64,000 nt of DNA from Yponomeuta sedellus. Its lineage: Eukaryota; Arthropoda; Insecta; Lepidoptera; Yponomeutidae. A program made the translations under genes and the position numbers. The notes beneath the pieces are model-generated. The model did not search any database, was not told the origin of the DNA, and saw only the letters and a list, made by a program, of their open reading frames with translations. Positions 1-64,000 of the stretch are shown here, piece after piece. Position 1 is the first letter of the stretch, and the number at the start of each line of letters is the position of its first letter. The DNA lies in contig OW203725.1 of the NCBI GenBank assembly GCA_934045075.1, positions 20,966,214-21,030,213 on the forward strand. The letters run 5' to 3'.

Positions 1-154
1 GCCATGTCGACCTGTCGTCAACATTGTGTATGTTCGTTTATAATTATGTTCCCGCACAACTCCTGAACCAAAGGTCAGATATTGGCAAATAATATCTCAT
101 TCGATTCGTCATATTAGCGCGAGTGTAAGGCTACGCGCGCACGGGTTACTTTTG
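1..154. other. Intergenic, nothing recognised
   Basis: No open frame or repeat family recognised before the inverted-repeat element that begins at 155. Confidence 0.4.
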
Positions 155-289
155 TCACCGTGACTGTTTCGTCACTCTTATCAAGACCGTGGATATGTAT
201 GCAGATGCGCGTATGTTACGACGTGACAACTGGGTGACATTTCGCGCATCTCCATACATATCTATGGAGAGACGAAACAGTCACGGTGA
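155..289. repeat. Fold-back MITE-like element
   Basis: Perfect 19 bp outer arms lie at 155-173 and 271-289 (tcaccgtgactgtttcgtc and its reverse complement). A second inner pair, 192-211 and 243-262, matches 19 of 20. No coding capacity. The nested arms are typical of a short non-autonomous DNA element; the superfamily is not identifiable. Confidence 0.7.
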
Positions 290-2299
290 TAGCCTAATAG
301 GCTTTAAAATCAGGTTAAATTTAAAACAAATTAAAATCTCTAAAAAGACAAAACTATAAAATATACAACCAATAACCGGGCCCTAGAGTTTAATACTTAC
401 ATAGTTTTTTTTCAATATAATTTTGTAAGCACGACAATGGTTGATATTTGTCACAATTTGGTAGTCTACAAAGCAATAGTGGTACAATGGTATTCCAGGG
501 GAATAATCCGCGCAAATTAAATAGGCATCTCTCGCGAAGAAGATCGAATCGCGTGAGGCGCCGTTTTAAGTATCATCGGTTATACACTTGCAATGGGATT
601 GGTTACTGGACTACCGATAGTGTGAATGAAACGACCATTACTGGACTAATATGACTTTATTGAACAACTATGCATTTTAGAGACTCACCCCTCTGACTGC
701 TGCGCCTTAACTACTGTGCAGGAGGGACCAAAATTCACCATCTAGGATGTTCCCGCCTACTAAGTAGTCAGTAGTGTGGTAGTCAGTTAGTAGTCACCAC
801 TACTAGTTCAACAGTCACGTTTTTTATTTCAGTGTTTAACCACGCAACTAGGTACCAACTTCCGGACTTTTTGTACCCGCAATCTTCCTCGCGATTTTCC
901 CCTCTGCAAACAGTTGGTCGCCCCAGATATTGCTGGAAAAACGAAGTGACCTGCGTGAACTCCAGACGTGAAACCCTATGTACAAAAACACGATCGCGCG
1001 AAAGCACTCCACAAAAGTAGTTTATTTTATCGGTGGCTACTTCTTTTCCCTCAGAACAATAACTAAAGCATAGGAGCCGTAAAATAAAAAGTAATTATTA
1101 AATAGCTTTCCTTGTTACTCTTAAAATGATTCTTTGTGCCAGAAAGGGACAACTGCAGTGTACCTACTCGTACACTCGAAATTTTACAATCGTACTAGGT
1201 TGTCTATAGAAAGTCAAAGTTATATTGAGTCTTTTCCTTGTAAAATCTCGACCACAGACTATTTCAGGTCCGGTTTCAGAGTTGAGAATTTCACTAGGTA
1301 AATTTATACGTAACGTTCTGTCACGCTCTTTTACGAGAAATTCGAAGAGACAGCACTACATTTGATTTATCCTTACTTGTCCAACTTAGTAGGTAAACAA
1401 GATTCTAACCTCAAAATTGTTAATTCATGCCAAAATTAGATATCTTCTCCCAAGTTTATGAACTTTGTTTATTATAAAATTAAAAATTAACTTTAATTAT
1501 ATTTATAAAATTAACAGCGTGCTATCTAAAATAGTGTCCCAGGTTACTTCATTTATGGAAATATGGCAGGCAGTTTTAGACTATAAAGTCATACTTGTCC
1601 ATTAGAATCTTGTTTACTAAAGTGGACCAGTAAGGATAAATGGACTACATATACCTACAGTTAACTATTTACGTATCGAAATTCTCAATTCAAAAACTGG
1701 CCCGTTTCAGCATTTTTGAAGTGTTTTGACGAATTGTGTTCACATAAGGCTGTAAATCTGTAGAGAGCTTTTTCGGCAACCTTTTTTGCGACGTCCTCTA
1801 ATAGCTAGATAGAAGCCGACTGCAGGTAAACCTTTACATGTTTGTTACAGAGTGGCCCTTAAAGTATGAAGTTACTTTAGAGCATATGTAAAGGTTGATG
1901 TGCTGTTCGACGTACAAACATAATTTAACCTTGTATTTCACCAATAAAGGCTCAATGGAACGGATCACAAATTCAATGACGTGAGTAACTTTGCTAATTA
2001 AATAGTTTCATGAAAACAAGTAAAAGCAAAAAAGTCAGAGATTATGACGTCATCATCAATGTCAATTTTATTTATCAAATTCGATAAAAACGATGAATAT
2101 TATCCAGTAGCTTTGTCTGGCTGTCTGCTAATCCCTAGCAAAGGACAGTCGACCGCACAGAGTACATTATATAGCTGAGGTCGACCGCATAACAACATTT
2201 ATACGCGTCCATTTTATTCAGTTACGTTACGGGTGACTTTGCCACAAACATGTAAAAAAAAGACGTACCAATGTGAATATATGCTGAGAAAATATGAAA
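290..2299. other. Intergenic AT-rich DNA, no gene recognised
   Basis: Short open frames (448-654 +, 783-1007 -, 832-1020 +) lack recognisable domains and splice context. I see no repeat family here that recurs elsewhere in the window. Confidence 0.4.
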
Positions 2300-2480
2300 A
2301 TAGTATATTTCATTACAAGTGCGGAAAGGTTGTCATTGCAAAGAGTTCCGACAAATGTCTACCCGAGCCGAGGCGCAGCCGAAGGCGAGGGTTGACAGTC
2401 GGAACAAGTTGCAATGACGGTTCCGCTCGTGTACTGAACGACTATTTTTAATACAGTTGCGAAAAAAATAAGCAATTTAA
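2300..2480 (+). repeat. Dispersed MITE-like repeat, copy 1
   Basis: Shares a long near-identical stretch with 6830-6975, from tagtatatttcattacaagt to aataagcaatttaataaa. It contains an internal inverted pair (ttgcaatgacggttccgc against gcggaaaggttgtcattgcaa). This copy carries about 50 extra GC-rich bases (about 2351-2405) that the other lacks. Confidence 0.7.
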
Positions 2481-2786
2481 TAAAGAAAAATTATTTGGAA
2501 AATCGCGCCAACCGTAATACTACATTTCACACCTCCTGCTCGACAATGCCTTATTTATTACGTACCGTCAAATATCATCGTAAAGCATAGCCTTGTCTCT
2601 CGAGGGCAATAATAATGAAGAATTTCCCTAGGGAATAAAGTGATTTGAATTTAGAATGTCAAAATTCGCATGAAAACTATGAAGAAGCCCCGCATTGCAA
2701 TTCGAAATTCGAATTGTTGTTCGACTTATGCAGCCCTGTCTTTTTATTGTCTCCCAGATGGTGTGAAAAGTAGAGTATTCACCTCT

Positions 2787-2973
2787 GGAATAAAACATGT
2801 CTTAGTCTCGGGCGGTATGAACCCCTGGCTTCACTCAGGACTCTAAATAACTCCCTCGCTTCGCTCAGGAGTTAAAATTTAACTACCTCGCTGCGCTCGG
2901 GAGTTAACTCGGAGTCCTTCGCTCCGCTCAGGGTTCAATATACCGCCCATGACGTAATACATGGTTTTATTCC
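2787..2973. repeat. MITE with GC-rich internal mini-repeats
   Basis: Imperfect terminal inverted repeats begin ggaataaaacatgt and end atggttttattcc, both followed by a gggcggtat block. The interior has short repeats of the type ctcgcttcgctcaggagtt in variants at about 2850-2930. No coding capacity. Confidence 0.65.
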
Positions 2974-2994
2974 CTTAATGCATAATCTACTATT

Positions 2995-3113
2995 ACACAA
3001 CTAGGGTGGTAATACAAAGAAAGGCCGAGATCGCAGAAGTTTGCGGCCCGAGCTGCAAGCGAGGGACGTAAATATGCGATCGAGAGCTTTCTTTATTACC
3101 TCCCGTGTTGTGT
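2995..3113. repeat. Short MITE with terminal inverted repeats
   Basis: The left end acacaactagggtggtaata pairs with the right end tattacctcccgtgttgtgt. About 119 bp, non-coding, 21 bp from the preceding MITE. Confidence 0.65.
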
Positions 3114-3565
3114 ACATCTTTTTATGTCTACACTTGGCCAGAAAGCCACTTTATTGCCAGGTGTGGCATAAAAAAGATTACCACAAATGTTAGACCAAAG
3201 TCCCTGACCAAAATGTCAGATAAAAAAAAACAAGTCAAGGTCGGTCGGTCAAACTGTACAACTTGACAATACTACTTTTTTTTTGTTACCAAAAAATATG
3301 ATGTATAAAGGTTAACAAAATTTGGAGGCGGCGCAAAGTTACCTGCCTTATAATATAATATTACGCGGACCAAATCCTGAGCGATTCCAATCGTCTGTCT
3401 TTCATAGTAATTGCTTTTACATATTATTTATACTTTATTGCACTTAAAACAAGCATGTTCTATCAGTCCACCGCAGGCGGTTGACGAAAAATTAGTAGGC
3501 GTGTAAAGAAAAATAAAAAACAGGGAGGGAAAAAAGGAAATGCAATTTAAAATATACTTATATAA

Positions 3566-3725
3566 GCTAACCCAGCGAACTTCGTACCGCCTAACAGTGA
3601 TTCTTAATTTTTTTTTAATTTTCTCTCGTAAGAACCATCCTCGTCCTTCAAGGAATTCTCAGTTTCAGCTGTTCTCGAGATTTGCGCTTACCAACACATT
3701 CAGCGACTCATTTTTATATTATAGA
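3566..3725 (-). mobile_element. Helitron-like fragment, aagttcgctggg family
   Basis: Diverged copy of the family at 11833-12017 and 13148-13345. It shares the cccagcgaacttcgtaccgcc end, the gttctcgagatttgcgcttaccaacacattcagcga block and the ttatattataga end. The terminal CTAG is mutated here (agctaa). The overlapping open frame 3540-3728 is not a gene. Confidence 0.6.
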
Positions 3726-3880
3726 TAATTGAATAAACCTACATATAAATTAATATAAAGCTGTATGAACAGCTTGGAGGGGAAGGGGCAACAGGAGGGG
3801 AAGGCTGAAGGGCCTGTGCCCAGCATTGGTACACAATCGAGGTAACATTAAAAAAATACCTACATAAAGCTAAAACTACA

Positions 3881-4089
3881 GTGCGTTCACATTAACTTGA
3901 CGCGTGAGGGAATTGGTAACAAGGACATAACATGTGAATTAGCTTTTGGACCTAATCGGAAGATGGTTAAACAAACCCTCAATCCTTTTATTTTCCCCAA
4001 GTATTGGGAATGATTTCTTATTTAACATGGTAACAGTAAACATCTCAGTGTTACCAATTCTCTCACGCGTCAAGTTAATGTGAACGCAC
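3881..4089. repeat. MITE with about 41 bp terminal inverted repeats
   Basis: Left arm 3881-3921 (gtgcgttcacattaacttga...) is nearly the exact reverse complement of right arm 4049-4089. The interior is non-coding. The flanking target duplication is unclear. Confidence 0.8.
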
Positions 4090-4212
4090 AATAAAAATAC
4101 TATAAATAGATACTCGTACTATATTACAGTATTAGAGAGCACGGCTGTCATAACTATAATTTGCCATACACATACGAAAACGAAGTACGTCAATATCCTA
4201 CTTCCTATCATA

Positions 4213-4512
4213 TCCTACTAATATTATAAACGCGAAAGTGTGTAAGTATGGATGGATGGATGTTTGTTACTCATTCACGTAAAAACTACTGAATGGATTT
4301 TCATGAAACTTTACAACAATGTAGCTTATAGGTGCATCAGAATGATACTTAAGCTACAATTTATAAAGATAATGTGTGATTTTTTAAAATGTGACCCAAA
4401 AATTATTTAAGTATGTCAGAATTTTAATGTCGTAATGTTAGTTCTACGCCACGCTAATATAAGTTACTCGAAATACTAATCCTGCGCAGACGAAGTCGCG
4501 GGCACCAGCTAG
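4213..4512 (+). mobile_element. Non-autonomous Helitron-like element
   Basis: Starts TCCTACTAATATTATAAA after an A and ends gtcgcgggcaccagCTAG before a T, which fits Helitron 5'-TC and CTRR-3' ends inserted between A and T. The cgaagtcgcgggc end is one I associate with abundant lepidopteran repeats. About 300 bp, no open frame. The Helitron class is inferred from the ends only. Confidence 0.55.
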
Positions 4513-4621
4513 TATTACATAATTATGAGTCTGGGTAGTAAAATGACGGAGCCTTGTGGCGCTAACTACCGCCACTAAAAGAATAATAATCACAACTTTT
4601 TATTTATGCATTACAACGTAA

Positions 4622-4931
4622 CAGAGTGCTTAGTGCGAGTTTTTTAACTACTCGATCGCGTTAACGTAAACTCATATTTCTATGGCATCGAGGAAGCGCC
4701 ACCTAGTGACAAGTATGGAAATTAAAAGTTGAGTGCGAGTTGTAATGGTTTACGTTGAGAAGTGAACACGTTTACCAGCCAAAACACGAATAAACGCGAG
4801 TGCGAGTTGTACTGTGACAGCGTTTTACAAGTTCGAACGGATAACTTACTCATACTCACTACTCAATGCTCGATTAACGCGGTAGTAAAGTTATTCGATT
4901 GGATCTGTCAAACTAAGCACTAAGCACTCTG
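4622..4931 (+). repeat. 310 bp MITE, copy 1, with CTCF-like motif
   Basis: Ends cagagtgcttagtg and cactaagcactctg are inverted repeats. A closely similar copy in the opposite orientation is at 28073-28383. Inside, 4695-4708 reads on the minus strand CACTAGGTGGCGCT, close to the conserved CTCF core. No protein is encoded. Confidence 0.8.
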
Positions 4932-5284
4932 AGTGTAAAGGTGTACAGTGCCACCATCTTATCTGTTCAGTTGACGGCGGCGCAAGTGGAAAATTTGGGG
5001 GTGCCATTTAATAAATTTACTAAGAAAAAATGGAAAATTTAAAGTCAAAGGTCCGTCTTTAAATGTAAATAAAATATATCTGTAAATCAACAGAAAGCGG
5101 AATGTTTCTTTTCAATATGGCGGATGACAAGGCCGTAGTTACAATTTTGCCCACCTGAACAGATAACTTGGTGGCGCTGTACTCGTGATGGGCTGTCAAC
5201 TGAAGGTAGTATAGCTCACAGAACATAAAATGTTCTGTGGTATAGCTATTATCTAATCTGTGGTATAGGTAGGTAGTACATTTT

Positions 5285-5528
5285 ATGCCGGCGCCAGACA
5301 GAAGTTCAATCAAGTGATCACATAAGTGTGCACAATGTGGCACGGACATTTGATATGTCACATATTTAAACACTTAAATTTCCGTGCCACACATGTGCAT
5401 ACTTATGTGATTACGGCATAATGCCGGCGCCAGACAGAAGTTCAAACAATGATCACATAAGTGTGCACGTGTGTAGCACGGACATTTTATGTGACAATAG
5501 TCAATTTACAAATGTCTGGCGCCGGCAT
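5285..5528. repeat. Composite MITE with three copies of one terminus
   Basis: The 16 bp sequence atgccggcgccagaca occurs directly at 5285-5300 and 5421-5436 and inverted at 5513-5528. The following blocks (gatcacataagtgtgcac, cacggacatttta) recur in direct and inverted forms. This suggests one element partly duplicated or two nested copies. Confidence 0.75.
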
Positions 5529-5705
5529 TATACTAAGGCGATAAGGTCCTAACGAGCAAATGAGAATCGGAGCGTCAAACTTAGATTGTAGTGGCTTTTG
5601 TATACTACAGACAGAAACTCCTCCGCCGCTCCCAACTTTACCCACCAACCAAAACCTCTACTTAAAAATGTAAAAACATCTCAAAAAAAAAGTGTTTTTG
5701 TTTAC

Positions 5706-5946
5706 GACCTCGGTGGCACAGCGGTTTAGCACGCTGACTGTAAAACCGAAGGTCTCGGGTTCGACCCCGGCCGGGTCAAATTAGGAAACTAACTTTTCTA
5801 GTTTGTCTCGGGTCTTGGATGTTATCTATGTATTTATTGAATTAAATCTATCGTCCAGTTAGCACCTAAGTCATTTAGTTGTACTTAGTATAGGGCTAAC
5901 AAGATCTTTGTAATATTATGTCCATGAACATTTATATTTATTTATA
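5706..5946 (+). mobile_element. tRNA-headed SINE, family B
   Basis: The head 5706-5778 has a box A-like ggcacagcggtttagc and a box B ggttcgacccc, ending ccgggtc. The tail is shared with the minus copy at 50171-50409: tcgtccagttagcacct, then agtatagggctaac, then a tatttattta end. The tRNA part does not fold well (weak anticodon stem), so this is a SINE rather than a tRNA gene. Confidence 0.75.
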
Positions 5947-6279
5947 AAGATACGCCAGTGTGACTTAGCAATTGCATCGAGTGTAGTTAAGTACTAACCC
6001 TAAAGTAGAGTGTGGTATGTACAATGTACAGGTAGGTATAAATACCTGTGCTAATACATACCCACATAGGTGCTTTTCGAGGCCTTTCAGTTTACAAATA
6101 AGGGCACGTCTAAAGGTTTCGAAGCTAGATCTAGGTTACGTTCATTTTGGTGCGTCCACTGGGTGCCCTTGCAATTGCATGGTGGAAGGTCCACCGTCTA
6201 AAATCGTAGCTTGCATTTGTACTAGTAGATACAAAGTACATGATACAGTGGTCAACAGTCTTCACAAAAGTTCTCTGTG

Positions 6280-6330
6280 GTGTAGGGTGTACCCACAGAA
6301 CATAAAAAAAGAGTAGAAGTAGCGACATGA
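6280..6330. repeat. Dispersed repeat end shared with 8617-8650
   Basis: gggtgtacccacagaacataaaaaaagag here is nearly the reverse complement of the sequence at about 8617-8643. It probably marks one end of a MITE family. Confidence 0.45.
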
Positions 6331-6665
6331 CACATTAGTACGAAAACCAGTGTAACCAAACTGATACTTACAAACCAAATGCACACTACAAATGCCAACC
6401 TGCCATTGGTAAATAAAGTCAATGCCGAAAAGGTGTACATCATAAAAGTTTCAATTAAAATATGCACCTTTTTGTAATGTTAACAATGATCAAAGTCAAA
6501 TGACAATGATGAAATTAAGGTTGACATTTTGTAGTAACGCTACTCTACACTAGATGGAACTACCGCCGCGTCGGACCGAAAAGAACTTTTACCCACTAAG
6601 ACAGAAAGTTCAAAATTGAAAAACAAGTACATTCTCAGTTTGGGATGGGACAATGCGAGTTCTAG

Positions 6666-6694
6666 TTTGTCGATAGGGAGAACCTATCGACAAA
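6666..6694. repeat. 12 bp hairpin
   Basis: tttgtcgatagg at 6666-6677 and its exact reverse complement at 6683-6694, with a 5 nt loop. Function unknown. Confidence 0.5.
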
Positions 6695-6829
6695 TTATAC
6701 TCGTACAAACAGTTTACACATTAACGGCCGAATATGAATACTGGTACTTAGAAGTTTTTTAGCTATTTCTTTTTTGCCTGCGGGTTGACTGGTAGAAAAT
6801 GCATCTTTTCTACTTTATCTTTTGTGCAA

Positions 6830-6975
6830 TATAGTATATTTCATTACAAGTGCGGAAAGGCTGTCATTGCAAAGAGTTCCAACAAGTTGCAATGACGGTT
6901 CCGCACGTGTACTGAACGACTATTTTTAATACGGTTGCGAAAAAAATAAGCAATTTAATAAAATGAAAAAAAATA
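6830..6975 (+). repeat. Dispersed MITE-like repeat, copy 2
   Basis: Second copy of the repeat at 2300-2480, without the GC-rich insertion. Confidence 0.7.
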
Positions 6976-7958
6976 AGAATATGGCGCCAACTAGTAGGCA
7001 AAGGGAACTATGCCCATACAGCCAAGTCTTCAGAAGAATTTTTTATTGATATGAAATGAAAATGAAATTTAATGAGATGAAATGAAACCTAATTTAACTC
7101 ATTCAATCAAATCATTAAATCTGATATTGAAACAAATTAGTAGCTCACAAAAACTTCTATGATTTTTTTTAGTAAAAACTTCATGGTTGGTTTTTCTTTT
7201 TAATAGACATTATTTTGACAGTTGGGAAAGAAAACGCACGAGTGCGGGAAAGGTAAAAAAAAGCACGAGTGTGTAATAGCCCACATCCCGCATGCTATAC
7301 GTTCGTGTAATACGTCACTTTTTGAGCAACTGTATTAAAAAAGAATTAACACTAATAGGGTACATAGACGCACAAATAAACCAATGTGGTAGATTTCATA
7401 TTTTAAAATGTTATCTCTTATTTTAAACTATAACACGAAATTATAACACGGGAAATATAATGTATTCTACGACTCAATTCAGATCTTTGTCTGTACTTTG
7501 ATCTGTACGCCATGTTTCATACGTTATACTAATTTTATTGAAGATGGTAATTTAAGTGACGATATATTTCATACGCAAGAGTCTATCCTGGAAGTGAAGC
7601 ACATTTTCTCTGGTATTGGCATCACATAAGTGCCACCTTCCGCCATTTTTAGTGTTTAAGAAGTGTTCATGAAAATGCTTTGAATATATTGTGTTCATCG
7701 TCGTTTTGAACCAATTTTGCCTTCCTGTCGCTGCCATCCATTTTTATTTCGTATCCGGTTCCTTAGAAAACTAAACGAAAACTCACTTCCAAATTGTTTT
7801 GATTCCGAGAGGGTAGGTGTAACATTTGCCTCAGTTTTCTGTTGTCAAAGGGGTAAGATGAAAATTACTTCGATAGTTTCTTAGATATTTCAGTCACTGA
7901 TAAACTGGTGAAGAAAATCTATATCGCGATCTATGTGCTCATGTCATATCTTGTATGA

Positions 7959-8037
7959 AAAGTAGTAATGTATGAGCTCCAATGATTTCATATGCACAAC
8001 GACCAGCCGGCGACCGGAGCTCATACATTACTACTTT
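7959..8037. repeat. 22 bp perfect inverted repeat
   Basis: aaagtagtaatgtatgagctcc at 7959-7980 and its exact reverse complement at 8016-8037. It is followed by cggcgaccgg direct repeats at about 8043-8065. A likely MITE remnant. Confidence 0.65.
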
Positions 8038-8680
8038 ACCCGGCCCGGCGACCGGACGGCGACCGGTTGCATGTGAAAAGGCACTTATGAAGTAGGTATA
8101 AAATAACAACAATTATTTTACCTACTTAGACGAATTGCAATTTACAATACCTAAGTACCATTAAGTATGTTACTAAGTCATAGACAATTATCGATAGATT
8201 TTTATCATGTGTGCCCCCATCCGTAATTGAGTAGAATTCAAATTATGACAGAAATTTCTAGAGAAGGTACACTTTCTTCGATGAAAATTTAACTTTACTA
8301 ACCAGTAAATAAAGGTGGTTTCACTTTTTCATTTTCGGATTGGTTTCCGTGCTCATGTCATTAAAAATTTAATTAAAAATACAATGAAATACGTCTTACC
8401 GATGAAATATTACGGCATGATCGCTATATTTTAGTCCCCAGCTTTTATTTTTGCTCTCTAACACAGCACAACAAGGCATTTTAATCAAGTTTTCACCATT
8501 TTTTTCTTTACTAGAAGCGCACGGCAACTGAAGTAAACAAAACTGTCACCGACTACGCATAGGCAATACATTGCTAATGTGAGGCACGCGGGCACCGCCC
8601 ACTTACGACTTCTACTCTTTTTTTATGTTCTGTGGGTGTACCCGTGTAGGTACCCGCGTGGAAAGTTGTAAAATTGACAT

Positions 8681-8731
8681 GAGCGACGCATCATACATAA
8701 CATGATATTATGTATGTATGATGCGTCGCTA
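8681..8731. repeat. Hairpin upstream of TFIIB
   Basis: agcgacgcatcatacataa pairs with ttatgtatgtatgatgcgtcgct across a short loop. The related cacagaacataaaaaaagag block lies just upstream, so this is probably a MITE core. Confidence 0.6.
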
Positions 8732-8929
8732 TGTGGGTCGTAGAAGTAACAGATAAAATAATCTCGTGTTTCATAGTTACATTTTCCAAGTAAATCTACG
8801 TTTTATGGGTATAGTATAGCTGAAAGTCTGTTCCAAAGAAATTACAGTTTATAGCTTTTTAACGTTTCCTTCTTATTTTAAAGACTGCTAGCGTCATCTA
8901 GCGGTGAATTGCTATACTAACAGCTAACG

Positions 8930-9057
8930 AACCACAGATTTTCTTTGCGCAACATACTACCTCTATGGTGCAACAATAAACGTCAACGTTGGCAACACAG
9001 CCTAGTTTATTTGTAGAAAAAAAATACAAAAATTGTCTGTGTTCTTGACTGACAATC
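8930..9057 (+). promoter_or_regulatory. Presumed TFIIB 5' leader and promoter
   Basis: Sequence immediately upstream of the TFIIB start codon. No clear TATA box at a fixed distance. A gcgtcatctagcggtg motif lies just upstream at about 8891-8906. The transcription start is not determinable; placement is inferred only from proximity. Confidence 0.3.
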
Positions 9058-9074
9058 ATGGCGAGCACGTCAAG
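9058..9074 (+). CDS. TfIIB: TFIIB coding exon 1
   Basis: Encodes MASTS and two bases of R6. The 17 nt exon ends AG before GTCTGT. It is far too short to show as an open frame; it was chosen because MASTSR is the conserved TFIIB N-terminus and the phase joins exon 2. Confidence 0.93.
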
Positions 9075-12000
9075 GTCTGTTTTCTAATTTATTTTTATTT
9101 TTATTGGTAATTAGCGACGTTAATTTCCGATAAAGCCGTCTTATATTTGTATTAATTATGTGCCTAAGTAAGTTGCTGGTGTCAGTTTGGAGATATTGGT
9201 TACTTGTATACGCCTCTTCCTTTCGCAATATGTACTCTTTGGTTTTACGTTACTTTCTTTTGTTTTAGAATTGAAACCAACAAGGTGGTTTGCTATGCAC
9301 ATCCCGATTCCCCGCTCATCGAGGACTACAGGGCGGGTGACATGATATGCTCTGAATGCGGCCTCGTGGTCGGGGACAGGTAACTCTAGCGAGCATCTGT
9401 GTAGTATTGTTTTGTAACACTTGCGAAATTTTATGCAGGCTTTCTACCACAGCGCAGGCTCCTATCTACATTTCAACCTCATTTTCAACAAGGAAAATCG
9501 TTAATAAACCCACTGGAGTATTTCGACTCCATTGACATAGTATCACACAATTTGTGGTCCGATAATAATATGTTTCTAATTTCCAGAGTAATCGATGTTG
9601 GCTCAGAGTGGCGTACCTTCAGCAATGAGAAGTCTGGAGTCGACCCGTCTCGTGTCGGTGGCCCTGAGAATCCACTGCTGTCTGGTGGAGATCTTTCCAC
9701 AATCATTGGACCAGGCAGAGGAGATGCGTCATTCGACAGTTTCGGAGTCTCCAAGTATCAAAACAGACGGACTATTAGCAGCACGGACAGGGCACTCATA
9801 AATGCATTCCGAGAGATCAACACAATGGCTGACCGCATCAATTTACCAAAGACCATTGTCGATAGAGCAAATAATTTGTTCAAACAGGTTTGTATCAGTG
9901 AAATGTATACCTTAATGAATTTTCGCTTTCACACGAATTAACGCAATTTCGTAGAACATGACTACTATAGTAACAATCTCATCTGTCATAAGGAACCAAA
10001 TAAAGTTAAATAGTTAAACATAAATTAAACTCACATGTATCCTGCCTACCCAGTACGAATTCGCGAGTCGCGCCTTTTAACGTCAAAAGTCGCGACTTCC
10101 CAGTACATTAATTGTCAAATTCTGACATTTCATCGCCACAAAACGCGTGACTCGCGTCATCGTACTACCTAGGCTGTAGGGGTTGAGATCAGAGTTCATC
10201 ACTTGTGACAAAAGTCTTGCTTTATCAACAGTAATTATGAACCTGTAGAATTCTATTGGTAACAATTGGTACCCATTGTAATCAATAGAATTCTGCAGGT
10301 TTTACAAAATAATAATATTGTGCATTTCAGGTACATGACGGCAAAAACCTTAAAGGCAGAGCGAACGATGCTATTGCTTCAGCATGCCTGTACATAGCGT
10401 GCAGGCAAGAAGGCGTCCCTCGTACGTTTAAGGAGATCTGTGCAGTCAGTAAAATCAGCAAGAAGGAGATTGGACGGTGCTTCAAGTTGATACTAAAGGC
10501 TCTGGAAACATCGGTAGATCTGATCACAACAGCAGACTTCATGTCCCGGTTCTGCTCAAACCTGGGTCTTCCCAACTCAGTCCAGAGGGCAGCGACACAC
10601 ATCGCGAGACAGGCTGGCGAGCTGGATATTGTTTCTGGACGCAGCCCTATCTCCGTTGCTGCTGCTGCGATCTACATGGCTTCACAGGTATGTGTAACTT
10701 AATAGATAGAATATTCTTCATTGCATGTACATCAGGGATTACATAAGGGACTTGAAAAATAACAGTACAGTACAAGTGGCAGCCTTATTACTAAAAGTAA
10801 AGTAATTAATAAACCTTTCCATTAATCCTCATGCAGTATCTTGAGTTAACAATCACTTCTTATCATTAACAAGTGGTCATAACTGGGATGGAGTTTTGTG
10901 AACAATGGAGATCTGGCCGGAGATAATGTTAATGCTCATAACATGACAAGTCTAAGTCATAGGTTGGTCTATCCACCAAGTTAACACCACTCTGCGATTG
11001 CTAAGTATGGCATTGTCCTGCGTTATTTATGTCTTAACATAACTTGGTCATACTATAATCAGCTTTGTTGTCATGTCATGTGATAATTCAAATTGCTTGG
11101 TGTTATCTGTTGTTATGTTTTCTGTGGAAGCTTTTATCATTATACAGGGTAGCAATTTGCAGTAAGGCAGTGAGGGTTGAGTTTTGAGATCTCTGACATT
11201 TAGTACTCCAACAATGGTTGGTGCAATAGAAATTTTTGATCAGAAAGAGGATCGATTGACATAAAATAATTGATTGTGTATTCTTGCTAAGTGTAATTTT
11301 TTTTTCTTAATGCGAATGGGGATCAAACACAGATACTGGTTTTACTTGTAAACCTATAATTATTGTTGTATAGTTGCCAGCCACATAAAGTTATAGAGTC
11401 AAGTCTTTTGACTCGATAACTTTATGTGGTTAAGACGGCCCATTTTCCCTGTCGTCGCTGAAGAATCTGCACAGCTAGATTAGTATACAAATTGAACCTA
11501 TGTTGATTACATTTGAAAGGAATTAATTTTGGAGTTCTTTTCTACATAATCTTGATGTAAATGGATATTATGTTCGCTATGTTCCTTTCATAAAGTCAAG
11601 TTTCTGCGTTACATTGATTAAAACAAATTAGTTTGACTTTTAATTAAACATTTTGTACTGAAATGAACTATTTTCCGCCGCGAGTTATGTTGCGCTGTAA
11701 TATCAGAATTCGATGATTAATTTACTGAAAATTCCTGCCATCATCATCACAAGCTGTTGAAATTAATATTCATATTCATTTATCATGTCATGTGTCATTA
11801 CAGTTAATTTTAAGAGTGGGTATTATTATATACTAGCTTACCCAGCGAACTTTGTACCGCCTTACAGGCGATTCTTTATTTTTTTATTTTTTCTCTCCCT
11901 AAGAACCATCCTTGTACTTCAAGGAATATTCTTAAATAAGAATTAGCGAAATCGATTCGGCTGCTCTCGAGATTTGCGCTTACCAACACATTCAGCGATT

Positions 12001-13555
12001 CATTTTTATATTATAGACTAGCTGTGCCCCGCGGTGTTACTCGCGGCTTATCAAATTTCCCATGGGAATAAGATATTTTCCCGCAGCAAAACGTAGCCTA
12101 TGTGTTAATCCAGGGTGTCGGCTAACTCCATATCAAATTTTATCGCTCCAGCCGTTTAGCCGTGTAGAAGTAACAAACATACGCACTCACAAACTTTCGC
12201 CTTTATAATATTAGTGTGATAATCTCAGTATTTAAAAACCTATTTAGAGGCTAAAAGGCTATTTGACAGTGTGAAAAATAAAGTATTATTTATACATATT
12301 CGTAAAAAGAATATTTTTTTAAACCGGCCTATGCCATTTTAACCGAAAAAAATCGAATGATTTAACCAAAAAATCAAGATAAAACTTTATCATTTCGTAT
12401 CTGCATCAATTTTATTGAAAACGGCCTGGATTGGTCGAATCTATTGTGACGTCACAATTCAACAACCTGTACTGTCATCGCTAGGGGTGTGAATTGAATT
12501 GTCAAATTGTGACGTCACTAATTCCTGTGCGACGCCATATTGCCAAAGAGAGCGTTTTGGCGGCGTATTTTAAAAGTGAATTTTTGTTTGCTTTTCTATG
12601 AATAAATACGGGAAAGATTTTAGAATTATCACTTTCTGAAGGCTCATTTAACACTGACGAACATCTGAGATGGTTTTCAGAAACTTGTCAAATAGCCTAT
12701 TCGAACCCGCAACCTCTGGCTATCCGTGCCAGCGCTCTACCAATTGAGCCAATGGGCGACTCACGGCATCAGTGAAATTTCGAACCTCTTTACACTATTC
12801 TCTGTATTACGTACAGGCAGCGACATCTGACTTAAGCAAACTGCATTACTTACAGCCCCGACTACCTACTTTGCAGTTAGGTTTAACATCGGAACGATAT
12901 CACTGTACCTGTGGGTATCCGTGTCAATTGGTAGAGCGCTGGCACGGATAGCCAGAGGTTGCGGGTTCGAATCCCGGCATGGGTGGAATTTTTAGCCTCT
13001 AAATAGGTTTTTAAATTTGTTCCTTAGCACGGGTTAGTGCATTAAAAATAAAAATGGTGTAATAATCTCAGTATTTTGTTCGAATATTTTTTCATTTATT
13101 ATAGGCAATGCAAGATTTAAATATCGGAATACAAAATTTACATATCTTCTATTATATAAAAATGAATCGCTGAATGTGTTGTAAAGCGCAAATCTCGAGA
13201 GCAGCTGAACCGATTTCGCTAATTCTTTTTTAGAATATTCCTTGAAATCTCGAGTACGAGGATGGTTCTTACTCAGAGAAAAATAAATAAAAAAACAATT
13301 AAAGAATCGACTGCTAGGCGGTACGAAGTTCGCTGGGTCAGCTAGTAATATTTATATTACTCTCTACTGAACGTCATCCCTGCCTCTCCCCAGGCTTCCG
13401 AGGACAAGCGCAGCCAGAAAGAGATCGGCGATATCGCCGGCGTCGCCGACGTCACCATACGGCAGTCCTACAAACTCATGTACCCGTTCGCCGCGAAACT
13501 GTTCCCTGAGGACTTCAAGTTCGCGACGCCCATCGAGTTCCTCCCGCAGATGTGA
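9058..13555 (+). CDS. TfIIB: Transcription initiation factor IIB, five exons
   Basis: Spliced product of 315 residues. TFIIB bridges promoter-bound TBP and RNA polymerase II and helps set the start site in the nucleus. Exons: 9058-9074, 9269-9379, 9587-9887, 10331-10687, 13394-13555; all introns are GT-AG with phases 2, 2, 0, 0, and the lengths sum to 948 nt including TGA. Residues 14-36 form the zinc ribbon with ligands C14, H17, C33 and C36 (CYAH...CSEC). Residues about 43-110 are the reader/linker ([19 protein letters not shown]). The two cyclin-like repeats are about 118-200 and 212-300, with SRKEIG-type helices seen as [12 protein letters not shown] and [19 protein letters not shown]. 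The C-terminus is FLPQM. From recall it is very close to the Drosophila protein, also 315 residues. The first ATG gives the conserved MASTSR start. No frameshift or missing key residue is seen. Confidence 0.97.
9269..9379 (+). CDS. TfIIB: TFIIB coding exon 2 (zinc ribbon)
   Basis: Follows a tttgttttag acceptor and ends at GACAG before GTAACT. Encodes residues 6-43, including C14, H17, C33 and C36 and the conserved [15 protein letters not shown] segment. Confidence 0.96.
9587..9887 (+). CDS. TfIIB: TFIIB coding exon 3 (reader, linker, start of cyclin fold)
   Basis: Acceptor taatttccag, donor CAG/GTTTGT. Encodes residues 43-143 from RVIDVGSEW to NNLFKQ. Open frames on the opposite strand (9485-9754) and in frame 1 (9595-9801) are shadows. 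Confidence 0.97.
10044..10175. repeat. MITE in TFIIB intron 3
   Basis: Ends ccagtacgaattcgcgagtcgcg and cgcgtgactcgcgtcatcgtactacc are imperfect inverted repeats. The central tgtcaaattctgacattt palindrome recurs at 17985-18090 and 49628-49650, so this is a dispersed family. Confidence 0.65.
10240..10301. repeat. Hairpin in TFIIB intron 3
   Basis: aacctgtagaattctattg (10240-10258) and its reverse complement (10283-10301) match at 18 of 19. It ends 29 bp before exon 4. Confidence 0.6.
10331..10687 (+). CDS. TfIIB: TFIIB coding exon 4 (cyclin repeats 1 and 2)
   Basis: Acceptor tgcatttcag, donor CAG/GTATGT, exactly 119 codons. Encodes residues 144-262 from [10 protein letters not shown] to AAIYMASQ. 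Other frames over this exon are shadows. Confidence 0.97.
11381..11429. repeat. 22 bp hairpin in TFIIB intron 4
   Basis: ccacataaagttatagagtcaa (11381-11402) pairs with 11408-11429 at 21 of 22 positions across a 5 nt loop. The function is unknown; it may be a MITE remnant or simply a transcribed stem-loop. Confidence 0.6.
11833..12017 (-). mobile_element. Helitron-like element in TFIIB intron 4
   Basis: On the minus strand it runs from TCTATAATATAAAAATGAA to a CTAG end next to aagttcgctgggtaag. A plus-strand copy is at 13148-13345. Its 5' end abuts the 3' end of the next element with no gap. Confidence 0.6.
12018..12219 (-). mobile_element. Second Helitron-like element, abutting the first
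   Basis: On the minus strand it starts TCACACTAATATTATAAAGG and ends gcggggcacagCTAG. The sequence gtagcctatgtgttaatcca and cgaaagtttgtgagtgcgta are the kind I recall from common lepidopteran repeats. Confidence 0.6.
12234..13061. mobile_element. Composite tRNA-unit retro-insertion in TFIIB intron 4
   Basis: Bounded by a 15 bp target duplication ATAATCTCAGTATTT (12219-12233 and 13062-13076). The left part (12234-12909) is a minus copy of the 308 bp tRNA-domain unit; the right part (12910-13061) is a plus copy with its own tRNA-like domain and the 3' tail. Tail sequences are at both outer ends. The minus part is interrupted by a MITE (12257-12697). Confidence 0.8.
12257..12697. repeat. 441 bp MITE nested in the tRNA-unit insertion
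   Basis: Ends GGCTATTTGACA and TGTCAAATAGCC are inverted repeats. A related copy is at 46001-46981; they share gtatctgcatcaattttat, gcgac(g/a)ccatattgc and gttttcagaaac. About 20 bp of the host unit is missing at the insertion point. Confidence 0.75.
13148..13345 (+). mobile_element. Helitron-like element just upstream of TFIIB exon 5
   Basis: Begins TCTATTATATAAAAATGAA and ends gttcgctgggtcagCTAG before T. Opposite orientation to the copy at 11833-12017. It ends 48 bp before exon 5, so it sits at the branch-point/acceptor region of intron 4. Confidence 0.6.
13394..13555 (+). CDS. TfIIB: TFIIB coding exon 5 (C-terminus)
   Basis: Acceptor tctccccag; encodes residues 263-315 from [13 protein letters not shown] to LPQM, then TGA at 13553-13555. 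It is richer in G and C than the surrounding DNA. Confidence 0.97.
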
Positions 13556-13713
13556 GCTGTCGCCGCGTGAGTGGTTCAACCCGGGCCTCGTATCATGATA
13601 CTACAATTCGTAGTTACTGATGACAATTCGATATAGATAGATAAAGAGAGAAAAAACACTTAATTGCACAACCAGAGAAAAAGAATACAAAAGGTTACTT
13701 AAATCTAAGTACA

Positions 13714-13939
13714 GTCTGTTCGCTTTTAGAATATACCTCGGCTACTATCGGATAGAATCGGATATATTAGTGTAATAGAAATATCGGAACTAAAATGACT
13801 CTTAACTTGACATAACTTTTCAAAATAGTTAAGAAAAGTTTTATACATCGCTGGAAGTAGTATTACACTCGTGTGCTTTCGGCGAAAACCGAAGCCTCTC
13901 TACTCTCTAGCCCGAGGTATATTCTAAAAGCTAACAGAC
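13714..13939. repeat. MITE in TFIIB 3' flank, probably 3' UTR
   Basis: Terminal inverted repeats gtctgttcgcttttagaata (from 13714) and tattctaaaagctaacagac (to 13939). A second copy at 22673-22881 runs in the opposite orientation with TA on both sides. The open frame 13863-14072 (-) overlaps it and is not a gene. Confidence 0.8.
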
Positions 13940-14039
13940 GTAATGTTATATAATTGGCGGTATTATCGTTTAGAGCGATCTCTTCCAGACAGCCTTTGGA
14001 TGAGAGAGAGTGGATTGCATGAAGAATATAGTCGGTAGG

Positions 14040-14790
14040 TGTATATGTCACCGGAAGATAACAAGATCGCAAGTTTATAAATTACCTAGGAAATTTATAA
14101 ACTTTCGTAGGATTGTAAACGAGAAATAAATTGTATTATTTTACGCCCACATTTTCGCAAATTTATTAATTTGCGAAGTCTCGTGGTTAATTTATAAACT
14201 AACGGATATCCATTCGTAAGATTCTAAACAGTTCGACCAATCACAGAAGAGCTTTTTATTTTACGCTTTTATAAAATACGGCAAATAACACACTGCTCTC
14301 TGATTGGTTGATGTCGACAGTGGCAATGCTTGGTGTCCATAGACTTAGGTACGATCAAAATTGCCAAACTAGTATAAATTGATCAGTTTCGATTACCTAC
14401 CTGCAATCCATTTTTTCCTCTTATATAAAAAAAACTAGTCGTACATCATTTTAACGACTTTTTTAATTTTTGACTTTTTTAATCGACTTCTTACTATTTT
14501 GGTCATGACCACTATAAAACTTTCGTAGCTCTGTGGTAAATTTCACTTCATCAACGATATTGCTAGATGGAGCAGGAACACGTGACTTATTGAACCAATC
14601 AGAGCGCAGGTGGCGTTTCGTTAAGGCTTACTTATTATTTTACGCTTGAATTTGGTAGGTTTATCAATTTGCGAAAATGTGGGCGTAAGATAATACAAAA
14701 TATCTCTCGTTTACAATCCTACGAAAGTTTATAATTTTCCTAGGAAATTTATAAACTGGCGGATCTTGTTATTTTCCGGTGACATATACA
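14040..14790. repeat. Fold-back element with about 125 bp arms
   Basis: Arms 14040-14165 and 14664-14790 are imperfect reverse complements: tgtatatgtcaccgg, then cctaggaaa, then aatcctacgaaag, then cgcccacattttcgcaaa. The interior (about 500 bp) has no open frame. Confidence 0.8.
14125..14130 (+). terminator. Candidate poly(A) signal for TFIIB
   Basis: The first AATAAA after the stop codon, 570 bp downstream and within the left arm of the fold-back element. No AATAAA or ATTAAA was seen between 13556 and this site, so a weaker variant closer to the stop is an alternative. Confidence 0.35.
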
Positions 14791-14947
14791 TAAATAATAA
14801 ATTATACACTGCGTAGCAGAGTCTTCCTGCTTGTTAGCCTCGGGGTTTATTGACTGCTGTGTACATTATGTCTTAGTATACGCACATGACGGCACATCGT
14901 GTTTTCATCTACGATTAGGCCTAAACTTCTATGGAGTGATGATGGTG

Positions 14948-15075
14948 ATATCAACCCTTTGTATGTCCCCAATGCTGGGGCACGGGTTTCTTCCTGCATC
15001 GCAGGAATGTTAATCCGTACTAGGGGGGCCAAGTCCAGGTTGGTGGAGGATTGTAAGGCAGTGGCGACCTTACCC
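14948..15075 (-). mobile_element. 5S-derived SINE, 3' fragment
   Basis: Carries the 3' part of the family defined at 49261-49613 (tttgtatgtcccc, gctggggcacgggt, tgcatcgcaggaa). The 5S-like head is missing. Confidence 0.7.
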
Positions 15076-15321
15076 CCAGATCGAGCCATGTGCCTCGAAT
15101 TGTCACAATACTAAGAATTTTTGTATGAAACTCTGCCCAGTAAGCTTTTTTTCTTAAGCGTTTTTGGTTTAATTTCGAAACAATTGTAGGAATGTTAGAT
15201 TCTCGGCTAAGCCATACAAACATTGGGCAACAATAACAAATTACATTTCCACGGAGCCACATTCTCATCACATTTTTACTACCATGTTACCCCAGCTGTA
15301 AACTCCATCATTTATTTAGGA

Positions 15322-15522
15322 TATAGGGAAGAGCGGGTAATCGTGGGCTTCCACTATAAAGGGAAATTTCCCGCCAGGCAGATCGTATGCCTAGGGACGG
15401 CCGGTCCAACTATTGTTAGTCGGACGTTATTTTTATGGCTTGTCATTGAAACACTTTGATTGCGCGATGCAGGAATATTGGAGTTTGTAGTGCGCGCGCA
15501 GAGTGGACATGTACTCGCCACA
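15322..15522 (-). repeat. 3' LTR of the TRIM-like element
   Basis: 201 bp; differs from the other LTR by a 3 bp indel and several substitutions. Contains a ctataaag TATA-like block. Confidence 0.85.
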
Positions 15523-15927
15523 TCACTCCCCTTCAAGACCGTGGCTACGCCTAGCTAGGTCTAATAGGAATCGAAGTCTGTGCTCTAAAGCCTGCAAGTG
15601 CCAGGTGACGCTGAGTCAGTGAGTCGACTAGCGGTTGAGGGTGTTAGGTGGCTAACAGTCACTTCACCGGCGATAGTACCATGGAGACCGCGCATGTGGT
15701 AGGAACCGGTGAAGGCTGCTGTACCACTGGCAACGTGTGCTGTTGCTGTATGGCTTCCGTGCCGAAAGGTTGGGGGAAGATCACCATCAGTCCCAGTAGT
15801 CGGTGCTTTGACTGTAGTGGAACTGATGAAGTGAGAAGGAAGATTGCTGGCCTTGCTTTGAGACTAATGTATGTGGAGTGCTGCGAGAGCTAACGAAGGT
15901 TGACAATGTTCTGTCAGGGGTCACCAC

Positions 15928-16125
15928 TATAGGGAAAAGCGGGTGCTCGTGCTCTTCCACTATAAAGGGAAATTTCCCGCCAGGCAGATCGTATGCCTAG
16001 GGACGGCCGGTCCAACTATTGGTCGGACGTTATATTTATGGTTTGTCATTGAAACACTTTGATTGCGCGATGCAGGAATGTTGGAGTTTGTAGTGCGCGC
16101 GCAGAGTTGACATGTGCTCGCCACA
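15928..16125 (-). repeat. 5' LTR of the TRIM-like element
   Basis: 198 bp; adjacent to the primer-binding site at 15917-15926. Confidence 0.85.
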
Positions 16126-17639
16126 AGGACCACGATGGCGCGATTAGCATTAGGTAAAAACTCGATCTGCCGGGGTGTGAACGATGCGATGGTAATATAT
16201 AAACTACCTGGATCGAGTTTCATAAAACTATGATTTGTGTGTGATGCAGTGATAAACAAATAACCATGACAGGCGTTTTGTCCTGCCGCAGGCACAATTA
16301 TAAAGTTTTCATTGTTTGTTTTCAAAGTCAAGTACTTCTGTGAATTTCTAGGAGCAATACCACACGCTAACGGTGAAGGAAAACATCAAGAGGAAACCCT
16401 CGACTTGGTTGACTTCGTATTGACTTTTCTTTCCTGGGTAAATCCGACTAAGCTGTCCGAATTGTAAACATGCTGGGCAGGCTTACTCCCTCTAAAAAAA
16501 CAATGTCCCAGCCACTACAGCGTCGGAGTAGTTCCTTCACCCCGTCTTCTGTGAGTGAATGTACCACTGGACTCTGTATGAATCATCTCTTTAAGCAGAT
16601 GCGAAGGCCAAAGGTTTTTTTCTCTTGGGTGAAGACAAAAATGAGGTCAAATTTTTTTTTTGTCATGTCGTTGTCAACAACTACTAGATTCACTTTTGAA
16701 GTTGATATTTTATACTTAGCTTACGTATGAATTAACAAATTATGTGAATAGCGCGCGATGATACGGTGAATATGGATATTAATTCGTAATAATGATGCCG
16801 ATGAAATGGTAGTGATCATAGAGGTAATGAAGGTGATGGCGTACGATGACTGTAAGAAAGTGGAAAGGAATGGTTTTTTATAATTACTTATTATTATATT
16901 TTTGTTAGACTAGGTTTAAGTATTACTTTATGACTCTGGATACCAAACCATGTTGCGGTGAATTACGTGATCTTTATTGTCGCCAAATCTCAGATTGCAG
17001 GCTGCATAATATCGAAGTTTTGAATTCCAGTTATTGACTAACAGTGTTTAAATGTAAAGTCGATTGCGTCTAAACCGAAAGAGTAGAACAAGAATGTGAA
17101 TCGTGTTACAATTAAAGCCCACATCCACGAAAACATTTTGGAAAAATTACAGTAAATTATATACGTCTAACATTGCACAAAGAACTCAAATGAAAAACTT
17201 CTTTATAAGCTTTACGCGACTGCGAATGGACTATAAAGATATATTTTCAGAAATTATGGTTGTTTTACAATGTCAATAAATAATGTAAAATTTACATTAT
17301 TTTTCTTTGAGGTCTTTTCACATGATATTAAGACTGCTTTTATATCTGGAATTGCTGTCAAAAGTGTCGTTATTTTGAATAATTTCAAACATCGCACGGA
17401 CCAATATGATTGTTAAATAATAAGTACATTTTGGTAGAGTTGGCGCGTTCTCTGTTCAATTCAATCAAATAGAACGTGTACCAGATGTATGATATTCGCG
17501 AAATTTTATACGATGTTAAGAAATTGACGACCTGGAATTTCGCGAATTTCCATTACTTAAAATAGAATATGATTAGGTACAAAAATGTTGAAGACGGATG
17601 CCAGAAATAACAGCAGCCTCATTAAGTACCGTAAGCGAC
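16126..17639. other. No gene recognised; one dispersed repeat at 16460-16625
   Basis: 16460-16625 resembles 37070-37200 (tccctctaaaaacaatt, ccttcattcatct-like, aaatcatctc, gcagatgc blocks). The open frame 16470-16730 lies across this repeat and looks spurious. The rest is AT-rich and featureless to me. Confidence 0.4.
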
Positions 17640-17659
17640 ATCTGTGCCAGAATTTATTT

Positions 17660-17910
17660 ATATAGTATTGTAAAGAGGCAGCGACATCTGGCTGAAGTAA
17701 TTTGCATCACTGTACGTAATATAGAGAGTATTGTAAAGAAGTTCGAAATTCCACTGATGCCGGTGGTCGCCCTTTAGCTCAGTTGGGAGAGTGCTGGCAC
17801 GGTTAGCCAGAGGTCGCGGGTTCGAGTCCCGGCATGGGTGGAATTTTTAGCCTCTAAATAGGTTTTCTTAGTTTTCTTCCTTAGCACGGGTTGGTGCATT
17901 AAAAAAAAAA
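17660..17910 (+). mobile_element. tRNA-domain unit, single copy
   Basis: The tRNA-like domain at about 17769-17841 contains tagctcagttgggagag (box A) and ggttcgagtcc (box B). It is followed by gaatttttagcctctaaataggt and a cacgggttggtgcatt-A(n) tail. Part of its leader is inverted relative to the tandem copies. Confidence 0.75.
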
Positions 17911-17984
17911 AGAATATAATCATTGTCTGCAAACTTAACCTAATGCAAGCTGCGAATAAAATAACACTCAACCCGAAATTACTT

Positions 17985-18110
17985 CAGCCTGGGCAGTACG
18001 ACGATGGGAGTCGTTGATCTACATTAATTGTCAAATTCTGACATTTCATCGGCACAAAACGCGTAACTCGCTTCATCGTACTACCTATCGAGCATCGAGA
18101 ATTGGGATGT
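17985..18110. repeat. MITE copy related to 10044-10175
   Basis: Shares attaattgtcaaattctgac and catcgtactacct with the TFIIB intron 3 element. Confidence 0.55.
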
Positions 18111-18189
18111 GAGATGGTTGTGATGAGGTTTTGACTTATTTCGATTGCACTTCTACATTTGAAGACGAAAGTCTTATTACGTGACATGT

Positions 18190-19380
18190 TTTGTATGGTC
18201 TCTTTTGTAGGTAACTCGTGTCTATGAATCGTGTAGATGAAATATGCATGACCTAAGGACCAATTTAGTTTTTACTTCATAACTTTGTGCCACAGTAACA
18301 TATTATTATGGGTTCGCTTTTTACTTGGATATTGTTTTACTCCCGCTATTTGACACGTATCAAATTTGACGCGATAAATGAATATTTCCTATAGTAGGTA
18401 TTTAACGTAAGAAACCGAAATATATTGATTTTGCTAAGTAAGTATGCAGGATGGCTACAAAATTTGCAAAGTAAAAAAAGTTTTTCCTCGTTTAATTCGT
18501 AACGGCGAAAACGCTATCCGCCATATTGAAAGCATCTAAAGTATGTAAACAAACATCTTTCAGCCAAAGCCAGTGGGCATTGATTATTATAGGACTTACA
18601 TCAAAGTGATCGTCACATAAATACACCCGAGTTTCAATTGATAAAAAGTCGGGGTCTCTTTTGGCAAGTTTGAGCCAAGTTTTTCGAAAGTTAATTTCAC
18701 TGGGTACACGAATCCAAAACTTCCCGGGGGTCTTTATTGACTTGTTTATTCATTCTCGAACAATGCAATAATGATAATTGGTATATTTTGGATGTAAATT
18801 CGATGAAATCATGGTTGCGTTATTGTTATTTCACTGTGCAAAGAGATCACTTGCAGAAAATTGAATGTCAAACTTTATTTACAATTTTTTGGACATCAAA
18901 CCATAGACAAAAATGGCTGACCGCGTTTTTGTCTGATTAGGAAAATAACGTTTTAAAATATATTTTTATGTTGCTTTTAGGTCCTCAAAAAATATACTAA
19001 AATAATTTTTGGTCTAATGGAAGAGTTATTTACCTTTTAAGACTTACTTGAAAAGAGGGTCAAATAGCGGATTATACGGTCTGACAATGCACGTTTAAAT
19101 GCCACTGAAACCTTCAGTTAGCAAATTAATGCTTCACTAGAGTTTTAGTGGCGTTCGTGAAATAAAAACAACTTATATCCGATTATAAAAGTTAATGATT
19201 AGAATCAAAGTTATTTAATGGATCAAACTTTCTCGCAAACTATTTCAAATAATACGAAATTATTGCATGTTAGTTTCTATACTATGATAATACTAGGGTA
19301 ATTGAAAATAGAGTCGAAGTTGTTCATAAATACCGATTTGAATTCTCAATGTTTTTTTCCGCAGGGAGTAATTGATATTG
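18190..19380. other. AT-rich DNA, nothing recognised
   Basis: No open frame with recognisable motifs and no repeat family that I can match elsewhere in the window. Confidence 0.35.
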
Positions 19381-19394
19381 ACAAACTGTATCTA

Positions 19395-19640
19395 CCTGAA
19401 GCTAATTAGCGCCACCAATGGAAAAAAAACGTATCTTGTTTATTACGTTTTTAAACAGTGAAAATCACGTATCTTAACTACTGTGATAGCTATTTATAGA
19501 ACCTGCAGTCTTAAACCTAGAATCAACAATCGATTACCGCTAAAACGGCCGCTTTTGGCAATAAGCATTATTGTCAACAGCGGTAAAGTCCCAGATTCTT
19601 GGACCTAGAATCTAGGTCTTAGATTCTTATAATATAAATA
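19395..19640. repeat. Dispersed repeat, 'agcgccaccaatgg' family
   Basis: Begins around gctaattagcgccaccaatgg and includes inverted blocks such as accgctaaaac...gcggtaaag and agaatcta. Related copies are at 21055-21190 and 24262-24350. Confidence 0.5.
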
Positions 19641-20750
19641 TAAAAATATTTATTTATTAATTGAAAAAATGTCACATACAATCAAATTACTTAAACTAAG
19701 GAAATTAAGAAAACATAAATAAGATTCTTGTTCACATTTTCCAAAGACGCGTTATAAAATAAAATTTGATCTTTTTTCTATTGGTGACGCTAGTTACACT
19801 GGGTAGCGCTTCAATTATCTTTACAAGCTATCTCTGTATAAGGGACCAACACTGAAATCGCGAAAAATATGAAAGAAACTAAAGTTCCATAGCTAATACA
19901 ATTAATGCGTGCCAATGTGCCTGGTTATACTGGCGAGACTAGGGTAATCGTAGGTGCGGGATTCGGGAAAGTTTGATTAATGCAGTAGAAATAAGAAATC
20001 TTTGAAACATATGCGTGGAAAAGAATGTTATATAACCGGCGTGCAACGATTAATAATGGTAATAAAAGTAAAGACTGGTCAGCATCGTCCAAGTGGTGAA
20101 CCCGGTCTCTGCCTACCCCTCTGGGATACAATCGTTTATGAACATTCAAGTTAATTTGTACAGAATGTAGCTACAATGTAGCTACCTTCACCTTGACTTT
20201 GACGTTACTTTTAGATGGCCTGAAAATCAGAATATTGTTAATCTAGGTAACCCTTCCATAAGTGTCTCCGAGAGTATGAAGTTTTAGTACTTGACAAGTT
20301 TTCCGAACATATTTTTCCTTAATGTCTAAGTTTCAAAGCATAACTTGATCGTCCTGGAGTCGTTATAATCTTTGATAGAATTATATTCAGACACTTCAGT
20401 AATAAATGGTTAAGACTGTTACATAAAGATGAAAGCTAGTATTAATATTGTATTTTGCCTTGGATGTAAAAATACTTACCTAATATAAATACAACGTTGT
20501 TTTTAATTTACTGTAACATTAGTTAATAACTGGTTAAATATAGATTTTAAGTGTACTTGGGATTGTTTTATTATTTCACCAATTCCCTCTTGGTTGAAAT
20601 TGAAATCGAAAACGTTTCTCTTTTTCTAGCTCACAAAAGCAAAGCATTCTCTGAGGCAACCTTCGGTTAACGTGCACTACCGTTTTTCAGTTTTCCACAT
20701 TCGTCTTCCGGTAAAACAAAATACTGAAAGTAATATTTTATAACAGTAGG
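19641..20750. other. AT-rich DNA, nothing recognised
   Basis: No supported gene. A short palindromic run of gtagctac lies at about 20168-20184. Confidence 0.3.
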
Positions 20751-20756
20751 TAGTTC

Positions 20757-20966
20757 ATTTACATTTACATACTCGTACAAGCACATACATTGCTTCTGGC
20801 CCCACACTAGGATACCCTGTGTCGTGGGAACCAGAAACAACGACATCACAAACATGTAAACATCCAAGACCTGGTGTTTTTTTTTGTTTCGAGCCGGGAT
20901 TCGAACCCGGGACCTCTGGTAGGTAGCATGGTAGGCAGACGCGCTACCGCTACGCCACGAAGGTCA
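20757..20966 (-). mobile_element. tRNA-headed SINE, family A
   Basis: On the minus strand the head reads gaccttcgtggcgtagcggt...ggttcgaatcccgg, then catgtttacatgtttgtga and gacacagggtatcc, ending acatacattg... tgtaaatg. Other copies: 50425-50634, 51729-51866, 59046-59202. Confidence 0.75.
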
Positions 20967-21054
20967 CATAATTTAGTGCACTATCTTGTGTTAAAAAATA
21001 TAATTATTTTGAATTGGCCCCTTATGTATGACAGATCATGTTAAGGCGGTTCGG

Positions 21055-21190
21055 GGTGCTAACTAGCGTCACCAATGGATTTTTTATAAACAGCTGTGTC
21101 AAATATTTTTAGAACCTACAGTCTAGAACCTAGGATCAACTAGGACTTCAATCGATTTCCGCGAAAAACGGTCGTTTGTAGCACTCTAAA
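21055..21190. repeat. Dispersed repeat, second 'agcg(c/t)caccaatgg' copy
   Basis: Shares ggtgctaactagcgtcaccaatgga, tttttagaacctac and cgatttccgcgaaaaacgg with the copies at 19395 and 24262. Confidence 0.5.
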
Positions 21191-21779
21191 GTGAGGTATC
21201 TGAGTGGACTTGGAGTTAGTTGGTTTTGTTTTTGTCCACGTTTGTGGAACCACGGGACGGCCCAGTGGACAATGGTTCGCTAAATTGGTATGGGGTAACT
21301 GATGGATCTGCTAAATATTTGATCAGCAAGAATCGCCAGCCCGGTCAACCTTTGTAGGTCAACCGTTGTACCTACTACGATGGCTCGATTCCACGTGTTT
21401 TATGACGCTAAACTGTTAAAATTTTACATTATTATTGTACTGGAAAGTCTGGAAAAATTGCGACTTTGAAATTTAAAACGCGCGACAACCGTCGTCGTAC
21501 CCGTGCAAATAGTTATTACTTGCTGAGAGATAACAATTTTGTTGAAAATTAAAACACCTTGCGATTGAAAGAGGTACGACATACTATCCATCCATATTTA
21601 AATGTACGTACTTTAATATAGGTACTTGTTGCTGATGTACCTGAGAGGTTTCCAAAATAAATGATTTTCTCTAAAATTTTACGCATAGAGTCACTGTAAA
21701 CAAGACATATTTATGTAAAATGACTGCTGAAAATACCTCTATTAACTTAAATAAATAAATAATATAAATGAATACAATA

Positions 21780-22140
21780 TGGAGATCGATAACGGATCGG
21801 CTGCAAGATGGTGGGTGAACCAAGTCACCAACGGAGTGACGGCCGAGCACCGGACAGGGGTCACTGGGTGGACCAGGGGGGGGCGATTCTCGCCCATGCG
21901 AATTGAAAGCGTAGACGCAAAACAATCGAAGGCTTAGACATTTGTCGCATAAAAATAAGATAAGCTCGACAGAGTACTTCAGAGAATTCTGTCTGAACCG
22001 TGTAGCGGACACGCCAGTATTATTTATGAATTTGTTAAGGATAGCTTAGTTATAAGATCTATGTAGTTTGATAATTGTATGATTAGGTTACGATTGGGCT
22101 GACATGCTCGTTCTGCGAACAAAGCCCCTAAATAAATAAG
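21780..22140. repeat. Dispersed repeat with atgcgaattgaaagcgtaga
   Basis: atgcgaattgaaagcgtagacg and catttgtcgcataaaaataag recur in reverse at about 27982-28068. The open frame 21671-22012 (-) lies across it and is not convincing. Confidence 0.5.
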
Positions 22141-22305
22141 ATAAAAAAAACTCGACAGAGTCGTGAGACATTAATTTTCTCATTCGAATTAAATCTAGCA
22201 TAGCGTTCAGAATCGAGATTTTGGCTGCCGCTCCGACTCATTACGTAGAGTTCCAAGTCATAAGACTTAGAGTCGTATACGACTTATTTGCTAATGAAGT
22301 GAGAA

Positions 22306-22460
22306 TTGGCTCCCAGCAGCCTGATGGTCGGTCGACGTGATCAAGTCGTCAGGGTGCGAATGGCGGGAGACCGCGAAAGATGGCGTGATGGGGGAAAAGA
22401 CCTACATTCAGCAGTGGGCAGAGGTGGGCTGATCTTGATGATGATGAAGCCGGATCCTTC
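22306..22460 (+). pseudogene. LINE ORF2 C-terminal relic with gat-rich tail
   Basis: Encodes residues such as MAGDRERWRDGGKDLHSA followed by an LILMMM run from a gatgatgat tail. This matches the usual end of RTE-type lepidopteran LINEs, where a DRWR...LHSAVG motif precedes the stop. Severely 5' truncated. Confidence 0.55.
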
Positions 22461-22672
22461 TACAATACAAAAATGTTTGAGCAAGACACGACTTCGGTGA
22501 AATTAAGAGACTTATTTTAACGCTCCTTTTACTTTCTCTTGATTGCAAATCGCCATTAGACGTAAAAGCGTTTCATTATAGTATCTAGAAACAAGTGTAT
22601 TAGAGCTGTGTATGGATTTGAGTGAAATGAATCTGGTTCCGATCTATATTACAGAGGGTTAATTTTATTATA

Positions 22673-22881
22673 GTCTGTTAGCTTTTAGAATATACCTCCC
22701 TCTGGCTCTAGAGTAGGCTGCGGTTTTCGCCGAAAGCACACGAGTGTAATACCTACTACTTCTTGCTCTGTATAAAACTTTTCTTTACTATTTTGAAAAG
22801 TTTTGTAAAGTTAAGTGTCCGATATTTCTATTACACGAATATATCCGATAGTAGCCGAGGTATATTCTAAAACTAACAGAC
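22673..22881. repeat. MITE, second copy of the 13714-13939 family
   Basis: Terminal inverted repeats gtctgttagcttttagaata and tattctaaaactaacagac, flanked by TA on both sides, which suggests a Tc1/mariner-type TA target. Confidence 0.8.
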
Positions 22882-22939
22882 TACATACATTTATCGTAAA
22901 CAATTTTTCTTAACCCCAATGGGACTATCTAAGCGAAAT

Positions 22940-23125
22940 CGCTTTATTTATGTTACATAAGAGTTGCTGCCGTTCTCTCTGAGACGAAGGGAGAAGGGCG
23001 GAACTTGACTGAAGCTGCCGTCCATAGTCTTTAAACAGAGAGAAATGGAAAGCCCTTGTGTCAGCCCCAGACTCCACGGAGGAGTAAAGGAACCAAAGAA
23101 GAAGGGTTTTAATCATACTACCTAA
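22940..23125 (+). pseudogene. LINE ORF2 C-terminal relic
   Basis: In one frame it reads NREKWKALVSA close to the 3' end. It is similar to 24000-24205 (ggaaagcycttgtg, ctccacggaggagt, aggaaccaaagaagaag) and interrupted by stops. Confidence 0.5.
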
Positions 23126-23139
23126 TGCCAAGCCTTCCT

Positions 23140-23980
23140 CTGATTATACTACCGAACAGATTTATATCTAGTGTGGTAACCAACGCAAAAAGTCTAGAAA
23201 TTTAAAAACAAAGCTTTGTATGGAGAAAAGTCACTTTGCGACTTTAGTATGGACATTGTTGCCATAATTAATATCTAGATGTTTTTGCCAAGCTATAACC
23301 TTTTTCTTTTAAATAAAACATTTTGTATTTTTTTATTTAAAGTATTTTCAATTATAAAAGCAGTCTGAATTTTTATGTGGGTCCCATATAAAAATGCGCT
23401 AAATTCCTAACTCATTCGTTCCACTTAGCCGTCGCGTACGACTGGCGAAGCCTCACAAACGCGGAATCAATAGTCTTTTGTGCGAGTTTACTCATTGAAA
23501 TTGTTTCCTACTAGGTTCACTCGTATGTATACAGGGCAGTAGGGTAGAGCTCTTTGTTTGCGAATAAGGCACTTAGGCCGTACAAAGCAATAAGGCCACA
23601 AACCCTTCCGGACAGTTGAACTTTTAAGTTGTGCAATTACTAAAACGTTGAATTCCTGACTACTAAAACGTTGAATTTATAAAACAGAGTTCTCCACTAC
23701 AGATAGAGGTAAAAATAGAGACAGGGTCGCCGGGTTGGACAGGGTTATACCTGAAAAGCCACAAATTGGCCACAAAGCAATCGATTTTACAGTCTTTCAC
23801 TCTTTATACATTTAAAGGGTTTAATTGGGTCTCTTTATAAACACACGTCATTGGAATGTATAATATATTTTCAGTCGCTGTTTGAAATATAAATGCTTTC
23901 CTACTCCAAGTCTTACTTATTCCTAACTACTTAATTATTTAAAAAAAAAACTTAATTATTGAGTTGTTAATAAACCCTTA
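23140..23980. other. AT-rich DNA, nothing recognised
   Basis: No gene or matching repeat seen. Confidence 0.3.
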
Positions 23981-23984
23981 GAAT

Positions 23985-24205
23985 ACCCGATCACCACATT
24001 CCGAAGGTGGCTCTCGACTGGAAACCCGCCGGAGGCTCACGACCCTGAAGACCGTCTCAGACGTGGAAGAGATCCGTTCTCTCTGAGACGAAGAAGAGAA
24101 AAATTTGGCTGGAGCTACCATCCCTAGCCATGAACAGAGATAAATGGAAAGCTCTTGTGAAAGCCCTAACTCCACGGAGGAGTTAAGGAACCAAAGAAGA
24201 AGAAT
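23985..24205 (+). pseudogene. LINE ORF2 C-terminal relic
   Basis: Frame starting near 23988 reads KVALDWKPAGGSRP, a stop, then RPSQTWKRSV and MNRDKWKALVKALTPRRS before TAA at about 24184. The layout (ALDWxPxG...RGRPxxTWRR...W..L..A) is that of the LINE C-terminus common in insects. One internal stop and 5' truncation show it is dead. Confidence 0.65.
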
Positions 24206-24261
24206 ACACAGTCGTGATCAGAGCCATTTAATGTAGGATCATCGCGTATCATTAAGGTCCT

Positions 24262-24350
24262 TCGGGGTGCTAACTAGCGCCACCAATGAAAAAAAAACAT
24301 AACATATTTTTAGAACCTACGCTCTAGAACCAAGAATCATCAACCAAGGG
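24262..24350. repeat. Dispersed repeat, third 'agcgccaccaatg' copy
   Basis: ccttcggggtgctaactagc and tttttagaacctacgctcta match 21055-21140. Confidence 0.5.
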
Positions 24351-24359
24351 CTTTAAGAT

Positions 24360-25850
24360 TTCTCATGTTCACTTTTAGATAAAAACGTATTATAAAACAA
24401 GTTAACCTTAAATAAATACTCTTAAATATGTCTCCGTAATGTGTTGTGTATGAGTACCATTAACCTGAAGAGCTCAGGACCTTCTACCAGCCTTCAATAG
24501 GTTCACGACAGCCTTCAATAGGTTGGATTCGACAATAACTTGCAATAACCTGCATCTACTTTTGAATGGTTATCAGTTCAACTGCTGAAATTACCACTTT
24601 TTGGTTCTAAAGGCTCAGAATTAGAAATGGTTAATATAAAGTCTTGTTACGAGTAGGTACTACTTTAACTGGAGCTGAAGAATTTTCATAATTTCCACGC
24701 GAGAGAAAGGAATGCCCAGTGGATGGTTAGGTGTCTAATTTTGCTCCTGCCGTCAACGTTGAAGCTCGTTTCGGCGCGCTAGTGCTAAAAGCATTCTGAA
24801 GTTCCTGTGAAGTATGTTAAAGATCGCTACGTCGAATGTGAAAGAATTTGTGTCTTGTTCGCACACGGTAATTTCAAAACTTCACGTTTCTTTCAACCTA
24901 GCAAGAGGCGGACATCTAAAGATACCTGAAGTAATGGATAGAACACTTACGACTTCGATAATACCAACGTTTTACTTTAAAACTGTAGATAGTATGTGAT
25001 GAAAGCCAGAATAAATGATGAAAGATAGTTTCCGAGTAGGTTACAGTTGGTAATAGAAGTCATCATCATCATGATCACCAGCCCTCCTATTACGTAGCAT
25101 TCCACTCTATCGAGTGAAGCATTTAGACGACTCCTAAGTGTCAAAATATGTAAGCATCTGACAGCCGGAGTAGCTTAACCACTCTAACGTCCGGGTCGCG
25201 CGGCCACGTAAGCCTTAAACGTTCGCGCTCGCGAAAAAAGTAAAAATCAACGTCACGCAACTCAGTGGATACTTACGTAATAATGCCCCTGGTGTCAGTC
25301 CACTGCTGGATGTACCTATGCCTCTACCAAGATACACCACTTAGCCCGATATTCAGCTCGTCTCTTCCTGTCAATAGAAGTGTAGTCAAAATGGGAAGAA
25401 GCAATTTAAACATCAAAAGAAATCTAGAATGGGTGACGCAATTTTAAATTTGTATAAAAAAGGTAGGAATGAAAGAAATTTATCTGGCACATTAGGTTTA
25501 GACCGTTACCTACAAAGGAACTAAGTCTTATCGCTTTCTGTACTTAAAGCTGAGTAAGCACAAATCGCAATGCTTTTGTTCATCAATCAAGATCAAACTG
25601 ATGTTTGATCAATTTCCCGAAAACTGTTTTGTAGGAAATCGTTTACAGTATAATTTAACCACAAACTAAGTAGGTATAACCCGAATCACGAAAACTAGGC
25701 ACAAAGAAAAAGCAAATTAAAAGGCTTTGTACCTATCTATAGCCAAAAATGCTTAGGATACAGCCGACAGCTTATCAATTTTTATATTTTATTGCAAACT
25801 CACTAGTAATGTTGGTAATGGATCGATAAATAGAGATAGATAACACTTTA
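24360..25850. other. No gene supported
   Basis: Contains a catcatcatcatgatca run near 25062 and a ccactgctgga block near 25298 that resembles LINE 3' ends. The open frames 24814-24999 and 25265-25447 show no domain. Confidence 0.3.
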
Positions 25851-25854
25851 TTGT

Positions 25855-25960
25855 ACATAAAAGGAACACGGATATACTGTAATATCCTTACATTGTACAT
25901 TGACATTCAGCAAACAGAATGTAAATTCTTTACGTTGAAATAAATTGATTTGATTTATCT
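25855..25960 (+). repeat. Retroelement 3' end, 'cattgtacattgacattcagcaa' family
   Basis: acattgtacattgacattcagcaaacagaatgtaaatt and a ttgaaataaattgatttgattt tail. Copies at 35700-35845 (+) and 54237-54360 (-), each ending in AATTG-like repeats. Confidence 0.55.
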
Positions 25961-26024
25961 TAGACGGCGGCCTTATCACTAAAAGTGATCTCTTCCAGAC
26001 AACCTACAAACAAGACAACTAACG

Positions 26025-26150
26025 GAATGAGTAGGTACCTGAGGCAGTGAGCGGGTCATATCTGCCGCAGGACCGATAACCGTTGGGGTAGACTGATTCT
26101 TGAGTGGAGACCGCGTATCGGCAAACATAGTAGCTTAGGACGCCATGTGA
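26025..26150 (+). pseudogene. LINE ORF2 C-terminal relic
   Basis: Encodes AGHICRRTDNRWGRLILEWRP, which matches the WAGHIxRRxDxRWxxxxLEWRPRxGKRSxGRP block of RTE-type LINEs. Both ends are truncated; it runs directly into a tRNA-domain fragment at 26158. Confidence 0.65.
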
Positions 26151-26157
26151 CCAGCTT

Positions 26158-26222
26158 TATAGCCAGAGGTCGCGGGTTCGAATCCCGGTATTGTGGAATT
26201 TTTAGCCTCTAAATAGTTTTTT
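26158..26222 (+). mobile_element. tRNA-domain unit, short fragment
   Basis: atagccagaggtcgcgggttcgaatcccgg plus the gaatttttagcctctaaata tail start; head and tail are both missing. Confidence 0.65.
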
Positions 26223-26247
26223 TTTAAAGTCTATTATTTAAAGTCTA

Positions 26248-26345
26248 GGATAAAGAACCAAGGATTTTAAGCATTTATTCGCATAAATGCTCCTTGGTTC
26301 TTAAAACGGCAGTTCTTATAGCGTAAATCGATTAAAGTCCTAGGT
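26248..26345. repeat. Imperfect hairpin
   Basis: aagaaccaaggattttaagcatttat pairs with ataaatgctccttggttctt across a tcgc loop, with flanking taaagtctagg and attaaagtcctagg also related. Confidence 0.55.
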
Positions 26346-26349
26346 TATT

Positions 26350-27600
26350 GAGACATAGATTCTGTCGACTTTTGCGAGAGCCCTAGCGACAAGAAAAAAG
26401 TTTTGACGACAAAAATAATTTAGCGACTTAGCTGACGACTTTTTAACCAGAAGATTTCGTTAAGTACAAGAAACAAAATATGCCCAACATAATTTTTTAC
26501 TTACTCAAACGTTTACTTCAACTGAGCCATATGAGAATGGGAACGAAGAAGTGTTTAATTTATCTAGTGATGGCGAAAAATATTTTTTAATTATTAAACA
26601 TCGTATTTCTTAAGTAGTACATTGTTATTCACGTGCCTCCCCCCCTCCCTTTATTTTTGGCTGCTAATGGTCTCCGGGGCCTATTTCATAAAACTACAAT
26701 TCATGGTTTACTATGACAAGTCAACATACATTGCAAAGTTGATTACACTACAGATTAACAACTAGACTCTGCTACGCAATGTACGTCGAATTGTTACAAT
26801 AAACTACGAATTGCAGCTTTATGAAACGCGGCCCAGAAGGAAATCCGGGAGCTGACTTTAGTTCAATCAGTTTTAGCGACTTCCGAGCGATTTAACTATG
26901 ATAAGAAATCTAGCGAGACGAATTTACTGGAGTTGGCGACACTGTCCGCCACCGCCACGTCGAGGCCACTCGCTCACCAAACCTCTCCGAATTAAGATTG
27001 TCGCGGCTCCATAAAATCATCGCCTATGTAAAATTACACCCATTAAACTTAAGCTACCTATCGAAAAACGTTGTATTCTTCAATTATACCTAAATGATGA
27101 TGTTTTTTATAAATAAGTCTGTATAGGTATAACTCATAAACCATAAAAAAACGGAAAACTCAACTATCCAGCCCTATTTATTATGAGTGGCCACATTGCA
27201 AACATCTCAGTGTGGGAAAGCCGAAGTAGGTCGAGATCGTCTCAAATGGCTTCGAATGAAAGAACTTACCCACGTGGCCTTATTGCGTCGTTCCTATATG
27301 AATACAGTCAACTACAGCACGAATGCCAATAGTCTTTAATGTGTAAGGTGCAAGAACGAGATTCGAAGAAAAGAATATGGAGTGGTAGCAAAGCTATTTA
27401 CTTGCAGTTTGATCAGCGACGCAATTTAGAGCCAAAAAAAACGGAGGGTATTGAAAAGATGCGGGGATTAGGGCAGGTATTGAAAGTTTGTAGGCACAGT
27501 CAGTCGACAGCACATTAACCTTTAGGACCGTTTTAGTTGCAATGGGTGCAAGGATGTTTCTTGAATGGGTGGAATGAAAGGCCGTTTTCAGTAGGTACAA
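26350..27600. other. AT-rich DNA, nothing recognised
   Basis: No supported gene. 26690-26820 contains loosely inverted blocks (aaactacaattcatggtt and aactacgaattgcagctttatgaaa), so an old MITE is possible. Confidence 0.3.
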
Positions 27601-27619
27601 ATGCACAAAGAACTTCATC

Positions 27620-27840
27620 TCCTTCTTCTTCTTCAGGCTATACTAGTCCACTGTTGGAGATAGCCCTCCCCTAATGAGCGCAAGGTTGTGCCATCATTGG
27701 GGGGTAATGCCCATAATCCCCACGCTGGGCATGCGGGTTGGGGATCGCAGTTTGGTGGAATTGTACTGCAGGGGGCGCTGCTGCCCACCCCCCCAGTTTG
27801 TATCCCTAGTCGCCTTTTACGACACCCGCGGGAAGAATTT
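27620..27840 (-). pseudogene. RTE-type LINE 3' end
   Basis: On the minus strand it encodes SLGEGYLQQWTSIA then a stop, the usual last residues of lepidopteran RTE-type ORF2. Frame breaks occur upstream. Plus-strand wording such as ccactgttggagatagccctcccc and gtcgccttttacgacacccgcgg is typical of these tails. Confidence 0.65.
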
Positions 27841-28072
27841 AAGTTGGTGCTATTCTCTAGGCAGACACCACAAAGAACTCCATAGATGGCGCTTATTGGC
27901 GTGCTCATACAGGAACACGTCTGTCAATTTCGTCAGCGCAAATAAATTTTGACAGCCGTATTCCGGTTCTTCTATGGCCCCGCCATCTGATCTTATTTTT
28001 ATGCGACAAATGTCTGAGCCTTTAAATATTTTGCGTCTACGCTTTCAATTCGTATGGCCAAGAATCTGCGAC

Positions 28073-28383
28073 CCGAGTGCTTAGTGCGAGTTTGACAGAT
28101 CCAATCGAATAACTTTACTACCGCGTTAATCGAGCATTGAGTAGTGAGTATGAGTAAGTTAACCGTTCGAACTGGCAAAACGCTGTCACAGTAAAATTTT
28201 CAATCGCGTTTATTCGTGTTTTGGCTGGTAAACGTGTTCACTTCTCAACGTAAACCATTACAACTCGCACTCAGCAATTTTAATTTCCATACTTGTCGCT
28301 AGGTGGCGCTTCCTCGATGCCATATAAATATGAGTTTACGTTAACGCGATCGAGTAGTTAAAAAACTCGCACTAAGCACCCTG
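28073..28383 (-). repeat. 310 bp MITE, copy 2, with CTCF-like motif
   Basis: Opposite orientation to 4622-4931 and very similar throughout. The CTCF-like sequence CGCTAGGTGGCGCT is at 28297-28310. Confidence 0.8.
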
Positions 28384-28647
28384 AGCTTCTTTGGACTGGT
28401 ACACTCGACTATCGGTTCTAAGGCAGATGTGACCAGCCCACTGCCACTACAAATTCCTAATTTTCTAGGCTATGTCAGAGACCTTAGTCTCCATTCAAGT
28501 ATTTCCTTTTGCATTGTGGAAGTCTTCATGCACCAAATGAATTAAAACCAATCGAACGATATACCATTTTGAGCAGAAGAACAATAATTATCGACATCGG
28601 TTAAGATTTGGGGAAAACGGGAAATAAAACATGCTACGATCTACGAT

Positions 28648-28745
28648 ATAAACCCTTATATGTCCCCACTGCTGGGGCACGGGTCTTTTCCTGCATCGCA
28701 GGAAGGTTAGGTCACCAGTATCGGGGCCAAGTCCGAGTTGGTAAA
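28648..28745 (-). mobile_element. 5S-derived SINE, 3' fragment
   Basis: tatgtccccactgctggggc and cctgcatcgcaggaaggtta match the 3' half of 49261-49613. The 5S head is missing. Confidence 0.65.
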
Positions 28746-28779
28746 ACATGTCGCAAAGATCAAAAACCCTCGCCGGGCT

Positions 28780-28950
28780 TTATTGTGCGTAGCAAGCGCT
28801 TCAGACACTAGGGTTTACTCGCGACGTTTTTCCTTCACCGTTAGGGAGTGGTATTGCTACTGTAACTGCACAAATATACGTAAAATTTACAAAACAAAGT
28901 CATTGGTTCTTGCCGAGATTCGAACACACAACCTCCCGATTAAGAAGCTT
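28780..28950. repeat. Dispersed repeat with tttttccttcaccgtt
   Basis: The blocks cgacgtttttccttcaccgtt, actgcacaaat and cgagattcgaacacacaacctc correspond to parts of 38575-38840 and 62515-62660, a family common in lepidopteran DNA by recall. Confidence 0.5.
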
Positions 28951-28959
28951 AATTTACGT

Positions 28960-30280
28960 TAAATAGTAATTAATAACAGTTTTCTTCCGAATTGTGTGTT
29001 AACATATTTTGTAATCATTGTAATGTCATGTCATGTGATACAAACTATGAGATCCTTGAAATGCTACAGACAGTATTAACCTATTTCATCTTCTGGTTAC
29101 TAATCCCAGTAAAGCAGAGGCATTAAACTACAGATCACCAGTGCGATTGTTTTGTGTGAGGATAGTTTTGTTAAGTAATTCGGGTGCGGCATAGCTACGC
29201 AGACAGACGGAGGGACAGTTCCCATTGAGATTAGAGCGAGATTACTCAGGAATTAGTGATGACAACCGATAGTAAACTGAGCTCCAGCTCGATACTGTTC
29301 TACACCGGTTCTAGATAGTTCTAAAACCGGTATTCACCAAGAAGTTTTCCAAAATAACGTTTTAGGTTTTTCGTTTTTTTTTTTAAGAATGTCTATTGAT
29401 ATTTATTAAAATTTGTTATCGAAAATGCATTGATAAAGCAAATTATGACACTTGTCAAATCTAAATCTCACACTGAAAATGTATTATTATCGATCCAGGC
29501 TTCCCAAAATATCAATTGAATTGAATCGGATTTTTAACTTTTTCTTTGAGTCGAAAGTGTAATTTTTAAAATAAACGTGAGTTTTCTCGCAATCTATAAA
29601 TTACGCTACGAAAAGTAATCGATTAATAATAATAATAAATATATTTTCATAAAACAGAGAGTTAAAAACTAAACTAGAGATAGATGCTATTAGTCTTAAC
29701 AGATACTTTATTAACTGGTCTAACTTATTTCAAAATTCAAAAAAACCGTTTACTACCGTTTAATAGAGCTGGTTCACTTCACTATAAGGAATATGATGAG
29801 TGAGATACAGAAGACGTGCTATCTGTGCGCGAAATGTGAAACATTTACTTCACCCGTTCTTTCAGCTCGGGTAACGTCGCAAGGAAGGACCAATGGAGAA
29901 CGAGTGGCAAACCTGATTGGAGTGAAATCGTGTATCTGCAGAAGACAGAAAAAATAAAACCATAGGTAGTTAGTTAGACTTGAGCCTTATAGTTCGGCTA
30001 CTACAAAACGGCATAAAAATAAATTGCATAATGAATTAGATGTGTATTAACATAGATTTGAAACAACTTTATATATATATATATATATATAATTATATAT
30101 GTTTTCTTCGGAAAAGATTTGCACATTATTCCACACTACGCGCGGGTCTAAAACTTTGTCTCGACTGAAGGAGTGCATTCTATCTTTGTTTCGTATAGAA
30201 GCTACGTTGGATAACGATTATTATCGCGATAATAAACCAAAAAAGTAGATTTCACTCATTACTATACAACAGAAGCTGAT
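28960..30280. other. AT-rich DNA with a short AT microsatellite
   Basis: No gene recognised. An (AT)n run of about 24 bp lies at 30069-30092. Confidence 0.35.
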
Positions 30281-30285
30281 AGCGT

Positions 30286-30433
30286 CCAAAGCGCTGATTT
30301 TCAGCAAGTGCCCGTTTGTCCCACGAATCAGTAAATATATAATTTAATAGAAAGGTAGATAAGTAGATAAATAAATTACTTAATAATTTTATTTATTGGA
30401 CAAACGGGCACTTGCTGAAAATCAGCGCTTTGG
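30286..30433. repeat. 36 bp perfect inverted repeat
   Basis: ccaaagcgctgattttcagc... at 30286-30321 is exactly the reverse complement of 30398-30433, with a 76 bp AT-rich loop. The outer flanks differ, so the arm ends are sharp. Confidence 0.85.
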
Positions 30434-30560
30434 GCGAATGCCCACAGCACAAAGCTGAGCTCGCTGCCTTTTGCAGCAGCAGGGACACACCGCGACTTAA
30501 TTGAGTTAAGTTTTTTATTATTGTTTTTTGTTTTTTTTATGTCTATATTTGTATTTTGTT

Positions 30561-30735
30561 TGTGGCGAGCACATGTCGACTCTGCGCGCGCACTACAAAC
30601 TCCAACATTCCTGCATCGCGCAATCAAAGTGTTTCAATGAATAAATATAATCGGACCGGCCGGTCCCCAGGCATACGATCTGTCTGGCGGAAAATTTCCC
30701 TTTATAGTGAAAGAGCACGATCACCCGCTCTTTTA
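30561..30735 (+). mobile_element. Solo LTR of the TRIM-like family
   Basis: Matches the LTRs at 15322-16125 read on their coding strand (tgtggcgagcacatg..., tgcatcgcgcaatcaaagtg, tttccctttatagtg). Bounded by a 4 bp duplication TGTT (30557-30560 and 30736-30739). No second LTR or interior is present. Confidence 0.85.
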
Positions 30736-31266
30736 TGTTTGAAAGGTTTTGTGTTACAATGTGGAGTGGTGTGTTTCTGTTGATGTAATAAATGCTTTCT
30801 TCTTCTTCTACAACATATCAAAGAAGGGAAAAAATAAATATTAATGTGTTTTAACTGTTCAGAGGTGTTTAAATGCCTCAGCGTTTGAAATTACCAATCC
30901 GCGGTGGGCACGCGTGGCAATTAAGCCCATACTCCCTCTGAGAGACGGCTGTGTAATGCAGTGGGACGTTTATATGCTACATAAACAAATGTTTCGATTA
31001 AATTGAGTAGGGAAGTGGACGAGCCGAGGAGAGGATTATTGAACCTGTACTGTACAATTAAGCTAGCTATAGACTAGCAAACAAAGTTCTGGTAAACAAG
31101 GTCTTTCTGTGCCTGTCTAACCGCCCTCGTCCGCCATCAATTACAGTGATTTAGTGCCACAGTTTGTTACGTTTTAATCCTCACCGCAAGCGCGATGTGG
31201 CTTTGTCAAGGAAAAACGACAAGTTCGTTCTGTGATTACGATGTAATGTGGAGTAAGTATCTAAAT

Positions 31267-31469
31267 ACAGAGAATATAAATACATCTAATACCTACAGAG
31301 ATATTGTAAAGAGGTTCGAAATTTCACTGATGCCGGTGAGTCTCCCATTAGCCAGCCACGGATAGCCAGAGGTCGCGGGTTCGAATCCCGGCATGGGTGG
31401 AATTTTTAGCCTCTAAATAGGTTTTTAAAATTGTCCTTAGCACGGGTTAGTGCATTAAAAAAAAGAATT
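31267..31469 (+). mobile_element. tRNA-domain unit, single copy with leader
   Basis: Bounded by a 13 bp duplication TAAGTATCTAAAT (31254-31266 and 31470-31482). It starts inside the leader (acagagaata, then gtaaagaggttcgaaatttc) and runs through a damaged tRNA-like domain to cacgggttagtgcatt-A(n). The box A part is partly deleted. Confidence 0.85.
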
Positions 31470-31757
31470 TAAGTATCTAAATGTATACAATGTTTTACAG
31501 GAAGGAAGGTTAGGTAGTACTCCGACGTTTTCTCACAACGATGTGGCTCAGACTGGATGCGAAAGGCAAGACACCGTCAACAATGGAAAATAAGGGGGAG
31601 GCCTACGCCAAAGAGTCGACTATTGTTAACACTAATATGATAATAATCTAAAATGCAAATTGATTTAATAATTACTTGAATTAATTTTAATAATAATTAT
31701 AATACTAATTTCATATATGTAATTTAAATTCTACTTGATTGATTGTCTTAAGACAAT

Positions 31758-31800
31758 TTAATTTAATTAGATATGACAATGTCATATCTAATTAAATTAA
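31758..31800. repeat. 20 bp perfect hairpin with 3 nt loop
   Basis: ttaatttaattagatatgac and its exact reverse complement are separated only by aat. AT-rich; likely MITE debris. Confidence 0.7.
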
Positions 31801-31886
31801 TAATTAGATATTTTAAAGTTATTTTGTATTTCAATTTATTAAAAAAAAAAAACATTTGGAATGTATGTTTCAACTGTCACCTTATA

Positions 31887-32235
31887 ATTATACTATTTTT
31901 ATTTTTAATGCAGTAACCCGTGCTAAGGACAATTTTAAAAACCTATTTAGAGGCTAAAAATTTCACCCATGCCGGGATTCGAACCCGCAACCTCTGGCTA
32001 TCCGTGCCAGCGCTCTTCCAATTGAGCCAATGGGCGACTTACCGGCATCAGTGAAATTTCGAACGTCTTTACACTATTCTCTGTATTACGTGCAGGCAGC
32101 GACATCTGGCTTAAGCAAATTGCATCACTTACAGCCCCGACTACCTACTTTGCAGTTAGGTTTTACATCGGAACGATATCACTGTACCCACATGATTATA
32201 CTATTTTTATTTTTAATGCACTAACCCGTGCTATG
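31887..32235 (-). mobile_element. tRNA-domain unit, 1.1-unit multimer
   Basis: A full unit (tail at left, tRNA-like domain about 31965-32036, leader to about 32190) followed by the tail of a second unit (attatactatttttattttt... acccgtgcta) at 32195-32235. It abuts a 5S-derived SINE. Confidence 0.75.
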
Positions 32236-32236
32236 C

Positions 32237-32530
32237 CAGCCCCCACCAACACGGACTTTGTCCCCGTGGTGGAGTACGGGTGGAGTAGCCCACCACGGAG
32301 ACAAAGTCCGGGTTGTTGGGGGAAAGGAAGCCGCCCATAGGACCTCCATTACATGACAGCCGGCACCAACGGCTTAGCGTGCCTTGCGAAGCACGAAAGT
32401 TCTCGGAAAGAATGCCACTAGCGGTAGTCACGGGACGGTCACCCATCCAGCACATAACCGTGCCTGTTGTTGCTTAATCCTAGTGATTGAATCCAATCAC
32501 TCGGTTCCACTAGGCCATAAGCGCTTCATC
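32237..32530 (-). mobile_element. 5S-derived SINE with internal hairpin
   Basis: Minus strand: ggcctagtggaaccgagtga head, ggattaagcaacaacaggc (5S box A-like), then gctggatgggtgaccgtccc and gactaccgc (box C-like, 32421-32451 region). The 3' part contains a hairpin (32255-32310) built of cggactttgtc-cccgtggtgg arms. The 3' tail is missing where the tRNA unit abuts. Confidence 0.75.
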
Positions 32531-32534
32531 GTAC

Positions 32535-33820
32535 ATTGTTTAATCGTAAAAAAAAGAAGATATTTGGCAATAAAATTCACCTCACTGTTTGAGACTACCC
32601 CACCTTCTCCACGTCACCTGTTGGTTGGCTAGAATAATATACTATTTAGTATTATAATTATTAAATTACATTATTATTATTAACTTCCACACAACAAAAA
32701 CTAGGATACACTGTGCAGTAAACCCTCTAACTGAGGCCATTTGCACGAAGCTTTCCAGTGAGAACCGATACCACGACCTCTGATTTGGTAGCCAAGCGTG
32801 TTAACGGCTAGACCAACGGGGCAGTCAAAACATCTACAAATACAAGCGATATCTTTGTGCTGCTGTCCGAATTCCTTAATGATCAAAGTGGGTTTCAAGG
32901 TACCGCTCGCTCCAGAACATCTTAATGATGTTATAAATTGCTGCCCCGATTGTCATCTGATAACTTTATACTTAGGAGAAATTAATGTTGAAGATTTATT
33001 TTCGATTGTAACTTCTCAATTTGTGCTGTCACGGACTGGCCGGTTTTACATTTGCCGATGACCATAACTACATAACATTTTTTCTTCCAACTGGCCTCAG
33101 TCTGGGTGGGTTTACGTCTTGGCCTGGTTACCATAGTTACCTGATGTCTCTTAGTTTGGGGCCATTGTAGTCTTATGAAACGCGGCGGTAGTTTCGTACA
33201 TACTAAGGTCCGATTTCACCAAAAGGTGCCAGAGTTACGTTCCTGGGAACTTAGCTTACGAAAGCTTGGCTTGAAATCTTTGGTCAAACTTTCTTTATCT
33301 TTAATACCGATTAGAGATTGAAAGAGGTAACGTCACGTCACGACAAAACATCATGTTGCTTCCACACAAAAGGCTAATTCGATTATGTTTGAACATGATC
33401 GAATATTAAGCCGATTTGTGCGTCGACCCGTTGATGGTTACCTACATGCAACTAAAATATTCGTGTGAATTGCCTATAGTAGTACTATTAGTCATTGTAA
33501 TATGTAATATCACTGGCGTAAAGGCCCACTGTGTGAAGGCAACATGACTTTTCACAAACACAATGTATCTGCGATTACGATGTATTTTGTCAAGTTGATC
33601 TAAGATTTGTCAATCGGGTTCCGAAAGACAGTGATGAAATCAGTTATCACGGCTCACACTAAGCCAAGCTTGCGAGAACTCCGATTTCGACAGGGGCGTT
33701 TCCAGTGTGACCATTTGTGGCAGTTTTTTGCCATTTTGCCGACGATCTAAAGAAGTAGCAGAACTAAGACTTGTAACTTGTTTATGTATGGTGTGCAATA
33801 AAGAGAATTATGTAATCTTT
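32535..33820. other. No gene supported
   Basis: The open frames 32701-32898 (-) and 32798-33061 (+) overlap each other on opposite strands and show no domain. A tagaccaacggggcag / cgtgttaacggctaga block near 32795 looks like another SINE head remnant. Confidence 0.3.
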
Positions 33821-33822
33821 TA

Positions 33823-33950
33823 AAAACCTATTTTGAGGCTAAAAATTCCACCCATGCCGGGATTTGAACCCGCGACCTCTGGCTATCCGTGCCAGCGCTC
33901 TTTCTAACTGAGCTAATGGGCGACTCACCGGCATCAGTAAAAGCATCAGT
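33823..33950 (-). mobile_element. tRNA-domain unit, 5' truncated
   Basis: Tail start aaaaacctattttgaggctaaaa, tRNA-like domain with ggatttgaacccg (mutated box B), and the gactcaccggcatcag leader start only. Confidence 0.75.
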
Positions 33951-33959
33951 ATTAATCTC

Positions 33960-35690
33960 GTACCTAATATTCAATGTCATCGTTATAACATAGTTATCCA
34001 ATTATTTTTAATTCCATATAATAATATAAGTACCTAAGTATATTTAAAATTAATATATTTAGAAAATGAAAATTTTGAGAACAACGTAGATACAACGTGA
34101 TAATAATTGTTACACAACATCGTGTTGTGCCCGTATTTGTTTACTAATATTTTTTTTATTTTTTAAAGAATATTCTTTTATTATGTATTTAATACTTTCC
34201 ACCTTTATGGAGACGATAATATGAATGCATATTTTGGGCAGAGTTTTAGCTCAGCGTGTGGCAGATTCTCCACTATTGAAATGATCATTCTCGGCGTTTC
34301 AATGAGCTGAACTAGGTTTTATCTCGGATCGAATTGGAGTATTGGGTGATATTGTGAATCGTTTTGGAGCTATAATCTCAGTTAAGGCTGTAATCGAGAT
34401 TACGGTGAATTAATCTAAGTTTCCGACTTTGGTGAAATCAGCCCTAAGGCGAACATTGTGGGAAAGTTCTATGGATGCTTTGACTACGATTTCGTGAAGT
34501 AACGTTCATCACCGAATGTAAAACCGATCTTTTTGTCACTTCGTTAGTGGAATAAAGTGTTATAATGAGGGCCGCGTTTTATAAAACTACCTACAATTTA
34601 TACTTTATACTTGTACCATAATCTAATGCTTTTTCTAAGTGAAATGTCTAGCACTTACCTATTGTTTACCTCTAAATAGCCTCTAGGCCTCTAAATAGAT
34701 TTTTAATATTGTATTACCTACCAATATTTTTTAAATAGGTTAACTCTAGGAAACGCTGCTGGTTGTACATTTAATTACCCTTAATACTACTACTTAACAC
34801 AAATAAGTTACCCTAATATGTTGTATAAGTGTATGTTTTCTGTAGAATAATTATATGTAGTTTATATAGTTGGATGACAATTTGATGTCATAAAAATCAA
34901 TGGTATTTATTATCACATCGAATGTAATAATAAATTCTAAATTGTAATTCTTTAAATGTAAATAACATGAAGGCATATAGCACTCGAAGAGGAACTCACG
35001 AACGGAACCCTATAACTTAGGTGCAATCGAATTATAACGTATTGATTATTTTATTAGAGTTGGGCACACATTTTCAATATTGCGTGTGAGAGATATTATC
35101 ACTATAATTGCCAGGTGCATTTTGGTTGTATTCAGTTTTGGGGTCGCTCCTATTCCAGGTTGCTGATAAAGATCGACATGTCTTTAATATAATTACTGTT
35201 TCAACACGAATTAATTTCGTCCCTGCAAAGTTTACCCGGAAAAATGCCCTTTGAGCCACTCAATTATTTTTCTTGCAAGTCATTAATTAATTAGAGACTT
35301 TTTGTGGCAACTGGGTCAGGAAAATAAATGGCCTACCAATGGTTTGCATGTGAGTTATTGAAGCGTTTCTAGTTTTATTTCTTGCAATGCCTACATGCAA
35401 TTAATAACAATTCAAGGGGGTAATAGGGTAAAGGAACATTTTGTACTTGACCTACATCACATAGAAATTCAAGTTTTTAGGAGCAATTTCTTTTCTAACC
35501 GTCTAAAAGTAGGCGGTTCTAAATTCATCAGGAAAGTTTTTTTTAAGTTCCTATAGAGACGCGTGAACCGATTTGTAATATCCTGATAGTCAACAAGTTA
35601 GGATCTGATAATGAGATCCTAGAGAAATTGAGGGAGCTCTTCAAATTACAAAGGCACACTTGAAGGGATTTGGTTGATTTTTTATAGCGA
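33960..35690. other. AT-rich DNA, nothing recognised
   Basis: A scrap of the tRNA-unit tail (ggcctctaaatagatttttaa) is at about 34685-34706. The open frames 35074-35259 (-) and 35543-35791 (-) show no domain. Confidence 0.35.
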
Positions 35691-35699
35691 CTAGTTTCA

Positions 35700-35845
35700 T
35701 TCGTTTTCGGAAAACACGATTTTGCGGAGGTATTCTCCACTACGATACGGCCCGAAGGCAGCGGCTTACATTTTACATTGTACATTGACATTCAGCAAGC
35801 AGAATGTAAATTGCTTTCGTTGAAATAAATTTAATTGAATTGTTT
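35700..35845 (+). repeat. Retroelement 3' end, 'cattgtacattgacattcagcaa' family
   Basis: tactccactacgatacggcccgaaggcagcgg then acattgtacattgacattcagc and ttgaaataaatttaattgaatt. It has the same order as the reverse of 54237-54360. Confidence 0.6.
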
Positions 35846-35849
35846 GCTG

Positions 35850-36535
35850 AGTCAAATTTTCAAATTGAGTTCAAAGTCGTATTCACAAAAAATTGTTAGA
35901 CAAAGATTAATTAATTAAAAATAAAACAGACATCTAAACACTACGACACTAAAACAGAGAAATAATTTCACCGAAAATAACCTTTTTTCTTTAAATTCGA
36001 TGAATTCAAATCGATCTTTAAATTGATATAGATATTGTAGATATATATTTTGGAGTCGGTGCCCAAAATATATAACAACAACAGTACTATAGTGTCTTGA
36101 CGTCGGTTTTTATTTTTCTTAAAAAAAAACGCAACTAATACTAATATAATTTTCCTTTGTCCCGAGCGCTGACACAAGCACCTACCCTACACAATAGATT
36201 AAATTCGAAACATGTTCTTACGATAAAATCGACTGTTTACCGTACACAAGCGCTTCCTAATGCTTTCAAAATGCAAATTCATGCCTGGAGTGTATTGTCG
36301 ATGTTATCAGAAGGGGATACAGTAATAACACTTCTAATTTCAGTTAATTTTGGAACTCTCGTACCTATGCGATAGGCTGATGTAAACCTTACAGCTTTTC
36401 TGCAGCTTATAAGAAAAAAATTAAATAAGAATAAACTTTATTTGACAACATTATGAAGGATGCCACTCAGAGAGTAACTGTTCCTCTGTGATAACGGTTA
36501 CTAGTTCTGTGGTTTACAAATTAGTAAACCACAGA
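35850..36535. other. AT-rich DNA, nothing recognised
   Basis: A palindromic pair, tctgtggtttacaaattag/taaaccacaga at 36506-36535, immediately precedes a SINE fragment. No gene is supported. Confidence 0.35.
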
Positions 36536-36539
36536 ATTT

Positions 36540-36622
36540 GGCCCCCCTGGTGGAGTAAGGCCTAACCTTTCTGCGCTGCAGGAAGAGACCCGTGCCGCTG
36601 CAGTGGGGACATACAAGGGTTG
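36540..36622 (+). mobile_element. 5S-derived SINE, 3' fragment
   Basis: ctggtggagtaaggcctaac, then gctgcaggaagagacccgtg and gcagtggggacatacaaggg, opposite orientation to most copies. Confidence 0.65.
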
Positions 36623-36732
36623 ATATCGAAACCACGGAACGCACTTTAGGAAGTACCTGAAACTTAAAAATTCATGGTTGTGAAAAATGGATCAGTTTCA
36701 GCATGATGCCAAAGCAGCAAGTAGTACTTCGT

Positions 36733-37041
36733 CTTAAAAACCTATTTAGAGGCTAAAAATTCCACCCATGCCGGGATTCGAACCCGCGACCTCTGGCTAT
36801 CCGTGCCAGCGCTCTTTCCTACTGAGCTAATGGGCGACTCACCAGCATCAGTGAAATTTCGAACCTCTTTACACTATTCTCTGTATTACGTACAGGCAGC
36901 GACATCTGGCTGAAGTAATTTGTATCACTTGCAGCCCCGAGTACCTACTTTGCAGTTAGGTTATAGTTATAGTTATGTTTAGCCTCTAAATAGGTTTTTA
37001 AAATTGTCCTTAGCACGGGTTAGTGCATTAAAAAGAAAATA
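36733..37041. mobile_element. tRNA-domain unit, inverted arrangement
   Basis: The minus part (36733-36962) holds tail start, tRNA-like domain and leader. After a short tagttatagttatg joint comes a plus-strand tail (36976-37041: tttagcctctaaatagg... ttagtgcattaaaaag). Tail sequences therefore lie at both ends. No clear target duplication. Confidence 0.75.
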
Positions 37042-37264
37042 ATTAGGCGAAATAAGCCGATGATATTGGTGCTGGATAAGCCTACTCCATCTAAAAACAA
37101 TTCAGAGTCCGACTGGTCCCTTCATTCATCTAGCTAGTGTGAGTGTAGGTGCCACTAGACGCTGTGTAAATCATCTCATTACGTAGATGCAATGGCCAAA
37201 GTTTCTTTAGCACTTTATCCATTTCATTGTTATAATACATCTTTATCTATCTATATCTATAATC

Positions 37265-37370
37265 AGCCCACATCAACCCACTGCTGGGCATAGGCCTCCT
37301 TTTTATTGCGCCATTCCTCACGGTCCTGTGCTAACCTGGTCCATCTCTGGCCCGCAACCCTCACGATGTC
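37265..37370 (-). repeat. LINE 3' end fragment
   Basis: cccactgctgggcataggcctcctt and the following ccattcctcacggtcctgtg are the reverse of a typical lepidopteran LINE end. No frame is preserved. Confidence 0.45.
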
Positions 37371-37420
37371 GTCGATAATACATAGTATATATATATTTAT
37401 TTAAATTTATGTTATAATAT

Positions 37421-38158
<738 letters not shown>

Positions 38159-38162
38159 GTTA

Positions 38163-38207
38163 TACCATTTAATCTCTTGCACCATCTGTGCAAGAGATTA
38201 AATGGTA
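38163..38207. repeat. 20 bp perfect hairpin with 5 nt loop
   Basis: taccatttaatctcttgcac, loop catct, then the exact reverse complement. It begins 5 bp after the ATTT tract. Confidence 0.85.
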
Positions 38208-38574
38208 GGCATTCGAAACAAAACGGAAGAGATACTCAATTTAAATTAGATAAGCTGACAAATAATCAATAAGTACATATAGTTCGCTAGTTTATGATTA
38301 TTGTCAAAACAACAATTAATTAACCCGTTCCCTTCCTACTTGAAGCGACGACAGAGATACTTTGTGAAGTCGTAAAAAAGACCTATAAAATACTGGCCTA
38401 GCGCGCGTTCTATTCGCGTTCAGTGGGTTCGTATATACAAACTACTACAAATACACTTACTACTTTATCAGCTAAAGCGCCCCATTAAGGAACCAACGAT
38501 GGAAACTTAATCAAAAATAGCTTATTTGTGAGGTATTAAAATACAAGAATAAAATATTTTTATGTTTGTAACAC

Positions 38575-38840
38575 GCAACACTGCAGAGCACAGGTCTTCT
38601 TTCGGAGAGAAGAATTTTAATTACCATGCGTGCCCACCTTGGATAGGTAACTTCAAGCGCTGACTGCACCTTAGACACACAGGTTTCCTCACGATGTTTT
38701 TCTTCAGGTTCACGAGCCGTAATGCTACTACAACTGCCCAAATGTACTTCACTTCAAAACAAAGTTTTTGGCAAATGTGGGAATTCCAATACACGACCTA
38801 CCGAACGTGGGGCCAGCGTTCTTCCGCTAAGCTACCACAG
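38575..38840 (-). repeat. Dispersed repeat 'gcgtgcccacctt...tttcctcacgatgtttttc'
   Basis: Shares agagcacaggtcttctttc, cgcgtgcccacct-like and caggtttc-(c)t-acgatgt blocks with 62515-62660 and, in part, 28780-28950. The open frame 38511-38741 (-) lies inside it and is not a gene. Confidence 0.6.
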
Positions 38841-38857
38841 CTTTCTAAGTTTTCTTA

Positions 38858-39706
38858 TCTATCTATATAAATAAAAAAAAAATCAAAGTCCTCACTGACT
38901 GACTCACTCATCAACGCCCAGCTCAAGCTGTTGGACCTAGGAAGCTAAAATTTTGCACAGAGGGTCTATATATAACGCAGGCAAGGAATAAAACCGGATT
39001 TTATAAAACTCAACCCCTAAGGGGGCGAAAACGGCAGCTAAAATTTGCATGAAAGGTATGAACAATGTTGTCTCATCGTCATCGTCAGGCTATACTAGTC
39101 CACTGCTGGACATAGCCCTCCCCTATCCCCTAATGAGCGCCATAGCGCCCTGTCTTCAGCTTGCCGCATCCAGCATCTGCCTGCAGTTTTTCGCAGATCG
39201 TCATCCCACCTAGTCGGAGGGCGTCCTACACTACGTTTGCGGAGTCGCGGTCTCCACTCAAGGATACGTTTGCTCCAACGGTTGTCGGTTCTTCGCGAGA
39301 TATGGCCAGCCCACTGCCACTTCAGCTTGCTGATTCTCTGAGCTATGTCGATAACTTTGTCGGATGCATTCGTTACGAATCCTATCCTTCAGAGAAACTC
39401 CGAGCATAGCTCTCTCCATAGCTCGCTGAGCGACTTTGAACTGGTGGACCAACCCTTTCGTGAGTGTCCATGTCTCGGCTCCGTAGGTCATGATGACAGG
39501 TAGGATGCACTGATTAAAAAATGTTGTCTAATTTTCTTGAAAAATAAATAAAAATTGTAAAAATGTAATAACGAGTAAAATCCTTATAAAAACAGTTTTT
39601 ATTAAAATAAATACTCTTAAACACAATTGATTGAACACGTGTTTCGCCGTTTTTCTAAATTTAACCCTTAAAGAGTACTCGCGGACTGAGTCGCGGGAAA
39701 AGCTAG
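38858..39706 (+). mobile_element. Helitron-like element interrupted by a LINE
   Basis: Starts TCTATCTATATAAATAAA, followed by gactgactcactcatcaacg. Resumes after the LINE and ends actgagtcgcgggaaaagCTAG before T. The LINE insertion at 39074-39519 is bounded by a 10 bp duplication. Confidence 0.65.
39074..39519 (-). pseudogene. RTE-type LINE, 5' truncated, nested in Helitron
   Basis: Bounded by AATGTTGTCT at 39064-39073 and 39520-39529. The minus strand encodes the end of an RTE-type ORF2: MTYGAETWTLTKG, then RAMERAMLGVSLKDRIRNE, then in a shifted frame KWQWAGHISRRTDNRW, EWRPRLRKRSVGRPP and CWMRQAED. A frameshift after the IRN(E) block and a further break near the stop make it non-functional. 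Its last bases are a catcatcgtc/gacgatgac tail. Confidence 0.8.
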
Positions 39707-39709
39707 TTA

Positions 39710-40270
39710 CCAATATTTCTTAATCAATGTATTACATACCTACATAATACACCATTAAAAGTAGTTAAGAAAATTTTGCAAATTGCATCTTTTAAAACTT
39801 ACTAATTTATCGAATCAACCAACAAGGGAAACTCGAACATAAATAGATTGAAATGCCAAAATATTTTTTCTTATTTATTTATTAAAAACTTCTTATTTAT
39901 TAAAAACAGTCGAAAATTTACTCCAAACTTGGCATTTATTGCACGGTCATGCAAAACAATTTTAACCTCTATTTCACTATAACGAGTTGATGGATTTCAG
40001 GTTATTTATGCCTCGCTAGTGTTTTAATAAGACTTAAATATATTTCCACGTGAAGTTTGGGACTACTGCACCGTTCACGAAAATCAACTAAAACATTTTG
40101 TAACGACAAATTTACTCAATAGACTTATAACGGTTCCATTCTTAACTTGTGGGACGCAAGGAATCCTAAAAAACAGCCATCAATGTCTACAAGGGACCGT
40201 GGAAGATTAATGACAACACATGTCTAAACGCCAATTATGTTATTGTACCTCGGCGTGAGATTTTGAGCTC
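39710..40270. other. AT-rich DNA, nothing recognised
   Basis: No gene or repeat recognised. Confidence 0.3.
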
Positions 40271-40280
40271 TATTTCCAGA

Positions 40281-40930
40281 GTGATGTGGGATCTTACAGC
40301 CAACATATTATATATTTTACGTAGTTTTTACACTACATCCTGAGCTCGCTCCTGGGCCATGTCTATAAGCTGTTTTCACGAGTGGTCACGAATCGTCTCG
40401 CCAGGAGACTCGACGAGTTCCAGCCGCCGGAACAGGCCGGGTTTCGCGGAGGATATGGCACCATAGATAGACCACATACACAGTAAGCAGATTTTATAGA
40501 AGTCTTAAGAGTATAACCAGCCCCTGTGCCTGGCCTTTGTGGACTATGAGAAGATTTCCGGCGTGATGTGGGATCTTGCAGCCAACATAATATATATTTT
40601 ACGTAGTTTGTACACTACATAAGGAGCTCGCTCCTGGGCCATGTCTATAAGTTGTTTTCACGAGTGGTCACGAATCGTCTCGCCAGGAGACTCGACGAGT
40701 TCCAGCCGCCGGAACAGGCCGGGTTTCGCGGAGGATATGGCACCATAGACCACATTCACACAGTGAGGCAGATTATACAGAAATCCGGAGAGTATATTCA
40801 GCCCCTGTGCCTGGCCTTTGTGGACTATGAGAAGACCTTTGATTCTGTCGAAAACTGGGCTGTTCTGGAATCTGGAAGACAGGGTGATGTTATATCCCTG
40901 AAACTATTCACAAGGGCATTAACATGGTAA
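40281..40930 (+). pseudogene. RTE-type LINE reverse transcriptase, duplicated and broken
   Basis: The frame 40652-40930 reads FSRVVTNRLARRLDEFQPPE, then QAGFRGGYGTIDHIHTVRQI and CLAFVDYEKTFDSVENWAVL, the fingers/palm region of an RTE-type reverse transcriptase. It then jumps to GRQGDVISLKLFTRAL, which in the family lies tens of residues later, so there is an internal deletion that removes the catalytic-loop approach. The first about 280 bp occur twice: gtgatgtggg at 40281 and 40563, with the first copy broken by indels after ggcaccatagata. No start or finish of ORF2 is present. Confidence 0.8.
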
Positions 40931-41027
40931 ATTTGACCCTATTTCCTGGTAAATGTAATTCTAGATAAACCGCCTGCGCCTATTACCTCACATAGAAAAA
41001 GTGTGTAATAAACCAAATATATATTAT

Positions 41028-41800
41028 ACTATTTTTATTTTTAATGCACTAACCCGTGCTAAGGACAAATTTAAAAACCTATTTAGAGGCTAAAAATTTC
41101 ACCCATGCCGGGATTCGAACCCGCAACCTCTGGCTATCCGTGCCAGCGCTCTACCAATTGAGCCAATGTGCGACTCACCGGCATCAGTAAAATTTCGAAC
41201 CTCTTTACACTATTCTCTGTATTACGTACAGGCAGCGACATCTGGCTTAAGCAAATTGCATCACTTACAGCCCCGACTACCTACTTTGCAGTTAGGTTTT
41301 ACATCGGAACGATATCACTGTACTCACATGATTATACTATTTTTATTTTTAATGCACTAACCCGTGCTAAGGACAAATTCAAAAACCTATTTAGAGGCTA
41401 AAAATTTCACCCATGCCGGGATTCGAACCCGCAACCTCTGGCTATCCGTGCCAGCGCTCTACCAATTGAGCCAATGGGCGACTCACCGGCATCAGTGAAA
41501 TTTCGAACCTCTTTACACTATTCTCTGTATTACGTACAGGCAGCGACATTGGCTTAAGCAAATTGCATCACTTACAGCCCCGACTACCTACTTTGCAGTT
41601 AGGTTTTACATCGGAACGATATCACTGTACTCACATGATTATACTATTTTTATTTTTAATGCACTAACCGGTGCTAAGGACAAATTCAAAAACCTATTTA
41701 GAGGCTAAAAATTTCACCCATGCCGGGATTCGAACCCGCGACCTCTGGCTATCCGTGCCAGCGCTCTACCAATTGAGCCAATGGGCGACTCACCGGCATC
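41028..41800 (-). mobile_element. Tandem 2.5-unit array of the 308 bp tRNA-domain element
   Basis: Bounded by the 13 bp duplication AAATATATATTAT (41015-41027 and 41801-41813). The acccgtgct marker recurs at 41051, 41359 and 41666, so the period is 307-308 bp. tRNA-like domains are at about 41100-41171, 41408-41479 and 41716-41787 (minus), with box B ggttcgaatcc and box A tggctcaattggtagagc. The array is cut at its 5' end inside the leader (ccggcatc). The duplication at the outer ends indicates one insertion of a multimer. Confidence 0.9.
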
Positions 41801-41950
41801 AAATATATATTATTTGTATGTTCTACTCAGACTGAAAATATCTTCTGATTTGCACACATCCGTAATTGTATACTACGGTTATGTATGGCGAATCAGTTTT
41901 AAGGTACGCACTAGTTTTAAGGGGATATTCTTGATATATCTAAAGAGTAT

Positions 41951-42170
41951 AGTATTTTCTAAGGTTAACACGAGCAGTAGACATAATTAAAACTGTTTTT
42001 ATACGGATTTATGCTCGTTTATTAAATTTTTACAATTTTCCAACGTTTCGGCACTTTTTCAGGTGCCATTGAGTCATCCGGGACCACGGCACCTGAAAAA
42101 GTGCCGAAACGTTGGAAAGTTGTAAAAAAGTAATAAACGAGCATAAATCCGTATAAAAACAGTTTTAATT
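41951..42170. mobile_element. Inverted-dimer retro-insertion, 'gtgccgaaacgttgg' family
   Basis: Bounded by the 15 bp duplication ATATCTAAAGAGTAT (41936-41950 and 42171-42185). Two long arms (about 41985-42065 and 42088-42170) are near-perfect reverse complements around attgagtcatccgggaccac. Both outer ends are the same 3' tail, aaaacagttttaatt. A related single copy is at 54888-54985. It may be a Penelope-like tail; class uncertain. Confidence 0.75.
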
Positions 42171-42594
42171 ATATCTAAAGAGTATTTATCCAGAGAGCCT
42201 CTTATAGTGCATCACCCTGAGATTGCAAGTCTGTGCTTAAGAAATTAAAAGTACCTACTGTTGTTGCCAACTCTCTACATGTATGAAATTGCATGTTTTG
42301 CATACAATTACATACAAATTTTTAGGAAATATAGTGAATCGTACAAATTTAAAACATCCAAACAAAATTGTCTATCCCTAATGTAACTGAATTTTGTATG
42401 AGAAGCTACTACCGCAAGCTTATAAAAAAACATTAAAAGTTGTCAGAATCATTACCACTACTGCACTGTCTACCAGAGCCACTGCCTCGTGTTATATATA
42501 ATACTAGTTTGCCAATCTCAGGTTATTTTTTTTCCACGACAAAAGAACCTATTCACTTTTTTGAGACTTATTTTTAACAAGTAAAAAACTCAAC

Positions 42595-42804
42595 CTAGAA
42601 ATATGTTATTTTTCGCTGAAAACCGAGACGGGTAGCGTTATATGGCACAAGAGGGTTAAACTCCAAGCCGTTATCGTATTTTTCGGCAGAAGTGGCGGCA
42701 AAACTGAGGATTTCAGACGTTTTTATTTGCGGGCAAAAAGTTTTATTCAAATTTTGCGCCACGCAATCTGCGTAGCACAATGTATACGAGCTGGCAACGT
42801 ACAT
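42595..42804 (-). other. Unidentified 69-codon open frame
   Basis: Starts MYVASSYTLCYADCV; no domain recognised and no splice or repeat context that supports it. Probably chance. Confidence 0.1.
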
Positions 42805-42859
42805 CTGTTAGTAGGTTCATCTGTTAGTACGGCTCTAAGCAATGCTCAGCCCCTATAAT

Positions 42860-43324
42860 CATCATCAACCCATATTGTAGACTTTTAGTCCGGATCTACT
42901 TACGGGTGTAAGTCCGGACTAAAAGTCTACAATGTGTTGTGCTTACGAAAGTTTTAGTTAAAAAAAACCATTTTGTCCCCACCGAGGGGCACGGGTCTCT
43001 TCCCTGAGGAAGGTATACACCACCACGGGGGTCAAGTCCGGATTGGTGAAGGTTTTTGCAAGACTAGTGGCTGGTCTTACTATCAGAAGTTTTTCAAGCC
43101 GCCCTAGGACCTTTGACTTGGTTTAACGACTGCTATCTATCGACGGCAGCCGACACCAACTGCTTAACGTGCCTTGCGAAGCACGGAACCGCTCGGAAAA
43201 ATGCCACTAGCATTAGTGATAGACGGTTTACCCATCCATGCACTGAACGTGACCTGTGTTGCTTAACCTTCGTGATCGTTTAAGATCACTCCGGCAGCCG
43301 GGGCTACGAGCGATTCTGAGCGAG
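42860..43324 (-). mobile_element. 5S-derived SINE, near full length, with hairpin insertion
   Basis: Bounded by the 13 bp duplication CAGCCCCTATAAT (42847-42859 and 43325-43337). Read on the minus strand: a ggctgccggagtgatc head, 5S-like core (ggttaagcaacacaggtcac, tggatgggtaaaccgtc), gcttcgcaaggcacg, then the 3' part ending gatgatgat. A hairpin of about 94 bp (42873-42966) interrupts the tail. Confidence 0.85.
42874..42933. repeat. 20 bp perfect hairpin inside the SINE tail
   Basis: attgtagacttttagtccgg and its exact reverse complement with a 20 nt loop. It splits the cccat/ttgtcccc junction seen intact in the copy at 53258-53610. Confidence 0.8.
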
Positions 43325-43339
43325 CAGCCCCTATAATAC

Positions 43340-46000
43340 GCGTACCAAATCCTCAGCGATTCCAATCGTCTAACTGTCAAAATTCATAGTAATTGTTATG
43401 CCAAACGTCAGGATTCAGTCAGGATTTTGTGCGCATAATTAGGGTATTCCTCCTATATTACGCGCACGAAATCCTAAACTGGAAACGATTACAATCGTCT
43501 AACTGGCAAATTAGCATGGAGTTGGGCAATTAGAGTAGTTATACAATTGGTTTTCGTTATCTCATTTTTTTTCGTCTTTTTAGTGATTTTCTATTTTGTT
43601 GTGGGATTTATGCTAAGTTTATTATAACTCGACTTATACATAGATCGACATATTATCAAAGTCTTCTTGAATACTTATGGTGAGTATAAACTTGAATACA
43701 AACTTACATACATACATATATATGAGGCAAACACATTACCCCCCCTTTTGGGCGCCACCGCTGTCGGGAAATAGCATACCTCTCTAATGGTGGCTGCAAA
43801 GTTGACATAACTTTTCCTCTGTCAATTCCCACGTGTCTTACTAAATTATCCCACCAAAACCAAACAACTCAGATCCATCATAATTGTTGACTCTTCTTTT
43901 TATAAGCCAACTATGTGCCAGTACACCAGTACAGACCCACTCCGGGGGCTCATGGTAAATTGGTTGACAAAGACCCTAAAATATTGCCGAAATGTCCCAA
44001 AATCAAGTAATAGCACAAAACATCAGCTTAATAGAAGGACCGCCGCACAGAACCTTCATTAGAAGGCGCTTTTGATGGAATTTAAAAGCAATGCAATATG
44101 TATATTTGCAATTGTTTTGTATTTGTTGTTTTTCCAGTGTAAAATAAAGAATATTCTTATCTTATCTTTGATGGATTCATCGGATTTCGAATCCGATAAA
44201 ATCATCTTATGATAAAATAAAAGTTTAAGTACTCCTAATAATAATAAAATTCTAATTTGTTGTGAAATTATGTTTAATTTTGTTATAGAGTCCAAAATAA
44301 TTATCGCTATTTTCGATGGCAAATAGGTATATAGATATTTTAAACGAAATATTTAAGCAAGATAATTTAAATTTATTAAACGAGATATTTTAGGAAGATT
44401 GAGAACATGTGTGAACCTAACGACGCTAAAACCAATTCATGAGAGGTTAAGACGAAATAAAGGTTTTCTTGCGTCATACACAGCCGTAATTTTTTTGCTT
44501 TACTTAAAAGATTTGTCGTTTTCACGACTTTAAGGGACTGTTGCGTATACGTAGTTATATATTAAACGGGTCTAATCGCGATTATTTATTGGGTAATGTA
44601 TGAGTATATAACTGTGTAAGTATCGCGAATAATTAAGAAATACTGTTCAACTCGACCTCCTCGCGTTACTTCCTTTAGAAGTGCGGAACGCTGAAAAAAC
44701 TGGAATTCGTCAATAATTTCGTTATCTTTTGCGTTTAAACTTAATAACAGCTCGAGCTCTGGTTGTAATTCTTTTTTTCTGGTCGTGAAATAGTGTTCTC
44801 TATCTATCTATATATCTCTACGCTATAATACTAGACTAAGAGAAAAGATGCATGCGTCAAATAATTTTGACCAAATATCTAGCGAACGTTCTATAACATA
44901 ATTATTCTGTGCAAAGAAGGATAATGGGGTGGTTACGACATGCTATTTGGTGTTTGGGCACAAGTCTCACGCGTGCCCTTGATTTCAATAGAGCTACCGT
45001 GATTTAGCTAGTTTATGGGCCAAATAGTTTTATGGGTTTGAGCCCTACAGTGAAAAATCAAGGGCGAACATCTAATCTAGATAGAACCTCGGGCACAATT
45101 GGTACATTTAAACTTTCTCTATCTAAATTTTCGGGACCTCTGATGTGGACGTGAAATTCACTCTGCTTCACTACCTGAAGATATATGGAAAATAAATGCC
45201 ATCATTTACAAAGATTAGAGCTACCTTAAACATGGCGAATGTAACAAAATATGCATAATAAAGAATTTATAACGCCTGTCGTCGTGATAAAAATAGTTTT
45301 CCTAAAAATTACACATTTCCGAAAAAAAATGCATTTTTATAGGGTTTCCCGATTGGAAGTTAGCATCAAACAGTAATATGTGTTAATTCTTCTTAATAGA
45401 TTCAGCATACACACATAACCTCACGCATGTATCCCAGAAGTGTAGGCAGAGACCAGGAACTGCCACTTGCCACGATCCTGACAGATCATGTTCGCTTCAT
45501 CAACGTTCATAAGTCGTTGCATGTACGCACGCCGATTCCGAGTACTTTTTATCTTCCCCTTTGCTAATACATACCCTATTTGGTCGATATATGTACCCTT
45601 ACCAGCCCTTGAGCACTCTTAATAATTTACCAGGGTCTGCGAAATTGGTAAAGCGCTTTATTAAAATTACTAATATAAACCCTGATAATTTGTAATCTGA
45701 GAAAATACTCAAACAGTTCGAACTGTAATAGAGGTATCGCAGGAATTTTGAGTTTTAGAAGTATCACTGTGTAACTACTTTGACATTATTATTATCTCCC
45801 CTAACAATAGCTTGTGACATGAAGTAGAACTTACCTATTCGTATCGTATTGTTATATTGCGGGTAATAGCGAGCAGTTTGGTATTATTACAACACATTAA
45901 TATTATATTACGTCATCCTGATGCCGTCGTTATATTAGGTACCAATGTTTTTGATAATAGGTAAGTAATGTTAGTACTTCCAATCATAGACCAGACAATG
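43340..46000. other. No gene supported; scattered repeat pieces
   Basis: 45415-45590 (tgtatcccagaagtgtaggcagag... gtcgttgcatg... tactttttatcttccc) matches 62207-62350. 43330-43400 and 43455-43510 share tacgcg(t/c)accaaatcctcagcgattccaatcgtc-type blocks with 3362-3400. No open frame with a domain. Confidence 0.4.
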
Positions 46001-46981
46001 GGCTATTGACAGTGCGCAAAAAAAGTATCAATTATATAGACTTGTATCAATTATGAGATTTAAAAGCCATTTAAGCAAAAATAGAATAAAACATAATAAT
46101 TTGGTATCTGTAGCAATTTTATCGAAAAGGGCCAGGTATCGTCGAATCGATAATGACTTCACAGCTCAGTAAAATGTAGCCGATACTCCGAGAGTTGACT
46201 TGACGTTTATTTCCTTACTGGCCAGAGACGTCACTTACCGTTTTCCACGTTTTCCACATTCGATTTCCGAATTTGTTTTCCGTATTCGGACATCTGAATG
46301 CATGGAATTAGTAGAAAATACATTAACTGACGCACACGTTCGCTTTTTTTTCGAACGGAATAAATTCCGCACGTTCGTTTCGTGTGCAAGCCGGCATACA
46401 TTTTGACGACACACGTTCGGAAATTTTTATTCAATTTCGCGCCCGCGACGCACGCATCGGACTTATTCTCTGTATTGGTTACGCATAAATTTATTGACAT
46501 CCTGTAGAAATCAAAGAATTTATCTGGGTGTGTATTTAACTTTATAGCTCTCTTCAAATAATACGGACTCTCATAGATTTTTCGAGTATTTAGTGGATGT
46601 ATCCAATACCGATGACGCTTCTTTTTCTTATTTACTAATAACAGAAATGCAATTTCTAATAAATCGTCGTCCTCCATCCGTCCTCTCGTGCGTTCGCCAC
46701 GCTATCACATATCTGTACTGACGTAGATACATTCCGGATGAAGGAAAACGAACATTAGCGCTAGTCTCACGGAATTCCGATTCTACATTCCGCATTCGGA
46801 AAACGTATACGGAAAACGAGCGTATACGCCCAGCCTAAGTCTTGTGCGACACCATATTGCTCAATTGCATTTTGGCGGCTTATTTTAAAAATTAATTTTT
46901 ATTTCAAATTATTACTTTCGAACAGTTAATAAAAACCAACGAAAAATCTGAGTTGGTTTTCAGAAACCTGTCAAATTACCT
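46001..46981. repeat. MITE copy 2, interrupted by a Harbinger fragment
   Basis: Starts GGCTATTGACAGTG and ends ctgtcaaattacc, matching the element at 12257-12697. The host element stops at 46237 and resumes at 46836 (gtcttgtgcgacaccatattg). Confidence 0.7.
46238..46835 (-). pseudogene. PIF/Harbinger-like transposase fragment
   Basis: On the minus strand an ATG at 46675-46677 opens MEDDDLLEIAFLL, then RYWIHPLNTRK and PDKFFDFYRMS (residues about 1-60). This is the N-terminal block of PIF/Harbinger transposases (RxWVHPxx...FxxYFRMS). The following residues of the 148-codon frame are non-conserved and the DDE part is absent. Both ends have related gttttccgta-cgttttcc subterminal repeats in inverted order. 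The right terminus is ggctgggcg next to TAA, as expected for a 3 bp TWA target. Confidence 0.65.
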
Positions 46982-47096
46982 ATGGAGAATTTAGAAAATA
47001 TTAATGAGAAAATTGGCGGCAAACTGTCTAAAACGAGGGTAAATATTACACGAATATCGAATCGAATACCGTGTAAGAATGGTGTATCGGATAAAA

Positions 47097-47260
47097 TCAT
47101 CAGCATCAACCCATTATGTCTCCAACAAGGGGCATGGGTCTCTTCCCTAAGGAAGGTATAGGCTATACTCCACCACGGGGCCAAGTCCGGATTGGTGGAG
47201 GCTTGCAAGACTAGTGGCTGGTCTTACTGTCAAAAGTTTTCAAGCCGCCCTAAGTACAGG
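47097..47260 (-). mobile_element. 5S-derived SINE, 3' part
   Basis: catcagcatcaacccattatg tail, ggccaagtccggattggtgg and aagactagtggctggtctta. The 5S-like head is not present. Confidence 0.7.
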
Positions 47261-47449
47261 TAAAATATAGTAAATATAGGTACCTGATAACATCGAACAA
47301 CAATTATATGGAAATTAGATTGCTTTTCGATGTACGACCTCGAAAAAAATAACACTGCAAACTAAGTCCACGAAGTAGGTAATTCAAAACGCCACAAATC
47401 CAGCCAGCTTCAAATCCAGCCGAGCACGTAGGTAACAAATCCCAACGAA

Positions 47450-47843
47450 AAATTCAATAACTCTAGAGGGTTTTCCCGAACGCTACGCTTTTCGTAGCGC
47501 TACGAAGTCGCGGTTATTCTAAAGCAAACAATACACAGAATTCACCAACGCGATTCTCTCAACTCTCAATTCCACTCGCACTCGACAGTCGAGCGAGTGA
47601 CGCGGTCCGGGGCGCGCGTCGTTGACGTCTCCCGAACGCTCCCGACTTTACCCGATCGAAGACGCGCGGTTTTCCCAAGAACTTTGTAATTGAATTAAAA
47701 AAAACAATGAGTGAATGTCAACGACCTTAACATCCAATAAATACTTTAATCCGAATACAATGAAACGTTGCAAGTGAATGTGTAGTGCGGTGGGTTTTCG
47801 GTCGGAAAATGTTGGATAACGAAGCGGTGATGGTGGCGGGACA
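47450..47843 (+). promoter_or_regulatory. CpG-rich leader/promoter of a secreted-protein gene
   Basis: The segment around 47565-47670 is markedly rich in G, C and CpG compared with its surroundings (ctcgacagtcgagcgagtga, ggtccggggcgcgcgtcgtt). It precedes a good ATG context (ggacaATG). Short upstream open frames start at 47706, 47760, 47778 and 47809; the last (47809-47850) overlaps the main start. The transcription start is not visible. Confidence 0.5.
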
Positions 47844-47925
47844 ATGTTGAGGGTTGTGCGCTGGCGATGGTCTCACGTAGGATTACTGTTGTGGCTGTGG
47901 GCTGCTCCGGCGGGTGGTGTTATAG
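47844..47925 (+). CDS. First coding exon with signal peptide, gene unidentified
   Basis: ATG at 47844 opens MLRVVRWRWSHV, then the hydrophobic core GLLLWLWAA and PAGGVI, a textbook secretory signal of 27 residues: basic n-region, Leu/Trp core, small residues before cleavage. After 27 codons plus one base comes the donor ATAG/GTAATT, giving phase 1, which is common after signal-peptide exons. An in-frame TAA at 47817 shows this is the first usable ATG in frame. If unspliced, the frame would stop after about 20 more codons. The rest of the protein is not identifiable in the following 16 kb, so the first intron is probably very long. The product is inferred to be secreted or membrane-bound; nothing here identifies the family. 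Confidence 0.6.
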
Positions 47926-49248
47926 GTAATTGCCTATTTATTGTATATAACAACGTCTTATTTTGGGCCTTCCTTTGTTAATCTTTTCCTTTGTTACTTC
48001 GTTGATTTTGTGAATTGATACCTATTATCAATATTTAACTTCATTTAGCTTTCGTCTGCGTTTAAACAAATCGCATCATCCTAGGACATTCAATAATCCC
48101 ATTAATTCATAAAAAAAAATTATAAAGAAAACCCCGTCTATTTCTCGACTTTGTTAGTATTTAAAAATATTTGTTTACATTACACTCTGACCAAAGCTGA
48201 ATGAAACGAAATTTACATTTAGAAAGTACATAAAAAATACATTTGTAAGAAGAATTTTAGTTAAGTGCCACATTTAAGAAAGTGAAACAAGTCAGCCTAA
48301 GCCTTAATTCCAATAGGTATTAATCTATAGGACTATATTTAGGGTCTTATCGTCAACATAATTATGCTTGTTACAAAGAAAGAAAATTATGAGTCTGATT
48401 ATATCAAAACAAACTTATGTAACTTCACAATAACTGCACAGTCACGCGCACAGCTTGCATAATGCATACAAATGACCTTAAAACTGCAGCTACTCCCCTG
48501 CAAGTCATCTTCCTCGACTCACAACGAACAGGAGTGTTGATTTTTTGACAAATGGCCCAACCCCTCGGCTTAATCCCTATGATATAATTTTCAATTTATT
48601 TTTGCGCGCTCGATGACAATTTCATACGAAAGTTTGTATGACAGATGCCATTAGAGCTCAATTCCAGAGGGGATTTTAGCGAATAGTTTTATGATATGGT
48701 ATTAGCAAAATCGCTGGATTGTAGGGAGAGTCGTCTATTGTTCGGTGCGAATTCTCGGATCGATCTTCTATATTGTATTCAAAGGCAACGGAACTTTGAA
48801 CAATGAATGAATTGTGAACATTGTGCATTTTGTTCAGCAAGCTGTTCACGTGAAATTCAATTTGTATCTCACTTAAATTTCCGTGACACTTTTTAAAATT
48901 TGAATGCGATTCGTGAGCATTTAAATTAAACCGATTCACCTATGTTCCTAACAATAAGGAATTGGATATAAAATAACACTTCATAATAATATTTTCAGTA
49001 ATAGGCCTAGTTTTTATGTTGCTGGATGTAAGAATATTACTGTGCATAAGTAGCCAGAAGGCGTTACTCGTGCGTTTTGTGGCACTTAAATGTCAGAATT
49101 TGATAAATAATTTACGGAAACGTTGCGTCTTCAACGTGTAAAGCCTCCACAAAGTAACATTTATTTAAGTTTTGGCATCTTCTGTAAACCTCCATATTAA
49201 GCGCATGTCGTGTCGAGACGTGATCCTGGCAGAAATAGTAGAATTGAC
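47926..49248. other. Presumed first intron, no exon recognised
   Basis: AT-rich; the open frame 48676-48939 (-) shows no domain. Confidence 0.35.
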
Positions 49249-49260
49249 TTCCTAGGACAT

Positions 49261-49613
49261 CGTTATCAAACCTTGTATGTCCCCACTGCTGGGGCACGGG
49301 TCTCTTCTTGCATCGCAGGAAGATTAGGCAATATTCCACCACGGGGGCCTTGTCTGGGTTGGTGGAGGATTGTAAGACAGTGGCGGGCCTTACTGTCAGA
49401 AGTTATCAAGCCGCCCATAAGGCCTCTGACATGGCTTAACGACTGCCATTACATGATAGCCGACAACAACGGCTTAACGTGCCTCGTGAACGTTCGGAAA
49501 AATGCCACTAGCGGTAGTCACGGGACGGCACCCATCCTGCACCTCACCGCGCCTGTTATTGCTCAACTCAGGTGATTGATTCCAATCACTCGGTTCGCCT
49601 AGGCCACGAGCCC
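49261..49613 (-). mobile_element. 5S rRNA-derived SINE, full-length reference copy
   Basis: Bounded by the 12 bp duplication TTCCTAGGACAT (49249-49260 and 49614-49625). Minus strand order: ggctcgtggcctaggcgaac, a gtgattgg-aa-tcaatcac stem, gagttgagcaataacaggcg, ggtgcaggatgggtgccgtc, gtgactaccgctagtgg; this parallels the 5S rRNA internal promoter (AAGCxxxxxxGGGC, GGATGGGTGACCGCC, AATACCG). Then come aggcacgttaagccgttg and a 3' part ending ggggacatacaaggtttgat. 353 bp, non-coding; the open frame 49210-49575 is spurious. Confidence 0.85.
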
Positions 49614-49627
49614 TTCCTAGGACATAA

Positions 49628-49700
49628 ATTGTCAAATTCTGACATTTACTCCAAAAAATGCGCTACTAGGGCCATTGTGCTACCTGCATAGAGAATCATA
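49628..49700. repeat. MITE fragment related to 10044-10175
   Basis: aaattgtcaaattctgacattt and gccattgtgctacctgc match parts of the TFIIB intron 3 MITE. Confidence 0.45.
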
Positions 49701-50170
49701 CAGACTGGTGCGGATCAGATAGTTTAATTTAGAACATCCCATTGTCAGGGAACGGCGCGGACGCCTAAGCTCACCTTTGTATTATATCTATCTATAGCCA
49801 TTTCTATTGTGCAATACAGATTTTTTCAATTCAAACCGACGAGGGAAGCTACGGATGGGTCTTTACAAGCCAGTACATGTGGGGAATTATTAAACCAAAT
49901 AAAGAGCGTTGGTTACGAAAGCTATTTACGTCCTTCAAGTTTTAGACTCCAACCACGAAGAAGAATATGATATTAACAGAAAATTTCCTTTTTCGCATCC
50001 CCGGTAACTCTCATATATTTTTGGGATACTCGCTCACACAGTACTGTCATAGTTTTTTATAGAGAAAAATAGTTTTTTATTCACATAAGTTTTTAAAGGA
50101 TCTGGTCTGATTTGGCGAAGACCTTCTTTGCCCAGCAGTGAGACACAGACAGACTGGGTAAAATAATAAT

Positions 50171-50409
50171 AATAAATATTCATGGACATATTACACAGAT
50201 CTCGTTAGCCCTATACTAAGAACAACTAAATGACTTGTGTTATAGGTGCTAACTCGACGATAGATTTAATAAAATAAATACAGAGATAACATCCAAGACC
50301 CGGGACAAACTAGAAAAGTTCGTTTCCTAGTTTGACCCGGCCGGGAATCGAACCCGAGACCGTCGGTTTTACAGTCAGCGTGCCACACCGCTGCGCCACC
50401 GAGGCCGTC
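50171..50409 (-). mobile_element. tRNA-headed SINE, family B
   Basis: Minus strand head gacggcctcggtggcgcagcgg... ggttcgattcccggccgggtc, then the cgtcgagttagcacct and agtatagggctaacgagatc tail and aataaatatt end. Good match to 5706-5946. Confidence 0.8.
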
Positions 50410-50424
50410 AAAAAAAAAAAGTTT

Positions 50425-50634
50425 TAACATAACATAACATTTACATACAGGCACATACATTGCTTCTGACCCCACACTAGGATACCCTGTGTCGTGGGAA
50501 CCAGAAACAACAACAGCACAAACATGTAAACATGCAATCCAAGACCTGGGCTTTTTTTTTGTTCCCAGCCGGGATTCGAACCCGGGACCTCTTGCATGGT
50601 AGGCAGACGCGCTACCGTTACGCCACAGAGGTCG
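50425..50634 (-). mobile_element. tRNA-headed SINE, family A
   Basis: Minus strand head cgacctctgtggcgtaacgg, tagcgcgtctgcctacc, ggttcgaatcccggctggga; tail with catgtttacatgtttgtgc, ggtatcctagtgtggggtca and an atgttatgttatgtt end. It lies only 15 bp from the family B copy in the same orientation. The head resembles tRNA-Trp in its first half. Confidence 0.8.
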
Positions 50635-50639
50635 TTTTG

Positions 50640-51728
50640 GCATGGAATTTGAATGTTTTCACTATCCAGCTTTAATAACTTTTAAACAAACAAATAATCC
50701 CTTTAATTTTGCTAGCTACTTCCCTCACTAATTACTCGCACTTATGATGTCTTGAAGAAATTGTACGAAAAATAGACAGTTCAGACCAGCAATAATTTCA
50801 TAAATTCCAACCTGTCACCATGTCCTTGACCAAAAACCGTCATCAAAGTATGACAATTAGAAATCGTCCTTGCGTGACTAGCTATCGCCCGGAGGCCATT
50901 TCCGTCACTTTCGACAGACACGCGACCTATCAAAAGTATCCGAAAACTGTGCACCGCTTCCTCGAACCAAATAGGGAAATGTAGTTATGTATTTTGTCTT
51001 GCTTGATGAGGCGATGATTAGTACGCAGTAGTCGTACTAGTCAGGCAGTCGAGGGCAGTAGTCAACGAGTGTGATCGTCATCGCAATGTGTTTTTTAAAA
51101 ACATAAATAAACGGAAAAAATCGTATTTTTAAAATATGAAACTGATTAGCATTATACTTTTAAGTTTTCATTATTCGCCATGCTAGCACATTATATCAAA
51201 ATAAAATCTTAAATGTTAATTGAGCAGACCAAAACTTAGCAATATATGAAGTAATTGCGAACCCCCATCTAAATAATATTGTTTCTAAGCGTACAGCGCT
51301 TCATTCGGGGTGAACTTAATTATATCCCCATGTATAGTATTTGTTCCGTAATAAAATAAAGTAAGCATGTTTTAAATATAAAGTAAGAATTTAACGATCG
51401 TAAATATCCTTTGGGTGTGGAACTGGGTTTGCACTTGACCTCTGTCTCAACTTGCCTGTAGCAATCGAAGACGTGGTCTAAAGTTACTATTCAAGTAACG
51501 TTACTTTGAGTTCTCGTTTGTCAATCTAATGTGACGGACCCATGTGCTGTGCTTACCTTATTATAAGTAGGTACTATAACGCTCTAGGATTAAACTTCAC
51601 TAAATGTACTACTCCACTTATTAAAAATGCGTAATTCAAAATAATAATATACCTTTTTAATTATACCTTTTTTATTGAATCCCTAGCCTAGCTAGGCCTC
51701 GACTGACACTTGCGCTGGCCAGCTTAAC
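50640..51728. other. No gene recognised
   Basis: AT-rich with no domain-bearing frame. Confidence 0.35.
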
Positions 51729-51866
51729 CAACATAAAATAACATTTACATTCAGGCACATACATTGCTTCTGACCAAACATGTAAACATACAAGACGTAG
51801 AGATTTTTTCTTTTTTTGACCCCAGCTGGGGTTCGAACCCGGGACCGCTGCGCCACAGAGGTCGTC
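51729..51866 (-). mobile_element. tRNA-headed SINE, family A, internally deleted
   Basis: The tail (acatttacattcaggcacat...) and both head ends (ggttcgaacccgggacc, tgcgccacagaggtcgtc) are present. The middle of the tRNA-like head and part of the tail are lost. Confidence 0.7.
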
Positions 51867-52211
51867 AAAGAAATATTCTATTATAAAGAAGTATCGTTAC
51901 AGTTCTTATCACGATGTTGTTTTAAATCAATTTTTTTGTCGTTCCATAGCTATTTAAGTGCTTAAGACCTGGTAATTGACTTTCTAAATATTACCTACTT
52001 GCGATGGCCGAGCGGATCCTCAAAAAGTTAAATCAAAATGGTGTCTGAAACTACCCAGTTTTATCAATAGAAACAGTAAAACAGTGGTATAATAAATAAA
52101 GCAATCGACAATAATAATAAGCCATTAAACTTAGCAAATAGATTAAGTTAATTTGATTATTTAGGTGGTGGTTCTTATGTTATAAAAAATACAAATATGA
52201 TATGTCATTTA

Positions 52212-52285
52212 TAATATTTTTAGTTCTAATGCACTAACCCGTGCTAAGGACAATCTTAAAAATAGCCTCTAAATAGGTTTTTAAA
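52212..52285. mobile_element. 74 bp tRNA-unit tail insertion with inverted piece
   Basis: Bounded by ATGTCATTTA (52202-52211 and 52286-52295). Left part, minus: the 3' tail through agcacgggttagtgcatt. Right part, plus: tagcctctaaataggttttt, which in the unit lies immediately upstream of the left part. Adjacent segments in opposite orientation are the signature of twin priming. Confidence 0.8.
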
Positions 52286-52312
52286 ATGTCATTTAATTTT
52301 ATTTCATATTGT

Positions 52313-52400
52313 TCCCATATTTTTCGACTTTTTAGCAACTTTTAGATAGTATGTAAACGTTACTATACTGTCGACTGTGCCATCGAAAAATATGGGAAAA
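52313..52400. repeat. Imperfect inverted repeat
   Basis: cccatatttttcga and tcgaaaaatatggga at the two ends, with atttaattttattt/gaaattaaattaaat also inverted further out. Confidence 0.45.
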
Positions 52401-53257
52401 GTGAAATTAAATTAAATTACATACATTTGTTTTTTATGCATATTAAGTGGACTCTTCTTAGTAAAACTAAGGGCGAAAACTGTAAGTTTAGTTGACTTTC
52501 TGTCGAATGCATGTATCACAGAAATTCACCTCTCTAACGAGTGTAAAAGTTTACTGAATCGTCACATGCGATTTAGAATCAGATCGTTAAATCCACATAA
52601 TTAATCATTCCAGCTACAGAATAGGGCTGTTAAGGCAGCGGTCTCACCTTTAACACGAGTTTATTGACAGGGTGATAAAGTGATAATAAACTATGGTGAG
52701 CTGACCCAAAGCCCGTATTTTGGTGATCTGAATTTTTATACCAACTCTTTGTTTAAAAAATTCCTAAATATTTGGGCTAACTGGAAAAAATTCTGTTGAA
52801 ATAAGTTTGCGTTTGTACCTAATTGTTATCACAATGGCATACCATTTAAATTTTATTGTGCAATAAAGTGTAACAAACAAACTTAATGATTTGTCCGGAA
52901 CCCTCACATCGTGAATTCTACTTACACTTGTCTGGTTTTTAAATCGCCATAGTTTAGGGCAAATGGTATACGGCCATTTTTCGGTTTTGGTAACGGATAA
53001 TTCTGTTCGTTTACCAGCCGTTTGGTCTCATCGATCGTGTTTTGTTATTAGCAAAGGTGTTTCGATAATTTAGGGCGATTTTGGGGTGTCGGTTTTGACG
53101 TTTGTGTTAAATCGTTAACTGGGCATGAAATTAGTTTTGTAACCAATAAGGGATGGAACCCATGTCTGTTGGTCGGTTGCACTCCTGTCTTACTAGTTTG
53201 TTTGTTAAAATTTGCAGACAAAATAACGGTTTTGTCATCAATATGCCAATATTCTAC

Positions 53258-53610
53258 ATCATCATCAACCCATTGTGTCCCCACCCAGGGGTTCGGGTCT
53301 CTTCCTTAAGAAAGGTAAACATACTCCACTACGGGGCCAAGTCTGTATCGGTGGATACATGCAAGACTAGTGGCTGGTCTTACTGTCAGAAGTTTTCAAG
53401 CCGCCCTAAGGCCTGTGACTTGGCTTAACGACTGCCATCTATCGACGGCAGCCGGCACCAACTGCTTAACGTTCCTTGCGAAGCACGGAACTCGGAAAAA
53501 TGCCACTAGCGTTAGTCATAGATGGTCACCCATCCATGCATTGAACGCGCCCTATGTTGCTTAACCTTCGTGATCGTTTTTAAGGTCACTCAGGCAGCCG
53601 GGGCTGCGAT
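53258..53610 (-). mobile_element. 5S-derived SINE, full length
   Basis: Minus strand: ccccggctgcctgagtgacc head, ggttaagcaacatagggcgc, gcatggatgggtgaccatct, gactaacgctagtggcat, then the ccgtgcttcgcaagg block and the 3' part ending gatgatgat. Same head subfamily as 42860-43324. The overlapping frames are not genes. Confidence 0.8.
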
Positions 53611-53724
53611 GGATTCTTACTCTTATTTCTATCATAATTACGTGCAAAGAGGACAAAACAATGACGTACAGAAATTTCTTCCAGTCAGTTCACACTTTTC
53701 GCTCTAATTGTTGCTGACTATTAG

Positions 53725-53760
53725 ATAGATAGATAGACAACACTTTATTGTACAAATATT
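53725..53760 (+). repeat. Short tagatagatagac/cactttattgtac repeat
   Basis: tagatagatagacaacactttattgtac recalls 25838-25858 and probably belongs to the same retroelement end. Confidence 0.4.
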
Positions 53761-53969
53761 TACCCGGATATTTTATTATACGGTGTACTGCTGAGCACTA
53801 TCACGTTAACTGTTACAGGCGTGCACTCTGGATGACTTTGAATGACACATTTAAAGGTCGAACTTCTGTCGACTGTAAGTACATAGGCAATCTGGAAAGG
53901 TACGCCATATCGAGTTACATTATTAGGGATGATAAATTGGAGGCCATTTTTTCGTTCAATAAATGTGAT

Positions 53970-54060
53970 CGTATTCGTCCACTGCTGGACTTAGGCCTCC
54001 CCAAAGACGCGACATGCTCATCTTTCTGGCTTCGGCCATCCTCAACCACTGCAATCCTCA
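53970..54060 (-). repeat. LINE 3' end fragment
   Basis: cgtccactgctggacttaggcctccccaaa is the reverse of the common LINE ending; the frame 53748-54113 across it is spurious. Confidence 0.5.
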
Positions 54061-54236
54061 TCCACAGCAGCAGACGCGCTTTTGGTTGTTGTAAATGTAA
54101 TTTTACGTTTTAATTGATGCGTTATGAAACCTGAGTATCTGAGATGTTCAATTACATCACCGCTTGTAATTGCCAATCCACGATTGGCAACGTGGGCACC
54201 TGTGGTAATTAAATCCATACCCTCCCTCTGAGAATT

Positions 54237-54360
54237 CAATTCAATTCAATTTATTTCAACGTAAAGAATTTACATTCTCTTTGCTGAATGTCAATGTACA
54301 ATGCAACATGAAAGTGAAAGCCCCTGCCTTCGGGCCGTAGTGTAGTGGAGAAAAAGGCAG
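54237..54360 (-). repeat. Retroelement 3' end with AATTG repeats
   Basis: Minus strand: ctacggcccgaaggcagggg, cattgtacattgacattcag, ttgaaataaattgaattgaa. Third copy of the family at 25855 and 35700. Confidence 0.6.
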
Positions 54361-54621
54361 CGGGGGAAAAAACTCCTCTCTGACTATCTTTTCTCAAGTC
54401 CTCTTAAATCTATATACATCAGTTACACATACACGTATGATAAGATTCCATGAAGAGATCCATGTAGAGAGAAAGCCTGTCCCCTTATGGAGCGTATAAA
54501 GTGATGCGTGATGATGGCTGAGGAGAGGACACAAGTCTGTCATTTGTCGAGAAGTAGTCTAGTAGTTTGAGGACTGTTGAGGAATTAATTGGATTGAATC
54601 TTAACCTCGCCTTTCCAGCAG

Positions 54622-54710
54622 TGCTATTCACTAGCCCCGTTCGCTAGTGAGTTCGATCGAATTCGTATTCAGTAATATAAGCTACCCCAGCGCTACGGCG
54701 GTGAAGTGAA
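54622..54710. repeat. Dispersed MITE piece, 'ccgtagcgc' family
   Basis: cagcgctacggcggtgaag and tcgatcgaattcgtattcag recur at 55525-55625 and, inverted, at 62745-62905. Confidence 0.45.
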
Positions 54711-54887
54711 CTAGTTGTGCAGGTGGGATATTGACCTTTATTTCTATGAAGTTACGTTTAAAACAAAGGGAGTTCGAATCTCGACTTTATTACATCTGTC
54801 AAATAACCCTTTCGCGGACAACGGCAAAATAATTACTAAAATATTTTTTGCCGAGGGTAGTAAATGCTTTCAAAAAGAGCCTGTCAC

Positions 54888-54985
54888 CTCAGTCATCCGA
54901 GACCACGGCACCTGGAAAAGTGCCAAAACGTCGGAAAAATGTAATAAACGAGTAAAATCCGTATAACAACAGTTTTGATTAAAAT
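54888..54985 (+). mobile_element. Single copy of the 'gtgccgaaacgttgg' retro tail
   Basis: gtcatccgagaccacggcac, ggaaaagtgccaaaacgtcgg, aataaacgagtaaaatccgtat and cagttttgattaaa match one arm of 41951-42170. Confidence 0.7.
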
Positions 54986-54989
54986 ATGA

Positions 54990-56120
54990 TCTTTTTTTCA
55001 AAAATATTTGTAAATTAACAGGTAGTTAGAGTGCTTTAATTTTCGCTCTCAGCACCGCTCGCAAACTCTAGGATTTATGCAAATTCAATCGAAAAATTTT
55101 ACTGACTTTCACTATTCCTCCTTCTTCGTTAGTTTTTTTTTGAAGTCGATTTATCTAATTTTGCATTTTCAGCTTACGCAAGTTATTATTTGGGGATATT
55201 AACCCCATACTATCGGTAAAGGCGAAAATATTATAAATATTAAGCATTGATAATACTACTATAATAAGGCCGCCAATTGTAGTGTACTATGTTATTATTT
55301 AAGTCTCTTATGTAATTCTTGGTGAACATGGGATAAACAATATTCTGTCAATTTCTATATAATATTGCATACATGTCAATGTTTTTCAAGTAGTTTAGAT
55401 GACTGTTAGTACTCAATTAGACAATAATGGCTGAATGGAATTACATGAATCTTGTACAGATAGACGAAGTCGCGGGCATCAGCTAATTTACCATATTGGC
55501 ATTGGCAAGAAGTTCGTGTACCCATGAAAGGGTTAATTCGATCGTGAGCTCACATCACCATTCACATCACACTCACTTGTGCGTGACGTTTAATTCGTAT
55601 TCAGAAGCAAAATACCCACAAGTGATGTTGCCATGGGATACCTATTAGGGATGGAACACCAATGTTTGTCAGTCGAAAAGTCACATGTCACATTATTATT
55701 TTGTTCAGCTTAATTAGCTAAACGCTCCCAAAATATTTCTTACAAATAAATCGTTCTGCTTCATTTTTATAAAGTCTAAGCTATTTCGAGTTTACGTCTT
55801 ATGTAAGAGTGGAAAAAATATCTTATATTGTTCACCTAAGAGTACCCACCGGCGAAGCTTTCTTCTTCTACAAATAAACAAAGGTAACCGCAAAAATGTA
55901 TTTTAAATATTTACCAAGACATTGGCTTAAATTTATCACACATATGGATGATTAATCAATTGTGTAGGTAGTACAAAATGCTTGAAATACGTTGTAACAA
56001 ATTTTACATTGCGTGTCATATAACCTTCCCTGCTTAAAAAAATCACGAAATTTTATTCCAGTTTGAAGCTCAATCAGCTATTTGAAGGCTCCTGACACCA
56101 ACATACTCAGGTGCTCCATC
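54990..56120. other. No gene recognised; Helitron-like end near 55486
   Basis: gacgaagtcgcgggcatcagcta at about 55462-55484 is a Helitron-type 3' end of the 4213-4512 family with a mutated terminus; the 5' end was not located. Confidence 0.4.
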
Positions 56121-56127
56121 AGAAGTA

Positions 56128-56391
56128 ATGATCGCTATTGAGATATGTGCGGAAATGTATTTGGGACAATATGGCATGGTTAGCTCTACATTAATTTTGC
56201 ACGATCTACATAAAGGGGATCTGAGAAAACCACAAAATCTGCAACGGTTGTTTCTTTATTTGGACACCTCTCTGGAGATCACGAATCCCAGACCAATATT
56301 CGTCTACCTAAGGACGAAATCAAAAACTTTGGCCAAGATTTTGAAACCTTTTATGAAAGAAACAGAAGGGATATTTAAAAAAAAACCATAA
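56128..56391 (+). other. Unidentified 87-codon open frame
   Basis: Starts MIAIEICAEMYLGQYGM and extends a further 14 codons upstream without a stop. A tattccag acceptor-like site lies about 70 bp upstream, but no domain is recognised. It may be a chance frame, an exon of the gene starting at 47844, or transposon debris; nothing decides between them. Confidence 0.15.
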
Positions 56392-56549
56392 GGTTAGTAC
56401 TCGTAGTAACGAAGAACCTCGCCTCAGCAAACGTGATTTGGTACATTAATTCTTGACCCTGCCATCAAAATGACATCTTACAATCAAGATGAAACTAGTA
56501 GAAATACTAGTTTCCTATTGATATTAAAGTAATAACATTCTTAGATTTT

Positions 56550-56620
56550 AAAAACCTATTTAGAGGCTAAAAATTCCACCCATGCCGGGATTCGAACCCG
56601 CGACCTCTGGCTATGCGTGC
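56550..56620 (-). mobile_element. tRNA-domain unit, short fragment
   Basis: aaaaacctatttagaggctaaaa, then ccgggattcgaacccgcgac, ending within the anticodon-arm region. Confidence 0.7.
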
Positions 56621-57504
56621 CAAATTGTTTTTAGATTGTTCTACAAATGTTTTTATTTTAATGATGAGTCCTTGATGTTGTATTGGTAAACACATTTTGC
56701 GCAATAAATAAATGGTAGTTATCTTATCATCCATAAATCTTTTTCAGACTCCTGATGCCGACTGAAATATTTCAAGGATTGCTACTTCATTGAGAGATGT
56801 CTCACATGACAGCCATGTGTTTAGCAAAAACCCTTTAAGGCACCATCTCATCAATGTGCTGAGCTCTGGAAAGAGCGAGGCCTCACTGGGTAAACAATTA
56901 GCTAAATCTATTGCAATTTAGATATTTTAACAGCCTATACTTTTATTGTACTACTTTTGAATTAAATCTGTATTTTCTGGGTGACTCACGCTATACTCCG
57001 AGAGAGCATAGATAATGACAACTCTGGTTGAGGATACTCCAGCCCTCGGTAGAAGAATTAAACTAAAAAGCAATGCATAGCATGTAACAGTTCTTGATGA
57101 ACCCCAAGGAATGGTCCCCACCATTCCCTAGATGTTAATAATCGAGAATTACAAAAAGAATTGCAGATTGTGCATCATCTCCAGATATATAAAAATAACG
57201 AAGCATTGTTTTTAATCTGTTTTAGCAAAATGGTATTTTAGACCATACTCCATTAATATAGACGGTGAATTTTAAAAATAATTATTAAGTTACTGTTACT
57301 TTAGAAATGCCACATATTTTTACACGAAATATCTGGAAGATTTATTTAAATTGATTGATTTAAATTTGAAATAAATATTTTTCATGTAAATAAACAATAA
57401 AAAATGTAGTTTGTACATTTATTAAATAAAACGAATTGATCATGTATTCAAATTATTTTTTTAAGTCACCAACATTATACTCATTAATTACCTGCAACAA
57501 GCAA

Positions 57505-57616
57505 GGATTTAATGACTATTAATGTACTGTGGACAAGATTTAATGACTATTAATGTACTGTGGATTGTACCTACGTAGGTAGGTACAATCCACAGTACAT
57601 TTATAGTCATTAAATC
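57505..57616. repeat. Long palindrome with duplicated arm
   Basis: The arm gatttaatgactattaatgtactgtgga occurs twice directly, 31 bp apart, then the second copy forms a near-perfect palindrome centred near 57575 (ggattgtacctac/gtaggtacaatcc), extending to about 57616. Confidence 0.75.
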
Positions 57617-57703
57617 CACACTGCATGTCGACCTTTACACTTATCATTCTGTACAGTTGGGTACAAATCGAAAATAGGTAGTACCTATATGGTAACACTA
57701 TTA

Positions 57704-58482
57704 TATTTAAAAACCTATTTAGAGGCTAAAAATTTCACCCATGCCGGGATTCGAACCCGCAACCTCTGGCTATCCGTACCAGCGCTCTACCAATTGAGCC
57801 AATGGGCGACTCACGGCATCAGTGAAATTTCGAACCTCTTTACAATATTCTCTGTATTACGTACAGGCAGCGACATCTGACTTAAGCAAATTGCATTACT
57901 TACAGCCCCGATTACCTACTTTGCAGTTAGGTTTAACATCGGAACGATATCACTGTACCCACATGATTACACTATTTTTATTTTTAATGCACTAACCCGT
58001 GCTAAGGAACAAATTTAAAAACCTATTTAGAGGCTAAAAATTTCACCCATGCCGGGATTCGAACCCGCAACCTCTGGCTATCCGTACCAGCGCTCTACCA
58101 ATTGAGCCAATGGGCGACTCACGGCATCAGTGAAATTTCGAACCTCTTTACAATATTCTCTGTATTACGTACAGGCAGCGACATCTGACTTAAGCAAATT
58201 GCATTACTTACAGCCCCGATTACCTACTTTGCAGTTAGGTTTAACATCGGAACGATATCACTGTACCCACATGATTACACTATTTTTATTTTTAATGCAC
58301 TAACCCGTGCTAAGGAACAAATTTAAAAACCTATTTAGAGGCTAAAAATTTCACCCATGCCGGGATTCGAACCCGCAACCTCTGGCTATCCGTACCAGCG
58401 CTCTACCAATTGAGCCAATGGGCTAAATTTTTTAAATTTGTTCCTTAGCACGGGTTAGTGCATTAAAAATAAAAATAGTGTA
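57704..58482. mobile_element. Three tandem tRNA-domain units plus inverted tail
   Basis: Bounded by AACACTATTA (57694-57703 and 58483-58492). Three minus-strand units begin at 57711, 58019 and 58327 (exact 308 bp period, nearly identical). tRNA-like domains are at 57736-57807, 58044-58115 and 58352-58423. After the third domain the sequence switches to the plus-strand tail (tttttaaatttgttcctta... cattaaaaataaaaatagtg). The junction falls at the same TTTTTAAA where the left end is cut, as expected from twin priming on a multimeric RNA. Confidence 0.9.
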
Positions 58483-58499
58483 AACACTATTAAATGCCA

Positions 58500-58860
58500 A
58501 TGAGAAAATTCTAATTTGGGCACAACCTCTATGATCTGAGGGCACAACTCTGTATTATAAGACCACCACCAACATGATACATTTTTGTTATTTATTTGGT
58601 CAAAGTAGCTTGTTATAAGTGTCATCTACAACACAACATTTAAAATCATTACCATTATTTTATTATGCTAATGCATAGAATCTGAGGGCACAACCCTGTA
58701 TTATAATTTATAAAACCACCACTAACATGATACATCTTTGTTATTTATTTGGTCAAAGTAGTTTGTGATAAGTGTCATCTACAAAACAACATTCAAAATC
58801 ATTACCATTATTTTATTATGCTAATGCATAGAAATATTTAAACTATTAAGTGCCAATTCT
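58500..58860. repeat. Tandem duplication of about 150 bp
   Basis: ctgagggcacaa(c)tctgtattata, caccac(c/t)aacatgatacat and tttggtcaaagtag recur at about 58535-58680 and 58681-58830, with small differences. Confidence 0.75.
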
Positions 58861-59045
58861 TCTTTACTTGCTACTAGATTGAACTGTAAGCCAAGGTCGA
58901 TAACACTATCAGGCATCAAAAGTTATAATTCATTCTAGTAAAAGAACTAGTTTTAGCATAACGAAATAAACTAATTTAAAAACGTCTCTTTAAATATGAA
59001 ACTATAAAAATATAGCTTAATATTTGACCCCCGAAAACCTCTTGA

Positions 59046-59202
59046 CGACCATGCAAAAGGTCTTGGGTTCGAATCCCGGCTGGATACAAAAGGGTATTGG
59101 ATGTTTACATGTTTGTGATATCGTTGTTTCTGGTTCCCACGACACAGGGTATCCGAGTGTGGGATCAGAAGCAGTGTATGTCCCTATATGTAAATGTTAT
59201 GC
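59046..59202 (+). mobile_element. tRNA-headed SINE, family A, 5' truncated
   Basis: atgcaaaaggtcttgggttc, gaatcccggctgga, gtttacatgtttgtgatatc and the tgtaaatgttatg end. Box A is lost. Confidence 0.7.
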
Positions 59203-59336
59203 TAACCCATTATGACCTGAATTATTTTAGAGGCATAAAAAATTGTAATTTTCACATACATTGCTTTTGACGGCTCCCTTAGCTATTTTTAATAATTATT
59301 TATTTTATATATCTTTTACTTTGTGAAAAAACAATG

Positions 59337-59352
59337 GGTGCCATATGGCACC
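59337..59352. repeat. 16 bp palindrome near piggyBac remnant
   Basis: ggtgccatatggcacc followed by gatcggc. It may belong to a terminal region of the piggyBac-like element, but that is a guess. Confidence 0.35.
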
Positions 59353-59559
59353 GATCGGCAAATACGTAAGCAAAAATCCCTCTATTAGACATATATTAGC
59401 TTTTTATTAGCGAACTATTTTTATAATCTATTTGTAAAATCATGAAGATTTTAAGTAATGTATGAATTAATAAACAAAAACAGCATTTAAGTAATTTATG
59501 TTAAAGGCATTTATGTACTAGTATACACACTTTTTTAGTTTTAAATGCGGACGTGAAAT

Positions 59560-60192
59560 TGATAATTGATTGGAATTGATAACAGGATGCACAGAGCCCT
59601 ACGTCACATTTATTGCATTGCAGTCTTGTCTGTCTCTTGCACATCTCCAAAGCACATTTGCGACGAGATTCGCTGGGAACTAAGAAGTGATTCCGTAATG
59701 ATCCGACAGTATAGGAATTGCGATAAATGCTTTCAATTCTTCGGTGGATATTTTCGGTTCGGCGCAATTCAAAAAAGTTGCATACTTTTGCGGCTGGTTT
59801 GCTAAAAGGTTGTAGACACACAATCCAAAATATTAGTCCAGAAATTCAGTAGAAGACTTCCCTCGAAGGAAACTAAAATTTGCTTCGGGAAACATGGGTG
59901 GCTCCCGAAATAAATCAACGCAACGTCCGAGTAGATCCGGCATCAGGTTGTATATTTGGTACCACCCGTACATTTTTGCGTTTTGTTATCGTGATTGGTG
60001 TGTTGACAGAGGTGACCACTTCACACCCAGCGTTGAATTGTCGACCTGTCACATCATTACAAAACCACCCCTTCTTCGTCGCCCGAATCTTGATCAGAGT
60101 CGATTGCGGGTTCTGAAGGTTCAATGTATAGCAACTGCGGCTCAAATTCCTTATCTTCTAGCAGGGCTAGTACCTCATGGAGTGTATAACCC
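59560..60192 (-). pseudogene. piggyBac-like transposase remnant
   Basis: Minus strand, in order: an N-terminal acidic piece with GYTLHEVLALLEDKEFEPQL and SDQDSGDEEG at about 60192-60070 (after an intron-like cttgatag acceptor); EEL-K-FIAIPILSDHYG at about 59740-59690 in another frame; and the C-terminal cysteine-rich piece RRKCALEMCKRQTRLQCNKC then CASCY at about 59680-59590. The pieces are out of frame with each other and the catalytic DDD core is missing, so an internal deletion and frameshifts have killed it. The Cys-rich ending is diagnostic of the family. Confidence 0.75.
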
Positions 60193-60455
60193 CTATCAAG
60201 ACAAAAAAAAAACACTGTTAACCTACACAAAAACCAAACATAAACATTGCACACATTATTGGAATATACTACTTATCGGCCTAGGGCATCACCCGTAAAT
60301 TTTGAGGTACGATAAAACAAACACGTAAACAAAACTAAAGTATATTACAATATAATCTAGTCACACATGTATACAGGAATAAAACAAATTGCGTTTAAGT
60401 TATAGATTTCACGAAATATAAAAATTATGGCACACTTAGGTACTTGAGATTGCAA

Positions 60456-60618
60456 CACATGATTATACTATTTTTATTTTTAATGCCCGTGCTAAGGACG
60501 AATTTAAAAACCTATTTAGAGGCTAAAAATTTCACCCATGCCGTGACTTGAACCCGCGACCTCTGGCTAACCACGTCAGCGCTCTCCCAACTGAGCTAAT
60601 GGGCAACTACCCGGCATC
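60456..60618 (-). mobile_element. tRNA-domain unit, 5' truncated
   Basis: Tail acatgattatactattttta, tRNA-like domain with cttgaacccgcgacctctgg and a ctcccaactgagctaatggg box A variant, ending at the ccggcatca leader start, the same place as the array at 41028-41800. Confidence 0.8.
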
Positions 60619-60629
60619 ACTATATTTTT

Positions 60630-61250
60630 TTTTTCTTACATTAACTTCTGTGGTTATTTCACGCAAATATATACAATAATATACTTAAATAAAATACAAT
60701 TTATACTGATATTTCCAACCAGATTTTACACTATTTATTCCGGTACGATAGCAGTTGTGACTACCATACCTCAGCTCTCTTAGCGCTGCATGCCGCTCAC
60801 ACCGGGTACCGGCAGAATACCAGCGCTGAAGTTCTTCCTGAACTTTCAGCACATGCTGAGTCGGAGCCCATTCACATTTGCCACACCTACGTTGATCACT
60901 TCCAGTCCAGTAGGTACATTGCCCAGGTACACTACAGTACCGTGTATGCCTTATTTTCTGTGTTTTTTTGCGTTTTATTTATGCTACTTTTTTGTTATTG
61001 CTTTGTTCGTGTTGTGACTTGTATTTGGTTTTGTATTGCTTTGCTTTGTATACGTGTGTGTGTCTTATGTGAATAAATGTTGTATCTATATATCTATCTA
61101 AAGTACAAAGTACTGCCAGAGGTCGTGGTTTTGTTTCTTTTTGGATTTCGCTGTACATTTGAACAAATACATAGCCTCAGTATCAGTGTATTTACATCTT
61201 TGTCACCTAGCTGGTTTATCTAAACCTACTTCGTGATATCACAAACATAA
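60630..61250. other. No gene supported
   Basis: The frame 60790-61017 has a hydrophobic end but no domain or context; 60930-61090 looks like a retroelement 3' end (gaataaatgttgtatctatatatctatcta). Confidence 0.3.
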
Positions 61251-61461
61251 GGCCACCCCGCTCGTAGCCTAGACGAACCGAATGATTGGAATCAATTACT
61301 TTGTATTAAGCTACAACAGGCGTAGTCAGGTGCTGTATGGGTGACCGTCTCGTGACTACCGCTTGTGATATTTTTTCCGAGCGCTTCCGTGCTTCGCAAG
61401 GCACGCTAAGGCGATGGCGCCGGCTATCGCGTAATGGAAGTCGTTAAGCCATGTCAGAGGC

Positions 61462-61861
61462 TTTAGTTAGTTTATCCTGTTGTTTCCGCACTCAGCCTCA
61501 TAGTTGGGCCGTTGCGAGATCACTCCAGTCAGCCAATCTGTTTTCAGAAAGCCAGCAGTGCACCAGCACCAGCAGCTTTCCTGCTATCGATGTTCGTTGC
61601 ACTTTCACGCTCTCACAGTGAATGGACACGTGGCGGGTCCTTCGTCTTCCTTGAGGCATCCTCGACATAACGGGATGTCGGTCAGTCCCATAGCGTGGAG
61701 GTGTTTATTCAGTGGTCAATGGAGCGTCATAAGTGCCACAGCTTTGCGCAGATCGCTGCATGTGAGGCGTTTCGATATTGTTAGTAGGGCCTCTCTGGTT
61801 TCTTTGCATTTTGTTTCCGTTTTCCATAGTTCAGCATGCTGGGTTTCTGTTTGCAACCTGA
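61462..61861 (-). pseudogene. LINE C-terminal fragment nested in SINE
   Basis: Bounded by ATGTCAGAGGC (61451-61461 and 61862-61872). The minus strand reads SKRLTCSDLRKAVALMTLHW, PLNKHLHAMGL then PLCRGCLKEDEGPATC, the GHxxL..HL..MG......C..C.....T region seen at the end of Jockey/I-type ORF2 (with TLHW for TGHC). The opposite frame 61504-61896 is a shadow. Confidence 0.65.
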
Positions 61862-61895
61862 ATGTCAGAGGCCTTATGGGCAGCTTGATAACTTA

Positions 61896-62074
61896 GGGCT
61901 CATGCAGACGAACGGCACGTGCCAACTGCAAGCGTCGACGGATGGCGTCAACTGCCGACAACGGCATTCGACGGCAGTCGTTAGCGCGTCGACGGCAGCC
62001 GTCAACGTGTAAGCGGCAGCCGTTGACGTTTGTCGACGCTTGCAGTTGTCGCGTGCCACGACCGCCATTTCGTG
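61896..62074. repeat. Harbinger-type MITE nested in SINE
   Basis: Flanked by TTA on both sides (61893-61895 and 62075-62077). Starts gggctcatgcagacgaacgg. Inverted blocks ggcacgtgccaactgcaagcgtcgac / gtcgacgcttgcagttgtcgcgtgcc surround short repeats of gtcgacggcag. The TTA target fits PIF/Harbinger. Confidence 0.7.
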
Positions 62075-62206
62075 TTAAGGCCCGCCTCTGTCTTATAATC
62101 CTCCATCAACCCAGACTTGGCCCCGTGGTGAAGTATGACCTAACCTTAAAAGACCCGTGCCCCAGCAGTGGGGACATACAAAGGGCGGATATCAAAAAAG
62201 GGCACG

Positions 62207-62360
62207 CCTGTATCCCAGAGGGGTGAGCAGATGCAGGGACTGCCAGTTGCTATTATAAGATCCTGGTTAATTACTTTCACTTCATCGCCATTCATTAGTC
62301 GTTGCATGCCAGACGGTTTTGGGTACTTTTTATCCTGCCCTTTGCTATCACGTCCCCTAT
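62207..62360. repeat. Dispersed repeat shared with 45415-45590
   Basis: tgtatcccagaggggtgagcagatgcaggga, catttagtcgttgcatg-like and tactttttatcctgcccttt. Probably part of an old retroelement. Confidence 0.5.
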
Positions 62361-62514
62361 TCGATAAATTAGGGGTCGAAGTATATTCGCCTGGAGCGTT
62401 CCTTATCGGTCATTCCACTCACATTCGCCATTCCACCCACATTATATTTATTCTTTCTTACTTCATAATAATTATTGTTCTTAAAATATACAGCATATGA
62501 TATACATCCCACTG

Positions 62515-62660
62515 TAGAGCACAGGTCTTCTTTCAGAAAGAATATAGGCTTGATCACCACGCGTGCCCACCTCAGATATGCGAACAGCGAGTTAGTCAGG
62601 TTTCTTTACGATGTTATCTATCAATCACAGTAAGCGAGTGGTATTTCTACTTTAACTTCA
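62515..62660. repeat. Dispersed repeat shared with 38575-38740
   Basis: agagcacaggtcttctttcagaaag, ccacgcgtgcccacctc and caggtttctttacgatgt. Confidence 0.5.
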
Positions 62661-62744
62661 CAAATGTGCCTGAGTTACAAACCATTACTATAATAATACT
62701 GGTTTCAACAAAAAATTATGAGTTATGTTCTACATTATGGGATT

Positions 62745-62905
62745 CGATCGTGAGTTCACTTATAGGAGAGTAACTTTTGATTTTGACAGATGTAATCGAA
62801 CTCATGTGCGAGTTCATGATCGAAGTGAGCTGCGAATCGAACATTCAGAATACCATTTTCATTGACATTTGTAGTTCTCTTCACCGCCGTAGCGCCAGTG
62901 TAGAA
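62745..62905. repeat. MITE-like repeat, 'ttcgatcgtgagttcac' family
   Basis: attcgatcgtgagttcac and gttcatgatcgaagtgagctgcgaat are inverted; the gttctcttcaccgccgtagcg end is shared, inverted, with 54690. Confidence 0.45.
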
Positions 62906-63065
62906 TTAAGTCTTGATTTAAAAGCAAACTATTCGTTTGTGTGTGTGTGAAGTATGACCAGATGCTGGCCGGAAAATATTGCCAAAGTTTGGAAAAACTG
63001 GGTCTAACCATGACGGAGTAAAAATATGAAAAAAATACCTTCTATGCGTAAGTACGTTCATATAA

Positions 63066-63127
63066 CACTTTCTATTTAACATGACATCGAGTGCAAATTA
63101 CTGTGATTTCATGTTAAATAGAAAGTG
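63066..63127. repeat. 19 bp perfect inverted repeat
   Basis: cactttctatttaacatga at 63066-63084 and the exact reverse complement at 63109-63127, 24 bp apart. Confidence 0.75.
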
Positions 63128-63129
63128 AT

Positions 63130-64000
63130 TTTATCTGTAAATAGAAAAAAAAATAAAGAAACGGTAAAGTCTACTTGAAAACACACTCAGTGTTTGCGTG
63201 CTAACTACCCAAATTATGTAGATGTCATATTTAAACGCTCCGAAACGCTAAAAAAGAAACAAAAGAGCCAAGAAACGTAATTTTTAAGATTTCTGTTTTT
63301 GATTTACTTATGGCGAAAGCATGTAACAAATTAATAATACAGTTCGGCTATGTGCGAAATTCCCCACTAAATAGTTTACTGAAATAAAAAAAACGCAGAA
63401 TAGATTAATACGTCCCTCTTTGTATTCGAGTCTGACTCTCGCTTTGCTAGATTTTATCTATATTATCTGCCGTGTGTTTTTTTATTATTATATTATAGAA
63501 CTATATAACATATTGTAAGAAGGCAAACATAGAGAAGCTGTTAATAGTGACTTATACAATGTTCTCTTTACAGTTTCATCGACGATTTGAAATTGTAATA
63601 CAGGCTTCAACCATGAAGTTAATTGCGTATATTGTTATATGAATGATTCGTAAATGAGTCAGTCAACTTGTTTAATGAATCATTTACAAAATAAAAAGGA
63701 GTAAGACGTCATGATTGTGTAATATCAAAGAGTGGACCGTCGTTAAAACCGCGGAAGAGCTATTCAGAATTGCACGGAACAGAGAACGCTGTAAAGAGCT
63801 GACTACCAACCTTAAGTAATAGAGAAGCACTTTAAGTAGAAGAAGAAAATCCACGGCAGCTAAACCCGTTCACCAAATACTTGCTAATGTATGTTAATAT
63901 GACGCACATATAAAGCGTCTAATAAACAATGTTACTAACGGTGTGATATTAGTAGCTTGTCGATCACACGCAAAATACTAAAGATAATATGCTTTTGGAT
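63130..64000. other. No gene supported; possible LINE end near 63740-63840
   Basis: 63744-63830 can be read as ELFRIARNRERCKELTTNLK followed by stops and an agaagaagaaa tail, like a LINE C-terminus. The remainder is AT-rich and featureless to me. Confidence 0.35.

Follow-up and report, generated by a model that had tools for sequence, protein, structure and literature searches.

What kind of event places two and a half copies of a tRNA-bearing sequence head-to-tail inside one short direct repeat? The question is raised by an array in the window, by which we mean the whole stretch of 64,000 nt analysed here (positions 20966214-21030213 of the Yponomeuta sedellus contig numbered C4 in our set). 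TRF describes the array as 2.5 copies with a period of 307 and 98% matches (41023-41801), the head-to-tail units being 307-308 bp long. ARAGORN and the Rfam tRNA family match in all three units, which confirms the 2.5 units, each with a tRNA-like domain, described in the first-pass annotation (Table 1). The perfect 13-bp flanking repeat reported there, AAATATATATTAT at 41015-41027 and 41801-41813, is likewise found, is extended to 14 bp by a preceding C and exceeds what mismatched flanks give by chance. Five of its bases, ATTAT, coincide with the end of the unit itself. The window carries many shorter copies of the same family. Its other features include a reverse transcriptase remnant just upstream of the array (40500-40900, read by eye), which we take to be RTE-like, and a long TATT microsatellite at 37400-38200.

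Table 1. Coordinates in the window of the array, of other copies of its family and of the repeats compared with it.
Feature	Position	Strand	Remarks
Array, 2.5 head-to-tail units	41028..41800	- (sense)	single-armed insertion; 3' end type A (S164); 5' end S1
tRNA-like domain, 3'-most unit	41098..41173	-	ARAGORN and Rfam
tRNA-like domain, middle unit	41406..41481	-	ARAGORN and Rfam
tRNA-like domain, 5'-most (partial) unit	41713..41788	-	ARAGORN and Rfam
B site GGTTTTTAAA, 3'-most unit	41070..41079	-	S114 = A; passed through here
B site GGTTTTTGAA, middle unit	41378..41387	-	S114 = G
B site GGTTTTTGAA, 5'-most unit	41685..41694	-	S114 = G
Target-site duplication, left copy CAAATATATATTAT	41014..41027	.	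last 5 nt are also the unit end
Target-site duplication, right copy	41800..41813	.	
Second array: minus arm of 2.3 units, end B (S117); 64-bp plus arm, end A (S166)	57705..58486	.	10-bp duplication
Family copy, 1.1-1.2 units	31873..32233	-	
Two-armed family copy; one outer end (S73) neither A nor B	12699..13066	.	
Two-armed family copy, outer ends B and A	36734..37039	.	no duplication detected
Small two-armed family copy, outer ends A and B	52209..52285	.	10-bp duplication
Penelope-like pLTR, two-armed: minus arm with tail (outer end 41951), plus arm without tail	41951..42169	.	
Control tRNA SINE pieces	50430-50640, 20761-20965		further pieces in window and sampled loci

The unit is numbered on its sense (minus) strand from S1 = TGATGCCGTGAG. 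A leader and the tRNA-like domain are followed by a tail, which holds the B site (GGTTTTTAAA at S116), the family's second reverse transcription start position, and 47 nt further the A site (AAATAGTATAATC at about S163), and then by a spacer of about 144 nt. Box A/B-like sequences are read by eye in the tRNA-like head. The consensus unit carries a tRNA-like promoter and a T5 run, in each unit a likely pol III stop. With 308 nt the unit is too short to encode a protein with reverse transcriptase and GIY-YIG domains. The genome searched (657.5 Mb in 57 contigs) contains 17,809 exact matches to a 22-nt pattern across the unit junction and 31,747 matches to a 20-place pattern of the B site, the reversed controls giving 0 in both cases; a 19-mer query has no matches in viral and prokaryote contig collections. 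Our sample consists of the window plus 38 loci centred on the best matches to the unit elsewhere in the genome, a choice that biases array length upward, with many by-catch copies inside. L001-L008, duplicates of the window or of later loci, were dropped before any count. Mapping yields 105 clusters, of which the script's rule classes 40 as two-armed. Segments below 85% identity were left out of clusters and those below 92% out of haplotypes and 5' ends.

The 3' ends of the copies fall mainly into two groups, at about S116 (B) and at S162-167 (A), and the 5' ends are scattered. At an identity of at least 92% there are 102 arms with classed 3' ends, 55 A and 47 B, and a stop rate of about 0.003 per nt. 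Among these arms the zone where a start from the tRNA promoter is expected holds 11 5' stops, for 10.0 expected. The rate is uneven, being higher at S29-56, S85-98, S141-168 and S197-210, and S113-126 has zero stops. Two-armed insertions have their 3' ends outside and their arms joined 5' to 5'; arrays lie within arms, and one duplication surrounds the whole. The outer ends of the 40 two-armed clusters are A/B in 28, A/A in 2 and B/B in 1, and 9 have at least one side unclassed. With end classes that were defined after the data were seen, the pairing of one A with one B end (the A/B rule) holds in 28 of the 31 two-armed insertions classed at both ends (binomial P about 2e-6) and is broken in three. 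Several of the 12 clusters that the script scores as other than A/B (L016, with three rows, L024 297, L027, L037 and L042) look by eye like parts of A/B insertions, the counts being left unchanged. Some apparent single arms also hide a tiny second arm (L014 3427 and, by eye, L045 4292). Arms have a median length of 291 nt in this sample biased to long arms, and the longest run is of 7.1 units in one arm. Arm lengths within a locus correlate at Spearman 0.36 (P 0.058, n 28), a value set aside as evidence. A second sample, the first 100 unit junctions of contig C1 in genome order, resolves into 71 loci, and 15 of these have neighbours on the same strand at unit spacing; all nine adjacent opposite-strand pairs are in 5'-to-5' order.

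The duplications detected around family insertions are 9-16 bp long. Flanks match over at least 12 bp in 18 of 27 two-armed A/B insertions (a set taken at a 90% identity threshold) versus 0 of 521 mismatched flank pairs, and in 10 of 42 single-armed insertions versus 0 of 815. In the 20 A/B insertions with a match of at least 9 bp the duplication overlaps the element by a mean of 3.0 nt at the A end and 2.9 nt at the B end. Such a match is present in 17 of the 42 single-armed insertions, with overlaps of 2.5 nt at the 3' end and 1.1 nt at the 5' end. Units of one locus are also alike. At 11 variable sites concordance is 0.933 within an arm (830 comparisons), 0.952 between the arms of a locus (537) and 0.536 between loci (70,962 comparisons; 78 clusters, 33 two-armed). 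None of 2000 arm shuffles reaches the within-locus value. This contrast between high agreement within loci and low agreement between them indicates one template per insertion. In the C1 sample S160 is concordant in 19 of 20 multi-junction loci, again reached by 0 of 2000 shuffles, the exception being 1820101/1820410.

Because duplications bracket arrays and mirror-image array pairs, and because units mostly share a common haplotype per locus, insertion in one event is well supported, as the first-pass annotation had proposed for a multimeric, RNA-derived array. A monomer that inserted first and was then duplicated locally in tandem would also make units of one locus more alike than units of different loci. 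This course of events is nonetheless very unlikely, since arrays of both orientations and one haplotype lie inside one duplication, so that both arms would need like action, and since the lengths of arrays do not come in whole units and 3' ends sit at two sites. An assembly artefact is scarcely credible for so many loci on many contigs, each with its own duplication and haplotype.

The same pairing of ends is found in Penelope-like elements of this genome. About 140 bp from the array the window holds a two-armed pLTR-like insertion flanked by a 16-bp duplication, TATATCTAAAGAGTAT, at 41935-41950 and 42170-42185. We name its family PLE1; none of the copies examined has its own protein. In all five two-armed copies (window, L021, L028, L038 and the complex L031) a short end is paired with a tailed one, the pairing being read partly by eye and the duplications by eye except that of the window. 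The extra tail is about 36 nt long, and four single PLE1 copies are short. Two partial matches in L013, to the first 38 nt only, were left out of these counts, and two other pLTR-like families (L013, L025 and L028 6134) were left unclassed by ends. The first three letters of the PLE1 tail are ATG, and the open frame could start with this tail. A GIY...YIG motif is present in a fragment in L010, and L019 holds the C-terminal part of a second such fragment; each is followed by a pLTR-like stretch containing GAAACGTCG or a close variant, to which the stretch of PLE1 is similar. We take the motif and the C-terminus to be of Penelope-like type; the assignment rests on them, on the adjoining pLTR-like stretch and on lepidopteran relatives of the endonuclease fragment (in Pararge, Brenthis and Spodoptera, none named Penelope-like). 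The endonuclease stretch recurs in the genome, where all 150 scored of 1,923 candidates match, with open frames up to 465 aa. The Pfam GIY-YIG model has one match in the genome, none in the L010 fragment and, among six relatives of that fragment, one at E 0.0035, below cut-off, so that Pfam does not confirm the endonuclease identity. Penelope-like endonuclease sequences also occur as opposite-strand pairs with the minus copy first (C4:21650772/21651603 and C1:7537279/7538651), the order expected of two-armed insertions. The search for an autonomous partner with the tail of our family found none; the similarity of this tail to the PLE1 pLTR is marginal, a score that 9 of 500 shuffles also reach.

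The spread of SINEs is usually attributed to LINEs, and duplications, 5' truncation and 5' inversions are LINE features. A SINE mobilised by a LINE with classical twin priming, its arrays produced either by template jumping or by source loci already in tandem, is one alternative, and a pattern scan finds LINE-like reverse transcriptase motifs in some sampled loci. We regard it as improbable. It does not foresee that two different 3' start sites are paired, one per arm, by a rule that Penelope-like copies also follow, nor that A arms of A/B loci (50-1036 nt) extend beyond the B position. Template jumping from RNA to RNA should mix haplotypes more than is observed, and a control, another tRNA-bearing SINE, has no close opposite-strand pairs among its 15 pieces in the window and sampled loci.

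The 3' end classes, their A/B pairing, the duplication overlap of about 3 nt and the same pairing of short and tailed ends in PLE1 lead us to a likely insertion reaction of Penelope type. A Penelope-like reverse transcriptase/endonuclease of this genome would make a staggered cut in the target, and both 3' overhangs would pair with the RNA over about 3 nt. Reverse transcription, as the sequences show, starts at A, at B or at both, the two target strands nearly always using different positions. Copying can continue beyond a single unit, and in one arm reaches up to 7 units, on a template that would be endless, less certainly, as a circular RNA. The two growing cDNAs would finally be joined in the middle to leave mirror-image arms, 5' to 5', inside one duplication. 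Taken as a whole, the family is in our judgement probably a tRNA-derived, non-coding retroelement of Penelope type whose template is in effect an endless RNA and most likely a circle. The multimeric, one-event retrotransposition of the first-pass annotation is retained in this reading; the Penelope-type signature, which had not been considered there, is added to it. Our confidence in the Penelope-type reading is slightly lowered by 13 of 46 loci in which units, S114 aside, are discordant at one or more of nine variable sites. The window array, at S253, is among them, and six loci (L011, L017, L023, L024, L028 and L029) are discordant at two or more sites.

That RNA 5' ends form no peak speaks for a circular template. 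Together with the arm of 7.1 units and the mostly single haplotype per locus it favours either a circle or the repeated use of one RNA, and a circular RNA is a plausible template from these patterns. The circle would be dispensable if the template were a long linear multimer, transcribed by read-through of a tandem array in the genome and primed at two internal sites in Penelope fashion. We hold this alternative to be rather unlikely, although a linear mRNA of several copies is proposed for the PLE of PMC11167929, and loci with several discordant sites would fit a heterogeneous source array. Each unit carries a tRNA-like promoter and a T5 run, yet 5' ends are not in excess at the expected start. 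Arms are short, so that arrays copied from arrays should shrink, and L046 still spans 8.2 units in two arms with a single haplotype except at S114. At this site, which directly follows the U5 run, the letter is A or G, with C or T as rare variants, and 19 of 32 loci have units that disagree there; the nine other variable sites each show such disagreement in 1-6 of 22-38 loci. Such variation between units is awkward for a simple monomer circle. It could reflect misreading at each lap of a modified or ligated nucleotide, or marks on individual units of a multimer, and independent marks of this kind would fit the linear RNA. ADAR editing alone is rejected for S114, where letters seem to switch both ways (L046, L035).

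Lap-end stops, left by a reverse transcriptase falling off after a full circle, were also sought with a width of 30. They occur near A in 9 of 42 A-arm versus 3 of 38 B-arm passes (P 0.12), and near B in 3 of 35 versus 8 of 89, which is no effect. The test is not used as evidence because arms slightly longer than one unit are favoured by the phase of the query.

Rfam models of known self-cleaving ribozymes have no match in the window at gathering level, none in 40900-41900 at E up to 10 for ribozymes including hammerhead, and none in seven loci, PLE pLTRs among them, at E up to 5, a level at which degenerate PLE hammerheads may escape. The remark in the first-pass annotation that no hammerhead core is visible is borne out by these searches of the window, the array and the seven loci. 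Folded as a circle, the unit is predicted, without a shuffle control, to form a rod with two long hairpins at -96 kcal/mol. A more specific picture, which we put forward tentatively, is that of a viroid-like circular RNA derived from a tRNA-SINE, without hammerhead and closed near the U-run at S113/S114. A Penelope-like enzyme would use this RNA as an endless template, the two subunits of the enzyme extending both strands from two different start sites of one circle, and S114 would be the scar of closure.

The element combines features of several known systems. MRC1 of Chlamydomonas is, like it, a non-autonomous PLE-type element in tandem, and to our knowledge has no tRNA-like domain. tRNA-derived SINEs (SINE2) share its tRNA-like head, box A/B-like sequences, very high copy number and target duplications, but the unit described here has a spacer upstream of the tRNA, forms multimers, ends at two 3' positions and builds mirror-image arms. 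Penelope-like elements, for example PAc of Anolis (PMC11167929), resemble it in tandem or partial-tandem copies, extension of both strands and two internal reverse transcription starts. In that study a PLE protein cleaves and extends both target strands in vitro and starts at two internal RNA sites, the optional "tail" being the stretch between them, 30-40 bp for Penelope and 47 nt here (PMC11167929). The in vitro start site does not differ between strands, unlike the A/B rule. Our element differs from PLEs in its 308-nt length, its tRNA-like domain, the lack of a detected hammerhead and the use of different start sites per arm.

According to the accessible portions of PMC7229834 and PMC7761336, animal retrozymes are arranged in tandem, with units about 300 bp long that contain type I hammerheads; they have circular RNA and no known partner element. 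The non-LTR retrozymes in the portion of PMC7229834 available are alike in unit size, in forming dimers to multimers, in duplications longer than 4 bp and in a proposed circular template. The tandem units of our family lie within the 150-450 bp used to recognise retrozymes and carry target duplications; in place of a hammerhead at Rfam level, however, there is a tRNA-like domain, and arms are mirror images. Helenus, as far as the available text of PMC10886601 describes it, is a TRIM with a tRNA-like sequence in its LTRs. It is alike as a non-autonomous retroelement with a repeated tRNA-like sequence and is set apart by its LTRs, PBS, PPT and duplications of 4-5 bp, those here being 9-16 bp. 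The available part of PMC12910113 has nothing on inverted Penelope arms. In the portions consulted, none of the papers cited here reports the combination of features seen in our family, and a search at title and abstract level, with most subscription literature outside it, found no description of a tRNA element with a Penelope-type signature.

If true, a high-copy tRNA element with such a signature would be a new pairing. The A/B rule would give a simple account of the optional Penelope tail, which would mark the start site that a strand had used, and it predicts the geometry of one RNA, two start sites and two target strands. Arrays would also record the run length of the enzyme and its reading of each lap. 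A preference for AT-rich DNA is reported for the PLE of PMC11167929, and many targets of our family look AT-rich by impression. Three insertions (L014 at about 236, L015 at about 3117 and L044 at about 3261) lie at the same point of what appears to be another repeat (CAAGTGATTGATT or a near variant), which may be a preferred target.
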